Part shown: one piece after another, positions 1 through 64,000 of the stretch
Layout of the letters: the number at the start of each line of letters is the position of its first letter
Numbering within the stretch: the first letter of the stretch is position 1
Source of the DNA: Sinohyriopsis cumingii
Lineage: Eukaryota; Mollusca; Bivalvia; Unionida; Unionidae
Length of the DNA stretch: 64,000 nt
Direction of reading: 5' to 3'
Assembly: GCA_028554795.2 (NCBI GenBank)
Contig: JAPYKE020000270.1
Location: forward strand, 575,501-639,500
The notes under the pieces: model-generated
What the model was told of the DNA's origin: nothing
Databases searched by the model: none
The model's input: the letters and a program-made list of their open reading frames with translations, nothing else
Program-made: the position numbers and the translations under genes

Positions 1-50
1 ATTATATAATGCTGTCAGTGAACGCGATTGGCCAAAGATATTTACATGAC

Positions 51-79
51 ACTTTTATTATTATTATTATTATATATTA

Positions 80-134
<55 letters not shown>

Positions 135-136
135 CA

Positions 137-173
<37 letters not shown>

Positions 174-181
174 CATCATCA

Positions 182-246
<65 letters not shown>
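51..246. repeat. (ATT)n microsatellite
   Basis: Nearly pure TTA/ATT trinucleotide tract with a few C and G interruptions. Long open frames of Ile or Tyr here are repeat artefacts. The tract abuts the dispersed repeat that follows; another copy of that repeat at 13.3 kb carries the complementary (AAT)n at the same end, so the microsatellite appears to be part of that repeat family. Confidence 0.97.
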
Positions 247-248
<2 letters not shown>

Positions 249-1255
249 GTGCAGCTATTATATGATATGCTCTAATCCAGAAATATATAACACTTTGGGT
301 TGCAAATCCGTCAGTTATCAGTGTGTGATATCAGGTTAGCCAGCATGCGTGATGAAAGAGATGGTAGAGTCAATAAAGATAGAAAGATAGAGGGGGAGAG
401 AGAGAGGGGAGGAGCACACACAAAGTTGTTGTTTCTTCTATTTGAGACATCCAGCCAGTTTAAAGAAAAAATAGTTCAGATCTTTGAATATGTTTGTGTG
501 AGAGGAGCTTGCGAGTGTTTGTCTATGAAAACAGTCAGAGTTAGACTTTTAGTCTAAATTCAAAAAATATTCCGCTCACAAAGCGACTTTTAATGAGATA
601 TTATTTGAAGATCAAGATCGAAAAAGCAATGTTTGTAAGGGGTAATTTTTGTCCAGACTCGAAAGAAAAATATTAAAACAGGCAGAACAAGCTGCTCGTA
701 CTCAGCTTTATAACGCTTATGGGTGTGAGACATTCTTTCAATGTCATCTGAAGAAATCCTTTACAAAAACACCCCGATAGCTGTATGAACGACTATAGAC
801 ATGTTATATCTCCGTAATAATTTGTTCCATCATTCAGAAATAAATTTAGATGTAGTCCTTGTGGACGTCTTTCCTCTTTCAACCATATTCATTTAAACAT
901 TGTATTTTTTATCAGGCCGCGTTTCTCCTGCTTTATAGAACCAACTTCGTCCTGGTATGAAATCAAATATTTCCTATGAAGCTATTAAGCAATATGCGGC
1001 TTATTGCTGAGAATGAAATACAATTTTGTTATATATTCTAGCTCGGATATATAGACTTGGCCAGAAGAAGGATTTGAGAAAGACGGTTGTGAAATGTTCC
1101 ACTGACAACACTTTACATGGCCATGTTCCTGCTCACAGCTAGCTTATAAACGTAGAGCAAGCTCCTATCGTGTTTAGGCAGTCTATATTACTTGAGCCAA
1201 ATCCAGTCATAGACACTTGATAATAGCATAGTGTTTTTCCTACGTTAAATCCGTT
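247..1255 (-). repeat. Dispersed repeat family, copy A
   Basis: Read on the minus strand, this segment matches about 11.85-13.35 kb in order. Shared blocks include the stretch around 640-700 (a cagactcgaaagaaaaatatt-type block, also at 12.92 and 16.22 kb), the block at 740-790 with an ACCCCGATAG core, the block at 790-830 with a GACATGTTATAT core, and the block at 1060-1110 (TTGTGAAATGTTCCACTGACA). It lacks about 90 bp that copies B and C carry next to the 740 region. No coding potential is recognised. The GA-rich segment at 360-410 is internal. It is a non-coding repeat of unknown class. Confidence 0.7.
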
Positions 1256-1272
1256 TCAGTCAACAACAGCAA

Positions 1273-1328
1273 CGATAATAATGATGATAATAATAATAAT
1301 AATAATAATTCTAATAATAATAATAATG

Positions 1329-1361
<33 letters not shown>

Positions 1362-1392
1362 GAAATAATAATAAAGTACAATAATAATAATG
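1273..1392. repeat. (AAT)n microsatellite
   Basis: Imperfect ATA/AAT tract closing the left repeat cluster. About 200 bp of unremarkable AT-rich sequence separates it from the LINE that follows. Confidence 0.95.
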
Positions 1393-1673
1393 TTAATATT
1401 AAAGAAAGATATATCGCCATCAATGAATAGTATAAATAATAAACTTTAACTTTACAAATTTATAATTTCTTAGGTGATACAGTTATAAATTAGAAGGTGC
1501 ATATGCATGTATTTGCCAGTAGTAAAAGAAGTTAACAGTATTTACGTTCCACTATAGTTCAGAGTTAAGAGAAATATACCTTTTAAGAAAAAGACAATCC
1601 AGTTAATTATTAGAGCGATAGATTAGAGAAAACAATAGCCAATGTGGATATTGTGTGTTGGCATCCATTAGTC

Positions 1674-2516
1674 TCAAGAGATGATGGAACTGCGCCCATG
1701 AGAGATGTCCTGGTTGGTGGTTGTGCAGCGACTGTTGTGGCTATGTAGTGCAATGCGGGAGTGGCAGTCCCTGTTGCACTTGCTGCACTTGAAGGTTGCG
1801 TCTGGTGTTGGTTGGAACTGCTTCTTCCTCTGCGATCGTCTTTCGTCAGCAAGCAAGCGTAGCTTGTCCTCTCCGGCTTTCAGACCAGTGATCAAAGCAT
1901 GTCGCCAGCTTGATCTGTCTAAAGCGAGCTCTTCCCATGTGTTGACATCGATATCAAGGGCTTTCATGCCGTGCTTGCAGACATCCTTGAAGCGGAGATG
2001 TGGTCGTCCAATCGACCTTTTCCCAGAAGCGAGCTGAGAATAAAGAATGTCTTTGGGGATCCGTCCGTCATCCATCCGACGTACATGGCCCAGCCATCTG
2101 ATGCGACGTTGGCGGTGGTGTGTGATCATGCTGGGAATCTTGGCACGCTCAAGCACCTCGTTGTTTGTTACTCGATCGCTCCAGGTGATCCCCAGTACGC
2201 GTCGGATGCATCGCATGTGAAAGTCGCTCTGTCTTTTCTCTTATGAGTCCAGGTTTCACTGGTGCACATATGAGAGTGCTTAGCACGCAGGCACGGTACA
2301 CGGTGATCTTAGTGTTCAGGGTCAGAAAGCTGTTGTTCCACACTCTCTGCGACAACCCAGAGAGAGTTTTGATACCATTCCGATCCGCTTGTTGAGCTCA
2401 GCATCAAGCGAGAGGTTGTTGGTGATGGTAGAGACGAGGTACATGATCTGACTCACCATCTCAAGTTCGTAGTTGTTGATGATGATGCTTGGTGGGTCCG
2501 AGTCCTGAACCATCAC
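1674..2516 (-). pseudogene. LINE C-terminal thumb/connection with C2H2-like finger
   Basis: The segment contains the post-RT block typical of this LINE group (an RRIRWLGHVRRMDDGRIPK motif near 2110-2055, followed by a KRSIGRPHLRFKD block). It ends with a finger of pattern C-x2-C-x12-H-x4-C near 1797-1726. The last 180 codons (2216-1674) are uninterrupted, and frameshifts separate them from the RT proper (near 2240-2330). A terminal nucleic-acid-binding finger is a recurring feature of this LINE type. Confidence 0.85.
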
Positions 2517-2539
2517 GCTTGTTTTCTTTAGGCTTATGG

Positions 2540-3980
2540 TTAGTCCAAACTCATTGCATGCTCAGCTTCTGTGTGGGTGGTTAGAGCAGCATCGTCTGCG
2601 AAGAGCATGTCCCTGATGGTTACTTCACGCACTTTGCTCTTTGCTTTCAGTTGTGCCAGGTTGAACAGTATGCTGTCTGATCGCGTGTGCAGGTAAATCC
2701 CTTCAGTGGACGTCCCAAAGGCGTGCTTAAGCAGGACTGCGAAGAAGATGCCGAAGAGCGTGGGGGCAAGGACGCAGCCCTGTTTAATTTCACTGCGGAT
2801 GTCAAGAGGGTCGGATGTTGAGCCATCGTGCTGCACTGTACCTTTCGTGTCCTCGTGGAAGGACTGGATCACGCTTAGCAGCTTCGGAGGGCAACCAATT
2901 TTCGCCAGGATTGTGAAGAGTCCGTCTCTGCTGACCAGATCGAATGCCTTGGTGAGGTCTATAAAGGCCAGGAAGAGGGGTCTGTGTTGTTCTCTGCATT
3001 TTTCCTGCAGTTGCCTAACAGAGAAGATCATGTCGATTGTTGACATCTCTGCCCCGAACCAGCACTGCGACTCTGGGTAAATTATGTAAGCAAGCGTCTG
3101 CAGTCTGTTCAGGATGACACGTGCGAAAACTTTATTCACGATGCTGAGATGTATTATGCCCCTGTAGTTGTTGCAGTCGCTTCTGTCGCCGTTGTTCTTA
3201 AACATGGTTATGATGTTAGCGTCTCTCATGTCCTGAGGCACTTCACCCTCGTCCCAGCAATGGCAGAGGAGGTCGTGCAGTGTGTGAGCAACACGCTACA
3301 TCCGTACTTGATGAGTTCTGCTGTGATCCCTAGGCCTTTACCTGGGGACAGTTTCTCTAAGGCCTTCTTCAGTTCGTCTACAGTAGGTTTCCCGTCCAGT
3401 TCGGCCATGAGAGGGAGGGTTTCAATGACGTTGAGGGCATTATTGGTCACATGGTTCTCTTTGCAGTACAGTTCGGAGTAGTATTCCACCCAACGCTCCA
3501 TCTGTTTGCCCTTGTTGTGGATGGTATCGCCTGTGGCAGACTTCAGTGGTGATTTCAGGTTCGTCGTGTGACCCATTGCTTTCTTTTATGCCATCGTATA
3601 TGCCTCTGATGTTTCCAATATCTGCTGTTGACTGAATGCTCTGACAGAGGTGAAGCCAGTATTCATTGGCACACTCCCGTGCTAATCTCTGCACCTTGCT
3701 TCTGGTATACCTGTATGCCTGTAGTGTCTTCTGGCATAGGGATCGCTTGTATTGCAGCTGAGCACTGCGACGCTTTTTCATGGCTGGCATGAGTGCGGCA
3801 GAGTTAGCTTCAAACGAGTCATTGTTCTTTGATTGCTTCTTACCAAAGATCCGTGTGGCTGTGCTGTACACAGTCTCTCTGATGTGATCCCATCTTTCTT
3901 TGGCACTGCCGTTGGGGGGTTCTGAATCAAACGTCTTGGAAAGAGCATAGGTGAATTCCTCAGCCTAGTCTGGATAAGAT
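2540..3980 (-). pseudogene. LINE reverse transcriptase (interrupted)
   Basis: The minus strand encodes a basic linker (3871-3440) followed by RT fingers and palm. A KLSPGKGLGI-type block lies near 3340, then NYRGIIHLSIVNKVFARVI (about 3170-3110), FIDLTKAFDLVSR (about 2975-2935), QGCVLAPTLFGIFFAVLL (about 2790-2735), and the catalytic LFADDAA at 2586-2606 with both Asp residues. One long frame of 233 codons (3241-2540) remains open. Frameshifts near 3240 and 3570 separate it from the upstream part. By family knowledge this is the polymerase for target-primed reverse transcription. Confidence 0.9.
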
Positions 3981-4039
3981 GTTTGGCTCACATCAATGTG
4001 TGGTTTACCCTCTTGCCTAGAGGGATGGATCTTCTTCGG

Positions 4040-4773
4040 CTGAAGCTTCAATTTGCAGCACACCAGTGAGTGGTCGGTGTCGCAGTCAGCACTTTTGAAG
4101 GTACGGGTAAGAAGCACACCCTTCATTTCTGACCGTCTTGTAATGAGTCTAGCTGGTGCCAGTGTTTAGACCGGAGATGCCCCCAAGACACTTTGTGCTG
4201 TGGTTTTGTCTGAAAGAATGAATTGGTGATGCTGAGGTCGTGGTACGAGCACGTCTCTAGAAGGCGCTGCCCATTCTCATTCATCTTCTCAATGCTAAAC
4301 GTGCCAAGACAGGAGGGCCAAGAGTCATGATCGGCACCCACCCTAAAATTTAAGTCGCCCAGCTAAATCAAGTTCTTTCCCTTTGGAATTTTGTCGATGA
4401 GCGAGTTTAACTCATCCTTGGTATCTGTGGAGGATCTTAGTGTGGGAGCGTAAACGCTGATCAGATAGACAGGCCCGTTTGTGGTGTGGAGGCGGAGGGA
4501 TAACAGTCTCCCATTCCCTTGTTGGCAGGGTTCTATCTTCCCCAGCAAAGTGTTCCTGACAGCGAATCCAACACCAAACTCTCTGGCTTAATCGACGCTC
4601 TTTCCTTGCGAGAAGAATATGTAGTTATTTTCTCTGAGGGACCCGGAATCTGGCAGTCGTGTCTCCTGTAGTGAGGCGATGTCGACCTGGAGCCTTGCAA
4701 GTTCGTCGTTGATCACTGAAGTCGTTAGAACATCACTGATTATCTGTAGATCATATGAAAGCCCAGTCAGCAT
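4040..4773 (-). pseudogene. LINE APE-type endonuclease domain (interrupted)
   Basis: The translated minus strand carries the expected series for an apurinic/apyrimidinic-type LINE endonuclease. In order these are a SLQETR block with the catalytic Glu (about 4655-4680), a VYAPT block (about 4445-4465), an LGDLNFRVG block (about 4330-4360) with the Asp and Asn of the active site, and a DTDHSLV block near 4070. This domain nicks target DNA to prime reverse transcription. At least three in-frame stops break it (near 4588, 4360 and 4123), so this copy is inactive. Joined frames continue directly into the region before RT. Confidence 0.85.
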
Positions 4774-4889
4774 GGTCCGGACATTCCAGGTACCTAGCTT
4801 GAGGATTAAAGTTTTTTTTCTTTTTTCTTTTTCTTTTTTTTATTTCTTGGTGCAGTAGTTGCAATCAGCTTGTCAGGTACTCGCGTAAC

Positions 4890-5600
4890 TTAAGCCTTAC
4901 GCACCCAGCAAGGCAGGCGAACTGTGGCGGGACGGCACTTTATTGGCTGGGGGCTGCCCAGTTTGAGGCTGGCGGTAGCCGTCCAGTGAAACATGTTGGT
5001 CTCTCCCACCGTCAGAAGCAACCCCTGGTGTCTGGCTCTACGCCAATCGACCGATGACTTATAACCGATAAACTGGTGCTTCCCGTGTTGTGTCGACGCT
5101 GTGGAGCGAAGCTGGAGTGTCCTCTCCAGGGCGCAAGCCTGGGCAGGGTGATACGGAGAATCAACTGTCGCCCATTCAGCTGATCCTCCCTCTCCACGCA
5201 GCTGATGGATCCAAGGGAAAGGACAAGCCGATACGTCATGGCACCAGCTGCATCGCAGGAATTGCCGAGATGACACTGAAATCAATGCCAAGTCGCCTTA
5301 GGGACTCCTTCTCCGGATTTTCTGTTGGGGTTTACTCCCTTAGCCTTTCCCATGAGAGGGTATAGTCGCAAGGCAGCGAAGGTTTGAAATCAGAGTTTAC
5401 CTTCTCCTAGATGGGCGACCACCCAAGGTTAACGAGCCCCATTTGCGTGAAGCATCTGGTTTAGAGGCGCCAGAAACTCGCCTGTCATCCTTTCTCCAGT
5501 CAGTTTAAACAGGTTCCACCACTCTTGAAGGCCTGTAGCTGGATTTGGTTGTCAGAGGCTCTATCAGACGCAAGCCATTGTGAGATTTCACGGCGATGAC
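4890..5600 (-). other. LINE 5' region, possible small ORF1
   Basis: GC-rich 5' portion of the LINE. A 133-codon minus-strand frame (5291-4890) ends with a Pro-Ala-Thr-Val-Arg-Leu-Pro run and a WVRKA terminus. A pyrimidine tract (about 4811-4845) separates it from the endonuclease frame. I do not recognise an ORF1 domain such as an RRM, coiled coil or CCHC knuckle, so it may be an untranslated leader rather than protein. Confidence 0.4.
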
Positions 5601-5621
5601 AACCCTTGGAACCCAATATCG

Positions 5622-6765
5622 ATATAGAGTGTTGAAATAAATATCTTAAACATGGCATGTTCTACAGTGACATTTTACATTAACAATATATACGATTGCC
5701 CATTTATTAAATTGGTGTAAATGGAAAGACCAGAAGAAACTACACACAAAGAAATATATTTGAGCAGAGTAAGACACAAAACAGTAATATTTCTTCATCA
5801 CATTTGCTCTGTCTGAGGATAATAACAAACTGTCAGCAACATTTTGATATCGAGGTGTGGATGTTATCGACTTGATTTATTGTTACAGATATTTACATGA
5901 AAATATATCGATATATGTTGATGTGCGTAGAAATTCGCTTTAGTTTATTTTGATAGCAAGTATATGAAAATGTCATACAATCGATAGATTCATAAAAATA
6001 TCATTAGGTAAGTTAAACTAGGTATTCTGTATATGATTGAAATTAGCAGTCTCAAGACTGTTTATGATGCCATGAATGATGGACACAAATAGGTTTATCT
6101 CATTAAGGTTAATAATCTATAATACACGATATAACTTTATAATATTATATGACTGTGTTCTGATCTCTGTTTTCATAAATGCACGTAATAATGTTTGTGG
6201 TTCTGTGATTTAACGAATTGTATAGACATATTGCAAATTCAAAAGAAGGTCGTCACTACAAAGGAATTTTAAATAAATTAGAAATGACGAATATTCTTCG
6301 GACAATCTTTACTGTAATCCTATCTTGAAGTTATCAGAAAAAATTATACATGACCAACATTTCAGTTCACTTTCCTCTATACCTTCACCTCCGAATGTTA
6401 TCGGTTTACACGTATAGTACTTTTCAAATGATTTCAAAATTTCACACGCAATACTTGTATAACAAACCTTGGTCAAGAAATAAGTTTACAGGCACTGCTA
6501 AGTGGTCTTAACTCATCTTGAAAAATTACACGTTTATTTTTTACCAAACAACGATATCTTACTTTCTTTACAATCAGTATCGATGGATTGTACGAAATGA
6601 CTCTAAATGAATGTAAATTACCTATATTAAATTACACGTTTTTTTAAATAATTTAGATTTTATGAAATTTCATACCTAGTACACAAATAAAGCCTGATGT
6701 ATAATCACCTTTCTTAACAGTTTAATCAGTATTAAACACACCCTAAATCTTTAAATCTGTTTGCA
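5622..6765. repeat. Large inverted repeat, left arm
   Basis: This matches the reverse complement of about 14565-16068. Paired blocks include 5641-5660 with 16030-16050, 5850-5870 with 15805-15820, 6100-6135 with 15540-15575, 6460-6485 with 14880-14910, and 6660-6680 with 14655-14670. Indels and substitutions are frequent. No protein-coding signal was found in either arm. Confidence 0.8.
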
Positions 6766-7005
6766 GAAAACCATGTGATATCATGACTTTAGTGCCTTTG
6801 TTCTAGTCCCATTTATTCCTTCTTAGTACGAATTATTTTGCTGTTGTATTTTGATTTCTGACTTTATCTAAGGACGGACTTTTTCAAGTTCTATTATTTG
6901 CAACATTATGTCATTAAGTCATTACCATGTCAATGTATGATCAGTGCATTATGTTTTCATTCAATGAACTACCTCTTATTTTCAATATTTGTATATATTA
7001 TTTGA

Positions 7006-7056
<51 letters not shown>

Positions 7057-7776
7057 GAATGTTTTGCTTCAGTTTGATATTTCTTTTGGTGATCTTTTTA
7101 TTTGACTTTGTGCTTTTTCCCGTCCGTAAAGTTTTATTGTCATAATTCATTGTTTATATTTTAATGGTGTCTTGTCTTTCGTTTCTGTTTACTTTTCTCT
7201 AGTTAAAATTGTTTCGTGGATTTCTTGTGAATTGTCGAATTTTGAATTGTGAAAGGAAGGTGCTGGTACATGTTTACTTCCTGCTATGCATTTGTCCTTA
7301 CCGAGTTTTCATTTCACTCGTCTTGTATTCGTTTTCTTAGCTTTCTGTAATGTGGTATTAATTCTGCTTCTACGTCTGTGTAATGAGGACTGTGGTAATC
7401 TAATATGTAGCAATATTCTATCTCCTCCTTCCCTCTTTTTGTTTTGTTTATTTTGGTGTTTTCGTGCACTGTGGCAGTCCATTTAAGTACTTGTTTCTTT
7501 TGTTTGATTTGATTTTGTATTCAAATCTACGATATTGATATAGTGTAGTAATGAAACATTGCCAATAGTCCAACAAACACTGGAGGTAATTACATCGGTT
7601 TCGTAAAAATATTTTATGAAATGTATTAGACAAACGTTCTGGATCATAACTTTGTGTTTGTTTTGAAGAATACAGGTGTCATAGTTTCAGTGCAATGTGG
7701 TCTTTATAAGCCAGGTCAGACCAATTTGATCCACACGATGATTAAACTCCGTTCAGGATCCCGATATAAAATTGCT

Positions 7777-7816
<40 letters not shown>

Positions 7817-8288
7817 TTGAGATTGCTGTTCAGAATATAATCGTTCTCATCAAAGTCGTTTGGGGTAACACCTCCCTGTAGTAGTTTCGCAAGCATGATA
7901 TAAATAGTGTTCTAATTGTTAATTCTGAATAAATAAAATATATGTTTCCGCAAAGTTGCCACAATTTATTATATATACCATTTTCATATAACATGAAATA
8001 AACACGTCGGAAGTAATTGCCATTTATCATAATGCATTAACCATTTACATAGATCAGGACCAATGGGTATAAATCCTTACAACTGTAAAAGTTGCATCAG
8101 ATTCCATTGTTCTTTAAGAAATTATTGCCTCAATATTTCACTGCTACTAGAAGGTTGCTGGGAACATTTGATACACGCGAATACATTTTTTCTTGCATAG
8201 TCATCTTCAGGTTCTAAATATTTTAGATGCCATCGAAGACGATGTATAAGTTTGTTAGTAGAGCAACTTCCGTCACACCTAGCATCCC

Positions 8289-8333
<45 letters not shown>

Positions 8334-8935
8334 ACATACACGTGCACACATACGAACATATAAAAACATCAGTACGAAAAGCATATTTGGAGCTACAAAT
8401 AATATATTATGAATATTAATGTTAAGACCATTCAGGGAAACTGCACTAGGTCATCTCGAGTTGAACTTTGCGAGACTAACACTGTGTATGGATTCAAATT
8501 TATGACGGCATAAGATACCTTCGTATTGTAGTAGTCAGTTCTTGCGAATCCAAGCGCACATGGCCACGGCATCCTCTGGCACCTGTCAGAATATAGTCGG
8601 TATACAACTTAAGCTCAGACTCGTACTTTACTTGCCATTAAAGATTGATATAATTACAGAATATTACTGGCACTTAGGCCTAGTTTGATCTTTTCCGTTA
8701 AAGATCCGGTGAATAAATCGTTGTTCTAACAGTGTAATCAGGAACGTTAAAGATATATATGCGAGCTAGGAGTTTGGGTAGTGAGTTGTTCTTGTAATTA
8801 GTATTCCTCAAGTTGTCACATGCAACATCGATACTCCACATCGGATTATTGTTTGAGGTTATTCCAGCTTGTATATTTCTTATCCTGTCATTAATATTCC
8901 AAGTGTGAAATATTTCCTAACATATTAAGTTATTA

Positions 8936-8996
<61 letters not shown>

Positions 8997-10436
8997 GTTA
9001 TTATTATTATCATTATTACAAACATCCGTGAAAGTGTTTCTAACATACCATTTTGAATTGAATGAAATATATATTCAGAGATTGAAAATACAACCTACAA
9101 ATATTGTTTGCGCTTTTCAAGTTACAGTAATGGAAAGAATATTTAATTTTATTTGATGCTTCTGGATGTTGGTACTGCTATGCCTGTTGACAGATTGAAT
9201 ATTTGCATGGCCCATCACATACATAATTAAACGGGATGTAAGGTAGTGTCAGAGACTTTTTGTAATGTTGGTCTTCTTCCTATCATAATTAAATGCAATC
9301 TCTGTCTCTTATCTTTCTTTGCTTATAACTCTAGCCAACCTGCCAATAGTTCCTTATATTTACCTTTCCTTTTAATTTTAATATTAAAGGGAGTAAGATG
9401 TCATCAGACCCATTTCCAATATATGGAAACTGGTTAAAGGGGTCACCTTAAACGTATTGCATGTAAATTAGTGTTAAACACAGAAATAATAATTGAAATT
9501 ACTTTATGTTGCTTCATCTTTATGACCTACTTCATGCCAACACAGAACTAAACATTGAGAGAGAGAGAGAGAAACAAAGAGAAAGGTCATTGCTGAGAAA
9601 CAAACTTTGAATGAGATCATATTATTTGTTCTAGCTTAGAAACGATATATTTCAGTTGATAAAGGTGTATCCTGACAAAGTACTGCATCATTCACACGCC
9701 TTGCAGTCGTGTCACTCACCACGATGAGCCAAGCTAATAAACAGACATTAGATTATATAAATGCATGTAGCCACCCGTTTACCCAATCAGACCTAATCAT
9801 TTACAAAAACAGTGTTCCAGAACGTCTGAACTTACAGTGAATCCATTTAAGAACATCTAAATATATATGGCTGCCCGAAATCAGTTATGTCGCTCTCCAG
9901 AAAATGTTATGCCCATGCTATGAGCCAAATTTGAAAACAGACTTAGAAGGCAATATACCTCTGGTATGCACAGAATCATCTATGTACAACATCAGACGCA
10001 AGCTTTGTGTATGACTTTTTTCGCTTTCTTTCCACTTAAAACCAGAAAACACGTTGCGTATGTATGACACCTCCACCCCCACCCCCGACAACCAACATTC
10101 TCACTGCATAGAGCTAAACATATAAAAACATAAGCTGCTTGTGCTGATCTCCAACGACTTTATATCTGAGGAAACATACTTTAATGAGATTGTGTTAAAT
10201 ATTCTATTTCAGAACAGAATTATTTATAGTGATACTTTTGCTTACCGGCCAATAAAGAATGATGTTTACACATTTTAAGGCCATCTTCCCGCTCAGAAGA
10301 AAACGTATAAAACAGAGTCTATCCATGCATATAGCTAGCAATGCCCAACAGGATTCAATAGAAACATCCAAAATGGATTAAAACTGGTCATCCTTGTGTA
10401 ACGCACTGCTACGTTCTTAAGAAGGAAGCCCCAGCT
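6766..10436. other. AT-rich non-coding stretch with microsatellites
   Basis: No coding or RNA gene signal is recognised. Contents are an (ATT)n tract at 7006-7056, (GA)n at 7780-7814, (CT)n at 8290-8332, (ATT)n at 8935-9018, a short GA run near 9557-9574 and a poly-C-rich run at 10070-10087. Short open frames in the interval look like chance or microsatellite products. Confidence 0.75.
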
Positions 10437-10930
10437 ATGAGATTATTTCGATCTGCAACCTACACGCGATCAAACTACAATGCTAAACACATGAAGGATC
10501 TTTTTGAAACTGTAAATGTGTCTGGTTTTTTTAAAGTTTTTGAAGGAAGTTTACTTCTATTCAGAATTATGACGTGTGCAACCCTTTTCGTTTTGAATAC
10601 ATTTTTAGAAACTTTCGTACTGTTAACCACCCCTATTTATCATTTAATGACCTTTCTTCAATTTGTATAAAGCATTTATATCCCCCGTTGATCGCGGACC
10701 CTCGTACATTTTCACGACGTTTTCGTTGTGTAAATATTCGCCATTTTACATAAGAGTTGATCAGCCTGATTCTGTATTTTTGGCGTTTCCAACAAATCCG
10801 ACCCAACCTTTTGATAATAAGTCAGCTCTAATTTGTAAACAAAATTCAGATATATTCGTGGAAGACCAATATATGACCCATATTATAGTAGTAAGCTGCT
10901 TGAAACAAATATCTTACTATGGTTCCTTAT
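10437..10930 (+). pseudogene. I-clade LINE 3' fragment
   Basis: The translation from about 10455 carries an NAKHMKDLFETVNV block. It corresponds to the NVRDMKELFDTINV block at the C-terminus of the I-clade LINE at 43.5 kb. The downstream non-coding part also matches that element's 3' UTR, with a shared CCCCGTTGATC core at about 10683 and 43638. This is a 5'-truncated remnant of the same or a closely related LINE family; its 3' end is diffuse and the (AATC)n tail is not preserved. Confidence 0.7.
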
Positions 10931-11849
10931 AAACATAACTAAGTATAGTCAGGATACGCAATGGAATCATTAGGGTATTCATATAAGCATATACTCATGG
11001 ATACAGATACTGACAATTATGATTCGACTCCAGGCAATGACAAGCAAAAAAAAATGTATAAATTACCTAATACGCCAAAACAATAAAACGATACATCTGT
11101 AGAACGTTCTGCCAAACATTCTAAACGTGGATCAAATAAACCCATTATATGATGTTTTCAGAGAAAGAGAAATATAATGAGCCGACAATATAAATAAAGG
11201 AACTTTAAGGATATTCAAACGGTCATATAAGTGCCAATTATGCAAATGATTGTCACGCTCCTTTTTAAAAATTTGAACGAACCATACAATAAATACTTTG
11301 AAACCAGCAGTAAACGTCTGTCAATCTGTAGGACGTCCAGAAAGCCAAGAAGGCAAGAATGAGGCTAAAAACAAATAGGGTATCTTCAAAGAAGCTGAGA
11401 CGAGGAAATGAAAGAAGGAAGAAACCAAAATGTACAGACTACCATGAAAGCATCATTAATGCCAAGAAGCCATGCAGTGATTCCAGTTACAGCACAATTT
11501 GCGTTTTACTTATTGTTGTTGTACTTTTTGTCAGCATTATTCGTTTCCTTAGCTATTTTTTCAGTGGCTAATAAGCGTCTTGTTGACTTACGTAAATTAG
11601 CCACAATTGGCCACATGAATCGGATCGTTCGTCATTTTCGCAATACTTTGAGCCTTCAAGCAAAAGGGTAGTCATTTTAATCAACGAAAAGCTCCTTCAG
11701 AAGGTGGCTCTGAGCAGTGAGATTCAATTATCACATAAATGTATCGATTCTAAGACAGAAACGTTTTAACATTATTAAAAGTGTGTTCCTGGAAAAAACC
11801 ACATCAGCATGAGGAGATTGTTATGTTTTCTTTTTATGATTGCTTATGT
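10931..11849. other. AT-rich stretch, nothing recognised
   Basis: Two overlapping frames (11359-11571 and 11408-11671) reach 70-87 codons. They have no recognisable motif, no splice-supported context and no homologue elsewhere in the window. I do not call them genes. Confidence 0.5.
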
Positions 11850-13427
11850 GCAAGCAGGCAGCTGATTCTCGATAGGGGGTGACATAAAACTGCAACATGC
11901 AGATTGTTGTCAGTGGAAAGATTCACAACAGTCTTTCTCACAACCAGCTTCTGATGAAGTATATAGATGATTCTGTCTGTATGAATGGTCCATTGCAGTT
12001 TAAGACCATTTTCAACTTTGGTTCTGAGCAAAGCCAAATATTGTCTGGAGAAAGAGAATTGATTTTGTGCGATTTAGAAGGTGCACTGTTCGTTCAGATA
12101 TTATATCGCGCTGCTTTGTACAGTATTAGATCTGACTGGAGATATGTTGGCTATGTCCAGGTGTATACTCAAATATTTCTTGATCAGATTGGTTCACGGC
12201 GGGACATGACTATAATGCGCTCGAAAAGTGTGGATCTGACTGAAGACACAAACATATCCACTGATATAGATATAGGTTCCCAGGTAGAATATATAACACA
12301 TTCTTATTAAAAATTTCTTTCTCAGCAATAAACTACATGGTGCTTAAAAGCAGCAGCGTTTTCTTTTCTCTGTGTTAATATTTGATTCTGTACAAGGACG
12401 AAGTTCGTTGAATAGAGTTAGAGGGCCATACAAATACAATATTTAAATTAATCTGGTTGAAAGAGTAAAGCCGTCGACAAGGACTATCTCTAAATTTTTT
12501 CTTACTGAGGGAATAAATTATTACGTGGATATAACATGTCTATAGACGTTTAAATCTAAATTCAACTCTGGCTCTGAGCAAGGATTTATTTAGTCTGGTC
12601 AGCGACATATTAGTTATTGACATTGATAAGAGAAAGTAGGGCGTCTCAATATATTTAATATAAGTTCATACAACTATCGGGGTGTTTTTGTAAAGGATTT
12701 CTTCAGATTTGCAGGTATACACTCTAATGTTTGTTACAAACTTGGTTCCTGATTGGGACATGACCATTAGGCGTGTGAAAGGTGTTTTTTCGAACAGGTG
12801 TCACGAGGTTAACGCTAGAACTTTATCGACTATGTGCTAGATAATAAATGAAATGACATTAAAAGAATGTTTCACATCGATAAGCTTCATACAATTGAGC
12901 ACGAGCAGCTTGTTCTGCCTGTTTTAATATTTTTTCTTTCGAGTCTGGACAAGAATTTACCCTTACGAACATTGCATTTCTGATTTTGATCTTCAAATAA
13001 TATCTCATTAAAAGTCTCTTTGTCAGCATAACTTTATTTGAATGTAGAATCAACTCTAGCTCAGACTTATCTTTATGGAAATTACACTGGCAAGCTTCTC
13101 ACAGACACATACATGTTCAGAGAAAATAAATAAAGTTCCTTTTTAAACCGGATGTGTTTCTCAAATAGAAACAAATAAAACTTCTATGTGTGTGCTTCCC
13201 CCATTTCTCTCTCAATTTCTCAACGCATGCTGGGCACACTGATATAATAAACTGACGACACGTTTATCATTCAGTGTACGAATTACAACTCACCGATTTG
13301 CAACGCAAAGTGCTATATATTTCTGGTATAAAGCATGTCATACAAGAGATACGCCAATAATAATAACAATAATAATAATAATAATAATAATAAAAATAAC
13401 AATAATAATATTAACGATAATAATAAA
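11850..13427 (+). repeat. Dispersed repeat family, copy B
   Basis: The longest copy, collinear with the reverse complement of 50-1255. It also contains an internal partial duplication: 12155-12240 and 12710-12790 share the order CAGGTxTAxACTCxAATxTTT, then TTGGTTC, then GGGACATGAC. It ends in an interrupted (AAT)n tract (13356-13427), mirroring the (ATT)n at the outer end of copy A. A 137-codon frame (11897-12310) lies across this repeat; because the repeat is otherwise non-coding I treat it as chance. Confidence 0.7.
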
Positions 13428-13619
13428 ATTTTCATGAACATATCCTTAAGATTTTGTTATAAACTGGGTACATTTTACGGAGCATTTTCATTATCACCAG
13501 TGATGATGATTCAGTGTGCTAATCCTCAATCCTAAGCCATAGGTTTTAGTTGTAAAAACATCAACAAGAACACACTATAATCCTTTATTATATTAACTTG
13601 AATTTATACTTTTCGATTC

Positions 13620-13623
<4 letters not shown>

Positions 13624-13709
<86 letters not shown>
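13624..13709. repeat. (TA)n microsatellite
   Basis: Perfect TA dinucleotide run of about 86 bp. The following kilobase to the inverted-repeat arm shows no features. Confidence 0.97.
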
Positions 13710-13711
<2 letters not shown>

Positions 13712-14564
13712 CTACCTCGTATCTACACGTCGTGCCTTGCAAGCTAAGTATTGGTCCGATGCACTTGCAATTATTACGTACAGAAGATATAGTTAAATTC
13801 CTATTTACATATTAGTAAACACGTGAACTTGTATAGAGAGGGGAAAGATGAACTATTTGCACTGGGTCCATTACTGATGAATTTTCCACATTTAGTCATT
13901 TAAAGTCACACGAAGCTACGATGCAACATTGGACACATTAGTCCTAGGGTTCAGCTTATCGAAACACGTCAGAGCTTTCTGCGTGTTAACATATGCCAGA
14001 TGCTTATAGGAAATATGGCGAAATTAGCAATTTGGAACGAAAATATTCCCATTTACTCAAACACGAAAATCTTCCATTCTGTTAAAATATGAAATTACTT
14101 ATCGCATGTACAAATTGTTGCACAAGATTGTTTTTTATAAACAGATGTGACGTAATGAACTGTCTGTTACAAATGCAACTTAAAGATGAATTGCCATTTT
14201 ATGGCATTCAAAATGTTTTTGCCATGGTATCATTAGACTAAGTGCATTGTCGAAACGTTTGGATTGTTTTGGCCGAAAAGAAAACTTATAGTATCTACCC
14301 TGTATAGTTTTGGTGTGAAATATAACCCATAATCTATACTGTCATTTCAAAATGATTAATTTCTTGTTCCATTCCTTTGATTTTTTTAATCAGTATAAAT
14401 TCGTCCCCATTACTCTACGTGGTCATTACGCACATACTGGCAAATTCCTGTTCTATAAATAGCAAATTGAAGGTCGTGTATGACCATGACAAAATTGAGG
14501 ACTTCTGATTTCTCTCTCAGAAAAATAAACAATGATTAACTCTACCATAGATTCGCCAATTCAA

Positions 14565-16068
14565 CACTGGAATTTAAAGATTAAAGATCGGGTTAATCCT
14601 GATAAAACGGTTAAGAAAGTTGGTTATGCATGAAACTGTGTGTACTATGTATGAAATTTCATACATTCGAAATATTCGAAAGCAAACGTGTAATTTAATA
14701 TTGCTAACTTACATTAAATTAGAGTCATTGTTTGTTTCATGAACGAATATGTCAAACAATTACCTTGCTCGCAGGTGATTATTCCGTACACTCGAACGAA
14801 AACGAATGTAAAGAGAGTAAAATATCTTAGTTTGGTAATGAATAAACGTGTAATTTTTTCTAGATGAGTTCAGACTAATTAGTAAGTTATTTCTTGACCA
14901 AGGTTTGTTATACAAGTATTGCGCATGAACTTTGGAAATCATATCAGAAATAATAATGTAAAACGATAACATTTGTGGGTGAAGGTATTAAAAAAGTCAA
15001 CATAAATGTTGGTCATATATAATTTTTTCGAATATATTCAAGACAGCATTACAGTAAAGATTGTCCCAAGAATATTCGTCCTTATTAATTTATTTAAAGT
15101 TCCATTGGTGTGACGAAGTTCCTTGGAAGCGATAATATAACTAAACAATTCGCCAGAATAAAAGTGATAATGACTTTTCTGCTTTTCATTTCAAAATGTA
15201 TAAATTAGTCAGGCTTGTACATCTGCTAATGGATGACCAAGTGATCTAAGGCACTCGCGTTTATAGATTACTGTTGTCTCACTTCTTTCTGCTTTGGTTC
15301 CATTCCCGTGCTCGGAAATAGTTGGTATGTCATAAAGTTGATTGTCAGTGGCTTCATTTAGGTCTATGGGTCTTCTTAGCTTCTTCTTCCATCAAATTAA
15401 AATGGCCGTCATGTTTAGCTTACGATATGTTGACAAATACGTTAAATAACAACACCATTTAAAACAAAAACATAGGTTAATATGTTCATTTATGAAAAGA
15501 GAGATCAGTACACGGGCACATAATATTATACAGTTATATCGTGTATCATAGATTATTAACCTTAATGAGTAAAACTTATTCATGTCCATTATTCATGGCA
15601 TCATAAACAATCTTGGGACTCCAAGTATCAATCATATACAGTATACCTAGCTTTTAATTACGTATTCATTTTGTATGTACCTATCGATTGTATGACATTT
15701 TCATATAATTGCTATCAAAATGAACTTAAGAGCATTCATACGCTCATCATATTTTTTTGAAACATATTGTCTTGTATATGTCATGTCTTTAACAATATTT
15801 CAAGTCGATAACAACCCTACCTCGAGATCAAAATGTTGCTGGCAGTTGTTTATTATCTTCAGACAGACCAAATGTGATCAAGTAATATTACTGTTCTGTG
15901 AGTTCCTCACAGTCCCTTACTCTGCTCATTTGTATGTATTTGTGTATATTTTCTTCTGGTCTTTACATTTTCACCCATTAATTTAATGTACAAGTCGTAT
16001 CAATTGTCACTGTAACTTGTCGCTGTATGACATGCCATGTTTAAGATATGTATGTCAGCGCTCTATAT
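14565..16068. repeat. Large inverted repeat, right arm
   Basis: Inverted partner of 5622-6765, about 360 bp longer through insertions. Its outer end passes without a break into dispersed repeat copy C. The left arm instead ends at the LINE, and dispersed repeat copy A lies beyond that LINE. So the pre-LINE arrangement arm plus dispersed repeat was probably duplicated as one unit in inverted orientation. Confidence 0.8.
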
Positions 16069-16490
16069 GACCAGGAGGCGTGTGAAATGTGCGTTTTTGA
16101 ACAGGTGGCACTAGGTTAACGCTAGAACTTTATATGTTCTGTGCTAGATATTAAATAAAATGACATTAAAAGAAAGTCTCACATCAATAAGCTTCATGAG
16201 ATTGAGCACACGCAGCTTCCTCTGCCTGTTTTAATATTTTTCTTTCGAGTCTGGACAAGAATTTCCTGTGATTTTGATCTTCAAATATTATCTCATTAAA
16301 AGGCTCTTTGTCAGCTAAACTTTATTTGAATTTAGAATAAACCTCTAGTTCGACTGTTTTTATAGACATACACTCGCACGCTCCTCACACTCAAACAGAT
16401 TCACAGAACTGAAATTAAGTATGTTTTAAACAGTTGTCTCAAATAGAAACAAAAACAACTTTGTGTGTGCGTGTATGCACTATGTGAGCT
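16069..16490 (+). repeat. Dispersed repeat family, copy C
   Basis: Starts with GACCAGGAGGCGTGTGAAA, matching copy B at about 12764. It continues through the shared GGTTAACGCTAGAACTTTAT, GACATTAAAAGAA, AAGCTTCAT and TTCGAGTCTGGACAAGAATTT blocks. It stops before the (AAT)n-bearing end. Confidence 0.75.
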
Positions 16491-17378
<888 letters not shown>

Positions 17379-17732
17379 TGGGTGGTAATCAACCTCACAT
17401 TATGTCGCGAATGATGGATTAATTGATTGTGGATGTTCGGTGCTCCAAAACTGTAAGTATATTTAGGTCACGGAATGGTTGCATCCTAGATCAATAACAG
17501 CTGATACAAATTTGGTTATCGACAACTGTTAGAGTAAACAATTAAATGAAATCATTGTTTTAATTACTTGTGAGTTGATTATTAATATCAGCCTCCATTA
17601 TGAATAGAAGAGAACATTAATTGATGCGACTAATTGACAGTTTGTTCAATGACGTATTGGCTGCTTTAAAGGTTTAAATGGATCAAGAAAGTCAAAGATA
17701 TATTGATTTATACATATCATAATGCTTATACA

Positions 17733-18010
17733 GATCAAGAAAGACAATGACGTATTGACAGCCATATGGGTTTATATAGATCAAGATCAGGACGTATTAA
17801 CAGCCGTGAAAGCTTATACAGATCAAGATGAAGACGTATTGACAGCCGTATGGTTTTATATAGATCAAGATCAGGACGTATTAACAGCCGTGAAAGCTTA
17901 TACAAATCAAGATCATGACGTATTTACAGCCGGGAAAGCTTATGCAGATCAAGATGAGGACGTATTGACAGCCGTATAGGTTTATATAGGTCAAGAAAGA
18001 CAAAGACGTA
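17733..18010 (+). repeat. 42-bp minisatellite, open in one frame
   Basis: Units begin at 17733, 17779, 17821, 17863, 17905, 17947 and about 17989. Spacing is exactly 42 bp from 17779 onward. Consensus start is GATCAAGATnAxGACGTATT. The plus strand stays open for 85 codons (17722-17979), giving a 14-residue repeat built around DQDxDVLTAV. Adjacent units alternate in type (AVKAYT versus AVWFYI), which suggests an older 84-bp doubling. A diverged unit may lie upstream near 17650. I see no promoter or splice evidence that it is translated. Confidence 0.9.
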
Positions 18011-20578
18011 TTCACAGAATTATTCGATTAAGCAAACCAGGAAGTACATAATCATGTATAGCATTTACAAACATCACTAACTGTTGTTGAACTGAATAAT
18101 GAATTTTTTAAAAATTGTTCACACCTCTTATGAACAAAGTATTATCAGACAGAAACAAAATAGAAACTGACGTTGACAATATTTATAAAGGTTGTATGAA
18201 ACAAAAATAAAATCGAAAACATGGACAAGTTATTTAATGATAAAGCAGAAGGAATACACACAATGAATTGCCGCTTGAATCAAAGAACATTTTCCTGAGC
18301 CTCTATTGAGTCCATTGTTTTCCTTTTGCCACTAACTCACGGCAACAGGACCTGTCAAGTGAATGGGTTTTAACATTGCAAATGCTACAAATAATGTTCC
18401 TCTTATCACTAATGTCCAAACAGACACAAGTTGTTAACTTTACACATGCATGTAATTTCCTACCTCAAATGTGTATTACCCATAAGGAACCATTCCCAAA
18501 CCGTAGATTGACAGTATGCTTTATTGAAACACAATTACTACGACCTTATAGTTTAAAACTAACTAACAAAATGGAGCAAAATAAAAACAAATAATCTAAA
18601 TCCCTGAAATACAAAGTGAAGACAAAAATAAAGTTATAGGATAACGAATTAAGTCCCATTTAGTCCAAAAAGTTCCATCATCACTCTTAAGGAATAAAGT
18701 TCTAATTCAATTTAATTTGTGCTTGAAATAAGATTCAACAATGGTTGTGTAGATGGCTTGTAGTAGCATATGAAGTGGCTATCTCAAAGGTTTTTTGATG
18801 ATGAAACACAAAAACAATCCAAGATGTCATTGTTTTGAATTCACTATAACGCCCGTTTAATTTTTCTTTCGAAGAATATTATTTAAGAGCCTTTCGTATT
18901 TCCAGTTAAAAATAATTTGAAAACATAATGCATCCAAATCAGACACTGAACATAGCAAATACAAATGATTCGGCTTTAAGGTCTAACAGCACGAATGAAT
19001 ACTTTCTGAATAAACAAGCCTACAAAGAACGCTTCTTGGCCCAGGTCACAATTAGTATTTTTGGCAATACTATGTCTTAATGGAATTTATCCATTCTACT
19101 ACAATTATGTTAATAAAAATATAATAAAACAGCGTTGTAAACATAATGTGATTGACTCAAGCCAAGTTAATTATCCTAATATTTAACCCACACTCTTAAA
19201 AAAAAAAAAACATATTATCTATGTATTAAATTTTCACCAAAATAAAATACAAAGTTGTCTTTAGTCAGGAACACAGTGCAATTGACCTTGGACAAAGTTA
19301 AGTCAAAACTACAATTAAACATATCAATCCACGATGGAGGAAAACTAACAAACACAAATAAAAATTAAATATTCGAAACACAATTAGGTAATACTTTACA
19401 CATCGATCTCCATTAGAGAGAAGACAATCTTAGCAAGCTATACCGGTTTATAAATTCTGAAGTCTACCCTTTTATTATCAATATAGATATTAAAATGTCT
19501 AAAAACAAGTCAGATGTGAATCGCACCATTTAAATTGGTATTATTTTCTCGGAATATCTTTATGGGTTTGGTGTAGATCGGGGAGGAACTAAGGCTGAGG
19601 CCAGATCGTTGCTTCACTCAAGTATTCCTACTTTGCGTTATCGATTAAGTATACTTAACACGATAAGATAATTCCCAAACATAAAAGTATTTGAGATGGT
19701 TCATCATATAAACATAACTCGATCTCCTATCATGATTACTGTACATTATAACGACTACTCCTTCACCTCTGTTGATTATTCGGTTCCATAAATATCTTCC
19801 CAACACCGGCTCCCATCAACGAAGCAATCATTACAATCGAACAAAGCTGTACACGGATACATAAATACAAATAGTACATGCCTTGAGTTTCTCACAGTAA
19901 GTATTCCTCCTCGGATTTCAGATTCAGTCATTGCAAATCTATCATATTCTTTATGTGATGTGTTCATGCACATGTAGAAGAGTGGTGCAAGTTATTGTCA
20001 GAACGAAAGTGAATGAGAACGATGGTTTGTATTATTGTTTGATGAGACTGTAAAATGAAATGTACATGCACCAGCCTACTCTTTCTGACATCGATAGAGT
20101 CAAGAGGAAGATAGAGAGTGAAAAGACAGAATACCCTAGGTCAGTTGTGCAAATATTGCAAAGTCAAAGTATATGGGTACATAATTAAAACAAAGACAAA
20201 CGTGTTTGATGCTGGCCACTTTCGTGACTTTGTATTGAACATAAATGATATTAGTGAACCAAATATTTGCTATGTATTTATATCATAACATAACGATGTG
20301 GACAAAGTCTATAGCGTAAACGTGCTAAGAAATTGAACAATGAGACATAGTACATAAGACATACATTTTTTGAGGCTGCAACCGCCATAAAGAGAAATAC
20401 AGCAAATAGAGCTTGCTGTATTTCTAGAAGCCACAAAAAGGAGGAAGAGGCAAAGAACAAAATGTCCAGCATCAAAGAAAAGATAAAAGTTGATCAAAAT
20501 TAAACCGATAAATTCTGTATTGCCGGGGCAGCAGAGCACCCTTACATTCCCCAGTAGTTAGGATATATCCAGCAGAGT
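18011..20578. other. AT-rich stretch, nothing recognised
   Basis: Only short frames and a poly-A run near 19198-19210. No repeat partner was noticed within the window. Confidence 0.5.
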
Positions 20579-20893
20579 ATGCTCTTCAAATACCTCCATA
20601 ACTCATGGCTAACTGGTGAAGTAGCGCTCAGAAGGAGGATGATACGAATTGATGTGAAATGCCCTATGTGCAAAATAGCCAAGTTTACCAAATATCATGT
20701 CATAGCACAGTGTGAGACCAGAAAACAAGATAGGATTAAATTAATAATGGAAATATACAAAAAAGATAAGTATAAAAGAAATCGATTAGTATATTTAGAT
20801 GGAAATTTTGATAAACAGTTACTAAGAAAAGTTACGGATTACATAATTACAACAATGAAAACATGTGGCCAAGTGATAACAATTAAAAAATAA
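20579..20893 (+). CDS. LINE-type C-terminal fragment with CCHC-like motif, ORF intact
   Basis: A 104-codon uninterrupted frame. The N-terminal half resembles the region after RT/RNase H in LINEs (a LHNSWLTGE block), followed by C-x2-C-x8-H-x4-C at residues about 29-46 (CPMC...H...C), a metal-knuckle pattern common near the C-terminus of LINE ORF2 proteins. The second half is lysine-rich and ends in IKK before a TAA. The first Met may be internal to a lost upstream part. It could be a 5'-truncated retrotransposon end, or a captured fragment. No neighbours belong to it. Confidence 0.55.
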   Translation: MLFKYLHNSWLTGEVALRRRMIRIDVKCPMCKIAKFTKYHVIAQCETRKQDRIKLIMEIYKKDKYKRNRLVYLDGNFDKQLLRKVTDYIITTMKTCGQVITIKK

Positions 20894-21157
20894 AGTATGA
20901 ACCTAAAAATTGTTTTCGATAACTATATTAATTTAAAAACAAGAATCAAGTGACAAACACCAAATATAATCAATTAACTTAACTAAAATTTAAAATAAAA
21001 GTTTTAAAAATCTTTTATTTCTTCTCTCACAAATTTAATTAAATTTTGTCAAGTACTTTGTCTGCCTTTATGCGTCTATCCTAAAATCAAATTACCATTT
21101 AGATGGGGAACAGGGACCCCTATAAGGAAGAGTACGTGATAATGACATCATAAGGCT

Positions 21158-21346
21158 ATGTCACATGGCACGCGAAGTGAACAGGTCTATGAAAGAGTCC
21201 GGAAAAACGTCCCCATAGGGAATACACTCACACAACAATACACGAAAACCAAGTTCCAAATCTTTCTCCCTTACTATACAGAATTTTCCACTATAAATGG
21301 GAATCTAAACCCTTTAGAAAATCTTTGGCAAGAAACTAATATATAA
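21158..21346 (+). pseudogene. Possible Tc1/mariner transposase C-terminal scrap
   Basis: The frame ends with a NLNPLENLWQE block, resembling the conserved block around the last catalytic acidic residue of Tc1/mariner DDE transposases, which normally contains a D-L-N-P-I-E-N-L-W core. Upstream residues are too diverged to support the other catalytic positions, and no inverted repeats were seen. The match is short and could be chance. Confidence 0.35.
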
Positions 21347-22245
21347 AAAGAGGCAGCCTAATTCGAGTTGGGAGATATCCATAAAAAATAATGAGAGTAT
21401 TGACACCACTTGAACACAGCTGACCACATTTCCCAATACTAGTAATGCGAAGAACAACACATCATATAGCACTTATGATACATTAGGAAAAAAAATTCTG
21501 TAAAACCTTAGTACACTGTTACTTCGCCAAAATTCAAAATTATCTAACCAGATTATATTAATAAAATTTTTAAAAAATTGATCCAATAATAAGGATCTTA
21601 GAACAACTGGAAGCATTTTGAAATAGATGGCTATCCCGACACAAAAACAAAGTATAGCGCACATACAATATAGTATATACAGAAATAGCACACATGGGAT
21701 ATTGAGAAACTTTTAGCCAAGGTCAACTAAAAGGAATAGGGAAGGCATCCCGAGTTAGGTGATGGGAACCTATTCGGATGAACAACCCTATATAATACAC
21801 TAGGGAAATCAAAAATACCCCGTCAAAATTCTAAAAAATCTTTATGACCGAAATTCTTTTGAATAAAATAGACAAACAACACATCTGAGGGGGACACAAT
21901 TACACATAACCTTTTATTTTTTTGGACAAGTAGGGCGTTGATCTGTGTGGTGCCCCCCCCCAAAAAAAAATAATAATTCCTGTAGAAACATCCATGTAAA
22001 ATTTCGCAAACATAACCGTTTTCTGTTTTATTTGGTTGTCCTGTCTATGTTTTGTATTTACCTTTGAAACAGACTCATTAAAGAGTCGAAAACGCTCAGG
22101 ATACTTAGATACTAGTTTCGCACTGTTCATTGTCAGTTTATTGCATTTATCTTAATCAATCCCTGACACACGTGATCCCTTGTTGTGTCCAGTGCACTTA
22201 AATGGATTGTTATTCGCCATATGATTTGCAATTAAATGGCAGTAC
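21347..22245. other. AT-rich stretch, nothing firm
   Basis: A 76-codon minus frame (22130-21900) contains SKYPERFRLFNESVSK but is not recognised. A poly-C/poly-A junction lies at 21953-21970. No feature called. Confidence 0.45.
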
Positions 22246-22396
22246 TGTTGAGTTATTGCGTTAAAACATAAGAAGAGACGCCGTGTTCTATCTATCAATA
22301 ACTTTAATATATACAAGTGACTACTGTGAGGTCTTAACACAGATTTGTATCTGTAACGTAATGCATATGTACATGTATTAGTCCAATTCACAGTAA
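22246..22396. repeat. Gypsy LTR-like block, left
   Basis: The first roughly 85 bp starting TGTTG match 26048-26130 in direct orientation (shared GTTATTGCGTTAAAACATAAG, CAATAACTxTAATATATxCAAG). The right-hand block is flanked by a primer-binding site on the minus strand, so this LTR type belongs to a minus-strand element and is here either that element's 3' LTR or a fragment. The remainder to 22396 could instead be the U5 end of the plus-strand element that follows. Both readings remain open. Confidence 0.55.
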
Positions 22397-22410
22397 GGGG
22401 TGTCAGAAGG
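22397..22410 (+). promoter_or_regulatory. Putative primer-binding site of the plus-strand gypsy element
   Basis: GGTGTCAGAAG lies directly before the gag ATG at 22411. The same core appears, inverted, at 26034-26047 next to the other LTR. Shared priming sequence and gag-adjacent position argue that both elements used the same tRNA primer; which tRNA was not determined. Confidence 0.6.
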
Positions 22411-23253
22411 ATGGCAACTTCGCCTAAATCATCAATAGCTTTTCCGCCGAAACTGGAGCTTCGGGGAAATTTGTCTGCGAGATGGAAACAATTCAGAAAG
22501 AGTCTGGGTGAACTATAAAGTAGCTATGTTGCTGGCAGAAAAAGCGCCAAAACAGGGAATAGCCACTCTTCTTATGTGTATAGAAACCTTCACGTTTGAG
22601 AATGATGGAGACAAAGATAAGCCTGACAAAGTGCTTGACAAATTTGAAAATACTGTATAGGAGAAACAAACTAAACCTAAGAATGGTACAATTTCAATTG
22701 TCGACAAGAGGAAGCAGGCGAGAGCACTGATGCCTACGTCGCTGCGCTAAGATCACTAGCACAAACGTGTGATTATGGTGAGTTAGAAGAAACACTGTTG
22801 CGAGACAGAATGGTAACTGGAATAAGAGACGACGGAACCAATAGTAAAATGTTGCAAGACATGAAGTTAATCTTAAGAACTTGCAAAGATATTTGTCGAG
22901 CAAACGAAATAACGCAAGAACAGATGAAAGGTATTACTCAGGAAGACATGTCGGCATTAGCTCAAAGGAAGAGTGAAAAGTCAACAAAAAAAAAAAGAAA
23001 AAAGCAAAGTCAGTTGCAAGGAGAAAAAAAGCACGAAGCAATTAAAGAGGTTTGCCCTGCCTTGGGGAAACTGGGTGCAAAGTGTGGATTAAAGAACCAT
23101 TTGGCAGTAAAGTACAAGCAGAAAGAAGGGGCACACAAAAAGCAATACAAGCAGAAAGAAGGGGTAAACGTTATAGATGATGATTCAAGTCTTGACAGTG
23201 ATAATGATGAATTTGTGCTGACAGTCGAAGAAGTGAATGGAATAGAAATATAG
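22411..23253 (+). pseudogene. Gypsy gag with degenerate zinc knuckle
   Basis: The start codon directly follows the putative primer-binding site. The first 30 codons (MATSPKSSIAFPPKLELRGN) are open. Stops and shifts follow, then a 151-codon open frame (22798-23253) with a helical gag-like segment, a basic run of KKKRKKQ, and C-x8-C-x4-H, which looks like a zinc knuckle that has lost its first Cys. An 11-codon lysine-rich segment is duplicated at about 23113-23160. Gag is the structural nucleocapsid precursor. Confidence 0.7.
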
Positions 23254-23560
23254 GTGAGAGTCAGATAAATTTCAAGTTAGACTGTGGTTCAACAATTCAC
23301 ATAATCTATAAAACAGATCACAAGAAAGTATGTCATGATGGCACTCTGAAGCACCTGTAAAAGAAAAATGTGACAAATGTGAAACAAGAGCCTTGGGTAA
23401 AAGAAAATTGCACATTACAAATCCAAAGAATAAGACAATTTACATCTTCGAGTTTGTAATTATACAAGGGTAGGCAAGATCCAAGTAGTGCAGTAAATAA
23501 GTCTTATTACTGTAAATAAATAATATATGATGACAGTAGAGTCAGTACAACACCTCATAC
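23254..23560 (+). pseudogene. Gypsy protease remnant
   Basis: After the gag stop the translation contains FKLDCGSTIHII near 23270-23305. It sits where the aspartic protease catalytic D-[ST]-G should be; here the residues are D-C-G-S, so the motif is altered. Downstream frames are broken. Confidence 0.5.
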
Positions 23561-24490
23561 AGGAACATGAAGACATATTCAGTTGAGAAGGTCTCTTGGA
23601 AGGAGAACTCCACCTTGAACTGACAGAAAAAGCCAATCCAAACCAGTAAAACTGCCAGTGGGGAAATTTCAATTGGCTGTTAAGCTAAAGTTGAGAGCAG
23701 AAATTCATCGACTGGTGAAATTTGACTCCTGAGAACGAACCAACCGATTGGATCTTTTGCATGTTGGTGGTTATGAAGAACAACAAGAAAATACGGCTGT
23801 GCCTTGACCCACTAACTTTGAATAAAGTCTTGAAGAGAAATCATTACCCAATTCCACCAATAGACTATGTTTTCTCAGACCAGAGCAGGCCGATAATTAT
23901 TACTGCTGTGGATGCATAAAAATGGATTTTGGCATGTTAAGTTAGATGAGGAATCTAGCAAACTCGAAACATTTCGAACACCATGGGGACGATACAGATG
24001 GAGGAGAATGCCATTTGGTAACAGCTCCAGAGCCAGACAAATTTCAGAGGAGAATTGTTGAAGCTTTGGAAGGGATTCAAGTTGAGAAAGCAATTCATGA
24101 CGATATTCTAGCATGGGGAAGTGGTGAAAATGATGCTAAGGCCACAGAGGATCACGACAGAAAGTTTCGAGAACATTTTGAGAGATGTCGCAAGAAGAAT
24201 CTTACATTGAATAAAGATACGATGAAATTGAGGCAGAAGGAAGTCACGTTCATGGTACATTTGACCTATGCAAAAGGGTTGAAAGTTGACAGTGCTAAGG
24301 TAGACGCAATCAGAGAAATGCCTACACCGACGTATACGCAGACAATCCAGCGACTGATAGGTATGGTGAACTATGTGCAGAAGTTTGCTCCATGGCTATC
24401 GGAAATGACAGAGCTATTGACACATTTGTTTAAGAAGACGTATAGTTTTATTGGGATCAAATTCATGACAAATGCCGTCATGAAATTATA
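23561..24490 (+). pseudogene. Gypsy reverse transcriptase
   Basis: Recognisable blocks, in different frames: KKIRLCLDPLTLNKVLKRNHYPIP (about 23780-23855, the LDP...NK motif), HVKLDEESSKLETFRTPWGRYRW (about 23935-23995, catalytic Asp normally before this block), IHDDILAWGSGE (about 24095-24130, the DD of the active site retained), then LRQKEVTFM and RLIGMVNYVQKFAPWLSEM (about 24345-24410). The 181-codon frame 23946-24491 covers the second half. Frameshifts near 23925 and 24060 inactivate it. Confidence 0.85.
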
Positions 24491-24960
24491 GAGATATTCA
24501 CATCAACACCAGTACTGAGGTACTTTGACCATAAGAAGGACACTATTCTGCAATGTGATACATCGGAAACGGGGCTAGGGGCTTGTTTGCTGCAAGAGGG
24601 GCACGCAGGTGCCTATGGCTAACATGCACTCATAGTGACTGATGTAAATTGCGCACAAATCAAGAAAGAGCTACTGGCAATAGTTTTTGGACTGTAAGGT
24701 TTGAGAACTACGTCTACGGGAGACTAGTAGTCACAGATAGTGACCGCAAACCACTTGAAATAATCTGGAAGAAAACTTTGGATAGTGCACCAAAGCAGCT
24801 GCAAAGAATGCTGTTAAAACTGCAGAAGTTTGACTTCATTGTGATCTAGAAGCAAGGTACAAAGATTTACATGGCTGATAGTTTGAGTCGTGCATATTTG
24901 CTCTGCGCCAAGGAATTATGGCATAGAGATGGAGTGTTTGAGGTTGATACTCGCTCATTC
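24491..24960 (+). pseudogene. Gypsy RNase H
   Basis: Two frames carry ILQCDTSETGLGACLLQEG (about 24545-24605, with the first catalytic Asp), then a QIKKELLAIVFGL-type block (about 24655-24695, catalytic Glu), then VTDSDRKPLEIIWKK (about 24730-24780) and LLKLQKFDFIVI before a TAG. This is RNase H of a Ty3/gypsy pol, which removes template RNA. Confidence 0.8.
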
Positions 24961-24999
24961 ACAGAGAAAGCAATATAAATAGTAGCATGGTTGAGTTTC

Positions 25000-25410
25000 T
25001 ATGGAACGCATCACTGAGATTCAGAGAAGCTGAAATGGATTTTCAGTTAAGACAGTTCCAAAAAGTCATTCAGAGAGGATGGCCGGAAGAAAAAAGGTAC
25101 TTCCACAAAAAATACAGTATTACTTTCCTTTCCGGGAGGAACTGACAGTACATAATGGCCTCATTTTTAAAAGTGACCGTGTAGTGATCCCGGCCACACT
25201 GAAAGGTTCGAGAATGGAAAGGCTGCACGTCAGTCATATAGTAATACAAGACTGTCTGTGAAGAGCCAGATAAACTATACATTGGTCACGCATGAATCGC
25301 GAAAAAGAATACTATATTGCTAAGTGTGAAACATGCAATGCATATTCTTTTCCGTAGCAGACTGAGTCACTCGTAAGTCACGATGTGGCAGTTATGATGT
25401 GCTAACAAGG
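25000..25410 (+). pseudogene. Gypsy integrase, N-terminal zinc-binding part only
   Basis: The frame includes REELTVHNGLIFKSDRVVIP and a LHVSHI stretch, then after two stops KEYYIAKCETCNAY. That fits the HHCC zinc-binding module preceding the integrase core. The catalytic core (D,D-35-E) is absent; sequence identity ends near 25410 where the inverted fossil begins. Confidence 0.75.
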
Positions 25411-25469
25411 TCATGAGAGAAGATAGGTGTACAAACTATGTGATTTTTGGTGTGTATCATATAAAATCT

Positions 25470-25897
25470 TACGAGTGTATGTTCTTACCTTGGTAATGTT
25501 TTACCTCAAAGTCATAACGCTGCAGTTGCTAAAGCGTGCGTTGTAGTCGCGGTGGGGCTGCATAGAGGGGCTTTTTAATTATAGAGACAAATGGAAGGTA
25601 GTCAGTTTGAACGTGTACCTTTCTCTCGTATACATATTGATGGAACCGTTAGCATCCGAACAGAATAGCGAATATTGATGGGTTCTTTTTTCTCTTCATC
25701 CGTCAGAGTCCATGTGCTTGAAAATATCTCTACCTTTGTCGCCTACCCAAAGTAGAAGGTAGTTGGCTTTGACCGCATCACTTCTTCTACTCATCCGTCA
25801 AATATTAGATCACAGTGTTGTTAGAATTTACCCCATGATGTGGTGGGGTTGGAATTGACCCAGTCAGGCTAGGGGTTGGCACACCGGAAATATCCAT
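25470..25897 (-). pseudogene. Gypsy fossil: gag fused to RNase H by internal deletion
   Basis: On the minus strand an ATG at 25897 begins MDISGVPTPSLTG, and gag-like blocks follow, including NYLLLWVGDKGRDIFK (about 25775-25705) and TDEEKKEPINI (about 25703-25670). Then within about 40 bp the sequence becomes RNase [17 protein letters not shown] (about 25640-25590), [15 protein letters not shown] (about 25585-25540) and LQRYDFEVKH to about 25480. The whole protease, RT and integrase region between is missing. The order and orientation fit a minus-strand element whose LTR and primer-binding site lie at 26034-26130. Confidence 0.75.
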
Positions 25898-26033
25898 TTC
25901 GAAGGCATTAAGATCGTATGCAGAATTTTTAACGTTGTTAAGGTTCTAAATTCGTGCAAAATCTTCCGTGGATTGTCAAGTTATTGCTTCACAATATCCA
26001 TTTACGATCCGTGTGCTATTCCAATTATGTTCA

Positions 26034-26047
26034 CACTTCTGACACCA
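26034..26047 (-). promoter_or_regulatory. Primer-binding site of the minus-strand gypsy element
   Basis: On the minus strand TGGTGTCAGAAGTG directly follows an LTR ending in ACAACA and precedes the gag ATG by about 135 bp. Position and sequence fit a retroelement tRNA-primer site. Confidence 0.7.
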
Positions 26048-26235
26048 TGTTGTGTTATTGCGTTAAAACATAAGATGAAACGCCGTGCTCTATCAATAAC
26101 TGTAATATATGCAAGTGACTATCAACGAGGCAGACGCCTGTAGATTGTACCGGTGAGCTATGATTCATGCACAGAGGGTTCTGATTGGTCAGTTACACAT
26201 GTATAATGTTATAAATATATTATGGCAGTTGAATT
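26048..26235 (-). repeat. Gypsy 5' LTR (minus orientation)
   Basis: Read on the minus strand: a CCAATCAG box (about 26190), TATA-like TTATAA (about 26210), a TATTACAGTTATTG stretch in the polyadenylation-signal position (about 26095-26108; the left block has ATTAAAG there) and an end at ACAACA next to the primer-binding site. The outer edge near 26235 is uncertain. Confidence 0.6.
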
Positions 26236-27640
26236 CTGTATGGGCTTGTTAACTGTATAAGTTGCAATCTAAAAGTTGTAATTAAAGTGGAATGATTAGG
26301 TTTACACTATAGCTGATACTGTGGAAGACATTGTGCTGACATTAAAGAACCTGTTTATTAATAATAGTAAGTGATGATACTGAAGCCGATAATGTTATAG
26401 CTCTATAAACCAATATTGAATTACTATGATAATGTTATATGTACCATATGCATGTTATTTTTCAGATAAACTGTTAAAATGCCTGAACGTATTTGACAAG
26501 AAAAACCCGAAATTACTTAACATATCAACCTTTCTTATGCGAAATTCATATTAATTCATAACCCCAATATAATTTTATTGAAGAGTGGATATGTGCGATT
26601 ATTATCAGTTTTACGAATGTGTAACAAATCACTTATATTCACCATTGTCATTATTACACAAGTTTTTCGACGAGTGGAGGCATCGGGCCATATATATATG
26701 ATTTTAACATCTAATGTGTAGTTGTCAAATTATTCATAAAGGAAGTATTCACCAGTTGATTAACAAGGAACGTTTATATCTAATGTGGGAGATTGTGAGA
26801 GGCTCTAAAACGGAGTTGGCAGGGGAACGCAACATTATTTTGATAGTTAACTACAGAGGAATTTCACATATTGTTAGAACTTGATGCTTATATGTACTTA
26901 AAGAAAATGCTAATCGTTTCCATTTGTGTATCAACAGAGGCTTGTTCAGTTGCAATCAGGAAACGTAGGACAAATAAGAAGTGAGAAATGGTAACAAATG
27001 ACCTGAAAATGACTGTATCCTATACTTACCACTGGGACTTTATAGTAAAAGTTTGGCTCACTCTTTGCTATAAATATACATAAGCATACAATAAAATGAC
27101 ATTTCAGCCGCAAACATCTTTGTCTTTCTATGACATCGCGTGACGCAACTCGCGGAAGAAATATCACCTGAATGATAGTTGGTAAATTTACCAGTTACAA
27201 ACATGGAGCCGAAAAGAATTGTATGAAGCTCGAAGATTAGTTATAGACCCGACGAGACTGCATAAGCATTGGGACATTTGTGTTGCTTACCGCTGTGCGA
27301 AATATCAGCGACACACTTGTATAATAATATATCATTGCGTGTCGAGATGATTTTAAACCTCAATACACACATTTGAGAGCTCCGATACTCGAATACTTTA
27401 GTATTAATTTACCCTCGATGATCCAAGGATTTCACCATGAAGCCAAACGCGAACAAACCGATACGTTCTATATCTATAACTGGCAGTGTGGCGTAGCCGG
27501 CTAGCTCGCGGCGCACTGAGTTCGCTAGCATATTATTATCAAACCCAAATGAATATGTTAATATTTCGCAGATTTCACATATTCCTTTGATGGCAACTCG
27601 TCCAATCGTCCGCGTCAATTAGAAGACGGAGTCCCCTAAC

Positions 27641-27644
<4 letters not shown>
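26236..27644. other. AT-rich stretch, nothing recognised
   Basis: No motif or repeat partner noticed. Short frames only. Confidence 0.45.

Positions 27645-27727
<83 letters not shown>
27645..27727. repeat. (AT)n microsatellite
   Basis: Perfect AT dinucleotide run of about 83 bp. Confidence 0.97.
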
Positions 27728-27729
<2 letters not shown>

Positions 27730-28844
27730 TACGTATAATGAAATTGCCACCTTGCGCAGTTTCAGAAATCCATGCGAGCGATTACTATTGGTCGATCTGT
27801 ATCAGGAAAGTCTGAATTGTTGTTGAATCTTGTGCTCTTGATCACATGAGATAAATTATATCTGGTCACGCCACATGCAGGCAGTCAATCGCGTTACAAT
27901 ATATAGCGTGCCATTCAAGCAACATTGATAGTTCAACAAACGAAAATAGTGATAATGTAAGTCGGCAGGCAAATCAAGCGAGTCGCAAACCAGTATAGCT
28001 TAGCAAGGACATCGCTGACACACCAGGAATCGATGCATAAGACGCGTCATTAAATGATTTTGTCGTGTACAACTAGGTCATGCTTGATCGACACAAGTTC
28101 GAAACGGATATTTTATCGCGATCATCAAATGTAAACGTGGTTTAAGTAGCTCAGAGTGATAAGCATGTTTCTAAAGTGATACCGGACAACGCGAATATGT
28201 TAAAGGTGTTTAACATGATTGACAAGCTTGGGTTGTGCCTCCGATATGATATGCAACGCGTTTAAGAATATTTTTCTCGCGCCACCAACAATTCGCTTTC
28301 GGTTAACATATAACCAGCATATCTTCAGCAAATCGATACATCTTCGAATACTGCGCAAGTGTATTTCAGTATGTTCCAGTTAAGAATATGCTTGATGCGA
28401 CACGAATCGCACGAAAAGACCTTCGAGCAGATTTTAAAGCTTTCGCACAAATAATCATATATACTAAAGGGATTGATGCTGCACCTACCACCGTCATCGG
28501 AACCGAACCAGCGCCTAGTTATGTCGTGCAAACAGTCAAACACGTCAAGAACATCAACAAATTCCCAATTCAAAGCTATCCTAATATTACTAATGTTGAT
28601 GCTAATGATACATTCTGCATGTTTGTGTATCTCATTTCATTCACCAATCAACCCATACGTCTAACATTTTATATGTATGCATGTATGCATGTATGTATGT
28701 ATATTCACGGTACATGCATGTGTATATCAGGTCAGTGCGTTCTTGCACTCTTGAAATACATTAACAAATTTTACGAAGAATACGAGTAGCAAGCATGTGT
28801 CCATAAAACTTCCATTAACATGATTATCTTCCTTTGCTTTCGAA
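27728..28844. other. Unassigned stretch, possible small exon-like frame
   Basis: A plus-strand frame of 133 codons (28388-28789) begins MLDATRIARKDLRADFKAFA and contains a run of low-complexity ATGT/ATGC repeats near 28675-28705, so its second half is repeat-derived. I do not recognise the first 60 residues. No flanking genes support it. Confidence 0.4.
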
Positions 28845-29274
28845 AACAATGAAATGAGAACATTGACACCTAAACGTGCTCCACCTGGACTTTACTCTTT
28901 GAATGCGTTGACTTGTTCCGTAGAAGAGACTATCCTACCCAGCTAGAAATATTTGCATAGAAACCACATGTCCATTTTCTGTAATTAGGATTCATTTTAT
29001 CTTGGATAGGCAGGTTTTTCTTTGCTTAACTGCATGCAAATAATATCCCACGAGACTGTGTCCAAATATTCTTTCTCGTAAACGCATGAATACATCCATT
29101 GATACATAGTCCGAAATCTTTTAGTTCATCGAAGTGCCAAACATAGTTTGGACTTTTGACATAATATGGTTGTCTAGTGAAGACGATGTCGCTTCTGCCG
29201 TGTAATACCGAAAAATTCAAGACATTTCCAAGGAAAAAACGTAATAATAGTGACTGCACGTAAGGTGTAACCAT
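28845..29274 (-). pseudogene. rve-type integrase fragment
   Basis: The minus strand encodes NYVWHFDELKDFG (about 29148-29110), followed by LCINGCIHAFTRK. This is a catalytic Asp with the following strand of an rve-fold (retroviral-type) integrase. After frameshifts comes GHVVSMQIFL (about 28970-28940) and a SQRIQRVKSRWSTFR block (about 28910-28860), matching the later part of the same fold. The ORF covers only the middle of the domain and is broken. Integrases of this kind occur in Polinton-type elements and in some other DNA transposons, so the class is not settled. The neighbour upstream on the same strand (29835-30358) favours a Polinton-like origin. Confidence 0.65.
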
Positions 29275-29834
29275 CTATATCCATTCATATAGCCGTAATA
29301 AATAATTTTGTTTTGAATGAAAACTGCTACATCGAAGATATCAAGTAAAATCTGACGTAGATACAAACTATTTCCCGCCATAATCTGTAAAGAATTTTCT
29401 TACTGTTTTTGACGCCATAGAAGAAAACAAAAACCCCAAATATTTCATTGCAACTGCATCGAAATCTTGATAAAATGCAACTAATTATACCCTATTGCCT
29501 TCGCTGAGGGCAACTGCAGTTTACGACGCCAGGATGCTAAACGCCTATATGTGGCTTCTTGACTTAAACGTTTGGCGTCAGAGTTAAAGTACATAAAGAT
29601 ATAAAATCTTATAGGCTTCTTACATCGCTCCGAATTTGAGATTTCCGGTTAAGTAAGGTCCTCAATATAACATATACTACCAAGAAACTGCAAAAAATAT
29701 GGTTTTCAATCATTCATTAGCACAATGTCTGACAAAGGACGCGTATGCGCTGTTTTAATTATACTGCTATACTCTAATCTGCGCAGGGTGTACATGTACT
29801 AAATTTGGCAGGCGTTCTTGCACTCTGGTTCTGA

Positions 29835-30358
29835 TTATGGTTGTGCTTCTGATTCAGGAGCGAACTGCGCCCGGCGCCCTTTACGCTGCTTTTTCTGTTC
29901 CATCGCTATCTTGGGCATTGTTTTTAGTCTTTTTTCCCTACATTTTCAAATCGACGCATACATTTTTCTGGCTCTGTTTCCATTCTCAAATATCAAATTG
30001 CAGCCATTTTAAGTACTTTGTCTCTTTTCCTGACTGTGGAAAGATCTTCAGCATTAAATTTATCTATTATCTTGGTTTTAGCATTTCGTGGTGGTGGCTG
30101 AACTTGTGGTGGGGTTTGAAGATGGCCAGCAATATCAGCGGGTAATGCCTCAAGAGTATTTGGTGTTGCCTCAGTCGCTATAACAACTGTTTTGGTTGGT
30201 TCGACAAATCGTGTAAATAGCTGTTCTGTGCCCTCTGTAGATTTGACATGAGCATCCTGGCAATGTCGCAGCTGTTGCTTGTTGGAATCACAGACTGGAA
30301 GATACTTCTAAAACGCATCCAGTCGTTGTCACGCTAATTAAGCCGTATGAGATACCAT
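29835..30358 (-). pseudogene. Paralogue of the capsid-module head gene
   Basis: From an ATG at 30358 the minus strand reads one frame with three early stops, then open to a TGA at 29993, then eroded frames. Four blocks match the gene at 53481-54139 in order: RLDAF/RLEAI near the N-terminus, YLPVCDS versus FLPVRDS, EGTEQLF (about 30240-30220) and VEPTK (about 30205-30190). The second half is proline-rich (PPQVQPPPR), unlike the 54-kb copy. Function unknown; the 54-kb copy opens a capsid gene train, so a virion or assembly role is inferred. No terminal inverted repeat was found beside this copy. Confidence 0.65.
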
Positions 30359-32499
30359 GGTAAGCGAAGAATCACTTCTTTTTATTATTACTACTACAAT
30401 GTATTTACAGATCAAAAGTTAAAAGATACAAAGGATTTACTGTACATCCAGTAACGTAATGCAATTTCTCCAAATACAATAAATTACCGGGATCTCAATT
30501 TGATTCACGAGTTTAGATACTACCACGGTCACGTGACTACGCTAAACATACCATGCTATTAATAACGCGCTGGGATTTTCATATCAAATCACGTGGTTGC
30601 GCTATAAATAACTATCCACTATAACTCACTTAGATTTACTGATCAGCCATAAATCGATTTTTGTACGCTGGATATTTAGCAACATTCTCAATTATGGTGT
30701 GACAGCAGACCTCTTTTGCTTGACTAACTTTACTGGTGAACTACAAATACGAGTACAAATTTAGATATATTATTTATTTTTGGTAAATAATATTATTTAT
30801 AATATTATTTATTTTTCGTAAATAATACTATTTACAATATTATTTATTTTTCGTAAGCAATACTATTTATACTGACATATTTTCTGTGAAAACCACCCAC
30901 AAGCCGTTTAGAAACATTCTCGATTAGTGTGATAGACCTGTTTCGCTTGACTAACTCTATCTGTGGACTGTAGTACGAATTTAGAGATATTATTTCTTTT
31001 GTAAATAACAGTATTTATTGTATTTTCTTTTTACTGGATATTCTACAGAACGGATAAATTACAAATTATTTGAAACGTTTTTGATTTATCGCCAGCAGCA
31101 GGTAATTATATTATTTTTTAACATATATCTTTCGAACTGTTATATGTAGTAATAACGTCGTTTTATTACCAAACCATTACTGCTATACTACGTGGGTTCA
31201 ATCTCCAGAATCGGCATATTACTGGTCGGTTTAAAACTGAAGTTATTTAGTTGGGGGCCGTAGACGAAGCGTTCGAAAGTCAACCGGAAAACGTACTGAT
31301 AGCTGACAATTTGCGCATACCTACCACAGTCGAAACTAGTGGTGGTGTCGTATTGCACCACCTCGGGTTCGCCCGGGGCTCGGTATGAAAACAATAATCG
31401 GAAATCAGTGTATATCCTGTTGACCATTGAACCATAGCTTGAACGAATTTTATGGACAACCGTATGAATTTATATTATTTCGTTTCGTATGTAGGAATCC
31501 ACCGGATGGTATGTCCATATGACCATAAGGAAAAACACCTTACCTCCACCCCTTTATAGTAAAAATAGACCGTAGAGGTAAAGAGCCCATACATAGCCCG
31601 GGATAAACATAGGCAGAAATACATGAAAGATACAGCCAGAAATATTTGAAAGATATAGCCAGAAATGCATATGGAAAATTGGAAAGATAAGAAAACCTCA
31701 TTGAAGTGTACCACATGAAGGGGCCCCATGAATATATATGAACTGGCGCAAACAAACCTAACTGGGGGTGAATTGAGAAATAAACTGGCACAGACGACAA
31801 GCTCGGCCTCTACAATTTATTTTTGCTTTCTTGCTGCTTATAACAATATAATAATAATTAAAAATATACAATGATCGGTTACTGAAACAGAGCCTTTGCA
31901 CATAAAAAACATCAAGATGTGTCACATATATTTTATGTTACCATGTATCATTTTTTCTTTTTCACCCATGTCTGGTCTCCACCTGGTGGGTTGGCCACCT
32001 CCTGCTTAACTATGATTGGTTGCTAATTATTTGGGTAAAATAATATTTTTATTTTATATAGCATAAAAAACATCACGTTGTATCACATATAGTTTATGTT
32101 ACCATGCGCTGGTCATTCCGTTTTCTTTTTCTCACCCGCTCTGTCGGATCACCCCCTACTGCTGCTTAGGTAGATTTCAGTCACGGTATTTGCGTTGCGT
32201 TCTCGTGTGAGGCCTTAATGTTATGTTGTTGCGCGCTAGAAATATCGTGGTTGAGGGCTGCGTCCAGTAAAAGAGCGTACGTTTTCTGAAATGCATACTC
32301 GGATGCGAACACAATTTGCATAGGATTTCAGAAGTTGCCGAGTGATAAACATCAGGTTTCACTTCACTCGGTGGAAGTAAATTGGGGGAGGTAGCAACGA
32401 CAGTATATCCCCTTCTACTAGTCCGTTTGGCTGAATTATTAGAAGTGCATATTCAGATAATATACTTTGACTATAGAATTATATGCATTTAGAAAACAA

Positions 32500-32549
<50 letters not shown>

Positions 32550-34758
32550 AAACGAACGAAAAATTTCACAGACGGACATGTAGGGAGGAATTGTTGTCAT
32601 ATCTCGATATTCACCATTACTAATCAATCTAGGTTATATTAATCCGATTATTGAACTCTCACCCGCTGTGTTTTAGAAGAGAGAGAGAGAGAGGTAAGAA
32701 GATTGATAGCGCTATAATGATTATACTTAAAAAAATTAACTATGTCTTGATACAATATGAAGCTTGTCATTAATTGACATTTTATTTTGTTTACTTTAAA
32801 CATGTATTTTTCTCTTTCTTTGGGGGTTTGTTTGTATTTTAAGACAATTAGTTAGGAATAGACACTTTAAATTCTGTATTGTTTCCTAGCATATGACAGG
32901 TACATAAGATGATTTCATAGTTATTGATATATTTATCTTTACACAAAGGATGGTCTTGGTTCACTGCGTGTTCAAGTATCAATTCAATATAAATATGCAC
33001 GAATCGGGAATATTGTTGCGAGTTTCTCTGTACACCGAATAGAAAACATAATATTCTTTAAATGCGTAGACTTCAATCATCATTGACTCTAAAGCACGAA
33101 TCTACACTTCTAGAATATTTTTTGTGACTAAATATCAATAGCGCCAGGTGCGGATATAGAACTATCAATTGGAGGAGATGCTGGCTTAAACATGTAGACG
33201 AGGGGTCTGCGAGATGAAAACTGCAGTAGGGGTCCTGGAACGGTGGCGAAGCCGATGGAAACTCCTATAAGTTTAAGTATTTTCCTGTCCGTAATTGTAA
33301 CCATTTAACTGTAAGAAAGCTTTACTCAAGGAAACGTTCAGGTTGCTTTGCGCTTAATTTGTCCCAACTCCTAGCATATCTTCCCCCGGCACTGCCTCGT
33401 ACGAATCCGCCCTGATCGATGACAAAGCTGTGCACGAGAAAGCGACTGAACTCAATTTACATATGACGCAACAAAATCATAATTACAAATGTCTTCAGAG
33501 TCAGATTAGCGTAGAATGGCATGGTAGATGGTTAGATATGTTTGCCTAGAATTAATTTAAATTCAATAAAACTTGTAAATATGAAGACCTGTACTTCGAC
33601 AAATGAAATGATGTAAACAATACACAGTGAATTAGATCTTACCCCCCCCCCCTTATATTTGGGGGTTGGGGTTGTGGTCATTACAAACAAAAACAAATGT
33701 CCCTGGTTGCATACGTTATGATTATTCCTATTGCGTCAGATAGATCTTCATTTTACATACAAAATAAACTTATTTCAATTTTGTAAAAACCGCAGAAGTC
33801 GAGGAAACAGTATATGAATTCACAGTATTGAACCTCGGCGACACTTTTCATTTCTTATCTGAAACATTCCAAAGATTTTTTTTAGATTATACATTTATCA
33901 AATTGCAACATCATGTGGTCTTCATCATTATGGTACATTTGCCTACATTGCTCACGGGTATTTAACAGAGCCGACATAAATATATAATGATACAGGATGA
34001 AGAAAGCAACTTATGTGAAAGAAATCAATCAAAGTGGTGCCAACCTTCCTCATCAACTGATACGAATATGCAAACTAATAAGAAAATATTTTCACCATAT
34101 ATTACCACGCAATATTGGTCTCTGTTTGTACTATCCCCTACGGCAAACTTTCAAACAATGCTATTGAGGTTTTAATGTTACAATAGATCCATCATTACCA
34201 ATATTAACCAAAACGTTTTCAAGTTTATAATTTCTGTGTCTTTATATATAATTCACTATACTCTAAGTTCCTGTTAAATATTCACTTGGCTTCTAAGGAA
34301 ATTAAATGGTTTTCACGTTTAACAAAATGTGTAGGTTCTCTACTTTCTGTTGTATAGTTTAAGACTACAGAGTAATAAGAGGAGTTGGAGGTTCGTATGG
34401 GATCTGAATTTTGTTAAAAGTTGTAAACAATCTTAAAAATTATCTCTGAAAAATAGAAATTGCATAGTCTAGAAATGTCTTTTTCTCGGGAAAAGAATTT
34501 TATCTCACACAAATAAGAAATCTTTAGTGAAACGCATAAGCATTCAAAACGTCATCTAAAGTCGTGAACTTTATTTTAAATCCCCCAGAAAATAGGTTTT
34601 CGTCTATGTAAAAGGATTAGTTGCTTGAGCTTGATATATGGGGAGTATTTTTACTCAATAGCAACAAATAAAACAAATTATTTTGTTTCTTTATTTGATG
34701 TGAAAAAGTTTGAATGATAGTGTATTTGTTTTGATTAGTTACCATCCTCTGTATTTGC
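30359..34758. other. AT-rich stretch with short tandem duplications
   Basis: No gene recognised. Contents: a roughly 38-bp tandem repeat at 30765-30865 built on ATTATTTATTTTT and GTAAATAAT, a 161-bp tandem duplication at 31899-32170 (second copy starts near 32061), (AT)n at 32503-32547, a GA run at 32680-32693 and a poly-C run near 33643-33652. A GGGTTCAATCTCC block at 31194 resembles a tRNA B box but no A box pairs with it convincingly. Confidence 0.6.
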
Positions 34759-36180
34759 TTGGAAATGAAAGGAATTACGGCTAACGAAAACCCAGATGGA
34801 ACTGGAATTAACAAAGTGCAGTTTCAGAAAGAAATGATGGAACTGCAAACGCAGGAAGAAGAAAGGGAGTGGCGAATACAAATATTGACAGAGTATGTTG
34901 ATTATGATGTGGTTAAGGATTGTATGTTGAAGGGTTTTGAATTGGTACCAGAGGCATATCGAGAAAGGTTTGTGAATTATAAAATTGAAACTGGACAAAC
35001 CTATCTTGAACTGACAACTATTTAATAGCTGGTGCTCAGCAGGGAAGATTGAACAACATTACGATAACCTCAGACAGCTCGTTTTAATTGATGAACCCAA
35101 TACTTACGTCCATAATGATGTCATGACCTATACTGATGAGCAAAACGGACAAAACCTTTGAAACAAATGCTTACAACTGAAATTTATTCCTTGACTCACA
35201 AAGTTTCATTTGTCTGTTGGTCTTCCTATCAGCAGTACTTTACTAGAATAAATCAGCTCAGTCTCATACGAGTATTTCCAAATTTTAATTGGTCACACAT
35301 TTTAGAACTCATACTACTTACATGACAGATACAAAATCATTATCTCTTCCTATGAAAGGGCATATCATTTCCGGTTGCTAGAGGATGAAATGTAAGCAAT
35401 AGAATATTGTCAAACCTATTACAACTGCTCTTGTTTCAAACAGGTCAACGTCGCGCTTTTATATTAAAAGCAACACATTGGTTTTGTCAAATAAACCCAA
35501 GTCTGATATTAATATGGATAGTTATGCACCATTCATTCCGAAAGGTTGTATACAACTTATTGGTAATTCTGCGAAACTTAAACCTTTTAAAATATTATGG
35601 GACACTTGAACTTAGCAGAGGTTTTCTTATACGGTACTTTTCCTTTGTTAGAAATGTCTTTCTCTAGTGAAATTATTCCTTTTCAATGAGAAGAGAAAAG
35701 CTCTGTTATTGTTCACTTCCACTGTATCAATTCTGGCATCTGATTTAGTTTGAGGACATAAAAATGTGGGATATGTGACTCATTTTTTTCCTATCGGATG
35801 TATTGATTTGTTAATACGCAGTAGCCAAGTTGGCGAGAAGGGTGAGGTTAATATACTTATAAATGACAAGCATTAGAAAGCTGATCCTGATAAGATTGAA
35901 ATCTTTGATGTATATCTCGCTTGTACAGTTACCAGTGCTAAGGCAAACAGAGTTAATGAGAATGATGTCGATCAAGATAGCGTTCCTTTCGCTGATACAC
36001 AGATTTGTCAGTCTTTCGATAAGGTCAGTCATGCTACTGGGAATGTTAAATCAATAGATTTTGATCACCGTGATCCTCTTTTCACTGGTCATATCTCTAC
36101 AATGATCAGGGTAACAAACGACTGTCCAAAACTGTCGAACTGGAAGATGTTACTGGGATGTCCTGATTGTTTCAGAAGGT
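34759..36180 (+). pseudogene. Gypsy gag-protease-linker relic (plus strand)
   Basis: An 88-codon open gag frame (34759-35025) has a SCAN-like helical pattern with EEREWRIQILTEYVDYDVVK and YRERFVNYK. It continues after a shift to SWCSAGKIEQHYDNLRQLV. Around 35520-35860 in mixed frames come PKGCIQLIGNSAKLKPFKIL followed by WDT, at the protease active-site position, then SILASDLV and a GCIDLLI block ending the protease. From 35870 to 36057 an acidic linker reads ACTVTSAKANRVNENDVDQD. This order and these blocks match the gypsy lineage represented in inverted orientation immediately to the right. Confidence 0.65.
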
Positions 36181-36569
36181 GTTAAGATCTGATCTCTAAG
36201 TGGTTAAACTACATAACAAGAAAGCATAATGTATATTAAGGTTTTAATAGTTGATAATCTAAAACTCCTAAAGCTCTATAAATTCGTATAGTTCTGATTA
36301 ATTTGAATATGTCCAAAACGTATTCCGAATGACACCTGTAACGTCCTGATGTATCAAAACTACATAAGAAGCACTATACTTTATATCCAAAAGTCCTTTA
36401 AATGAACTAACGGTAAATCAAATGGAGCTATTAATCAAATATCCTCGAATGGTTTACAGTAAATCCGTGCTTTAAAATGAATGCTACAGTACTGCAAGAC
36501 CATGAGTAATATCATGGATAAATGATTCCGCACAATAATTCACATATACAAGCGACTCAATATCTTCGC

Positions 36570-37640
36570 TATCCAGGGTTCCGATATGTTAATCTATCTA
36601 CATCTTGGCGGATCGATCGGGTCTGTGAATTTCATTGAATGCAGTGGTAAGGCACCGCATCCAATCAAAATGAAGATGTTCACATTTGAACTGTGTTTTA
36701 TAGTATCGAGACAAGGTAAGCATACAACTGAAATAGACTCCTAGATATGCAATTTCCACTCTCTAGTATGTAGTCATCCATTCGATGTTAAACTTTCAAA
36801 GTATCCTTTTGATATTAATTGCCTCCACCATTTTCGGCCGATAACCTGTATTAACACACACTTTTGTATAAATAATTGAAATAGGAAGCTCAAATTTTTT
36901 TATAGGTAGTGACAATTTAGAGACAGCCTCGCCCTAGACTTCTAAAAGTTTATCTTGACCATAAATCACAGCAAATCTTAAAAATATAAAACAAGCGCGG
37001 CAAAAGTCACTTTTCCTTTACTTAATTGTAAAATTTAACTCACTAAGCAATCAAAAAACTTCCAGATGGTTTCCAAGTGATCTTTCCAGATGTCATTGTG
37101 GTTTATGGCACCATCAACATACGAGTCAAAATTTCGTATACCGGAGATATCATGTTCATCAAACGTTAAAAAGTGATATTGGAACCTTTCATTCCTAACG
37201 GCATAACCTTATATTGGTAAAGTTCTGGAATCACGAATGCTGCAATGTAATTTGCTCTTCCGTAAGTGGGATTTGCCGGAATCCCAGGAAGAGTTCAAAC
37301 GTCGTGACATACTTTGCATTTCCAATTATGTGAATGCAGTCATCAACTCGTTGTATTTGAAATACATATGTGTTGGTGACACAGTTTACCTTTGTTTAAT
37401 CATTACACGTACAGAAAGTATGGTCTTGTTTCGGCACTAGAAAACACTGTGAACTACAGTTACATTTACTTGCTTCGATGAAGTAATTATCCAGCAAATA
37501 CAGAATGTCTTTCTTCAATGCGTTCTGTTTGAGAGGATTCAATCTGTAATGATATTGTTTCATTAGATTAGACTCTACTATTCTACGTCATAACAGATTC
37601 TACTTTTTGTGCTGGAATTCCTAGAAACACGTAATCATAT
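36570..37640 (-). pseudogene. Gypsy reverse transcriptase relic (minus strand)
   Basis: Reading leftwards: an EMSELKQLL block and YDYVFLGIP before RT (about 37680-37615), QYHYRLNPLKQNALKKDI (about 37560-37505), FLVPKQDHTFCTCND (about 37440-37395), RVDDCIHIIGNAKYVTTFEL (about 37345-37285), LYQYKVMPLGMK (about 37215-37180), YVDGAINHNDIWKDHLETIW (about 37130-37070) with one Asp of the active-site pair replaced, and SKSDFCRA near 37010. Beyond that, weaker connection/RNase H-side sequence runs to about 36600. Multiple frameshifts; inactive. Confidence 0.82.
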
Positions 37641-38014
37641 TATCTTAATAGTTGTTTTAATTCGCTCATCTCTTATGGCAGCAAACGCGACAATATCTGG
37701 TCCAGATTGTCCAATATTTCCAAATATTAATGATTAGTCACTTCAGTGTCATTACAGTCGAATTTAACATCTTCATTTAAATCTTTAGTCTGCGGAACCG
37801 GGACTACTAAATTAAATGATTAATTTACGTGGCTATCTGTGTCAGCATACTCACATAATATATTTTCATGACAAAAGAGTATATGCTTTTCCACCCAGGA
37901 GTATTGCTGTGATTAATTCATTTTTTCTTTCTTACTTTATACGGAAAATTATACCTAATCTGAAGAGGATCTTCATCTGATTTCTCAAACAAGATACAAG
38001 AATAAATGAACGTC

Positions 38015-38245
38015 TTAGTCCCAATATTTTAGTCTGTTTCTATGAAGATCACAATGTATTAAAAAAAATTTATCCAAGGAATAACTTATTGAAATCTTAC
38101 GGACACACAAAAGAATCGTAAATAAGTATTGGTTACCTAACTTGATCTTAGGTAAAAGGGCGACACAAAATGGTTCGTCAAATGAAGGAATAGGTTGCAG
38201 ATGAACATTAAGTATCTTCTGATTTTGTTTTCCTACCAATTAGCA
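38015..38245 (-). pseudogene. Gypsy integrase core fragment located upstream of RT
   Basis: A 74-codon minus frame includes HLQPIPSFDEPF, then PKIKLGNQYLFTIL, the start of an rve integrase core, although the first catalytic Asp position appears changed (VALLPK where an acidic residue is expected). It lies 5' of the RT above on the same strand, with an acidic linker between (VVPVPQTKDLNEDV near 37795). That is the Gmr1-type order IN-RT instead of the usual RT-IN of Ty3/gypsy. Confidence 0.7.
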
Positions 38246-38336
38246 AGTATAACGGATTCAACAATACTTAGAAACATAATTTATAATTTCCAGCAAAATA
38301 AGAACGAGTTAAGATCTTTTGATTGGTCTTAATGAC

Positions 38337-38349
38337 TCCTTAATGACCA
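38337..38349. repeat. Left target-site duplication of the I-clade LINE
   Basis: TCCTTAATGACCA here is repeated exactly at 43834-43846. The first two bases could belong to the element's tail at the right copy, so the duplication is 11-13 bp. Confidence 0.9.
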
Positions 38350-39160
38350 ACCCCCTGCGGGTCCGGGGTTGTAGAATTGGCCCGACCTGCCTCGCTACGT
38401 GTCGTAAAAGGCAGCTAAGTAGAGGCAACCTGTTTGCCGTTGGTTGCGTCCCGTGTCGGGGGAGGAAAGGATCCTGGTAGTTGAGCAGAGGGTTTCCATG
38501 CAATACACTACATTGGCCTCTACTTCTCTTAGACGGGTGGTCGGGATGGGCCCGGTTCCGACAAATCGGCTGGTCATGTCTAGCCCTAGGAAGTCTTTAT
38601 TTATTCTCTCACCTTCTTTATCTTTCTCCATGTATCTCTCTTGATACCACCGTTGCCCCTATATTCTATTCCTTTATCTTTCCCTTTCCCAAGTCTTGGA
38701 AGACTTCGTAGAAGGCGGTGGCTTAACGGGTCAATTGGGGGGGGGGAGGTAATTTTACCGACCTTAGAAACTGGCGACTTCAGGGTCAATCAAAGGTAAT
38801 TTTATAAACTGAGTATGGCATCTGTGTATCCCTGGCATTTGAAAAGTGTCCCCTTGTTGGGCTCCATGGTGGGCGGGGAGCACGGGTGCTGAATTTTAAT
38901 CAAGCCAAGATGGATATTTCCACAAAAAAAATCAAAACAAGCGTACGAAGCCGTTAACTGACTCTGATGTAGTGTGGAGTCATTTCCACGCTTCATGGTC
39001 ATACAATCTAAAGATGCCACATAATCGCTTGCCTCACTCTCTCCGTTTGTAATCGAGAAAACTATAACCGGGTTGATTGGTACACCAAATAGCGTAAAAA
39101 AGGATGAAATCGGTTTGCCTTCTTGTAGAGTGTGAGCGACGAGGTCAGACAGACAATATC
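38350..39160 (+). other. I-clade LINE 5' UTR
   Basis: Starts AACCCCCTGCGGGTCCGGGG just inside the duplication and is GC-rich for about 250 bp, unlike the flanks. Several short frames overlap here but none shows protein motifs. Internal promoter activity would be expected for this element class; no specific box was identified. Confidence 0.7.
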
Positions 39161-39166
39161 AAGAAA

Positions 39167-39814
39167 ATGAAAACTTTCTTTGATATCCCAGTGACATCAT
39201 TCACTCACACCACTCTCAATACGTCCAAAGGCGTGATTCGCTGTCGTGACTTGGCTTGAGTCACCGACGCAGATATCATTGAAGGAATGAAAAGTGAAGG
39301 TGTCACTGCAGTCCGTCGAATACGTATCAAACGTAATAATAATCTGCAGGACACCAACACCATTGTACTCACCTTAAACAGGCCAACTGTACCCAAAGTG
39401 GTCAAAGTTGGCTTCTTGCAAGTGAAGGTTGAGATATACATTCCAAACCCCCTTCGATGCTATAAGTGTCAAAAATACGAGCATCACGAAGACCGCTGCT
39501 CAAAAAGCCAAATATGTGGCCGATGCGGAGACCATTCTCATCAGCCAGAAGCCAGTAAACTTGTACAGGCGAAAACAGCCCATCCTGGCCTTTCCTTCTC
39601 TACTGTAGTGAAGAGCAATTGTAAAACAACGAAGAATGCTCAAACACAGACAGATCTACCCGATTCAACACCAAGCTCTAATACCCCTTATTACCAAGCA
39701 CAGAAAAACACGGCATCTACACAAACTACTTTCAACAATACCCAACCACCGAAAATCACCAAAAAAAACAAAAATAAATCTCATGGAAACAAGCAACAAA
39801 AGGGGTCGGTCTGA
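39167..39814 (+). pseudogene. I-clade LINE ORF1 (CCHC nucleocapsid-like)
   Basis: From an ATG at 39167 one frame runs to a TGA at 39812 with a single internal TGA near 39257. Residues about 95-110 form a full knuckle, CYKCQKYEHHEDRC (C-x2-C-x4-H-x4-C). A second knuckle starts CGRCGDHSH but its last Cys is lost, and sequence jumps to a Ser/Thr/Gln/Lys-rich tail with KKNKNKSHGNKQQK. ORF1 proteins of this type bind the element RNA and accompany it to the target. The truncated second knuckle suggests a small internal deletion. Confidence 0.82.
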
Positions 39815-40001
39815 TGACTCGATCAAAAAGGTTTGGAGACATTGAGAGCATGGACGCAGAAGAAACTGCTCCATGCGCCCAAGGGAGCTCCAGACCTACA
39901 AACAAAAAATTCCTCCTCGTACTTCCTCCAGAGAAATAACCAAACAAATTCCCTCTGCGAAAGATCTAACCTAGCTCCACAATCTTTAATTTAAATTTAT
40001 A

Positions 40002-40751
40002 ATGAAAAACACTATCATACAATGGAATTGTCAAGGACTTAAAGCAAATTACAATGATATTCTCCTACTTTTAAACGAACATGATCCTGCGGTACTATGC
40101 CTTCAAGAAACATTCTTCAAAGATAAGGACAACATCACATTTAAAAACTACTCCCTGTTTAACACCTGCTCTCCAAATGTTGATAGGGCCTCAGGAGGAG
40201 TTTCTGTTATTGTGAACAACAGAGCCCCTCATAGCGTCATCCATTTAAACACAAATTTACAAGCCATTGCTGTAAGCGTCACTCTTCATCGAGTGACTAC
40301 ATTTTGCTCTATTTACTTACCACCAAACACTAACCTAGAACCAAACGAATTAGACAACCTTGTTCAACAGCTTCCCGCGCCATTTGTTTTACTCGGGGAC
40401 TTTAATGCCCATAACATGTTATGGGGATCAAATGATATAAGTGACAGAGGTCACAAAGTTGAAGACTTTATTTCTAGACACGATCTGTGTCTATATAACA
40501 CGAAAACACCGACATATTTACACCCAAGAACGGGTACATACACGTGCATCGATTTGACAATTTGTTCTCCTTCGCTGCTTTTGGACTACGAATGGAAGGT
40601 TGCTGATGACCTTCACAGCAGTGATCACTTTCCAATATTCCTTAAAAATATTAACTCTACAATTGATGACGTAATTCCACAATGGAATATAAAGAAGGCC
40701 GACTGGACTAAATTTGAAACACACTGTGAAACTAGGCTGAATGCAGATTGA
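40002..40751 (+). pseudogene. I-clade LINE ORF2: endonuclease domain
   Basis: 249 open codons. Motifs in order: IIQWNCQGLKAN (about 40014-40048), CLQETF (about 40100-40116, catalytic Glu), GGVSVIV, YLPPN, LLGDFNAHNMLWGS (about 40390-40430, Asp/Asn), and SDHFPI (about 40620-40638, Asp-His). All main active-site residues are retained. The frame is closed by a TGA at about 40749, after which the same frame continues, so this is ORF2 cut by a nonsense change rather than a separate gene. Confidence 0.9.
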
Positions 40752-42206
40752 TTTTTCAATGTTAATGACCCTATTCAACATTTTACATCTTTTTTATTAG
40801 AGATTGCAGAAGAATCCATTCCCAAGTCCTCGTCGAATTGTAAAAGAACCCCAAAACTTTGGGTCACTACGGAATGTAAGGAAGCCATTAGACTACGCCG
40901 AGAAGCATTAAAAAAAAATTGATAATCATCCGACGCCCGAAAACTTAAATATATATCGTATTGTCCGGGCCAAAGCCCCCACGCACAATAAAAGAAAATA
41001 AAAGAGCATCATGAAAGAAATATGAACGGAAAGAGAAAACAAAACATTCTCTGATATCTGCCACAGAACAATAACAACTTTAGTTCAAAACGTGACATTG
41101 CAAATGCTCTTGCTAACAGTTTCTCCAAAAAATTCATCATCATCTAATTATTCAGAAGCCTTTCGTAAACTTAAAACTCTAAAAGAAAATTCACATCCAA
41201 CAACTCGGAAAGATGTAATCAACTGTTCTCACTATCGAACTTAGGGAGGCTTTAGATAAGGCCCATTATACATCCGCTGGGCCTGACGAAATACATTACC
41301 AGTTTTTGAAACACCTTCCAGAATCATCATTAACATCTCTTTTGAAACCGTTCAATGATTTATGGATTACTGGTAATGTACCAAAAATCTGGAAAGAAGC
41401 AACTGTAATACCAGTTCCAAACCCGGTAAAGATAGCGAAGATCCCAACAGCTACTGACCCATTGCACTCACCAGTTGTGTGTGTGAAAGAATGGAACGAA
41501 TGATCAATTCTCGGCTTGGCTGGTACTTGGAAACTAATAATTTAATATCTCCTTTCCAAAGTGGCATTCGATATGGCCGTAGCACTAATTATAGTCTGGT
41601 TAGACTGGAAACATTTATTCGCGATGCATTTATTAAGAAAGAACATTTAGAAGCGGTTTTCATTGATTTAAAAAAGTGCGATGACACGACATGCAAGTAC
41701 GGGATACTAAATTACCTGCACGATCTAGGTCTAAAAGGCCGTCTGCCCTCTTTTATATCCAACTTTCTTTAAGACAGAGAATTCAAAGTACGAGTGGGCT
41801 CTACCCTCTCAGATCTGCACGACCAAGAGATGGGTGTGCCCCAGGGCAGTATTTTATCTGTGACGCTCTTTAACATCAAAATTAATAGCATTACCAAGTG
41901 TTTGGCTCCTGATGTGGATTGCTGTTTATACTTTGATAATTTTCTAATATGTTATCGATCAAAGGACATGCATACAATTCAAAGACAACTGCAGCAAAAT
42001 ATAAACAAGATTCAAAATTGGGCCAATGCAAACAGTTTCAAATTCTCGAAATCAAAAACGGTATGCATGCATTTCTGTCAGTTACGAAGAAATCACGATG
42101 AACCTAACCTCACGCTGGACGGAACACCTATTTCAGTTGTTGAGGAAACAGATTTTTAGTTATAATCTTTGACAGAAAACTGACCTTTATTCAACACCTA
42201 AAGAAC
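40752..42206 (+). pseudogene. I-clade LINE ORF2: reverse transcriptase
   Basis: Broken into several frames. Motifs: PKLWVTTECKEAI (about 40850), SAGPDEIHYQF (about 41275-41305), WKEATVIPVP (about 41390), then a small deletion removing part of the fingers. Next are SPFQSGIRYGRSTNY (about 41545-41595), AVFIDLKKCDDTT (about 41655-41690) with the first catalytic Asp, GVPQGSILSVTLFNI (about 41830-41875), and YFDNFLICY (about 41929-41957) where the usual YADD/FADD pair has lost its second Asp. This last change alone would abolish polymerase activity. Confidence 0.88.
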
Positions 42207-43586
42207 TTGAAAGCTAAATGCTTAAAAGCACTTAACCTATTTAAAGTAGTAGCGCACGCTGACTGGGGTGCTGAGAGAAAAGTCGTCCTGAATTTATACA
42301 GAACGTTTATTCGCTCCAAACTGGACTATAGTTGCGTTGTATATGGTTCAGCCAGAAAATCTTATCTTAAAATGCTTGATCCATTTCATAATCAGGGAAT
42401 AGGACTGGCTCTGGGAGCATTTAAAACATCCCCGTGTGAAAGCCTGCTAGTTGAAGCGAACGAACCACCATTATCGCATCGTATAGAAATGCTTTCCGCA
42501 CAGTATGCTCTCAAATTAAAATCAAACCCTCTGAGTCCTGCTTTTTTTGGCTGTTTTTCAACCCAATACAAAACCTTATACGAAAATAAACCAAACGCCA
42601 TACCTTCCTTTGGCATTAGAATATCAATCAGCCTTGACAGTATAAAAAATGATCTTTCTAAAATTCAGAAAATGTCCATCTCCGAAACACCACCCTGGCT
42701 ACTTAAACAACCAAAAGTACTTTTTATGCTACACGATGGAAAAGAATCTGAGACAAACCCTTCCGTCTTCCACAAATGTTATCAAGAACTCCTCAGCGAA
42801 TATAAAAACTACACAAGAATTTATACCGACGGCTCAACGGATGAGGAAAAGGCTGATGCAGCCTTCCTTTGTGGAAATCACACAATGCAAGTTCGCTTAT
42901 CAATGGAGCATCAATTTTTTCAGCCGAAATCAGAGCAATAGACCTTGCTCTGCAACATATAGAAAGCAAACGTATTTTAAACAGCATCATCTTCTGTTAT
43001 TCACTATCAGTACTGCAGTCACTACACAATAGAAAACTGGAGAATCCATTATTGAAAAACATTTTCGTCAAAAATACCGAGATGAGTGTCTCCCACGATA
43101 TAATATACTGTTGGTTACGTAGCAATATTGGTATTAAAGGTAACGAAAAAGCGGATCGCGCTGCTAAAATGGCCCTTACTCAAGAACCATCTGACTTTAA
43201 AATACCGTATACTGAGTGTCAGAAGGTCCTTATGTCAGAAGTGGCAGGCATCATGGAATGATGCATTGAATAACAAACTTCATGCAATCAAGCCAACTCT
43301 AGGAGAATGGACTCTTGCCTACAGAACCATGTGTAGGGAGAAGGTAGTTATTGCAAGAATCCGAAGTGGTCATACTTATATCACCCACTCCCACATACAT
43401 AAAGGTGACGACCCACCAGAGTGCGTTTCTTGCAATGAACCATTCACTGTCAAACAGTGTTTTGACCTGCAACCTACGCGCAATCAGTATTACAATGTGC
43501 GTGACATGAAGGAACTTTTTGATACTATAAACGTCACTCGTATTATAGAGTTCCTGAAAGCAGTGAATATTTACACTAAACCCTAA
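42207..43586 (+). pseudogene. I-clade LINE ORF2: thumb, RNase H and C-terminus
   Basis: 244 open codons from 42207 cover the post-RT region and enter RNase H at YTDGSTDEEKADAAF (about 42822-42866, first catalytic Asp). After a frameshift come EIRAIDLALQHIE (about 42925-42965, Glu), a LQSLHN stretch (about 43015) and GIKGNEKADRAAK (about 43130-43170, final Asp). The C-terminal frame (43128-43586) has CVSCNEPFTVKQCFDL, a degenerate metal knuckle, and NVRDMKELFDTINV, also seen in the truncated copy at 10.4 kb. Confidence 0.88.
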
Positions 43587-43833
43587 CTTTTATGCTCTCA
43601 CCCTGTGCATTTTTATATTAACATACAACATTTAAATCCCCCGTTGATCAGGAAGCTTTATTTTGCACCGTTATCATCTTACCGTTTTAATTTGAACTAT
43701 TTGGTTTTTTTATATCGCTGGTCGATATGAGACTTTTATAATTTTTAAAAGATTATACACATAACATTTTGTTTGGTTCTAAATAGCCTTACAGTGCTGA
43801 TGCGCCGTTAAAAATAATCAATCAATCAATCAA
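43587..43833 (+). other. I-clade LINE 3' UTR and (AATC)n tail
   Basis: Non-coding. Contains the CCCCGTTGATC block shared with the fragments at 10.68 kb and 63.05 kb. Just before the tail it reads GATGCGCCGTTAAAAATAATC, followed by about five AATC units, the likely template-start site for target-primed reverse transcription. Confidence 0.85.
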
Positions 43834-43846
43834 TCCTTAATGACCA
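43834..43846. repeat. Right target-site duplication of the I-clade LINE
   Basis: Exact repeat of 38337-38349. Confidence 0.9.
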
Positions 43847-46085
43847 GATAACTGAATTTCTGGGCCAGATTATGAACGTCTAGTTGATACATCAACCTTG
43901 GGTACATCAGGTAATCCTATTTTCTCAGAAGTTTAATATTGTTAACGAAGTAACATGCTGGTAATTGTGTAACATCAGTTTCGCTGATCAGCTTCTAAAA
44001 CAAACCGGAGTTCTCATGATATTGTTACTGTGAGACAACTAGTGATTGTATTTTATCACCGAATTACAATTAAGAGAATGAGTAGCCGAAAGAGTATCGC
44101 TGAGATAAAAAATATTGACTGATCCAAACTAGGATTAAAAGTGACCTTATTAAAAGATATGACCCATATATGTTTCATCTAGAGGAACAATGTCCTGATC
44201 AACATCACTCTCAGCAGATATTTTGCCCCATGGCTCTGGTAACGGCGCAAACTGAAATAAGGCGGTGATTCCTACTTCTATGAATTAACTCTCTGAGCCA
44301 TACAAGGCTTGTGAGTTACAAGTGGACTAAACACTCGCTTATCTCCAGTTATGTCATTAGCTATTAATAAATGAACACATTCAATCGGCAAAGAGGTTTT
44401 ATATCACGGAACTTATTGTAGGAAAATAATGCAGGCTATTTCTGACTTATGTAGGTTGAAATTTAGGTAACGTAATAATAATCTATTAATAGAAATTGAT
44501 GGTTATACACATATATACTCTAAAAAACAAACGACATCACAATTATGTCCATAAAATAGTAACACCAAAACATCCATACCCTTAGACACAAGGGGCACTC
44601 ATGCAACTAAACTTAATGCTGATATGACGAACATTTTCTGCAAGTATTACATCTCTTTGAGATTACTGTTCTTAACAAAATAATCTGATGTTCACTAAAT
44701 GTACCTGAACATCGTGTAGTTGCAAAGACAGTTCTCATCCGATATATATTTTGTCCTTTTTTATGTTGCGTCTTTTTGCACTGTAACCTTCTTATCACAA
44801 GCTATATATCGAGCACATATGACTGCAAATGTGTCTCTAGATACACATGCTTCGCTCACTAGGTACACAAACCAGGTACATTTTATTTCTAGAAATTACC
44901 TGTCATATATTACATCCCAGAACAAGCAGGTACAAATCCCATTAAGAACGACTTACGATCTTTTGATAGGTCTTAATGACTGCTTAATGACCAGACAAAT
45001 GAATTTTCTGGGTCAGATTATGAACGTCCTGTTGGTAGGACTTAAAACAACAATTTGATAGCTGAGTAACCACTCATCAACGGTTGGTACATCAGGTACC
45101 CCTATTTTCTCATAAGGTTAATATTGTTAACAAAATAACATGCTGGTACTTGTGTAACATCAGTTTCGATGATCAGTCTCTAAAACAAACTGGAGTTCTC
45201 AAGATATTGTTACTGTGAGACAACTAGTGATTGTATTTTATCACCGAATTACAATTACGAGAATGAGTAGCCGAAAGAGTATCGCTGAAATCAAATATTC
45301 TAGATTGATCCAAACTAGGATTAAAAGTGACCTTATTAAACGATATGACCTATATATGTTTCAGCTAGAGGAATAATAGCCTGATCAACATCACTCTCAG
45401 CAGATCTTTTGCCCCATGGCTCTAGTAACGGCGCAAACTGAAATAAGGCATGGATTCCTACTTCTATGAAAAAACTCTTTGAGCCATACAAGGCTTGTGA
45501 GTTACAAGTGGACTAACCACTCGCTTATCTCCAGTTATGTCATTAGCTATTAATAAAGAGGTTATGTATCAAGGCACTTATTGTAGGAAAAGAATACAAA
45601 CTATTTCTGAATTATATAGGTTGAAATTTATGTAATGTAATAATAATCGATAAATAGAAATTAATGGTTATACACATATATACTTATGAAAACAAACGAC
45701 ATCACAATTATGTCCATAAAATAGTAACACCAAAACATCCATACCCTTAGACACAGGGGACACTCATGCTACTAAGCTAAATGCTGATATGACGAACATT
45801 TTCTTCAAGTATCACATCTATTTGAGATGACTCTTTTTAACAAAATAATCTGATGTTCACTAAATTTACCTGAACAATCTTGTAGTTGCAAAGACAGTTC
45901 TCTTCCGACGTATATTTTGTTCTGTTTTATTTTGCCTCTTTTTGCAATGTAACCTTCTTATCACAAGCTATATATCGAGCACATATGACTGCAAATACAA
46001 ATACTTCGTTCGCTAGGTACACAAACCGGGTACATTTTATTTCTAGAAATTACCTGTCATATATTACATCCCAGAATATGTAGGT
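43847..46085 (-). repeat. Tandem duplication (about 1.15 kb unit) of gypsy-derived sequence
   Basis: Two consecutive copies, about 43847-44990 and 44991-46085; spacing between matching points is 1148 bp near the left end and 1166 bp near the right end. Some stretches are near identical (for example 44728-44760 against 45894-45926). The minus strand contains a CAVTRAMG block (about 44245-44225) and, in another frame, DVDQD and ETYMGH. These match the protease-to-integrase linker of the gypsy lineage at 34.7-38.2 kb. So the unit is probably internal gypsy sequence, collinear with the integrase and RT that lie on the other side of the LINE. Confidence 0.7.
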
Positions 46086-46791
46086 ACAGCTGCCATTAAG
46101 CTTGTTCAAAATGCCTGTAAAAGTCCACATGTGTACAAAATGTCGCATAATAAGTCCCTTCATTGCGATGTCATGGTATTATATCATATATTTATAAATC
46201 CTGAGCCACAAGAAAACATATATTAAGACCGTCACATGATAAAAATTGGTGGAGGTGTTATCGATATTTTCCGGGCGTAAGAACTCGATGTTATAAATAT
46301 AACAAATGACATAAATGCCCATCTTAAACTACCGTGCCTTGCATACTTTTCAAAACAGTATTTCACAAAAAGTGATAAAAGTTAGGTGCATTCTTCAAAA
46401 CTAATTTGCAGGTTCAACTGTTTATGAAAAGTAGGTTGATATACACAGAAGTTACAACAATTTGAACCAAATGTGTGTGCTCCAAATAAAATAAATTAAT
46501 AGTATAATATATCATTTAATTTAAATAGAAGCTGATCAATATTTTCCATTTCTTTTATATTTCTCAATATTATACATGTTATAAGTGTAGATCAGTACCA
46601 GATGTATCCCAGGTCTTTCTACAAACAGAAGAATTATTACTCATTTGAAATATATAATGGTATTGCTTATGTGCCCTGCATAATCTAAACTGTGTATCTG
46701 GGATTTCTCTTATGTTTTGAGATATACTGAAGATGTTGCTCATGTATCATTGATTAACAGCGCACTAGATATCGGATGTTTATGAAGTCAA

Positions 46792-46870
<79 letters not shown>

Positions 46871-48280
46871 CAAAAATAAATAATGGGTTTAAAATATCAA
46901 CCTTAACCGGAGTGACTAAATATTGATATAAATAAAAGCAAAATGTCTAAGATATACCAGTCATAATAATAAGGCAAATACTCCTCACACTGGCTACCTT
47001 CCTGATGTAAACTGCACCACACTCAGTTGATATGTCCATAATTCACTTGACCTACCTAGATGTCATTCGTCCTTGTAGGTCTTTGAATGTTTAAAAATAT
47101 TGAATGTCACTGAATGTCCTCTAACATTCTTAGACGTTTATATCTAGTGATATGAAATATGTAATAACAAATTAATTTTGCAATTTTTTACTTGTGATTA
47201 TTGCATTATATCATTCTACTGTAAAATATGTCCACCGCAAACCTTATCCAGAAGATTCAGACAATTGAGTGACAGCTCTCAACCGCAGCACATGCTCTCA
47301 GGAAAAGTTTCTTTATAAATAGCTTCTGCATAAGAATCGATGACTTAAACATTAATGTAATTCCAATAGATGGAGCTTCACTATCGATATACAATTAATT
47401 GGACAAGTAACGAACATAAAACATTATTAAAATTTTCATATCACAGTTGATGAAGGCATTAAAATCTCTGAATGATATATAAATGATACTCTCATGATTT
47501 TCTGAGATGTATTACTCTAACAACTACGTTTACCTGATTATTACTAAATTAGTACCATATACCTAAACAAGAAACTAAAAGATCCAAAATTTGATGTACC
47601 ACGACGCAACGAAACTCCCAGCAAATAGATAAGCCCATTCTAGAAATATAAGCAATTTCAGATTTTCCTTGTTTCAAGGAAAGCACTTGCTGACGGATCT
47701 AATAAAGTTTAATTCGAGAAAATATTTTGAATGTTGACAGACACATTGGTTTCACTGCAGAATTAATAACAAAATAGTGTCTTGTATCACGTCCGAACGC
47801 ACTTAAAGGTCAGCGCGATTTTCATTTTAATGGGATTGTTTCATTCAAATGCACATTAAAGACCTGAATGGTTTTCAGTTTTAACTTCAGTTTGGTGTTT
47901 GTTTATGTTTTGGTCTAGAGTGGTTTCTTGTATTCTTTCTGTCTTGAGTTCTCTCAAGATAAAATGTAATTTTGTAAGATACTAATTTATAAATATATTA
48001 AACCTGGTGATGGTATCTAACTTCTCAATTTATTGCAATTGCCATCCATTTGTTATTTATATCTTCTTGAGTAGATTTTGGGATTATTGCTTTGAGGTTG
48101 TAACCTCTGCAATTACAATTTTGTCCTTTCGTGAAATTTAAATGTGTAACTGTTACTTTAATGGAGGGAAACGTATATTTCCTGTGTGTCATCACATACT
48201 ATCCATTTTTAAATTTATTATTGACGGCTTAATATGCTTTTTTAACAAAATGCGCACTGTCTTTCTACTTTTGCTGGAAC
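46086..48280. other. AT-rich stretch with (TA)n at 46794-46865
   Basis: No coding motif recognised. The microsatellite is a perfect TA run of about 72 bp. Confidence 0.6.
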
Positions 48281-48348
48281 GTAGATGTTAGCGTGTCAGA
48301 CTCGCAACCAGCAGGGTACGGGTTCGAGTCTTGCCATTGGACCAGCTT
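48281..48348 (+). other. tRNA-like fragment beside the TIR element
   Basis: TAGATGTTAGCGTGTCAGAC resembles a D-arm/A-box region and GGGTTCGAGTCTTGCC (about 48321-48336) is a good B box. A GCTGG at 48273-48277 could pair with CCAGC at 48341-48345. It may be a decayed tRNA or the head of a tRNA SINE. It lies about 25 bp outside the left terminal inverted repeat. Confidence 0.4.
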
Positions 48349-48369
48349 GGGAAAGATGTATAGAAATAG

Positions 48370-48512
48370 CAGCAGGGAGGGCGAATAGCTCTAAATGGAT
48401 TTCTCTCCATTTTGCAAAATAAGCTTTCCTCGAAATCACACAAAATGTGTCCGTAAGCAAAAACTCGCGATCTCATCGGTGTGAAGTCGATAGACAGCAG
48501 CCTCGTTGCTGC
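48370..48512 (+). repeat. Left terminal inverted repeat
   Basis: Begins CAGCAGGGAGGGCGAATA and ends near GTTGCTGC. It matches the reverse complement of 54168-54313 with about 13-15 differences and a 2-3 base gap near the tip. Apparent frames across it on either strand are by-products of the repeat. Confidence 0.9.
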
Positions 48513-48544
48513 CATTATTATCTGCTGAAGTTGTTCTCTCGTTA

Positions 48545-49135
48545 TTATTTTATTTTTCTTTCAAATGGAAAGAACTCATTAATGGTATCATTGACTGATT
48601 TTCTTAACTTGACTGCGTTATACCCGGGAAGTTTAAAATTTCTTAGTTCAGCTTCTGTTATCGAATACTCGTTTAAATACTGTTGTCTGTGGTCTATCTT
48701 TTCAGTATTAATTATTGCTTGAATTGCTCGCTGGTTAATATATTCCATGTCGGATATGAGTTGATTTAATATTTCAATTTGTTTAATGATTTTTCTGCGT
48801 GAAATTGTAATATCAAAAAGATGTTCTTGGAAGCTTTGCCGCAATTTTTCTAGTTGTATTTTATGTTCTCGGTTGATTTCTTGAAAATATCTAATAATTT
48901 CTCCTAGGGTAAAACTAGTTACTGCTGTGGGGGTACATTCATAAATAAAATGCAACGTAATATTGTTACCAAAGAAGCTAAATTCACTACCTAACGTTAC
49001 ACTTTTTATGCCAAGTAAATGATCTTTGTAACTCGGGTTAATATCGTGATTGATTATCCGTGGTAAAAATGACTTCGCTGGTATCGGTACCTGCAACGAT
49101 TCAGGGATGATTCTTGACGGAGTTAGTTCTATCAT
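48545..49135 (-). CDS. Last gene of the element: 196-residue protein of unknown function
   Basis: Uninterrupted frame, ATG at 49135, stop at 48545, about 33 bp from the inner edge of the left repeat. Not recognised. The N-terminal third is beta-like with prolines (MIELTPSRIIPESL). Residues about 85-145 are predicted by eye to be a long amphipathic helix or coiled coil (REHKIQLEKLRQSFQEHL, then SRRKIIKQIEILNQLI). The C-terminus is basic (FFPFERKIK). Its start overlaps the end of the previous gene by 35 bp, typical of compact viral genomes. It could be a structural or host-interaction protein; no function is assigned. Unusually for this locus it has no stop or shift. Confidence 0.7.
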   Translation of the reverse strand: MIELTPSRIIPESLQVPIPAKSFLPRIINHDINPSYKDHLLGIKSVTLGSEFSFFGNNITLHFIYECTPTAVTSFTLGEIIRYFQEINREHKIQLEKLRQSFQEHLFDITISRRKIIKQIEILNQLISDMEYINQRAIQAIINTEKIDHRQQYLNEYSITEAELRNFKLPGYNAVKLRKSVNDTINEFFPFERKIK

Positions 49136-49484
49136 TATTTATTTTTTCTTCCTTCAAATTTTGGCTTATTACTTCATTGTATGTCTCTGGCATCATCGCG
49201 AATTCGGAATCTGATATTTTATCGTCGCTGAGGCTTGATGATATCAACGACGATAATTTCGAGTACGCGTACGTGGCTGTGTTTAATTTTATAACTGCGT
49301 CGTTGAGTTTTGTGCTCATGCACGTGGACTTTTTTTTCTCGATCATATTAAAAACACCCCCGATGGCAATCGATGATGAAACGCATAGTGTTCCCGCTAT
49401 TACAGTTACTGGCGTTAGCATTGATAATACTACTCCGGTGGAAGCAACTACCGCAGATACTGAATAAACTATAGCATCCAACAC
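49101..49484 (-). CDS. Two-transmembrane protein, 127 residues
   Basis: Uninterrupted. Residues about 5-25 and 27-45 form hydrophobic segments (AIVYSVSAVVASTGVVLSML and VIAGTLCVSSSIAIGGVF), followed by a basic KKK cluster and a soluble helical tail with SLSDDKISDSEF and an acidic-basic terminus. The tail pattern (a leucine-rich helix, then a D-x-I-S-D-x-E-F turn, then another helix) recurs, as far as I recall, in small proteins of Polinton-like loci in aquatic invertebrates. The role is unknown; membrane insertion is inferred from hydrophobicity. Confidence 0.7.
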   Translation of the reverse strand: MLDAIVYSVSAVVASTGVVLSMLTPVTVIAGTLCVSSSIAIGGVFNMIEKKKSTCMSTKLNDAVIKLNTATYAYSKLSSLISSSLSDDKISDSEFAMMPETYNEVISQNLKEEKINNDRTNSVKNHP

Positions 49485-49626
49485 GATTACACGCCGCCGG
49501 TATTTATTTTTTTTTTTACTTTTAACGTATACTCATTGATGATATTCTTTTAACTCTCCTTGCCATTCACGTACTTGATCGTATCTGTAATGTTGTGGAT
49601 GTAATGTCGTTGTTGACATTAATATT

Positions 49627-50651
49627 TTACGCATTAACCAATTGAGGTGTTTCAGCTACAAATTCCAGACACCACAGGTAAGATGTTGCGGTTAATTTCT
49701 TATCAGCTGCTTCCAGTATAAATGTTTCTTCGGTTCTGCTATTTAAGATAACAGTCACAAGCCCGGAAAACTTATCGGTTGAATGCCTCCTAAGATATTT
49801 TGTAAATATCTCACATTTTGCAGCACTGAACACAGACAGAATATACACACCAGTAACTGTTGGGATATGTTTGATAGTATTATTTTGTTTTGACCATGTT
49901 GCGAATCCTGATGATACTGTGTACACGATGTTGTTAATATGTCCGGGAGTTACTACAGGTGGGATTTTAATCAGACTAAATTTGTTAACGATCTCAGGAA
50001 TTCCACTTACGGTATCTACTAGTGTTTGTTTGGTTGTGTCAATGTTCGTCTTGATATCAGAGAGTTTTATATGAACGGTAAGCGGATCACCAAAGAATTT
50101 ATCCGCGACTTATTAAGCTTCCTAAAGTTTTTACGGAGATTGTTAAACTCCCTTACGTGAACGTCATACTCGGCCCGCAACGTGGATAATTTACCATCTA
50201 CGGTCTTGTAGCTGCAATCTACATACTTTTTCGTCGTGGCATCTTCGTCGGATGTTGGATTTCTTAAAACCACTATTTTATTCCCGTTCATGTTGAGTTC
50301 ACCTGTCATTGTATCACCAGTGTTTTTCAAACGATTAGCAACGCTTCTTGCAATTTCATCTCTGATGGTTGCAACCGATATACTTGAGTCTTTGATTCTA
50401 CCACCGTCGGTAAACTCAGAGTTGTTATCCGTGACCGCCCCGAGAATTTGTCGAACTGTATCTTTCCATTTGATGCTGCTCGTTTTTAACTCACCGCATC
50501 GGTCTTGGAAAACAACAACCTCATCTCGGTCAACCCCGGACAAGTTCATAAGATCAGATATTTCATCTTTGGTCGCAAATTTTGATAAATCAATATCATC
50601 GGATTTTTTACCCTTTACTTTCCTGAGAAATCTTCCGTAAATATCAACCAT
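49627..50651 (-). pseudogene. Fiber-like protein gene, one frameshift
   Basis: ATG at 50651; 194 codons open, then a frameshift near 50085-50105 and a second open part to 49627, about 340 codons in all. Residues about 110-150 carry a GDTMTGELNMNGNKI block followed by a KKYVD block, a pattern seen in phage tail-fiber and collar-like repeats. A helical stretch precedes the shift. The C-terminal half is beta-rich (TPGHINNIVYTVSSG and later EFVAETPQLVNA). By analogy such proteins form surface spikes that attach to the host, but here the role is inferred from domain type and from position between protease and the terminal genes. Confidence 0.7.
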
Positions 50652-50668
50652 TATAATTTAAGATCTGT

Positions 50669-51073
50669 TTAAAACGAAGCGGTTACTTGTATACTCGTGC
50701 ACGACTTTGTGAGTGGTTTGGTTGATTTTGATAACGCGTCAAGCACATTAATTACTTCACGGCCACATATTGGTGGATCGGTTAATCTTTGTGTTGGTAG
50801 CGTTGAGTACCAAATTGGAGTACTTGGAGCGTTTTATACATATTTTAAAAATTCATCTAGTGGTGCTAACCCATACGAATCGAAATAAACAATTCCACGT
50901 GGATAGATCGCGTAAGCAACCCAGTGAGTTCCTGGACCATCACTGTTATCAAGATTAATAATTTCTGTTTCTTTAATATTCGGTTGCCTTGGTAACTAAT
51001 TTCGCATAAAAATACCTCTGAAATTTTATATTTTGTGTTGCTTAGCGGCATCCAGTAAATCAAAATTTGACAT
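50669..51073 (-). pseudogene. Adenain-like maturation protease, interrupted
   Basis: From an ATG at 51073 one frame contains a GTHWVAY block (about 50925-50905, candidate catalytic His), YFDSYG (about 50890-50872, candidate Asp) and PICGRE (about 50770-50752, candidate Cys). This His-Asp-Cys spacing fits the adenovirus-type cysteine protease fold that cleaves capsid precursors. Three in-frame stops break it: two before the His block and one after the Asp block. At 134 codons it is shorter than adenoviral proteases. It follows the pX-like gene, as expected for this element type. Confidence 0.7.
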
Positions 51074-51119
51074 CGGTGTGAGACGCGTTGCGTCTGTTAA
51101 AAACATTTCGGGTACCATG

Positions 51120-51602
51120 AGGGCGGAGTTCCTGGAATTCTTAGACCCGCTCCGTATTGTTCCACTGGTAATCTTAGACGACCCGGCTGAGGCATATTTG
51201 ACTTCTTTGGGCGACTTGTTGGATTTCGTGTCCGTGATGATCTTTATTTTAAGTTTTCCTTGTGTAAAATTCCCTTTGCAGTTGCTTTCTTTAATGCCAT
51301 TCCAGCAGCAGTTCCAGCAGCACCTAAGCGGCTGCCTTTGCGACAGCTGGTGCAGCAGCAGCAATTAATGCTGGCATTGCTGCGAGAAGTGGAAATATAT
51401 CAACGGTTTTAATCATGTCTTTGATGGCACTTGGAGCGAAATCAAGTTGAACTCCGGTTTTTGCTTGCTGAGCTTTATTAAAGTGTTTTATTTGAGTTTT
51501 AGTCAACGATAACTTGTTTGGGCCACCACTAGCAATTTGATCTCGCTTCAATGTTATTTTGTCCCGCATGCGCTTGCGTATTTTTGATTGTAATTTTTTC
51601 AC
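51120..51602 (-). pseudogene. pX-like small basic/hydrophobic virion protein
   Basis: The first 92 codons (51602-51324) are open. Residues 1-30 are very basic (KKLQSKIRKRMRDKITLKR), followed by a KLSLTKTQIKHFNKAQQAK block and then a hydrophobic Ala-rich segment (FPLLAAMPALIAAAAPAVA). After a shift near 51324 the Ala-rich segment continues (AAGTAAGMALKKA), and the end carries an EQYGAGL block near 51150. A basic head plus membrane-active segment is the layout of adenovirus pX/pVI-type and adintovirus X proteins, which are thought to assist DNA condensation or membrane disruption. The assignment rests on layout, not residues. Confidence 0.65.
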
Positions 51603-51673
51603 CTGACCGGGAGTCAGAGTGACATTAACGTGACTATATTACAGTTTTATAATAACACGGTTGGTCTAATTGT

Positions 51674-52997
51674 CTACATGTTTTCCACTGGGGCATCAAT
51701 GACTCTCATTCGCCCACCAGCACCTTCAAGTAACATTGCTTTATCGCTGAGTATAACTGCAATTACTCTGTAACGAACACCACCTGAGGCTACGCTAGCT
51801 CAAAAATGTATATCAACGACAGATTACTTAACTAAATCAAGATGTTCAAGCGAAAAGTAATAAATCGGATACAAAGATGTAAAATCTAACTGCGATATTT
51901 GCAAACCAGTATCAATATTTTGATTACGTCCCATAAATGTCATCAAACTATGATATGCACGTGCTACATAATTTTCGTTAAAATCCAATAATATATCCTC
52001 GGATGGTTCTTGATGTCGGTTTATTCTTAAAGATACTGCAGAGGCACCAAGTTTGTTAACTACCACTGGATGTCTTTCTTGATTGTTTAATCGTGCAGCA
52101 TCTTGAAATGCAACAAAGATATGTCTTGGTGCAGAAACACCTTGCTGTGATGATATATGCCAAGTAAATAAACCGTCGACAGGATTTTGATTACCTTCGG
52201 TAGTTGTTGTTGACCACGATAATATTGATTTACCGCCTTGATCCATAAAAGAAAGTAGCCGCTGTTCTTAAGTGAGTGATGGAGTCATTGCCGGCATCTA
52301 CAATGAGAGTTTAAATAATATTACTGTACCATCAGCAGTGCCATTTTTTCTCCAGATAGCACCATTATCATCACCTTTTCGATGAAGAAAAATTGTATGT
52401 TTGGCTCCAAAAATGTCCTTTCTGACATTTTTGCAAAATCCAAAGATGTGGGACAGTGGAATTGCACATGAAAATCTTCTACGATCACCTTTTAATATTA
52501 ATTGACGTGGTCTAAATCCTAAGTTGTAATTTGGATTGCTATAAACCACCGGCCACACATCAGCGTCATTGTTGTCGGAAAAGTTTCTTGGTCGTCTTAC
52601 AGGATCAGGTCTCCCATCGGGATGGTCAGCATTATGCTAGACCCATAATCGTTGTAGCAACGTCAACATCATCTTGGTTTATCTCAAATTCTTTCCCATC
52701 TATCATGTATATAGCACTTTTGAATAACGCCATGATGCCATTATTAACAAAGCCAACTCTGGCATTAGCTCCGTATGGTGTATTAGCAGCAACATTTGTT
52801 ACAAGTTCACCTGTGACTTCAAAAAATGCTTCAGCGGGCAAAAAATATCTACTTGTATCCTGAACTCATAATTCAATCCGTCCACGTTGATTTGGCGATA
52901 CTGCTTCATAACAATAATATTGATAATCAAGCACAGACTCAACCTTGAGTACTGGTGCATTCATGTCAAACAATGGATCAGATATACGCTTAAACAT
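51674..52997 (-). pseudogene. Major capsid protein (double jelly-roll type), multiply interrupted
   Basis: ATG at 52997, final TAG at 51674, about 440 codons, within the size range of Polinton-type capsid proteins. Blocks in order: SVLDYQYY near the start, EAFFEVTGELVTN (about 52845-52805), a NNGIMALFKSAIYMIDGKEF block (about 52745-52690), FSCAIPLSHIFGFCKN (about 52470-52425), KHTIFLHRKGDD (about 52405-52370), FTWHISS, PRHIFVAFQDA (about 52125-52090), FTSLYPIYYFSLEHL (about 51880-51840) and a YRVIAVILSDKAML tail (about 51775-51735). Damage seen: TGA near 52866, a frameshift near 52625, a TAG and a TAA near 52300 and 52265, a stop near 51827 and a shift after it. The hexon-like trimer is the virion building block. 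Confidence 0.85.
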
Positions 52998-53011
52998 TTT
53001 ATTATAATGTG

Positions 53012-53402
53012 TTATTGTCTAACACGAAGACCACTTCCTGATATCAGACTTCTATTTATTTGTTCAGTCCCTTGACCTATCAAGGCTGCTAGTTTTTGAT
53101 TTGCGGCTTGATTTATTCTTTACTGACATTCGCGGGCATTACTTCAGTGCGTGGTAATTACACTGGTTGGATCGCTTTTGGTTTGCGTATTAATCGTGCT
53201 AGTCTGTCCTTGATTGCCAAGAACGCTTTACATTACCAATAGCACCAGGAGCTTTATCACGAACAAGGGCAATAGCTTTCATTGATAATTGTTTTGCGAT
53301 CGGTATTGCTTTGGGGGCTATCCTGCTGAATAAACCCTGAACAACATCACCGAGTCCATCTCCGTAAGTGTCTTTATAGGTTGATAATCGCGAATTTATC
53401 AC
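53012..53402 (-). pseudogene. Small basic protein upstream of the capsid gene
   Basis: From ATG 53402, 67 codons are open: an amphipathic, Ala/Lys-rich protein (IAPKAIPIAKQLSMKAIALV) ending in a shift near 53200. A second part in another frame reads NQKLAALIGQGTEQI and ends at 53012, 15 bp before the capsid gene start. It resembles small minor-capsid or core proteins of adenovirus-like elements in composition and position. Not firmly identified. Confidence 0.55.
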
Positions 53403-53480
53403 CCTAACCGCTATAGGTCTACGATGAGCATTATGTATGATTATCTTATTTATTATTCATTTATCTAATCGCGATAACAA

Positions 53481-54139
53481 CTAGTCACTATGATAGTCAT
53501 CAACGATTTCATCAATGAATTCCCGATAAACATTAATGTCCATGATACCGCCTTGAAATAATCGTCGACAAATATCAGCTGCTTCATCGGTTATTTCCGG
53601 AGAATTATTTCCAGCTCGTTTACCCCCAATCAGAATTTCTAACCGTTACACGTCCTCGAGAATATTATTAGGACAGGCAATAAGGCCACTTCTTAAACCA
53701 CCTCCGGTTAAACCCGGGTCAGATGATGGTTGTCTCGTGGTCGAAATTGCTGCTTTGTTGGCGTTGAAGCACCCGTTTTTATTTCATTAACTTTTTCAAC
53801 AAATTCTTCATATTCGCGTCTATATTTTTTACTGATTTGTGGAATTTTTAACATCCCAGATTTCAGCACGTGTTTTATTGGCAGACTCCATAGCTTCGGT
53901 AATTGTTTTGGTAGTTCCGCGATAACCTTTTCTGATGCTAGTGTAGTCTAAGCGATCTTTTTGGTTGGTTCAACAATTGGTTTAAATAATTGTTCTGTAC
54001 CCTCTCTAAATTCAACCTGAGATTCTTGACGTTCCTAAAGTTTTTGTTTGACACTATCACGGACAGGAAGAAATGTGTTGATTGCCTCTAGTCGCTCTCG
54101 AGCTAATCTAGTGCTGTATGCTTTTCCGACGTTTGTCAT
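53481..54139 (-). pseudogene. Head gene of the capsid train, about 220 codons, interrupted
   Basis: ATG at 54139, only 29 bp inside the right repeat; TAG at 53481-53483. The first frame has two TAG codons (near 54037 and 53950) but otherwise continues through KKYRREYEEFVEKVNEIK, then shifts near 53715. The last part, after a TAA, reads ILIGGKRAGNNSPEITDEAA and ends in an acidic DEIVDDYHSD. The shared EGTEQLF and VEPTK blocks show that 29835-30358 is a paralogue. Helical and charged; function unknown, possibly virion or assembly related because of its place in the train. Confidence 0.6.
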
Positions 54140-54167
54140 TATTGATATGAAAATGATTCAATTAAGA

Positions 54168-54313
54168 GCAGCAACAGGGCTGCTGTCTCTCGACTTGACA
54201 CCGACGCGATCGCGATATTTTGCTCACGGACACATTTTTGTGATTTCGAAGAAAGCTTATTTTGCGAAATGGAGGGAAATCCATTTAGAGGATATTCGCC
54301 CTCCCCGTTGCTG
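54168..54313 (-). repeat. Right terminal inverted repeat
   Basis: Inverted partner of 48370-48512. The outer tip reads CAGCAACGGGGAGGGCG on the minus strand. Plus-strand frames crossing it are not genes. Confidence 0.9.
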
Positions 54314-56600
54314 AAATGTCATTATATAGGTCAGATAACATACAACCTCCCAAACACTAAATAATTTTCATCTTTTGAGCCATCAACACCCTACCACTAA
54401 TCTCCATAAGATAAAACTAAACTTTAAATAAATAGCAACAGTGAACCAATAATGAACTTGTAATCAATGTTTCAAAATCAACACCCTACTCCACCCTGTA
54501 ATATTAGATGTTATATTTCCTAATACAACTGACAACAAAACATTTAAGCTTATGTTCATTTTCCAAACTCAATACCAGACCCTTAGAGTTAAAACCATTC
54601 CTTTACAAATTAATATGTCCTTACCGCTTTTCCTCCTGAAATCTAAGGAAGCTTGCCATATACACCGCTTTTTTCCTGTTCATTCAGATGCTCCAGCCGT
54701 TTTAATAAGCAATTGACATTTTATAGTATAGGACCACAGATAAATAATTGAACATGACCTAAGGGACCAGCCTATCCGTGGTGGAAAACAAAATTAATGA
54801 CATTTATTTGAAGTAAGCCTGTATATGGGCATATTTTTTCTTCGCTATCACATCACAGGTGTTACTTACTGTAAATTGAAAGATCTCAAAGAGGCAGATT
54901 TTGTAGTTGGTATCTTCATTAGTATGTTTCTCAAAAACTAACCATACATTTACTCACTTTCAAAGTTTCTCTTTGGATAGATCGTTCCTTAGATGTAAAC
55001 GTGATATGCCAAACTTTGTATGAAAGCTTTATCAAACTATCCTAACGTTAGCATTACTTTCTAAGGGAACTGAATTATCTATCTGTGCCCAATAGCAAGA
55101 AACGCGCGCAGAGTAAAAAGTATACGCATAAAATACGCACATCACTTTTCTTTTTCATTCTGTCAGTCAGAGTGAACATATTTGTACTTAAGGATTAAAA
55201 TGTATGTTGTGTACAATTGTACCCAGTTTTGCTATCAGGGAATTCAAAAAACATATCCCAAAATAGCATAATAATGCGCCGTGTAATGCATTTTCTTAGC
55301 TGCGCTAGTATTAACACGTGTCGTTTAACATCTACCTATTGCCAATTTTAGCATAAAAGATGGATGTTAAACAAAGTACAAAAATGTTTGCAATTATTAC
55401 AAATTTGGGGAATATTTTTATGCTATCGGTTATATAACACTATTGCATTTTTTCTCTATTTTGTGAAACCAGCTTTGCGACGTAATGGGAGCTCTGAACG
55501 CTGTCTGTTAAGCCAGGTTTCTTGCTTTTTCTACTTTGAAATCATTGTGTTTTTCTTAACATTTGCAATTTTCCAAAAAATGCTTAACATACTTCATACG
55601 GTTCGGTGTCTGTCCGAATAAAATACAATGACATGCATGTTCCAGAAAACATCTTCCTTTGATAATGGTAACAACTTTAACTCGTTATTTCTTTGATGGC
55701 CCAAAGGACCACTTCGCAGAAAAAGTGAATATTTAAGTCAGCGAAGGAGAAAGTAGATTCAAAGATTAACTTCTCTTTTGTATGAAAATCATTGTCCACG
55801 CACTCCTTTCAAATAAATATTTGCTAGACATTCCCCTCATTTTCTTTGTTAAGATCAGAATGCCCCTATAATTGAAATTCTTCCTATATAGATGAATTTT
55901 TTGGCCATTTTTTACATGAGAGTAGTACGTGTACATTAAATGAAACATAGAATGGAAGTATATTGTTGAACTTCTTTCTTTTCTTCATATGACTATTTCC
56001 CGGATTACTACCGTTTTCCAATCCTGCAGCAACACACGTCCAAATTCGTTTAGTTGGGGACACACTCTAAATATCTACATAGGACCAACTTACCTTTCAT
56101 TGAGAACATTCAGATTGAAAATGTAAACAATTTATCGTTATAGTAGGTTCCCAAATTGATATAAAATCATCGATATATTCCAAACAATAATTGCGATACA
56201 ACACTGCTTTCAATGATAACAGTCGTTGATCATGAATATTATCGAATTAAACTTTGATTTGAAATCACGTCCAGTTAAATGTGTTTCAGCTAAGCAATCA
56301 GTGCATGTGCGGTGTTATATTCAATTGGCTTGAACCTTCAATATTTCGTTTGTTATTGTAGTCTTAATACTTTACGTGTGGACCAAAATTAATACACCAA
56401 AAGTTTAGAAGAGAACTGAGACACATCTCTACCTGAACAAATCCGTTTATAAACATTTTTTACGGTATGCTGGTAATGAGACAGGGGTTGTATAGCGTTT
56501 TAATATGAAAATCTCTATACTAAGATACATAAACAATTTAGAAATACGGAGTTTGCTCAATTTAGTATATGTTCGATTCAGGAAAGACCTATGATATAAG
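54314..56600. other. AT-rich stretch, nothing recognised
   Basis: An 85-codon plus frame (55364-55621) is hydrophobic but has no motif. No repeats matched elsewhere in the window. Confidence 0.5.
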
Positions 56601-56609
56601 TTAGAAATA

Positions 56610-57650
56610 AGGGATAATGAATGACCTGGACAGTCTTGGTCAAAAAGGCCATGTACCCGCTTTGATATCGAACTTTCTCTCAAAGAGGGTATTTAAGGTA
56701 CATGTGGGCTCCATCCCCTCTGATATATATGAATAAAAGATGGATCTGGCCCAAGACATTATTGTTTCTGTGAAGCTTTTCAACTTATCAATTACTAACA
56801 TTATTAAGTGCTTGGCTCCTGGATTGTGCCTTATATGTTGATGATCTCATAATACCCTATCAATCGAAGATGATGCATACAACTGAAAGAAATATACAAC
56901 AAACTATAAACAAGATTAAAAACTATGGCAATTCCAAAGGTTTCGAGTTCTCAAAATCAAAAACAGTATTTATGTTTTTATGTCAGTTACGAAAAGACCA
57001 CGATGAACATAAACCCACGCTGGACGTAACATCTATACCAGTAGTTTAGCAAACGAAGCTTTTAGGTGTTGTCTTCTAATTCACATTATAAATTTTATCC
57101 AATCCAAACTGGACTGTGCTGTTTATGGTCATAATTAAAGATGTTTAACCCGATTCACCACCAAGAAATAAGATTCGCTCTGGGAGCAGTGAGGACATTC
57201 GAATGTGAAATCCCTTTGGCAGAAGCAAAAGAAACGCCTCTAATGCATCGCTGAGAAATTATGTCCATGCAATGTGCCCTAAAATTAAGTTCAGATTCTT
57301 TGATCCCTGCTTTTACAACTCAGATACAAAACATTTTACCAAAACAAACCAAATGTAACCAAAGCAAATCAAATGTAATACCCACATTTGGCATTAGAAT
57401 ATATCCCAGCCTGGCATTACAAACATTGATCTTTCCAAATTCCAGATAACGTGCATATCCGAAAAACCTCAACGAAAAGTACTTTTACTCTACACGACGA
57501 GCAAAAGCATCGAACTTAATAACTTCACACGAATTTACACAGACGGACCCAAGGATCAGGAAAAGGCTGCTGAAGCCTGTGTTAGTGGAAATCACATTGC
57601 AAACGTTCTCATGTCAGATGGTGTATTGTTTTGTCAGCAGAAAGTAAGTA
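56610..57650 (+). pseudogene. Second I-clade LINE copy, RT to RNase H, heavily eroded
   Basis: Collinear with 41.73-42.91 kb of the full-length element. Blocks: GHVPALISNFLSK-type near 56650, YVDDLIIPYQSK (about 56837-56872), where the active-site DD is retained unlike in the other copy, FEFSKSKTV (about 56944-56970), SKSNVIPTFGIRI (about 57366-57404) and RIYTDGPKDQEKAAEA (about 57532-57580). Many stops and small deletions. It ends abruptly in RNase H near 57650. The two copies share a family but diverged separately. Confidence 0.8.
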
Positions 57651-58049
57651 GCAGCAGCTAGCGGATCCATCCCACTGAATACATCCTTATAAATTCATTA
57701 TTGAATTTAATATGAGAGAGAGAGAGAGAAAGATGGGGGGAGAGAGCATGATCATGTCCATGATAAATCTCAGATGCTGTATAACTCGAATCCAACTGCA
57801 AACAACATATATCCTTATTTTATGCCGTATAACGCGCTAGCGGAACAGTTTGTTAGATTGATTACTCCTAACAAGCACTATCGACTCTGATCTGCAAGCT
57901 CAGTATGAGGCGAAAGATATAGGTCTGCAATGATTGCACTTGGTATCGGCTAATAAGCGTATATTTACGATGCATTAAATATGGCTGTTCAATATACGTT
58001 TTCAGCTCTTATTCCTTATTAATAAACATGCAGTTGCAAAGTTAGGTCT

Positions 58050-58305
58050 GAACTTTTTGTTGCTGTGGGGTTTAACGCTATTTTTCAGCACACGATAGGC
58101 TATACATGGCGGCCAGTATTAATGGTGGATGAAGAACCCGGGAAAACCCCGGAAAGAACCACCGACCCTCGAGAAGCTACTGGCAAGCTTTATCACATAC
58201 CCACATTGGCCGAATAGGAGACTAGGACCCACGCAGACAGAGGTGAGATGGCAGTAATCTGTAACGGAGAGCGCTTTAGACCACTCGGCCACTCGGGTCC
58301 CCGAG
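58050..58305 (-). repeat. tRNA-derived SINE, type 1
   Basis: On the minus strand it opens GACCCGAGTGGCCGAGTGGT, a Ser/Leu-tRNA-like A-box region, with a B-box-like GGGTCCTAGTCTCC about 50 bp on. A body follows, then a 3' part ending GTGCTGAAAAATAGCGTTAAA. That end resembles the I-clade LINE 3' end (TGCTGATGCGCCGTTAAA). No target-site duplication was checked in detail. Confidence 0.7.
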
Positions 58306-58429
58306 GTCTGAATTTATCCTTATCATAAAAGTTAATAATTTACATTCGTGTTTTTATATATTTTGTACAAAAGAGTGTGTGTGTGATTTTGAATTTTTAA
58401 CAAAGCTTTAAAAAGCTTCAGTCATATTG

Positions 58430-58690
58430 CTACGATGCCTGCAGTGTGGCAGTTTATAGTGATGTCTAGCAATGGGGCATCAAGCCGTAGACATATAGCA
58501 TGATGTCCCACCCAGTCACATGATCCTTACACCAGGCCTACCAGTCCTAACACTAACCTCTTAATACTGAGCGCCAAGCGAGGCAACTGTTAGTACTAGT
58601 TTTATTTGTCTTTGGTATGACTCGGCCGGGGAACGAACCCAAGACCTCTCGAGGCGGACGCTCTAACTATTAGACCACCTGAGCAGTCAG
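58430..58690 (-). repeat. tRNA-derived SINE, type 2, copy 1
   Basis: Minus strand: GGTGGTCTAATAGTTAGAGC (A-box region) and GGGTTCGTTCCCC (B box), followed by a conserved body. Matches 63206-63468 along its length at perhaps 80% by eye. Confidence 0.8.
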
Positions 58691-61600
58691 TACAAAACAA
58701 GTTTATGCATAGGTGTTAATAGTTGGAAAGTAAAGTTTGCGTTGATGATATATTAGTATTTGTAGTTAGGCATCTTTGTCCCATGAACACAAAGCTTTTC
58801 CTTCTAAGTTTAGACATCACATTTAGCCTTTGCTACATTTTGGAGTTGATTTGAAAGTTTTTTTCTTGATATTAAATATATGTATTGTTATTTCGTTAGA
58901 AATTCATAAAGGAGCAATACAAACTTGATTTTACATAATAGTTTGCTTGATATTTAAATGGTTAACTACTATTTCGGTAAACTTTATAATAAAAAATTGA
59001 CCGCGTTGATTTTAAAAAGTTGCTTGATTTAAAAAAAAATGTATGCACCTTAGAATCAATCATAGCAGAGTTCATTTTACAGTTTTACCTTATATGAGAG
59101 GAAAATAAAAACTGTACTTAGGACGTTAATAAATAGTATGGCGGAGTTCATTATGCAATATTCCTTTTACTTTGCATTACGAATTTTTTTTTCGCAACAT
59201 TCATATGAAAATATATGAAACCAAAATTAAAATATCTCATAAGGCAAATAGTATGTGTTCGTTTTGAAAAGCTTAATCTATATCCTTCTCACAGAGCCAA
59301 TTGTTCTCAGTTGCAAAAAGAAGAAATGGAAGGTTTTTTCACGTCCATTTGAAGTACAGTAGGTTTATACATTTGTAGTATATTGATCATTGCTTCACGG
59401 TCATCGTAGACTACCTAATTTGCATGTTTTCATTAGCATATAATTACACGAATGTGAGTCTGTACCTTTTTTATCTGTGTAGTTATTTCTATCACCTGTG
59501 TTTCCTTCTTCATTTTTGAGAAGTTGTGGAGTTTAACTATATTTTTGTGTTTTTCAAACCAGTTGTCTCATTTTCATACATCCGTTGTTATATTGCTTAT
59601 AAACTTAATTGATTCTCAGTTCTGTTCTCACATGTGACACTACTTGGTGCATGATTTATTCTTATGAATTATATATCTTGAAACCTCACCTTAAAAACAT
59701 AACTCTGTTATCATCTGACTGTGTTGTAAATCCAATGTTTAACTTCTTAGTGAATGGATAATGATTTTAGTTCGTCTAAATAGTGTTCTCTAACCAAAAA
59801 CCCACAGTGAACAATGTACCAAATCATAATAGGCTGACCATGGTCTCGTGGTAGTTTATTCCATGTCTTGTGAGCCCCGTAGATTGTTTTATTTTTCTTT
59901 TGGTACATCTTTGAAAAAATTTTAATCATTTTTCTAAATACAATTTTAAAGCATTAAGGGTCAATTCATTTTATCACGTTCAAATTTGAAACTAAATAAT
60001 TATTGTATCATCGTTTCATATAATTTTCCTCAGATGAAGATCCAGTTATTTTCAAAACTATACAAATAAGATGATTTGAAATTTCAGTTTGAGATGAAAG
60101 CTTAAGAAATTTTGTGACAATGTTAGTTTCTTGAAGTCATCAGAATCACAAACAACATAGACCATGATATCCCGCATCATTATTTGACTGCAATTCTCGG
60201 TGTGTGTTACCAGAGGATACTAGTGATGTTATCATGAGCATAAAGTTGTATCGCGGAATCACCACTTTTTGTACTATTTTCTTTATAACATAGCAATGTT
60301 TATACTATGAAGAAACATGACCATGTATCAAGGCACATGTTACAGCTGAGTATTGCCTTTGTAGACTAATGCTTTTACAGCTGTCAGAAATGTGCCTATC
60401 AAAATGCACAATATAAAGAGGCTCTCTAAAATATATATAAATCAAAATATAATTTTGACGATATTTTCGTTGTGCCAAATGAAGAACGGCAATACAAATG
60501 TATGAGAACAATACTGACAAAATTGCATTGATTGAAATGTAATAGTGCTGAAGAGACAGCATATTAAAGAAACACGCAACTCTGTATTAGAACCGCTGCA
60601 TCACAGTTAAATTAAAATAGGATTAAACTTTCAACAATGTCATTGTGACATGAAATTCAACACCGATTCACCGAGATAGCAATGGTATAATTGCTTGTAT
60701 GTGGCATTCATATTTTTGTATACACAAGTGAATAGGGTCCGACCATTTACAGGGAAATCGGCGGGAGGGACTCAGCTTAAAAAAGAAATTCAATCCCCAA
60801 AATAGCTGAAAAATATTCCTGCTCTGATTAGATTTTTGAAAAATCTACTGTCATAATTGAAACAAATTATGTTGAGGTAAAAGAAGTTTAAACAAACATT
60901 CTGGGCCATAGGCCCCTAGCGCCCACATCCAACCCTAAATTATATTGTCGGCCTATTAGGCACAATTTTTTACATGTTAAAGGTCGCATTTCTTAGGACA
61001 ATATTAAATATTTTTTTTATTATAAGACATTTAGAACGTCATACACAATTAACAGCTCAAGATGAAGATATATCTGTTTATATTGTCAGTGTACAAGTTT
61101 TGGTCAAGCTGTTCTTTTCTTGTTGTCTTAACGCAAAACTAATGTCAAAAATAATACAATGTCATACATTTATAGCGCTCAAAATTGTGAACTTTTTTTA
61201 GCGACTAGTATTAAAATAGACATATTTGTCTCTTAAATAAAAATCGAAATAATCATTTTCGTTATCAATATTTCATTGACTTATAAAAATGTACTTTTTC
61301 TGATGTTAGTCAACACTAAATAATTTAATTGTATTTCATTGGTGTACAACACTGTACTAGATGCAAGCAAAGCAGTTGTTCTCTTTCATGCATTATGTTT
61401 TGACTAAATATATCTCTGTCGCTCTGCAGACGTTACAATTATATAAATATTATTTCAGGTGTATTGGGTATGAGTACAGGCTGCCGAGAGTATTAACTTT
61501 GAAGTTTGTCATGACAACATGAACATTAATTGATCACATCTAACTGATCCGCTTGCCTTTGTTGTTCAGAGTTTTTCTCCAGGCTGTAATATCATCTTAT

Positions 61601-62060
61601 TGAATTACTGAAGGTATTAATTCCATGCGAAATCTATCAACTGATGACACGAACAAACCTTGCGATAAAGGAGCGTTTAAAAAATAATTAGTTCAAGAGG
61701 AACCAGGACGATCATAGTCTCATTTTTATATTTCATCAGAATCCAGAATAAGAAAAATTATTGAACATTAAACACGCATTTTTATCACTTAGATTTTTTT
61801 TTTCTATGAACCCGCTACTTATATAATTACTGTATTAAACATTCGGACCTTCAACGTTAAATGTTCATGTGGCTTTTTACTTGGGATTTTTGTATTATAC
61901 TTATAGGAAATGCGTGATTATGTATGCCACTAGCAAATAATTACATGTAAGCATGCGTTTCATTGTCTTTCATTTTTTTTTTTGAAAAATATTACATATT
62001 CACAAAAAAATATATATTAATCACATTTCCATCAAAAAAAACTTTATTTTTATTTTTGCA
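58691..62060. other. AT-rich stretch, nothing recognised
   Basis: Short frames only; several homopolymer runs (near 59030, 61795 and 61975). No gene or repeat called. Confidence 0.5.
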
Positions 62061-62067
62061 CGTTGAA

Positions 62068-62812
62068 TTAAATCCATTGTGTGTTTATATTTCGCCGAGA
62101 AGACAAAACTGATGACAAATAGTGGCAAACAAATCTCATCCAAGATTAAAGTCAGAGGACATGAATTGGAAACAGTGAGCCAGTTCAAATATCATGGTTC
62201 CATAATCACTGAAGAGGGATCAAGAGCAGAAATTTTGTCAAGAGCAGCACAAACAATGGCAGCTATGTCAAAGCTATGACCCATCTGGAGAGACAAGAAT
62301 ATTTGTCTGAAAACTAAAATCAGACTATTGCGAGCTCTAGTCATCTCAGTCTTTTTGTACTCATGTGAGGCATGGACCCTGACAGCAGAATTACAACGAA
62401 GAATCCAGTCACTTGAAATGAGATGCTACAGAACCATCCTTGGCATCTCCTACATGGACCACATCACAAATGAAGAAGTGCGTAACACCATCAGGCGCGA
62501 AGTAGGCCAATATGAGGACCTCCTAACCACCGTCAAAAAGAGAAAGCTGAAATGGTATGGCCATGTCACTAGAGCCAACAGTCTATCCACAACAGTCCTA
62601 CAGGGCAGCGTCCAGGGTGGCAGAAGGAGAGGTAGACAGAAAAAAGTGGACTGACAACATCACAGAATGGACCAGGAAAAGTTTTGTGGAGACACAGGCA
62701 TTGGCACATGATCGAGACAAGTGGAGGGAACTGGTCAGCTGTTCAGCAGCACAGTGCCTCAACGACCACACTAGGTCATGAGACTAATGATGATGATGAA
62801 GATGATGTGTTT
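62068..62812 (+). mobile_element. 5'-truncated RTE-like LINE, 3' end
   Basis: The coding part opens with KTKLMTNSGKQI and a QFKYHGSIITEEG block. It then passes an in-frame TGA (62278) into LFLYSCEAWTLTAELQRRIQ (about 62350-62410), EMRCYRTILGISYMDHITNEE (about 62417-62480), KKRKLKWYGHVTRAN (about 62535-62580) and a GGRRRGRQKK block. At an A run (about 62638-62645) the frame shifts and ends with DRDKWRELVSC (about 62719-62752). The element ends in an imperfect GATGAT/GATGAA tail (62784-62809), characteristic of RTE-type LINEs. The catalytic RT motifs lie upstream and were lost by 5' truncation, the usual outcome of incomplete reverse transcription. Confidence 0.85.
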
Positions 62813-62989
62813 ATATCAACATGAAATAGGCAAGCATACTAATTAAATTAATCAAATGGAAATATGTAGTTAATTTGAATAACAACCGTTTAACCATTAT
62901 TCATTTAAACTAAAAACATGCACCATGTAACATATGAAAGATACCATAATAAAAATAAAAATCCTTTGAGTATTTTTGATAACTTTTGT

Positions 62990-63130
62990 ACTGTTAATCA
63001 CTCTTTTATTCTTAATTATCTTTAACGTGCATCATTTACTTCCCCTGTTGATCCTCATTTAGTTTCGTCATATCATCGTTCTTTTTCCACTTTATCTCTT
63101 GTTGTTAATAAACTCATCGATAGCAGCATA
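62990..63130 (+). repeat. I-clade LINE 3' UTR scrap
   Basis: Contains CTGTTAATCACTC and a CCCCTGTTGATCC block comparable to 10620-10700 and 43610-43660. Only the 3' UTR is left. Confidence 0.5.
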
Positions 63131-63205
63131 AACGTTGTGTTTGTCAGTATTAATATCTAGAATTCTGAGTGGTTAACGCAAAGCGCGACTTAACTTTTTA
63201 ACGAT

Positions 63206-63468
63206 GTCTGCTGCGTGGTACTTTATAGTGATGTATAACACTTGGGCATCATGCCGCAGACATGTAGCATCATGTCAAACCCAGTCACATTATCCTGTCA
63301 CAAGACCGACCAGTCCTAACATTAAACTCTTAATCCTGAGCGCAAAGTGAAGAAGCTGCTAGTACTATTTTTATGTAAGTCTTTGGTATGACTAGGCCGG
63401 GGTTCGAAACCGCGACCTCCTGCATTCAAGGTGGACGCTCTAACTACTTAATCCACCAGAGCTGTTAA
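63206..63468 (-). repeat. tRNA-derived SINE, type 2, copy 2
   Basis: Minus strand: a GCTCTGGTGGATTAAGTAGT A-box region and a GGTTTCGAACCCC B box. The body matches 58430-58690, including the ACCAGTCCTAACA, CTTAATxCTGAGCGC and TCTTTGGTATGAC blocks. Confidence 0.82.
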
Positions 63469-64000
63469 AGTCAGATATATATCGATTACCACGATTAGTG
63501 ACTCAGCAACCGAAGGTTGAATCCAGACAATTGAACTTCCATCAAACGAAGCAATGCTCGAGCCAGTCAGTAGAATTATCATTGAAAATGTTCAACAACG
63601 AGTGACTGATTGAGTGATTGTGGCAATTTGAATTGAATTAGGGTTGCGAGAACGACTGGAAATGTTATCATAAGGTATGAGAAAAAACCAAAAGTGTGTA
63701 AAGGTTGAGTGTCTTGGTGAAAGAGGTTGACTACCGTTATAAGTGCATGATACTTCTCGGTATATTTTCTCATGTGATGTCTTCTTGTAAATTGATGGAG
63801 GACTGACACAAACCAGCAATCATAATTACGCCCATGATTTCAAGGTTGGAATTGTCAACAAGACTGTAATGGCCTTGTTCAGTAGTGTAAATCATGTCAT
63901 CACAATTGCAACACTTGTTTTGAACAGCGTGGAGGCTGAGCCCAGTTATTATGATTGAGTGGAAATACTTGTACAGATGGTCCCAGTGCTGTTTTCAGAG
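63469..64000. other. Unassigned end of window
   Basis: Two overlapping minus frames of about 75 codons have no motif. Nothing called. Confidence 0.45.

What the first reader, a model, noticed from the sequence alone, without database searches (positions are those of the whole stretch)
48370..54313. Capsid-only element bounded by terminal inverted repeats
A one-strand train of virion-type genes (major capsid, pX-like, adenain-like protease, fiber-like and others) fills almost all the space between two roughly 90% similar, 145-bp inverted repeats. The first ATG and the last stop are each about 30 bp from a repeat. No polymerase, ATPase or integrase is visible. A random deletion of a 15-20 kb Polinton would not be expected to leave intact spacing at both ends. 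This suggests a compact, possibly non-autonomous mobile or viral unit that carries only morphogenesis genes and relies on a partner for replication and integration.
Basis: partly seen in the sequence, partly recalled or inferred. Interest (0 to 1): 0.92.

Follow-up and report, generated by a model that had tools for sequence, protein, structure and literature searches.

The report
Broken half of a mussel-type virus
This looks like the decayed capsid half of a virus-like element that was once about 15 kb long and lost its copying genes by deletion, in an animal genome that also holds many fuller relatives.

Summary
In detail: two 145-bp inverted repeats (48368-48512, 54168-54312; 88% alike) with exact 5-bp target-site duplications enclose a minus-strand train of virion genes, without polymerase, ATPase or integrase. 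A natural capsid-only unit is not supported. In the same genome this repeat family bounds two-module elements of 15.4 and 17.3 kb, themselves decayed and partly deleted. They add a superfamily-1 helicase protein, rve integrase, PLA2 and packaging ATPase to the capsid train. Two further elements (6.1, 7.5 kb) lost the capsid half; one (5.0 kb) joins mid-fibre to mid-ATPase. In the window, homology to the 15.4-kb element runs into the first eight or so codons of a penton-like gene, then jumps to the repeat's inner edge. So the tidy spacing is where one breakpoint fell. Seven matches span this junction, all with the same flank: one insertion, later duplicated; the 38 other listed matches stop short of it (40 of 1,524 candidates scored). 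As I read the frames, seven of eight genes are broken: a fossil. The larger surprise is a sister lineage with open frames: 106 capsid and 150 helicase matches scored, from tens of thousands of loose first-look candidates.

The parts
48363..48367 (.). target-site duplication GAAAT, left copy
48368..48512 (+). left terminal inverted repeat (145 bp)
   Evidence: 129/146 identical to the right TIR; same family elsewhere in the genome
48519..48542 (-). stub matching about the first 8 codons of a penton-like gene, then the deletion junction to the TIR inner edge
   Evidence: homology to C15 runs to 48519; penton queries without the G9-like part match nothing else in the window element. Penton is a label by position and recalled likeness
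48545..49135 (-). G9, 196 aa, uninterrupted; relative of a domain inside the penton-like gene of some fuller elements
   Evidence: (second match in C15); no database relative
49101..49619 (-). G8, two-helix membrane-type protein (weak SLATT-like match below cut-off), interrupted
49627..50651 (-). G7, fibre-like protein, one frame break
50669..51083 (-). G6, adenain-type protease, interrupted; start uncertain
   Evidence: relative with open frame: Peptidase_C5 E 0.0098, below cut-off
51244..51638 (-). G5, small basic pX-like protein, one frame break (name recalled)
51674..52997 (-). major capsid protein (double jelly roll), interrupted, about 90 bp missing relative to C15 and C18
53012..53456 (-). 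G2, small amphipathic-looking protein, interrupted
53481..54139 (-). G1, coiled-looking protein, interrupted, 0.36-0.45 kb shorter than in C14, C15 and C18
54168..54312 (-). right terminal inverted repeat (145 bp)
54313..54317 (.). target-site duplication GAAAT, right copy
30170..30352 (-). diverged relic of a G1 gene, outside the element
63743..63901 (+). diverged relic of an MCP N-terminus, outside the element
   Evidence: score 91, 0 of 2000 shuffles reach it

Best explanation
A fossil internal-deletion derivative of a TIR-bounded, integrating Polinton-like virus of the Tlr1 type. The parent, pieced out from decayed relatives, was about 15-17 kb: TIR, G1, G2, MCP, pX-like, protease, fibre, G8, G9, penton-like gene, then a large protein with an SF1 helicase domain and an HNH-like end (read by eye), rve integrase, PLA2, a zinc-ribbon-like protein and packaging ATPase, TIR. 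The integrase inserted it with 5-bp duplications (inferred from several elements). One deletion of about 8.9 kb (C15 coordinates) joined the first codons of the penton-like gene to the inner edge of the far TIR, possibly by short homology, leaving a capsid-only remnant. It decayed, and large duplications carried it to seven places. Shown: the module content of relatives, the junction, its uniqueness in the scored sample, the shared left flank. Inferred: the mechanism of deletion, and protein-primed replication of the parent. Undecided: whether the deletion came before or after insertion.
For: This TIR family stands at both ends of C14 (17,304 bp, TSD GAGGT) and C15 (15,432 bp; ends eroded, GGGAA if placed by eye), and both hold capsid genes and the replication module. 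rve scores above the Pfam cut-off in C15 and C52, below it in C10; A32-type ATPase above cut-off in C52. C52 (6,080 bp, TSD GCATC) and C10 (7,547 bp, no TSD seen) lack the capsid half but for the start of G1; C18 (4,991 bp, TSD GTATG) joins mid-fibre to mid-ATPase: different breakpoints, same ends, as expected of independent deletions. Window DNA 48519-48568 is 82% identical to C15 into the penton-like gene and then enters the TIR. Junction query: seven matches span it, all 38 other listed matches begin at query position 49 or later, the TIR edge being position 43. The seven share 99.3-100% identity over 1,498 bp of left flank; right flanks, compared for two of the seven, 99.3 and 99.5%. Further losses in G1 (against C14, C15, C18) and MCP (against C15, C18).
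Against: G9 is open over 196 codons and the fibre has only one break, a little tidy for a fossil. The junction search scored 40 of 1,524 candidates, so a second insertion with the same junction could be missed. C14 and C15 are not clean parents: C14 lacks the stretch from mid-fibre through G8, C15 lacks the N-terminal part of the large protein. Between the pX-like gene and the protease (51156-51271) the window has 115 bp where C15 has 45 and C18 4, unexplained. The window's own join does not show the short homology exactly. The polymerase, HNH, zinc-ribbon and penton names rest on reading by eye: one search found only helicase families in the large protein, nothing for the HNH-like and penton-like pieces, and the C52 helicase piece alone is below cut-off. 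18 of the 26 TIR matches outside the seven copies were not read.
Confidence: 0.9

Rival explanations
1. A trans-mobilised capsid-only satellite: the 5.9-kb unit, once formed, was replicated and integrated repeatedly by enzymes of fuller relatives.
For: TIRs and target-site duplication are in place; a replication-only unit with the same ends and its own duplication exists (C52); many relatives could supply enzymes.
Against: The junction is seen in one insertion only; its seven copies share the left flank.
Confidence: 0.06
2. Natural capsid segment of a bipartite or multipartite virus, with C52/C10 as the replication segment.
For: Complementary gene sets between similar TIRs; segmented ITR-bearing animal DNA viruses are described (passages of PMC8363768).
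Against: C14 and C15 carry both modules. The window ends in a stub of the penton-like gene and shows no ATPase. C10 and C52 differ in length and C18 is fused inside genes.
Confidence: 0.02
3. The TIRs belong to an unrelated dispersed repeat that happens to flank a Polinton-like remnant.
For: TIR ends of about 50-80 bp match many further places, not read.
Against: In C14, C15, C18, C52 and C10 the same TIRs sit at the ends of elements of this gene family.
Confidence: 0.02

Closest known systems
Tlr1 / Tlr1-type Polinton-like viruses
   Same: SF1 helicase protein, rve integrase, packaging ATPase and capsid protein in the parent family, with an HNH-like end and a penton-like gene by eye; such gene sets are described for Tlr1 (PMC4642659, passages) and Tlr1-like helicases with palm and HNH parts in PMC11071308 (section 10). 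5-6 bp duplications are stated for PLVs (PMC12220804, passages)
   Different: Animal host genome; carries protease, fibre and PLA2; the window copy has lost helicase, integrase, ATPase and penton-like gene
Polintons/Mavericks (vertebrate)
   Same: TIRs, rve integrase, capsid and protease genes in one module, most copies decayed (PMC8097293: section 7 and passages)
   Different: 5-bp rather than 6-bp duplications, other terminal motif, different module layout. One survey set Polinton-like elements under 10 kb aside as incomplete (PMC4028283, methods passage)
Adintoviruses/meldviruses
   Same: Virion gene set with hexon, adenain, membrane-active and coiled proteins; genomes with adenovirus-class virion proteins but no recognisable PolB and integrase are mentioned (PMC11071296, passages)
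   Different: Adintoviruses are defined there by an OTU-bearing PolB and BLAST-recognisable hexon, not tested here
Segmented bidna-like viruses (Vesanto virus)
   Same: Short ITR-bearing units with partial gene sets (PMC8363768, passages)
   Different: No sign of a stable capsid segment here; C14 and C15 carry both halves

Membership tests
Tlr1-type Polinton-like virus (parent family) | SF1 helicase protein | tested here: met
   L025 2690-6001: AAA_19 44.0 bits vs cut-off 25.1; the C52 piece alone is below cut-off
Tlr1-type Polinton-like virus (parent family) | protein-primed polymerase palm in the same protein | tested here: inconclusive
   no polymerase family matched; motif-A-like stretch seen by eye only
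Tlr1-type Polinton-like virus (parent family) | rve integrase | tested here: met
   34.9, 34.6 and 33.6 bits vs 32.6 in L025, C52, C15; C10 22.3, below; C14 by tblastn only
Tlr1-type Polinton-like virus (parent family) | A32/FtsK-type packaging ATPase | tested here: met
   Pox_A32 46.2 (L025) and 43.4 bits (C52) vs 22.8
Tlr1-type Polinton-like virus (parent family) | double jelly-roll MCP | tested here: met
   L023 MCP 68.6 bits vs 27; window pieces align to the family profile
Tlr1-type Polinton-like virus (parent family) | minor capsid protein (penton) | tested here: inconclusive
   conserved gene in C14, C15 and L021-L024, but no Pfam match
Tlr1-type Polinton-like virus, window copy itself | helicase, integrase and ATPase genes present | tested here: not met
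   91 six-frame pieces, none
Polinton/Maverick sensu stricto | 6-bp target-site duplication | tested here: not met
   5 bp exact in four of six elements read, a fifth placed by eye, none visible in the sixth
Non-autonomous mobile unit (satellite or MITE-like) | same internal structure at several independent insertion sites | tested here: not met
   junction only in seven copies with a shared left flank (40 of 1,524 candidates scored)
Adintovirus | OTU-bearing PolB and BLAST-recognisable hexon | not tested
   no adintovirus reference was compared
Segmented virus | segments packaged and co-occurring | not testable with these tools
   single genome, no particle data

The most novel reading that the evidence does not exclude
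In this genome a Tlr1-type virus family persists as a multi-component system: two-module elements together with capsid-side and replication-side elements bearing the same ends, some of which are moved and packaged in trans by the others.
Probability: 0.07. Interest if true: 0.85.

Novelty: new member of a known kind. Interest (0 to 1): 0.4.

Why it matters
The finding itself is an ordinary fate of a transposable virus, but it shows how a deletion that ends at a TIR edge can mimic a compact designed element. The family around it matters more. A Tlr1-type Polinton-like virus with rve integrase appears in more than a hundred scored copies, many with open frames, in a large animal genome, and offers two-module, capsid-side and replication-side copies in which trans-mobilisation can be tested by computation.

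Tried and rejected
Viral-contig scans with fibre, MCP piece, MCP alignments A1 and A2, pX-like, G8, a distant MCP (P0058) and protease found no relative: 8 of 8 scans. Genome-contig scan with A2 and tblastn of P0031 on phage records: none. The G9 search of the protein database gave nothing, although G9 has relatives in this genome, so that database is thin for such hosts. PDB searches with MCP pieces, the MCP profile and the fibre head: nothing relevant. No Rfam family at gathering threshold and no tRNA in the window. The TIRs fold better than shuffles (z -2.5 and -2.7); a parvovirus-like hairpin end was considered and dropped, as the genome copies explain the TIRs. Literature: no paper in the library holds any of six phrases such as 'non-autonomous polinton' or 'defective polinton'; this says nothing of papers not held. 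Starrett et al. 2021 (adintoviruses) was not held.
Full report
What is there. Between 48368 and 54312 lie two 145-bp inverted repeats, 129/146 identical, flanked by the 5-bp direct repeat GAAAT. The 5,655 bp between them carry a minus-strand train of eight virion-type genes: G1, G2, major capsid protein, a pX-like protein, a protease, a fibre, G8 and G9. The capsid protein is a double jelly-roll protein. Its pieces match PF21738 below cut-off, but one piece matches 29 proteins at 54-89% identity, and a profile of relatives matches three pieces, the best at E 2e-69. Of the 73 proteins, three are named Sinanodonta woodiana, a freshwater mussel; the rest bear no species name. The protease and fibre assignments are weaker. 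As I read the frames, seven of the eight genes are interrupted by stops or frame breaks. The TIR arms differ by 15 substitutions in 144 compared sites (Jukes-Cantor about 0.11), so the insertion is old.

What is missing. A Pfam scan of the 91 stop-free six-frame pieces of 30 aa or more at E<=1 and an NCBIfam scan at E<=0.1 found no polymerase, integrase or packaging ATPase.

Fourteen are the two arms of seven near-identical copies on contigs C270 and C46. The other 26 are diverged; I fetched six places covering eight of them (C6, C10, C14, C15, C18, C52) and left 18 unread.

Five of those six have both TIRs. C14 (17,304 bp) and C15 (15,432 bp) hold capsid genes and a replication module: a helicase-type large protein, an HNH-like part, rve integrase, PLA2, a zinc-ribbon-like protein and ATPase. 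Neither is complete: C14 lacks mid-fibre to G8 and C15 lacks the N-terminal part of the large protein. C52 (6,080 bp) and C10 (7,547 bp) hold the replication module with only the start of G1. C18 (4,991 bp) holds the capsid train up to mid-fibre, fused to the second part of the ATPase. C6 holds genes of both modules within 19 kb, but its left end was not found. Target-site duplications of 5 bp are exact in the window (GAAAT), C14 (GAGGT), C52 (GCATC) and C18 (GTATG); C15 fits GGGAA if its eroded ends are placed by eye; C10 shows none. TIR arms are 86-91% alike over the best-aligned stretch of each element, with second stretches at 75-78% in C52 and C18.

The junction. Comparing the window with C15, homology runs through G9 and on through 48519-48568 (82%), which in C15 leads into the start of the next gene, penton-like by position and recalled likeness only (no Pfam match); then the window enters the TIR. 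Penton queries without the G9-like part match nothing else in the window element. Relative to C15 about 8.9 kb is gone (24890600 to 24899496). Near the join, C15 reads ATAGCCGCAA at the gene start, and the TIR edge of C10 and C14 reads ATAGCAGCAA: a possible short homology, though the window's own join does not show it exactly. The C18 join also shows a few shared bases by eye. So the G1-side spacing is native, and the G9-side spacing is where the breakpoint fell. The window copy also lacks 0.36-0.45 kb in G1 (against C14, C15, C18) and about 90 bp in MCP (against C15, C18), and has 70-110 bp more than C15 and C18 at 51156-51271.

One insertion, duplicated. A query across the junction (48470-48680) gave seven matches that span it and 38 that all begin at query position 49 or later, the TIR edge being position 43 (40 of 1,524 candidates scored). 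The seven share 99.3-100% identity over 1,498 bp of left flank; of the right flanks two were compared, at 99.3 and 99.5%. They lie about 370-460 kb apart on C270 and C46 (positions); one carries a 2.4-kb insert in G2. They are duplicates of one insertion. A recurring capsid-only unit is therefore not supported, within the limits of the scored sample.

The family. The capsid search of the genome had 32,364 first-look candidates; the best 106 were scored, all full length at 77-79% identity to P0031, 101 of 106 without an inside stop. The helicase piece had 23,485 candidates, 150 scored; by my count of the table 131 have no inside stop and about 64 lie in open frames above 1,000 aa. The candidate numbers come from a loose first look and are not copy counts. 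I fetched four of the 106 capsid places (L021-L024) and one replication-side stretch upstream of a fifth (L025). They show open frames for G1, G2, MCP, pX-like, protease, fibre, G8 and penton-like genes, with partial or cut penton in L021 and L024 and no free G9 in L022 and L023. In L022 and L023 the penton-like gene is followed directly by a stretch resembling the TIR's inner edge. No TIR like the window's was found in these four beyond 17-22 bp, so the ends of this lineage are not established. rve, A32-type ATPase, PLA2, SF1 helicase and double jelly-roll domains score above Pfam cut-offs there. Similar gene sets are described for Tlr1-type elements (PMC11071308 section 10; PMC4642659 passages). 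I did not confirm a polymerase palm.

Host. MCP relatives in Sinanodonta and about 19 contigs with matches beyond 60 Mb suggest a freshwater mussel; the chromosome number of that group is recalled, so this is inference.

Verdict. Whether the deletion preceded insertion is open. Interest lies in the family and in its mix of two-module and one-sided copies.

Noticed in passing
G000, many contigs; L021-L025: A sister lineage with open capsid and replication genes: 106 capsid matches scored of 32,364 first-look candidates, 101 without an inside stop; 150 helicase matches scored of 23,485. May be a large recent invasion of an animal genome.
   Followed up: partly
G000:C4:91748956-91773203: 13 matches to the G9 end at 2,006-2,011-bp spacing: apparently a tandem satellite of about 2.0 kb that contains a viral fragment.
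   Followed up: no
C270 and C46, seven copies: The window's element lies in duplicated DNA recurring about every 370-460 kb on two contigs, left flanks at least 99.3% identical.
   Followed up: partly
window 30170-30352 and 63743-63901: Relics of a G1 gene and of an MCP N-terminus outside the element in the same window.
   Followed up: partly
L014 about 6950-7189; L019 about 5760-5977: C52 and C18 share a right TIR expanded by a similar internal stretch, so they may come from one sub-lineage with unequal ends.
   Followed up: no
L010 7730-8254; L021 6525-7799: A G9-like domain sits inside the penton-like gene of some fuller elements, so free G9 may be a duplicated penton insert.
   Followed up: partly
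window 51156-51271: The window and C14 keep a stretch between pX-like gene and protease that C15 and C18 lack.
   Followed up: no
window 2540-3241, 40002-42159: Reverse transcriptase and endonuclease domains, apparently non-LTR retrotransposon remnants.
   Followed up: no
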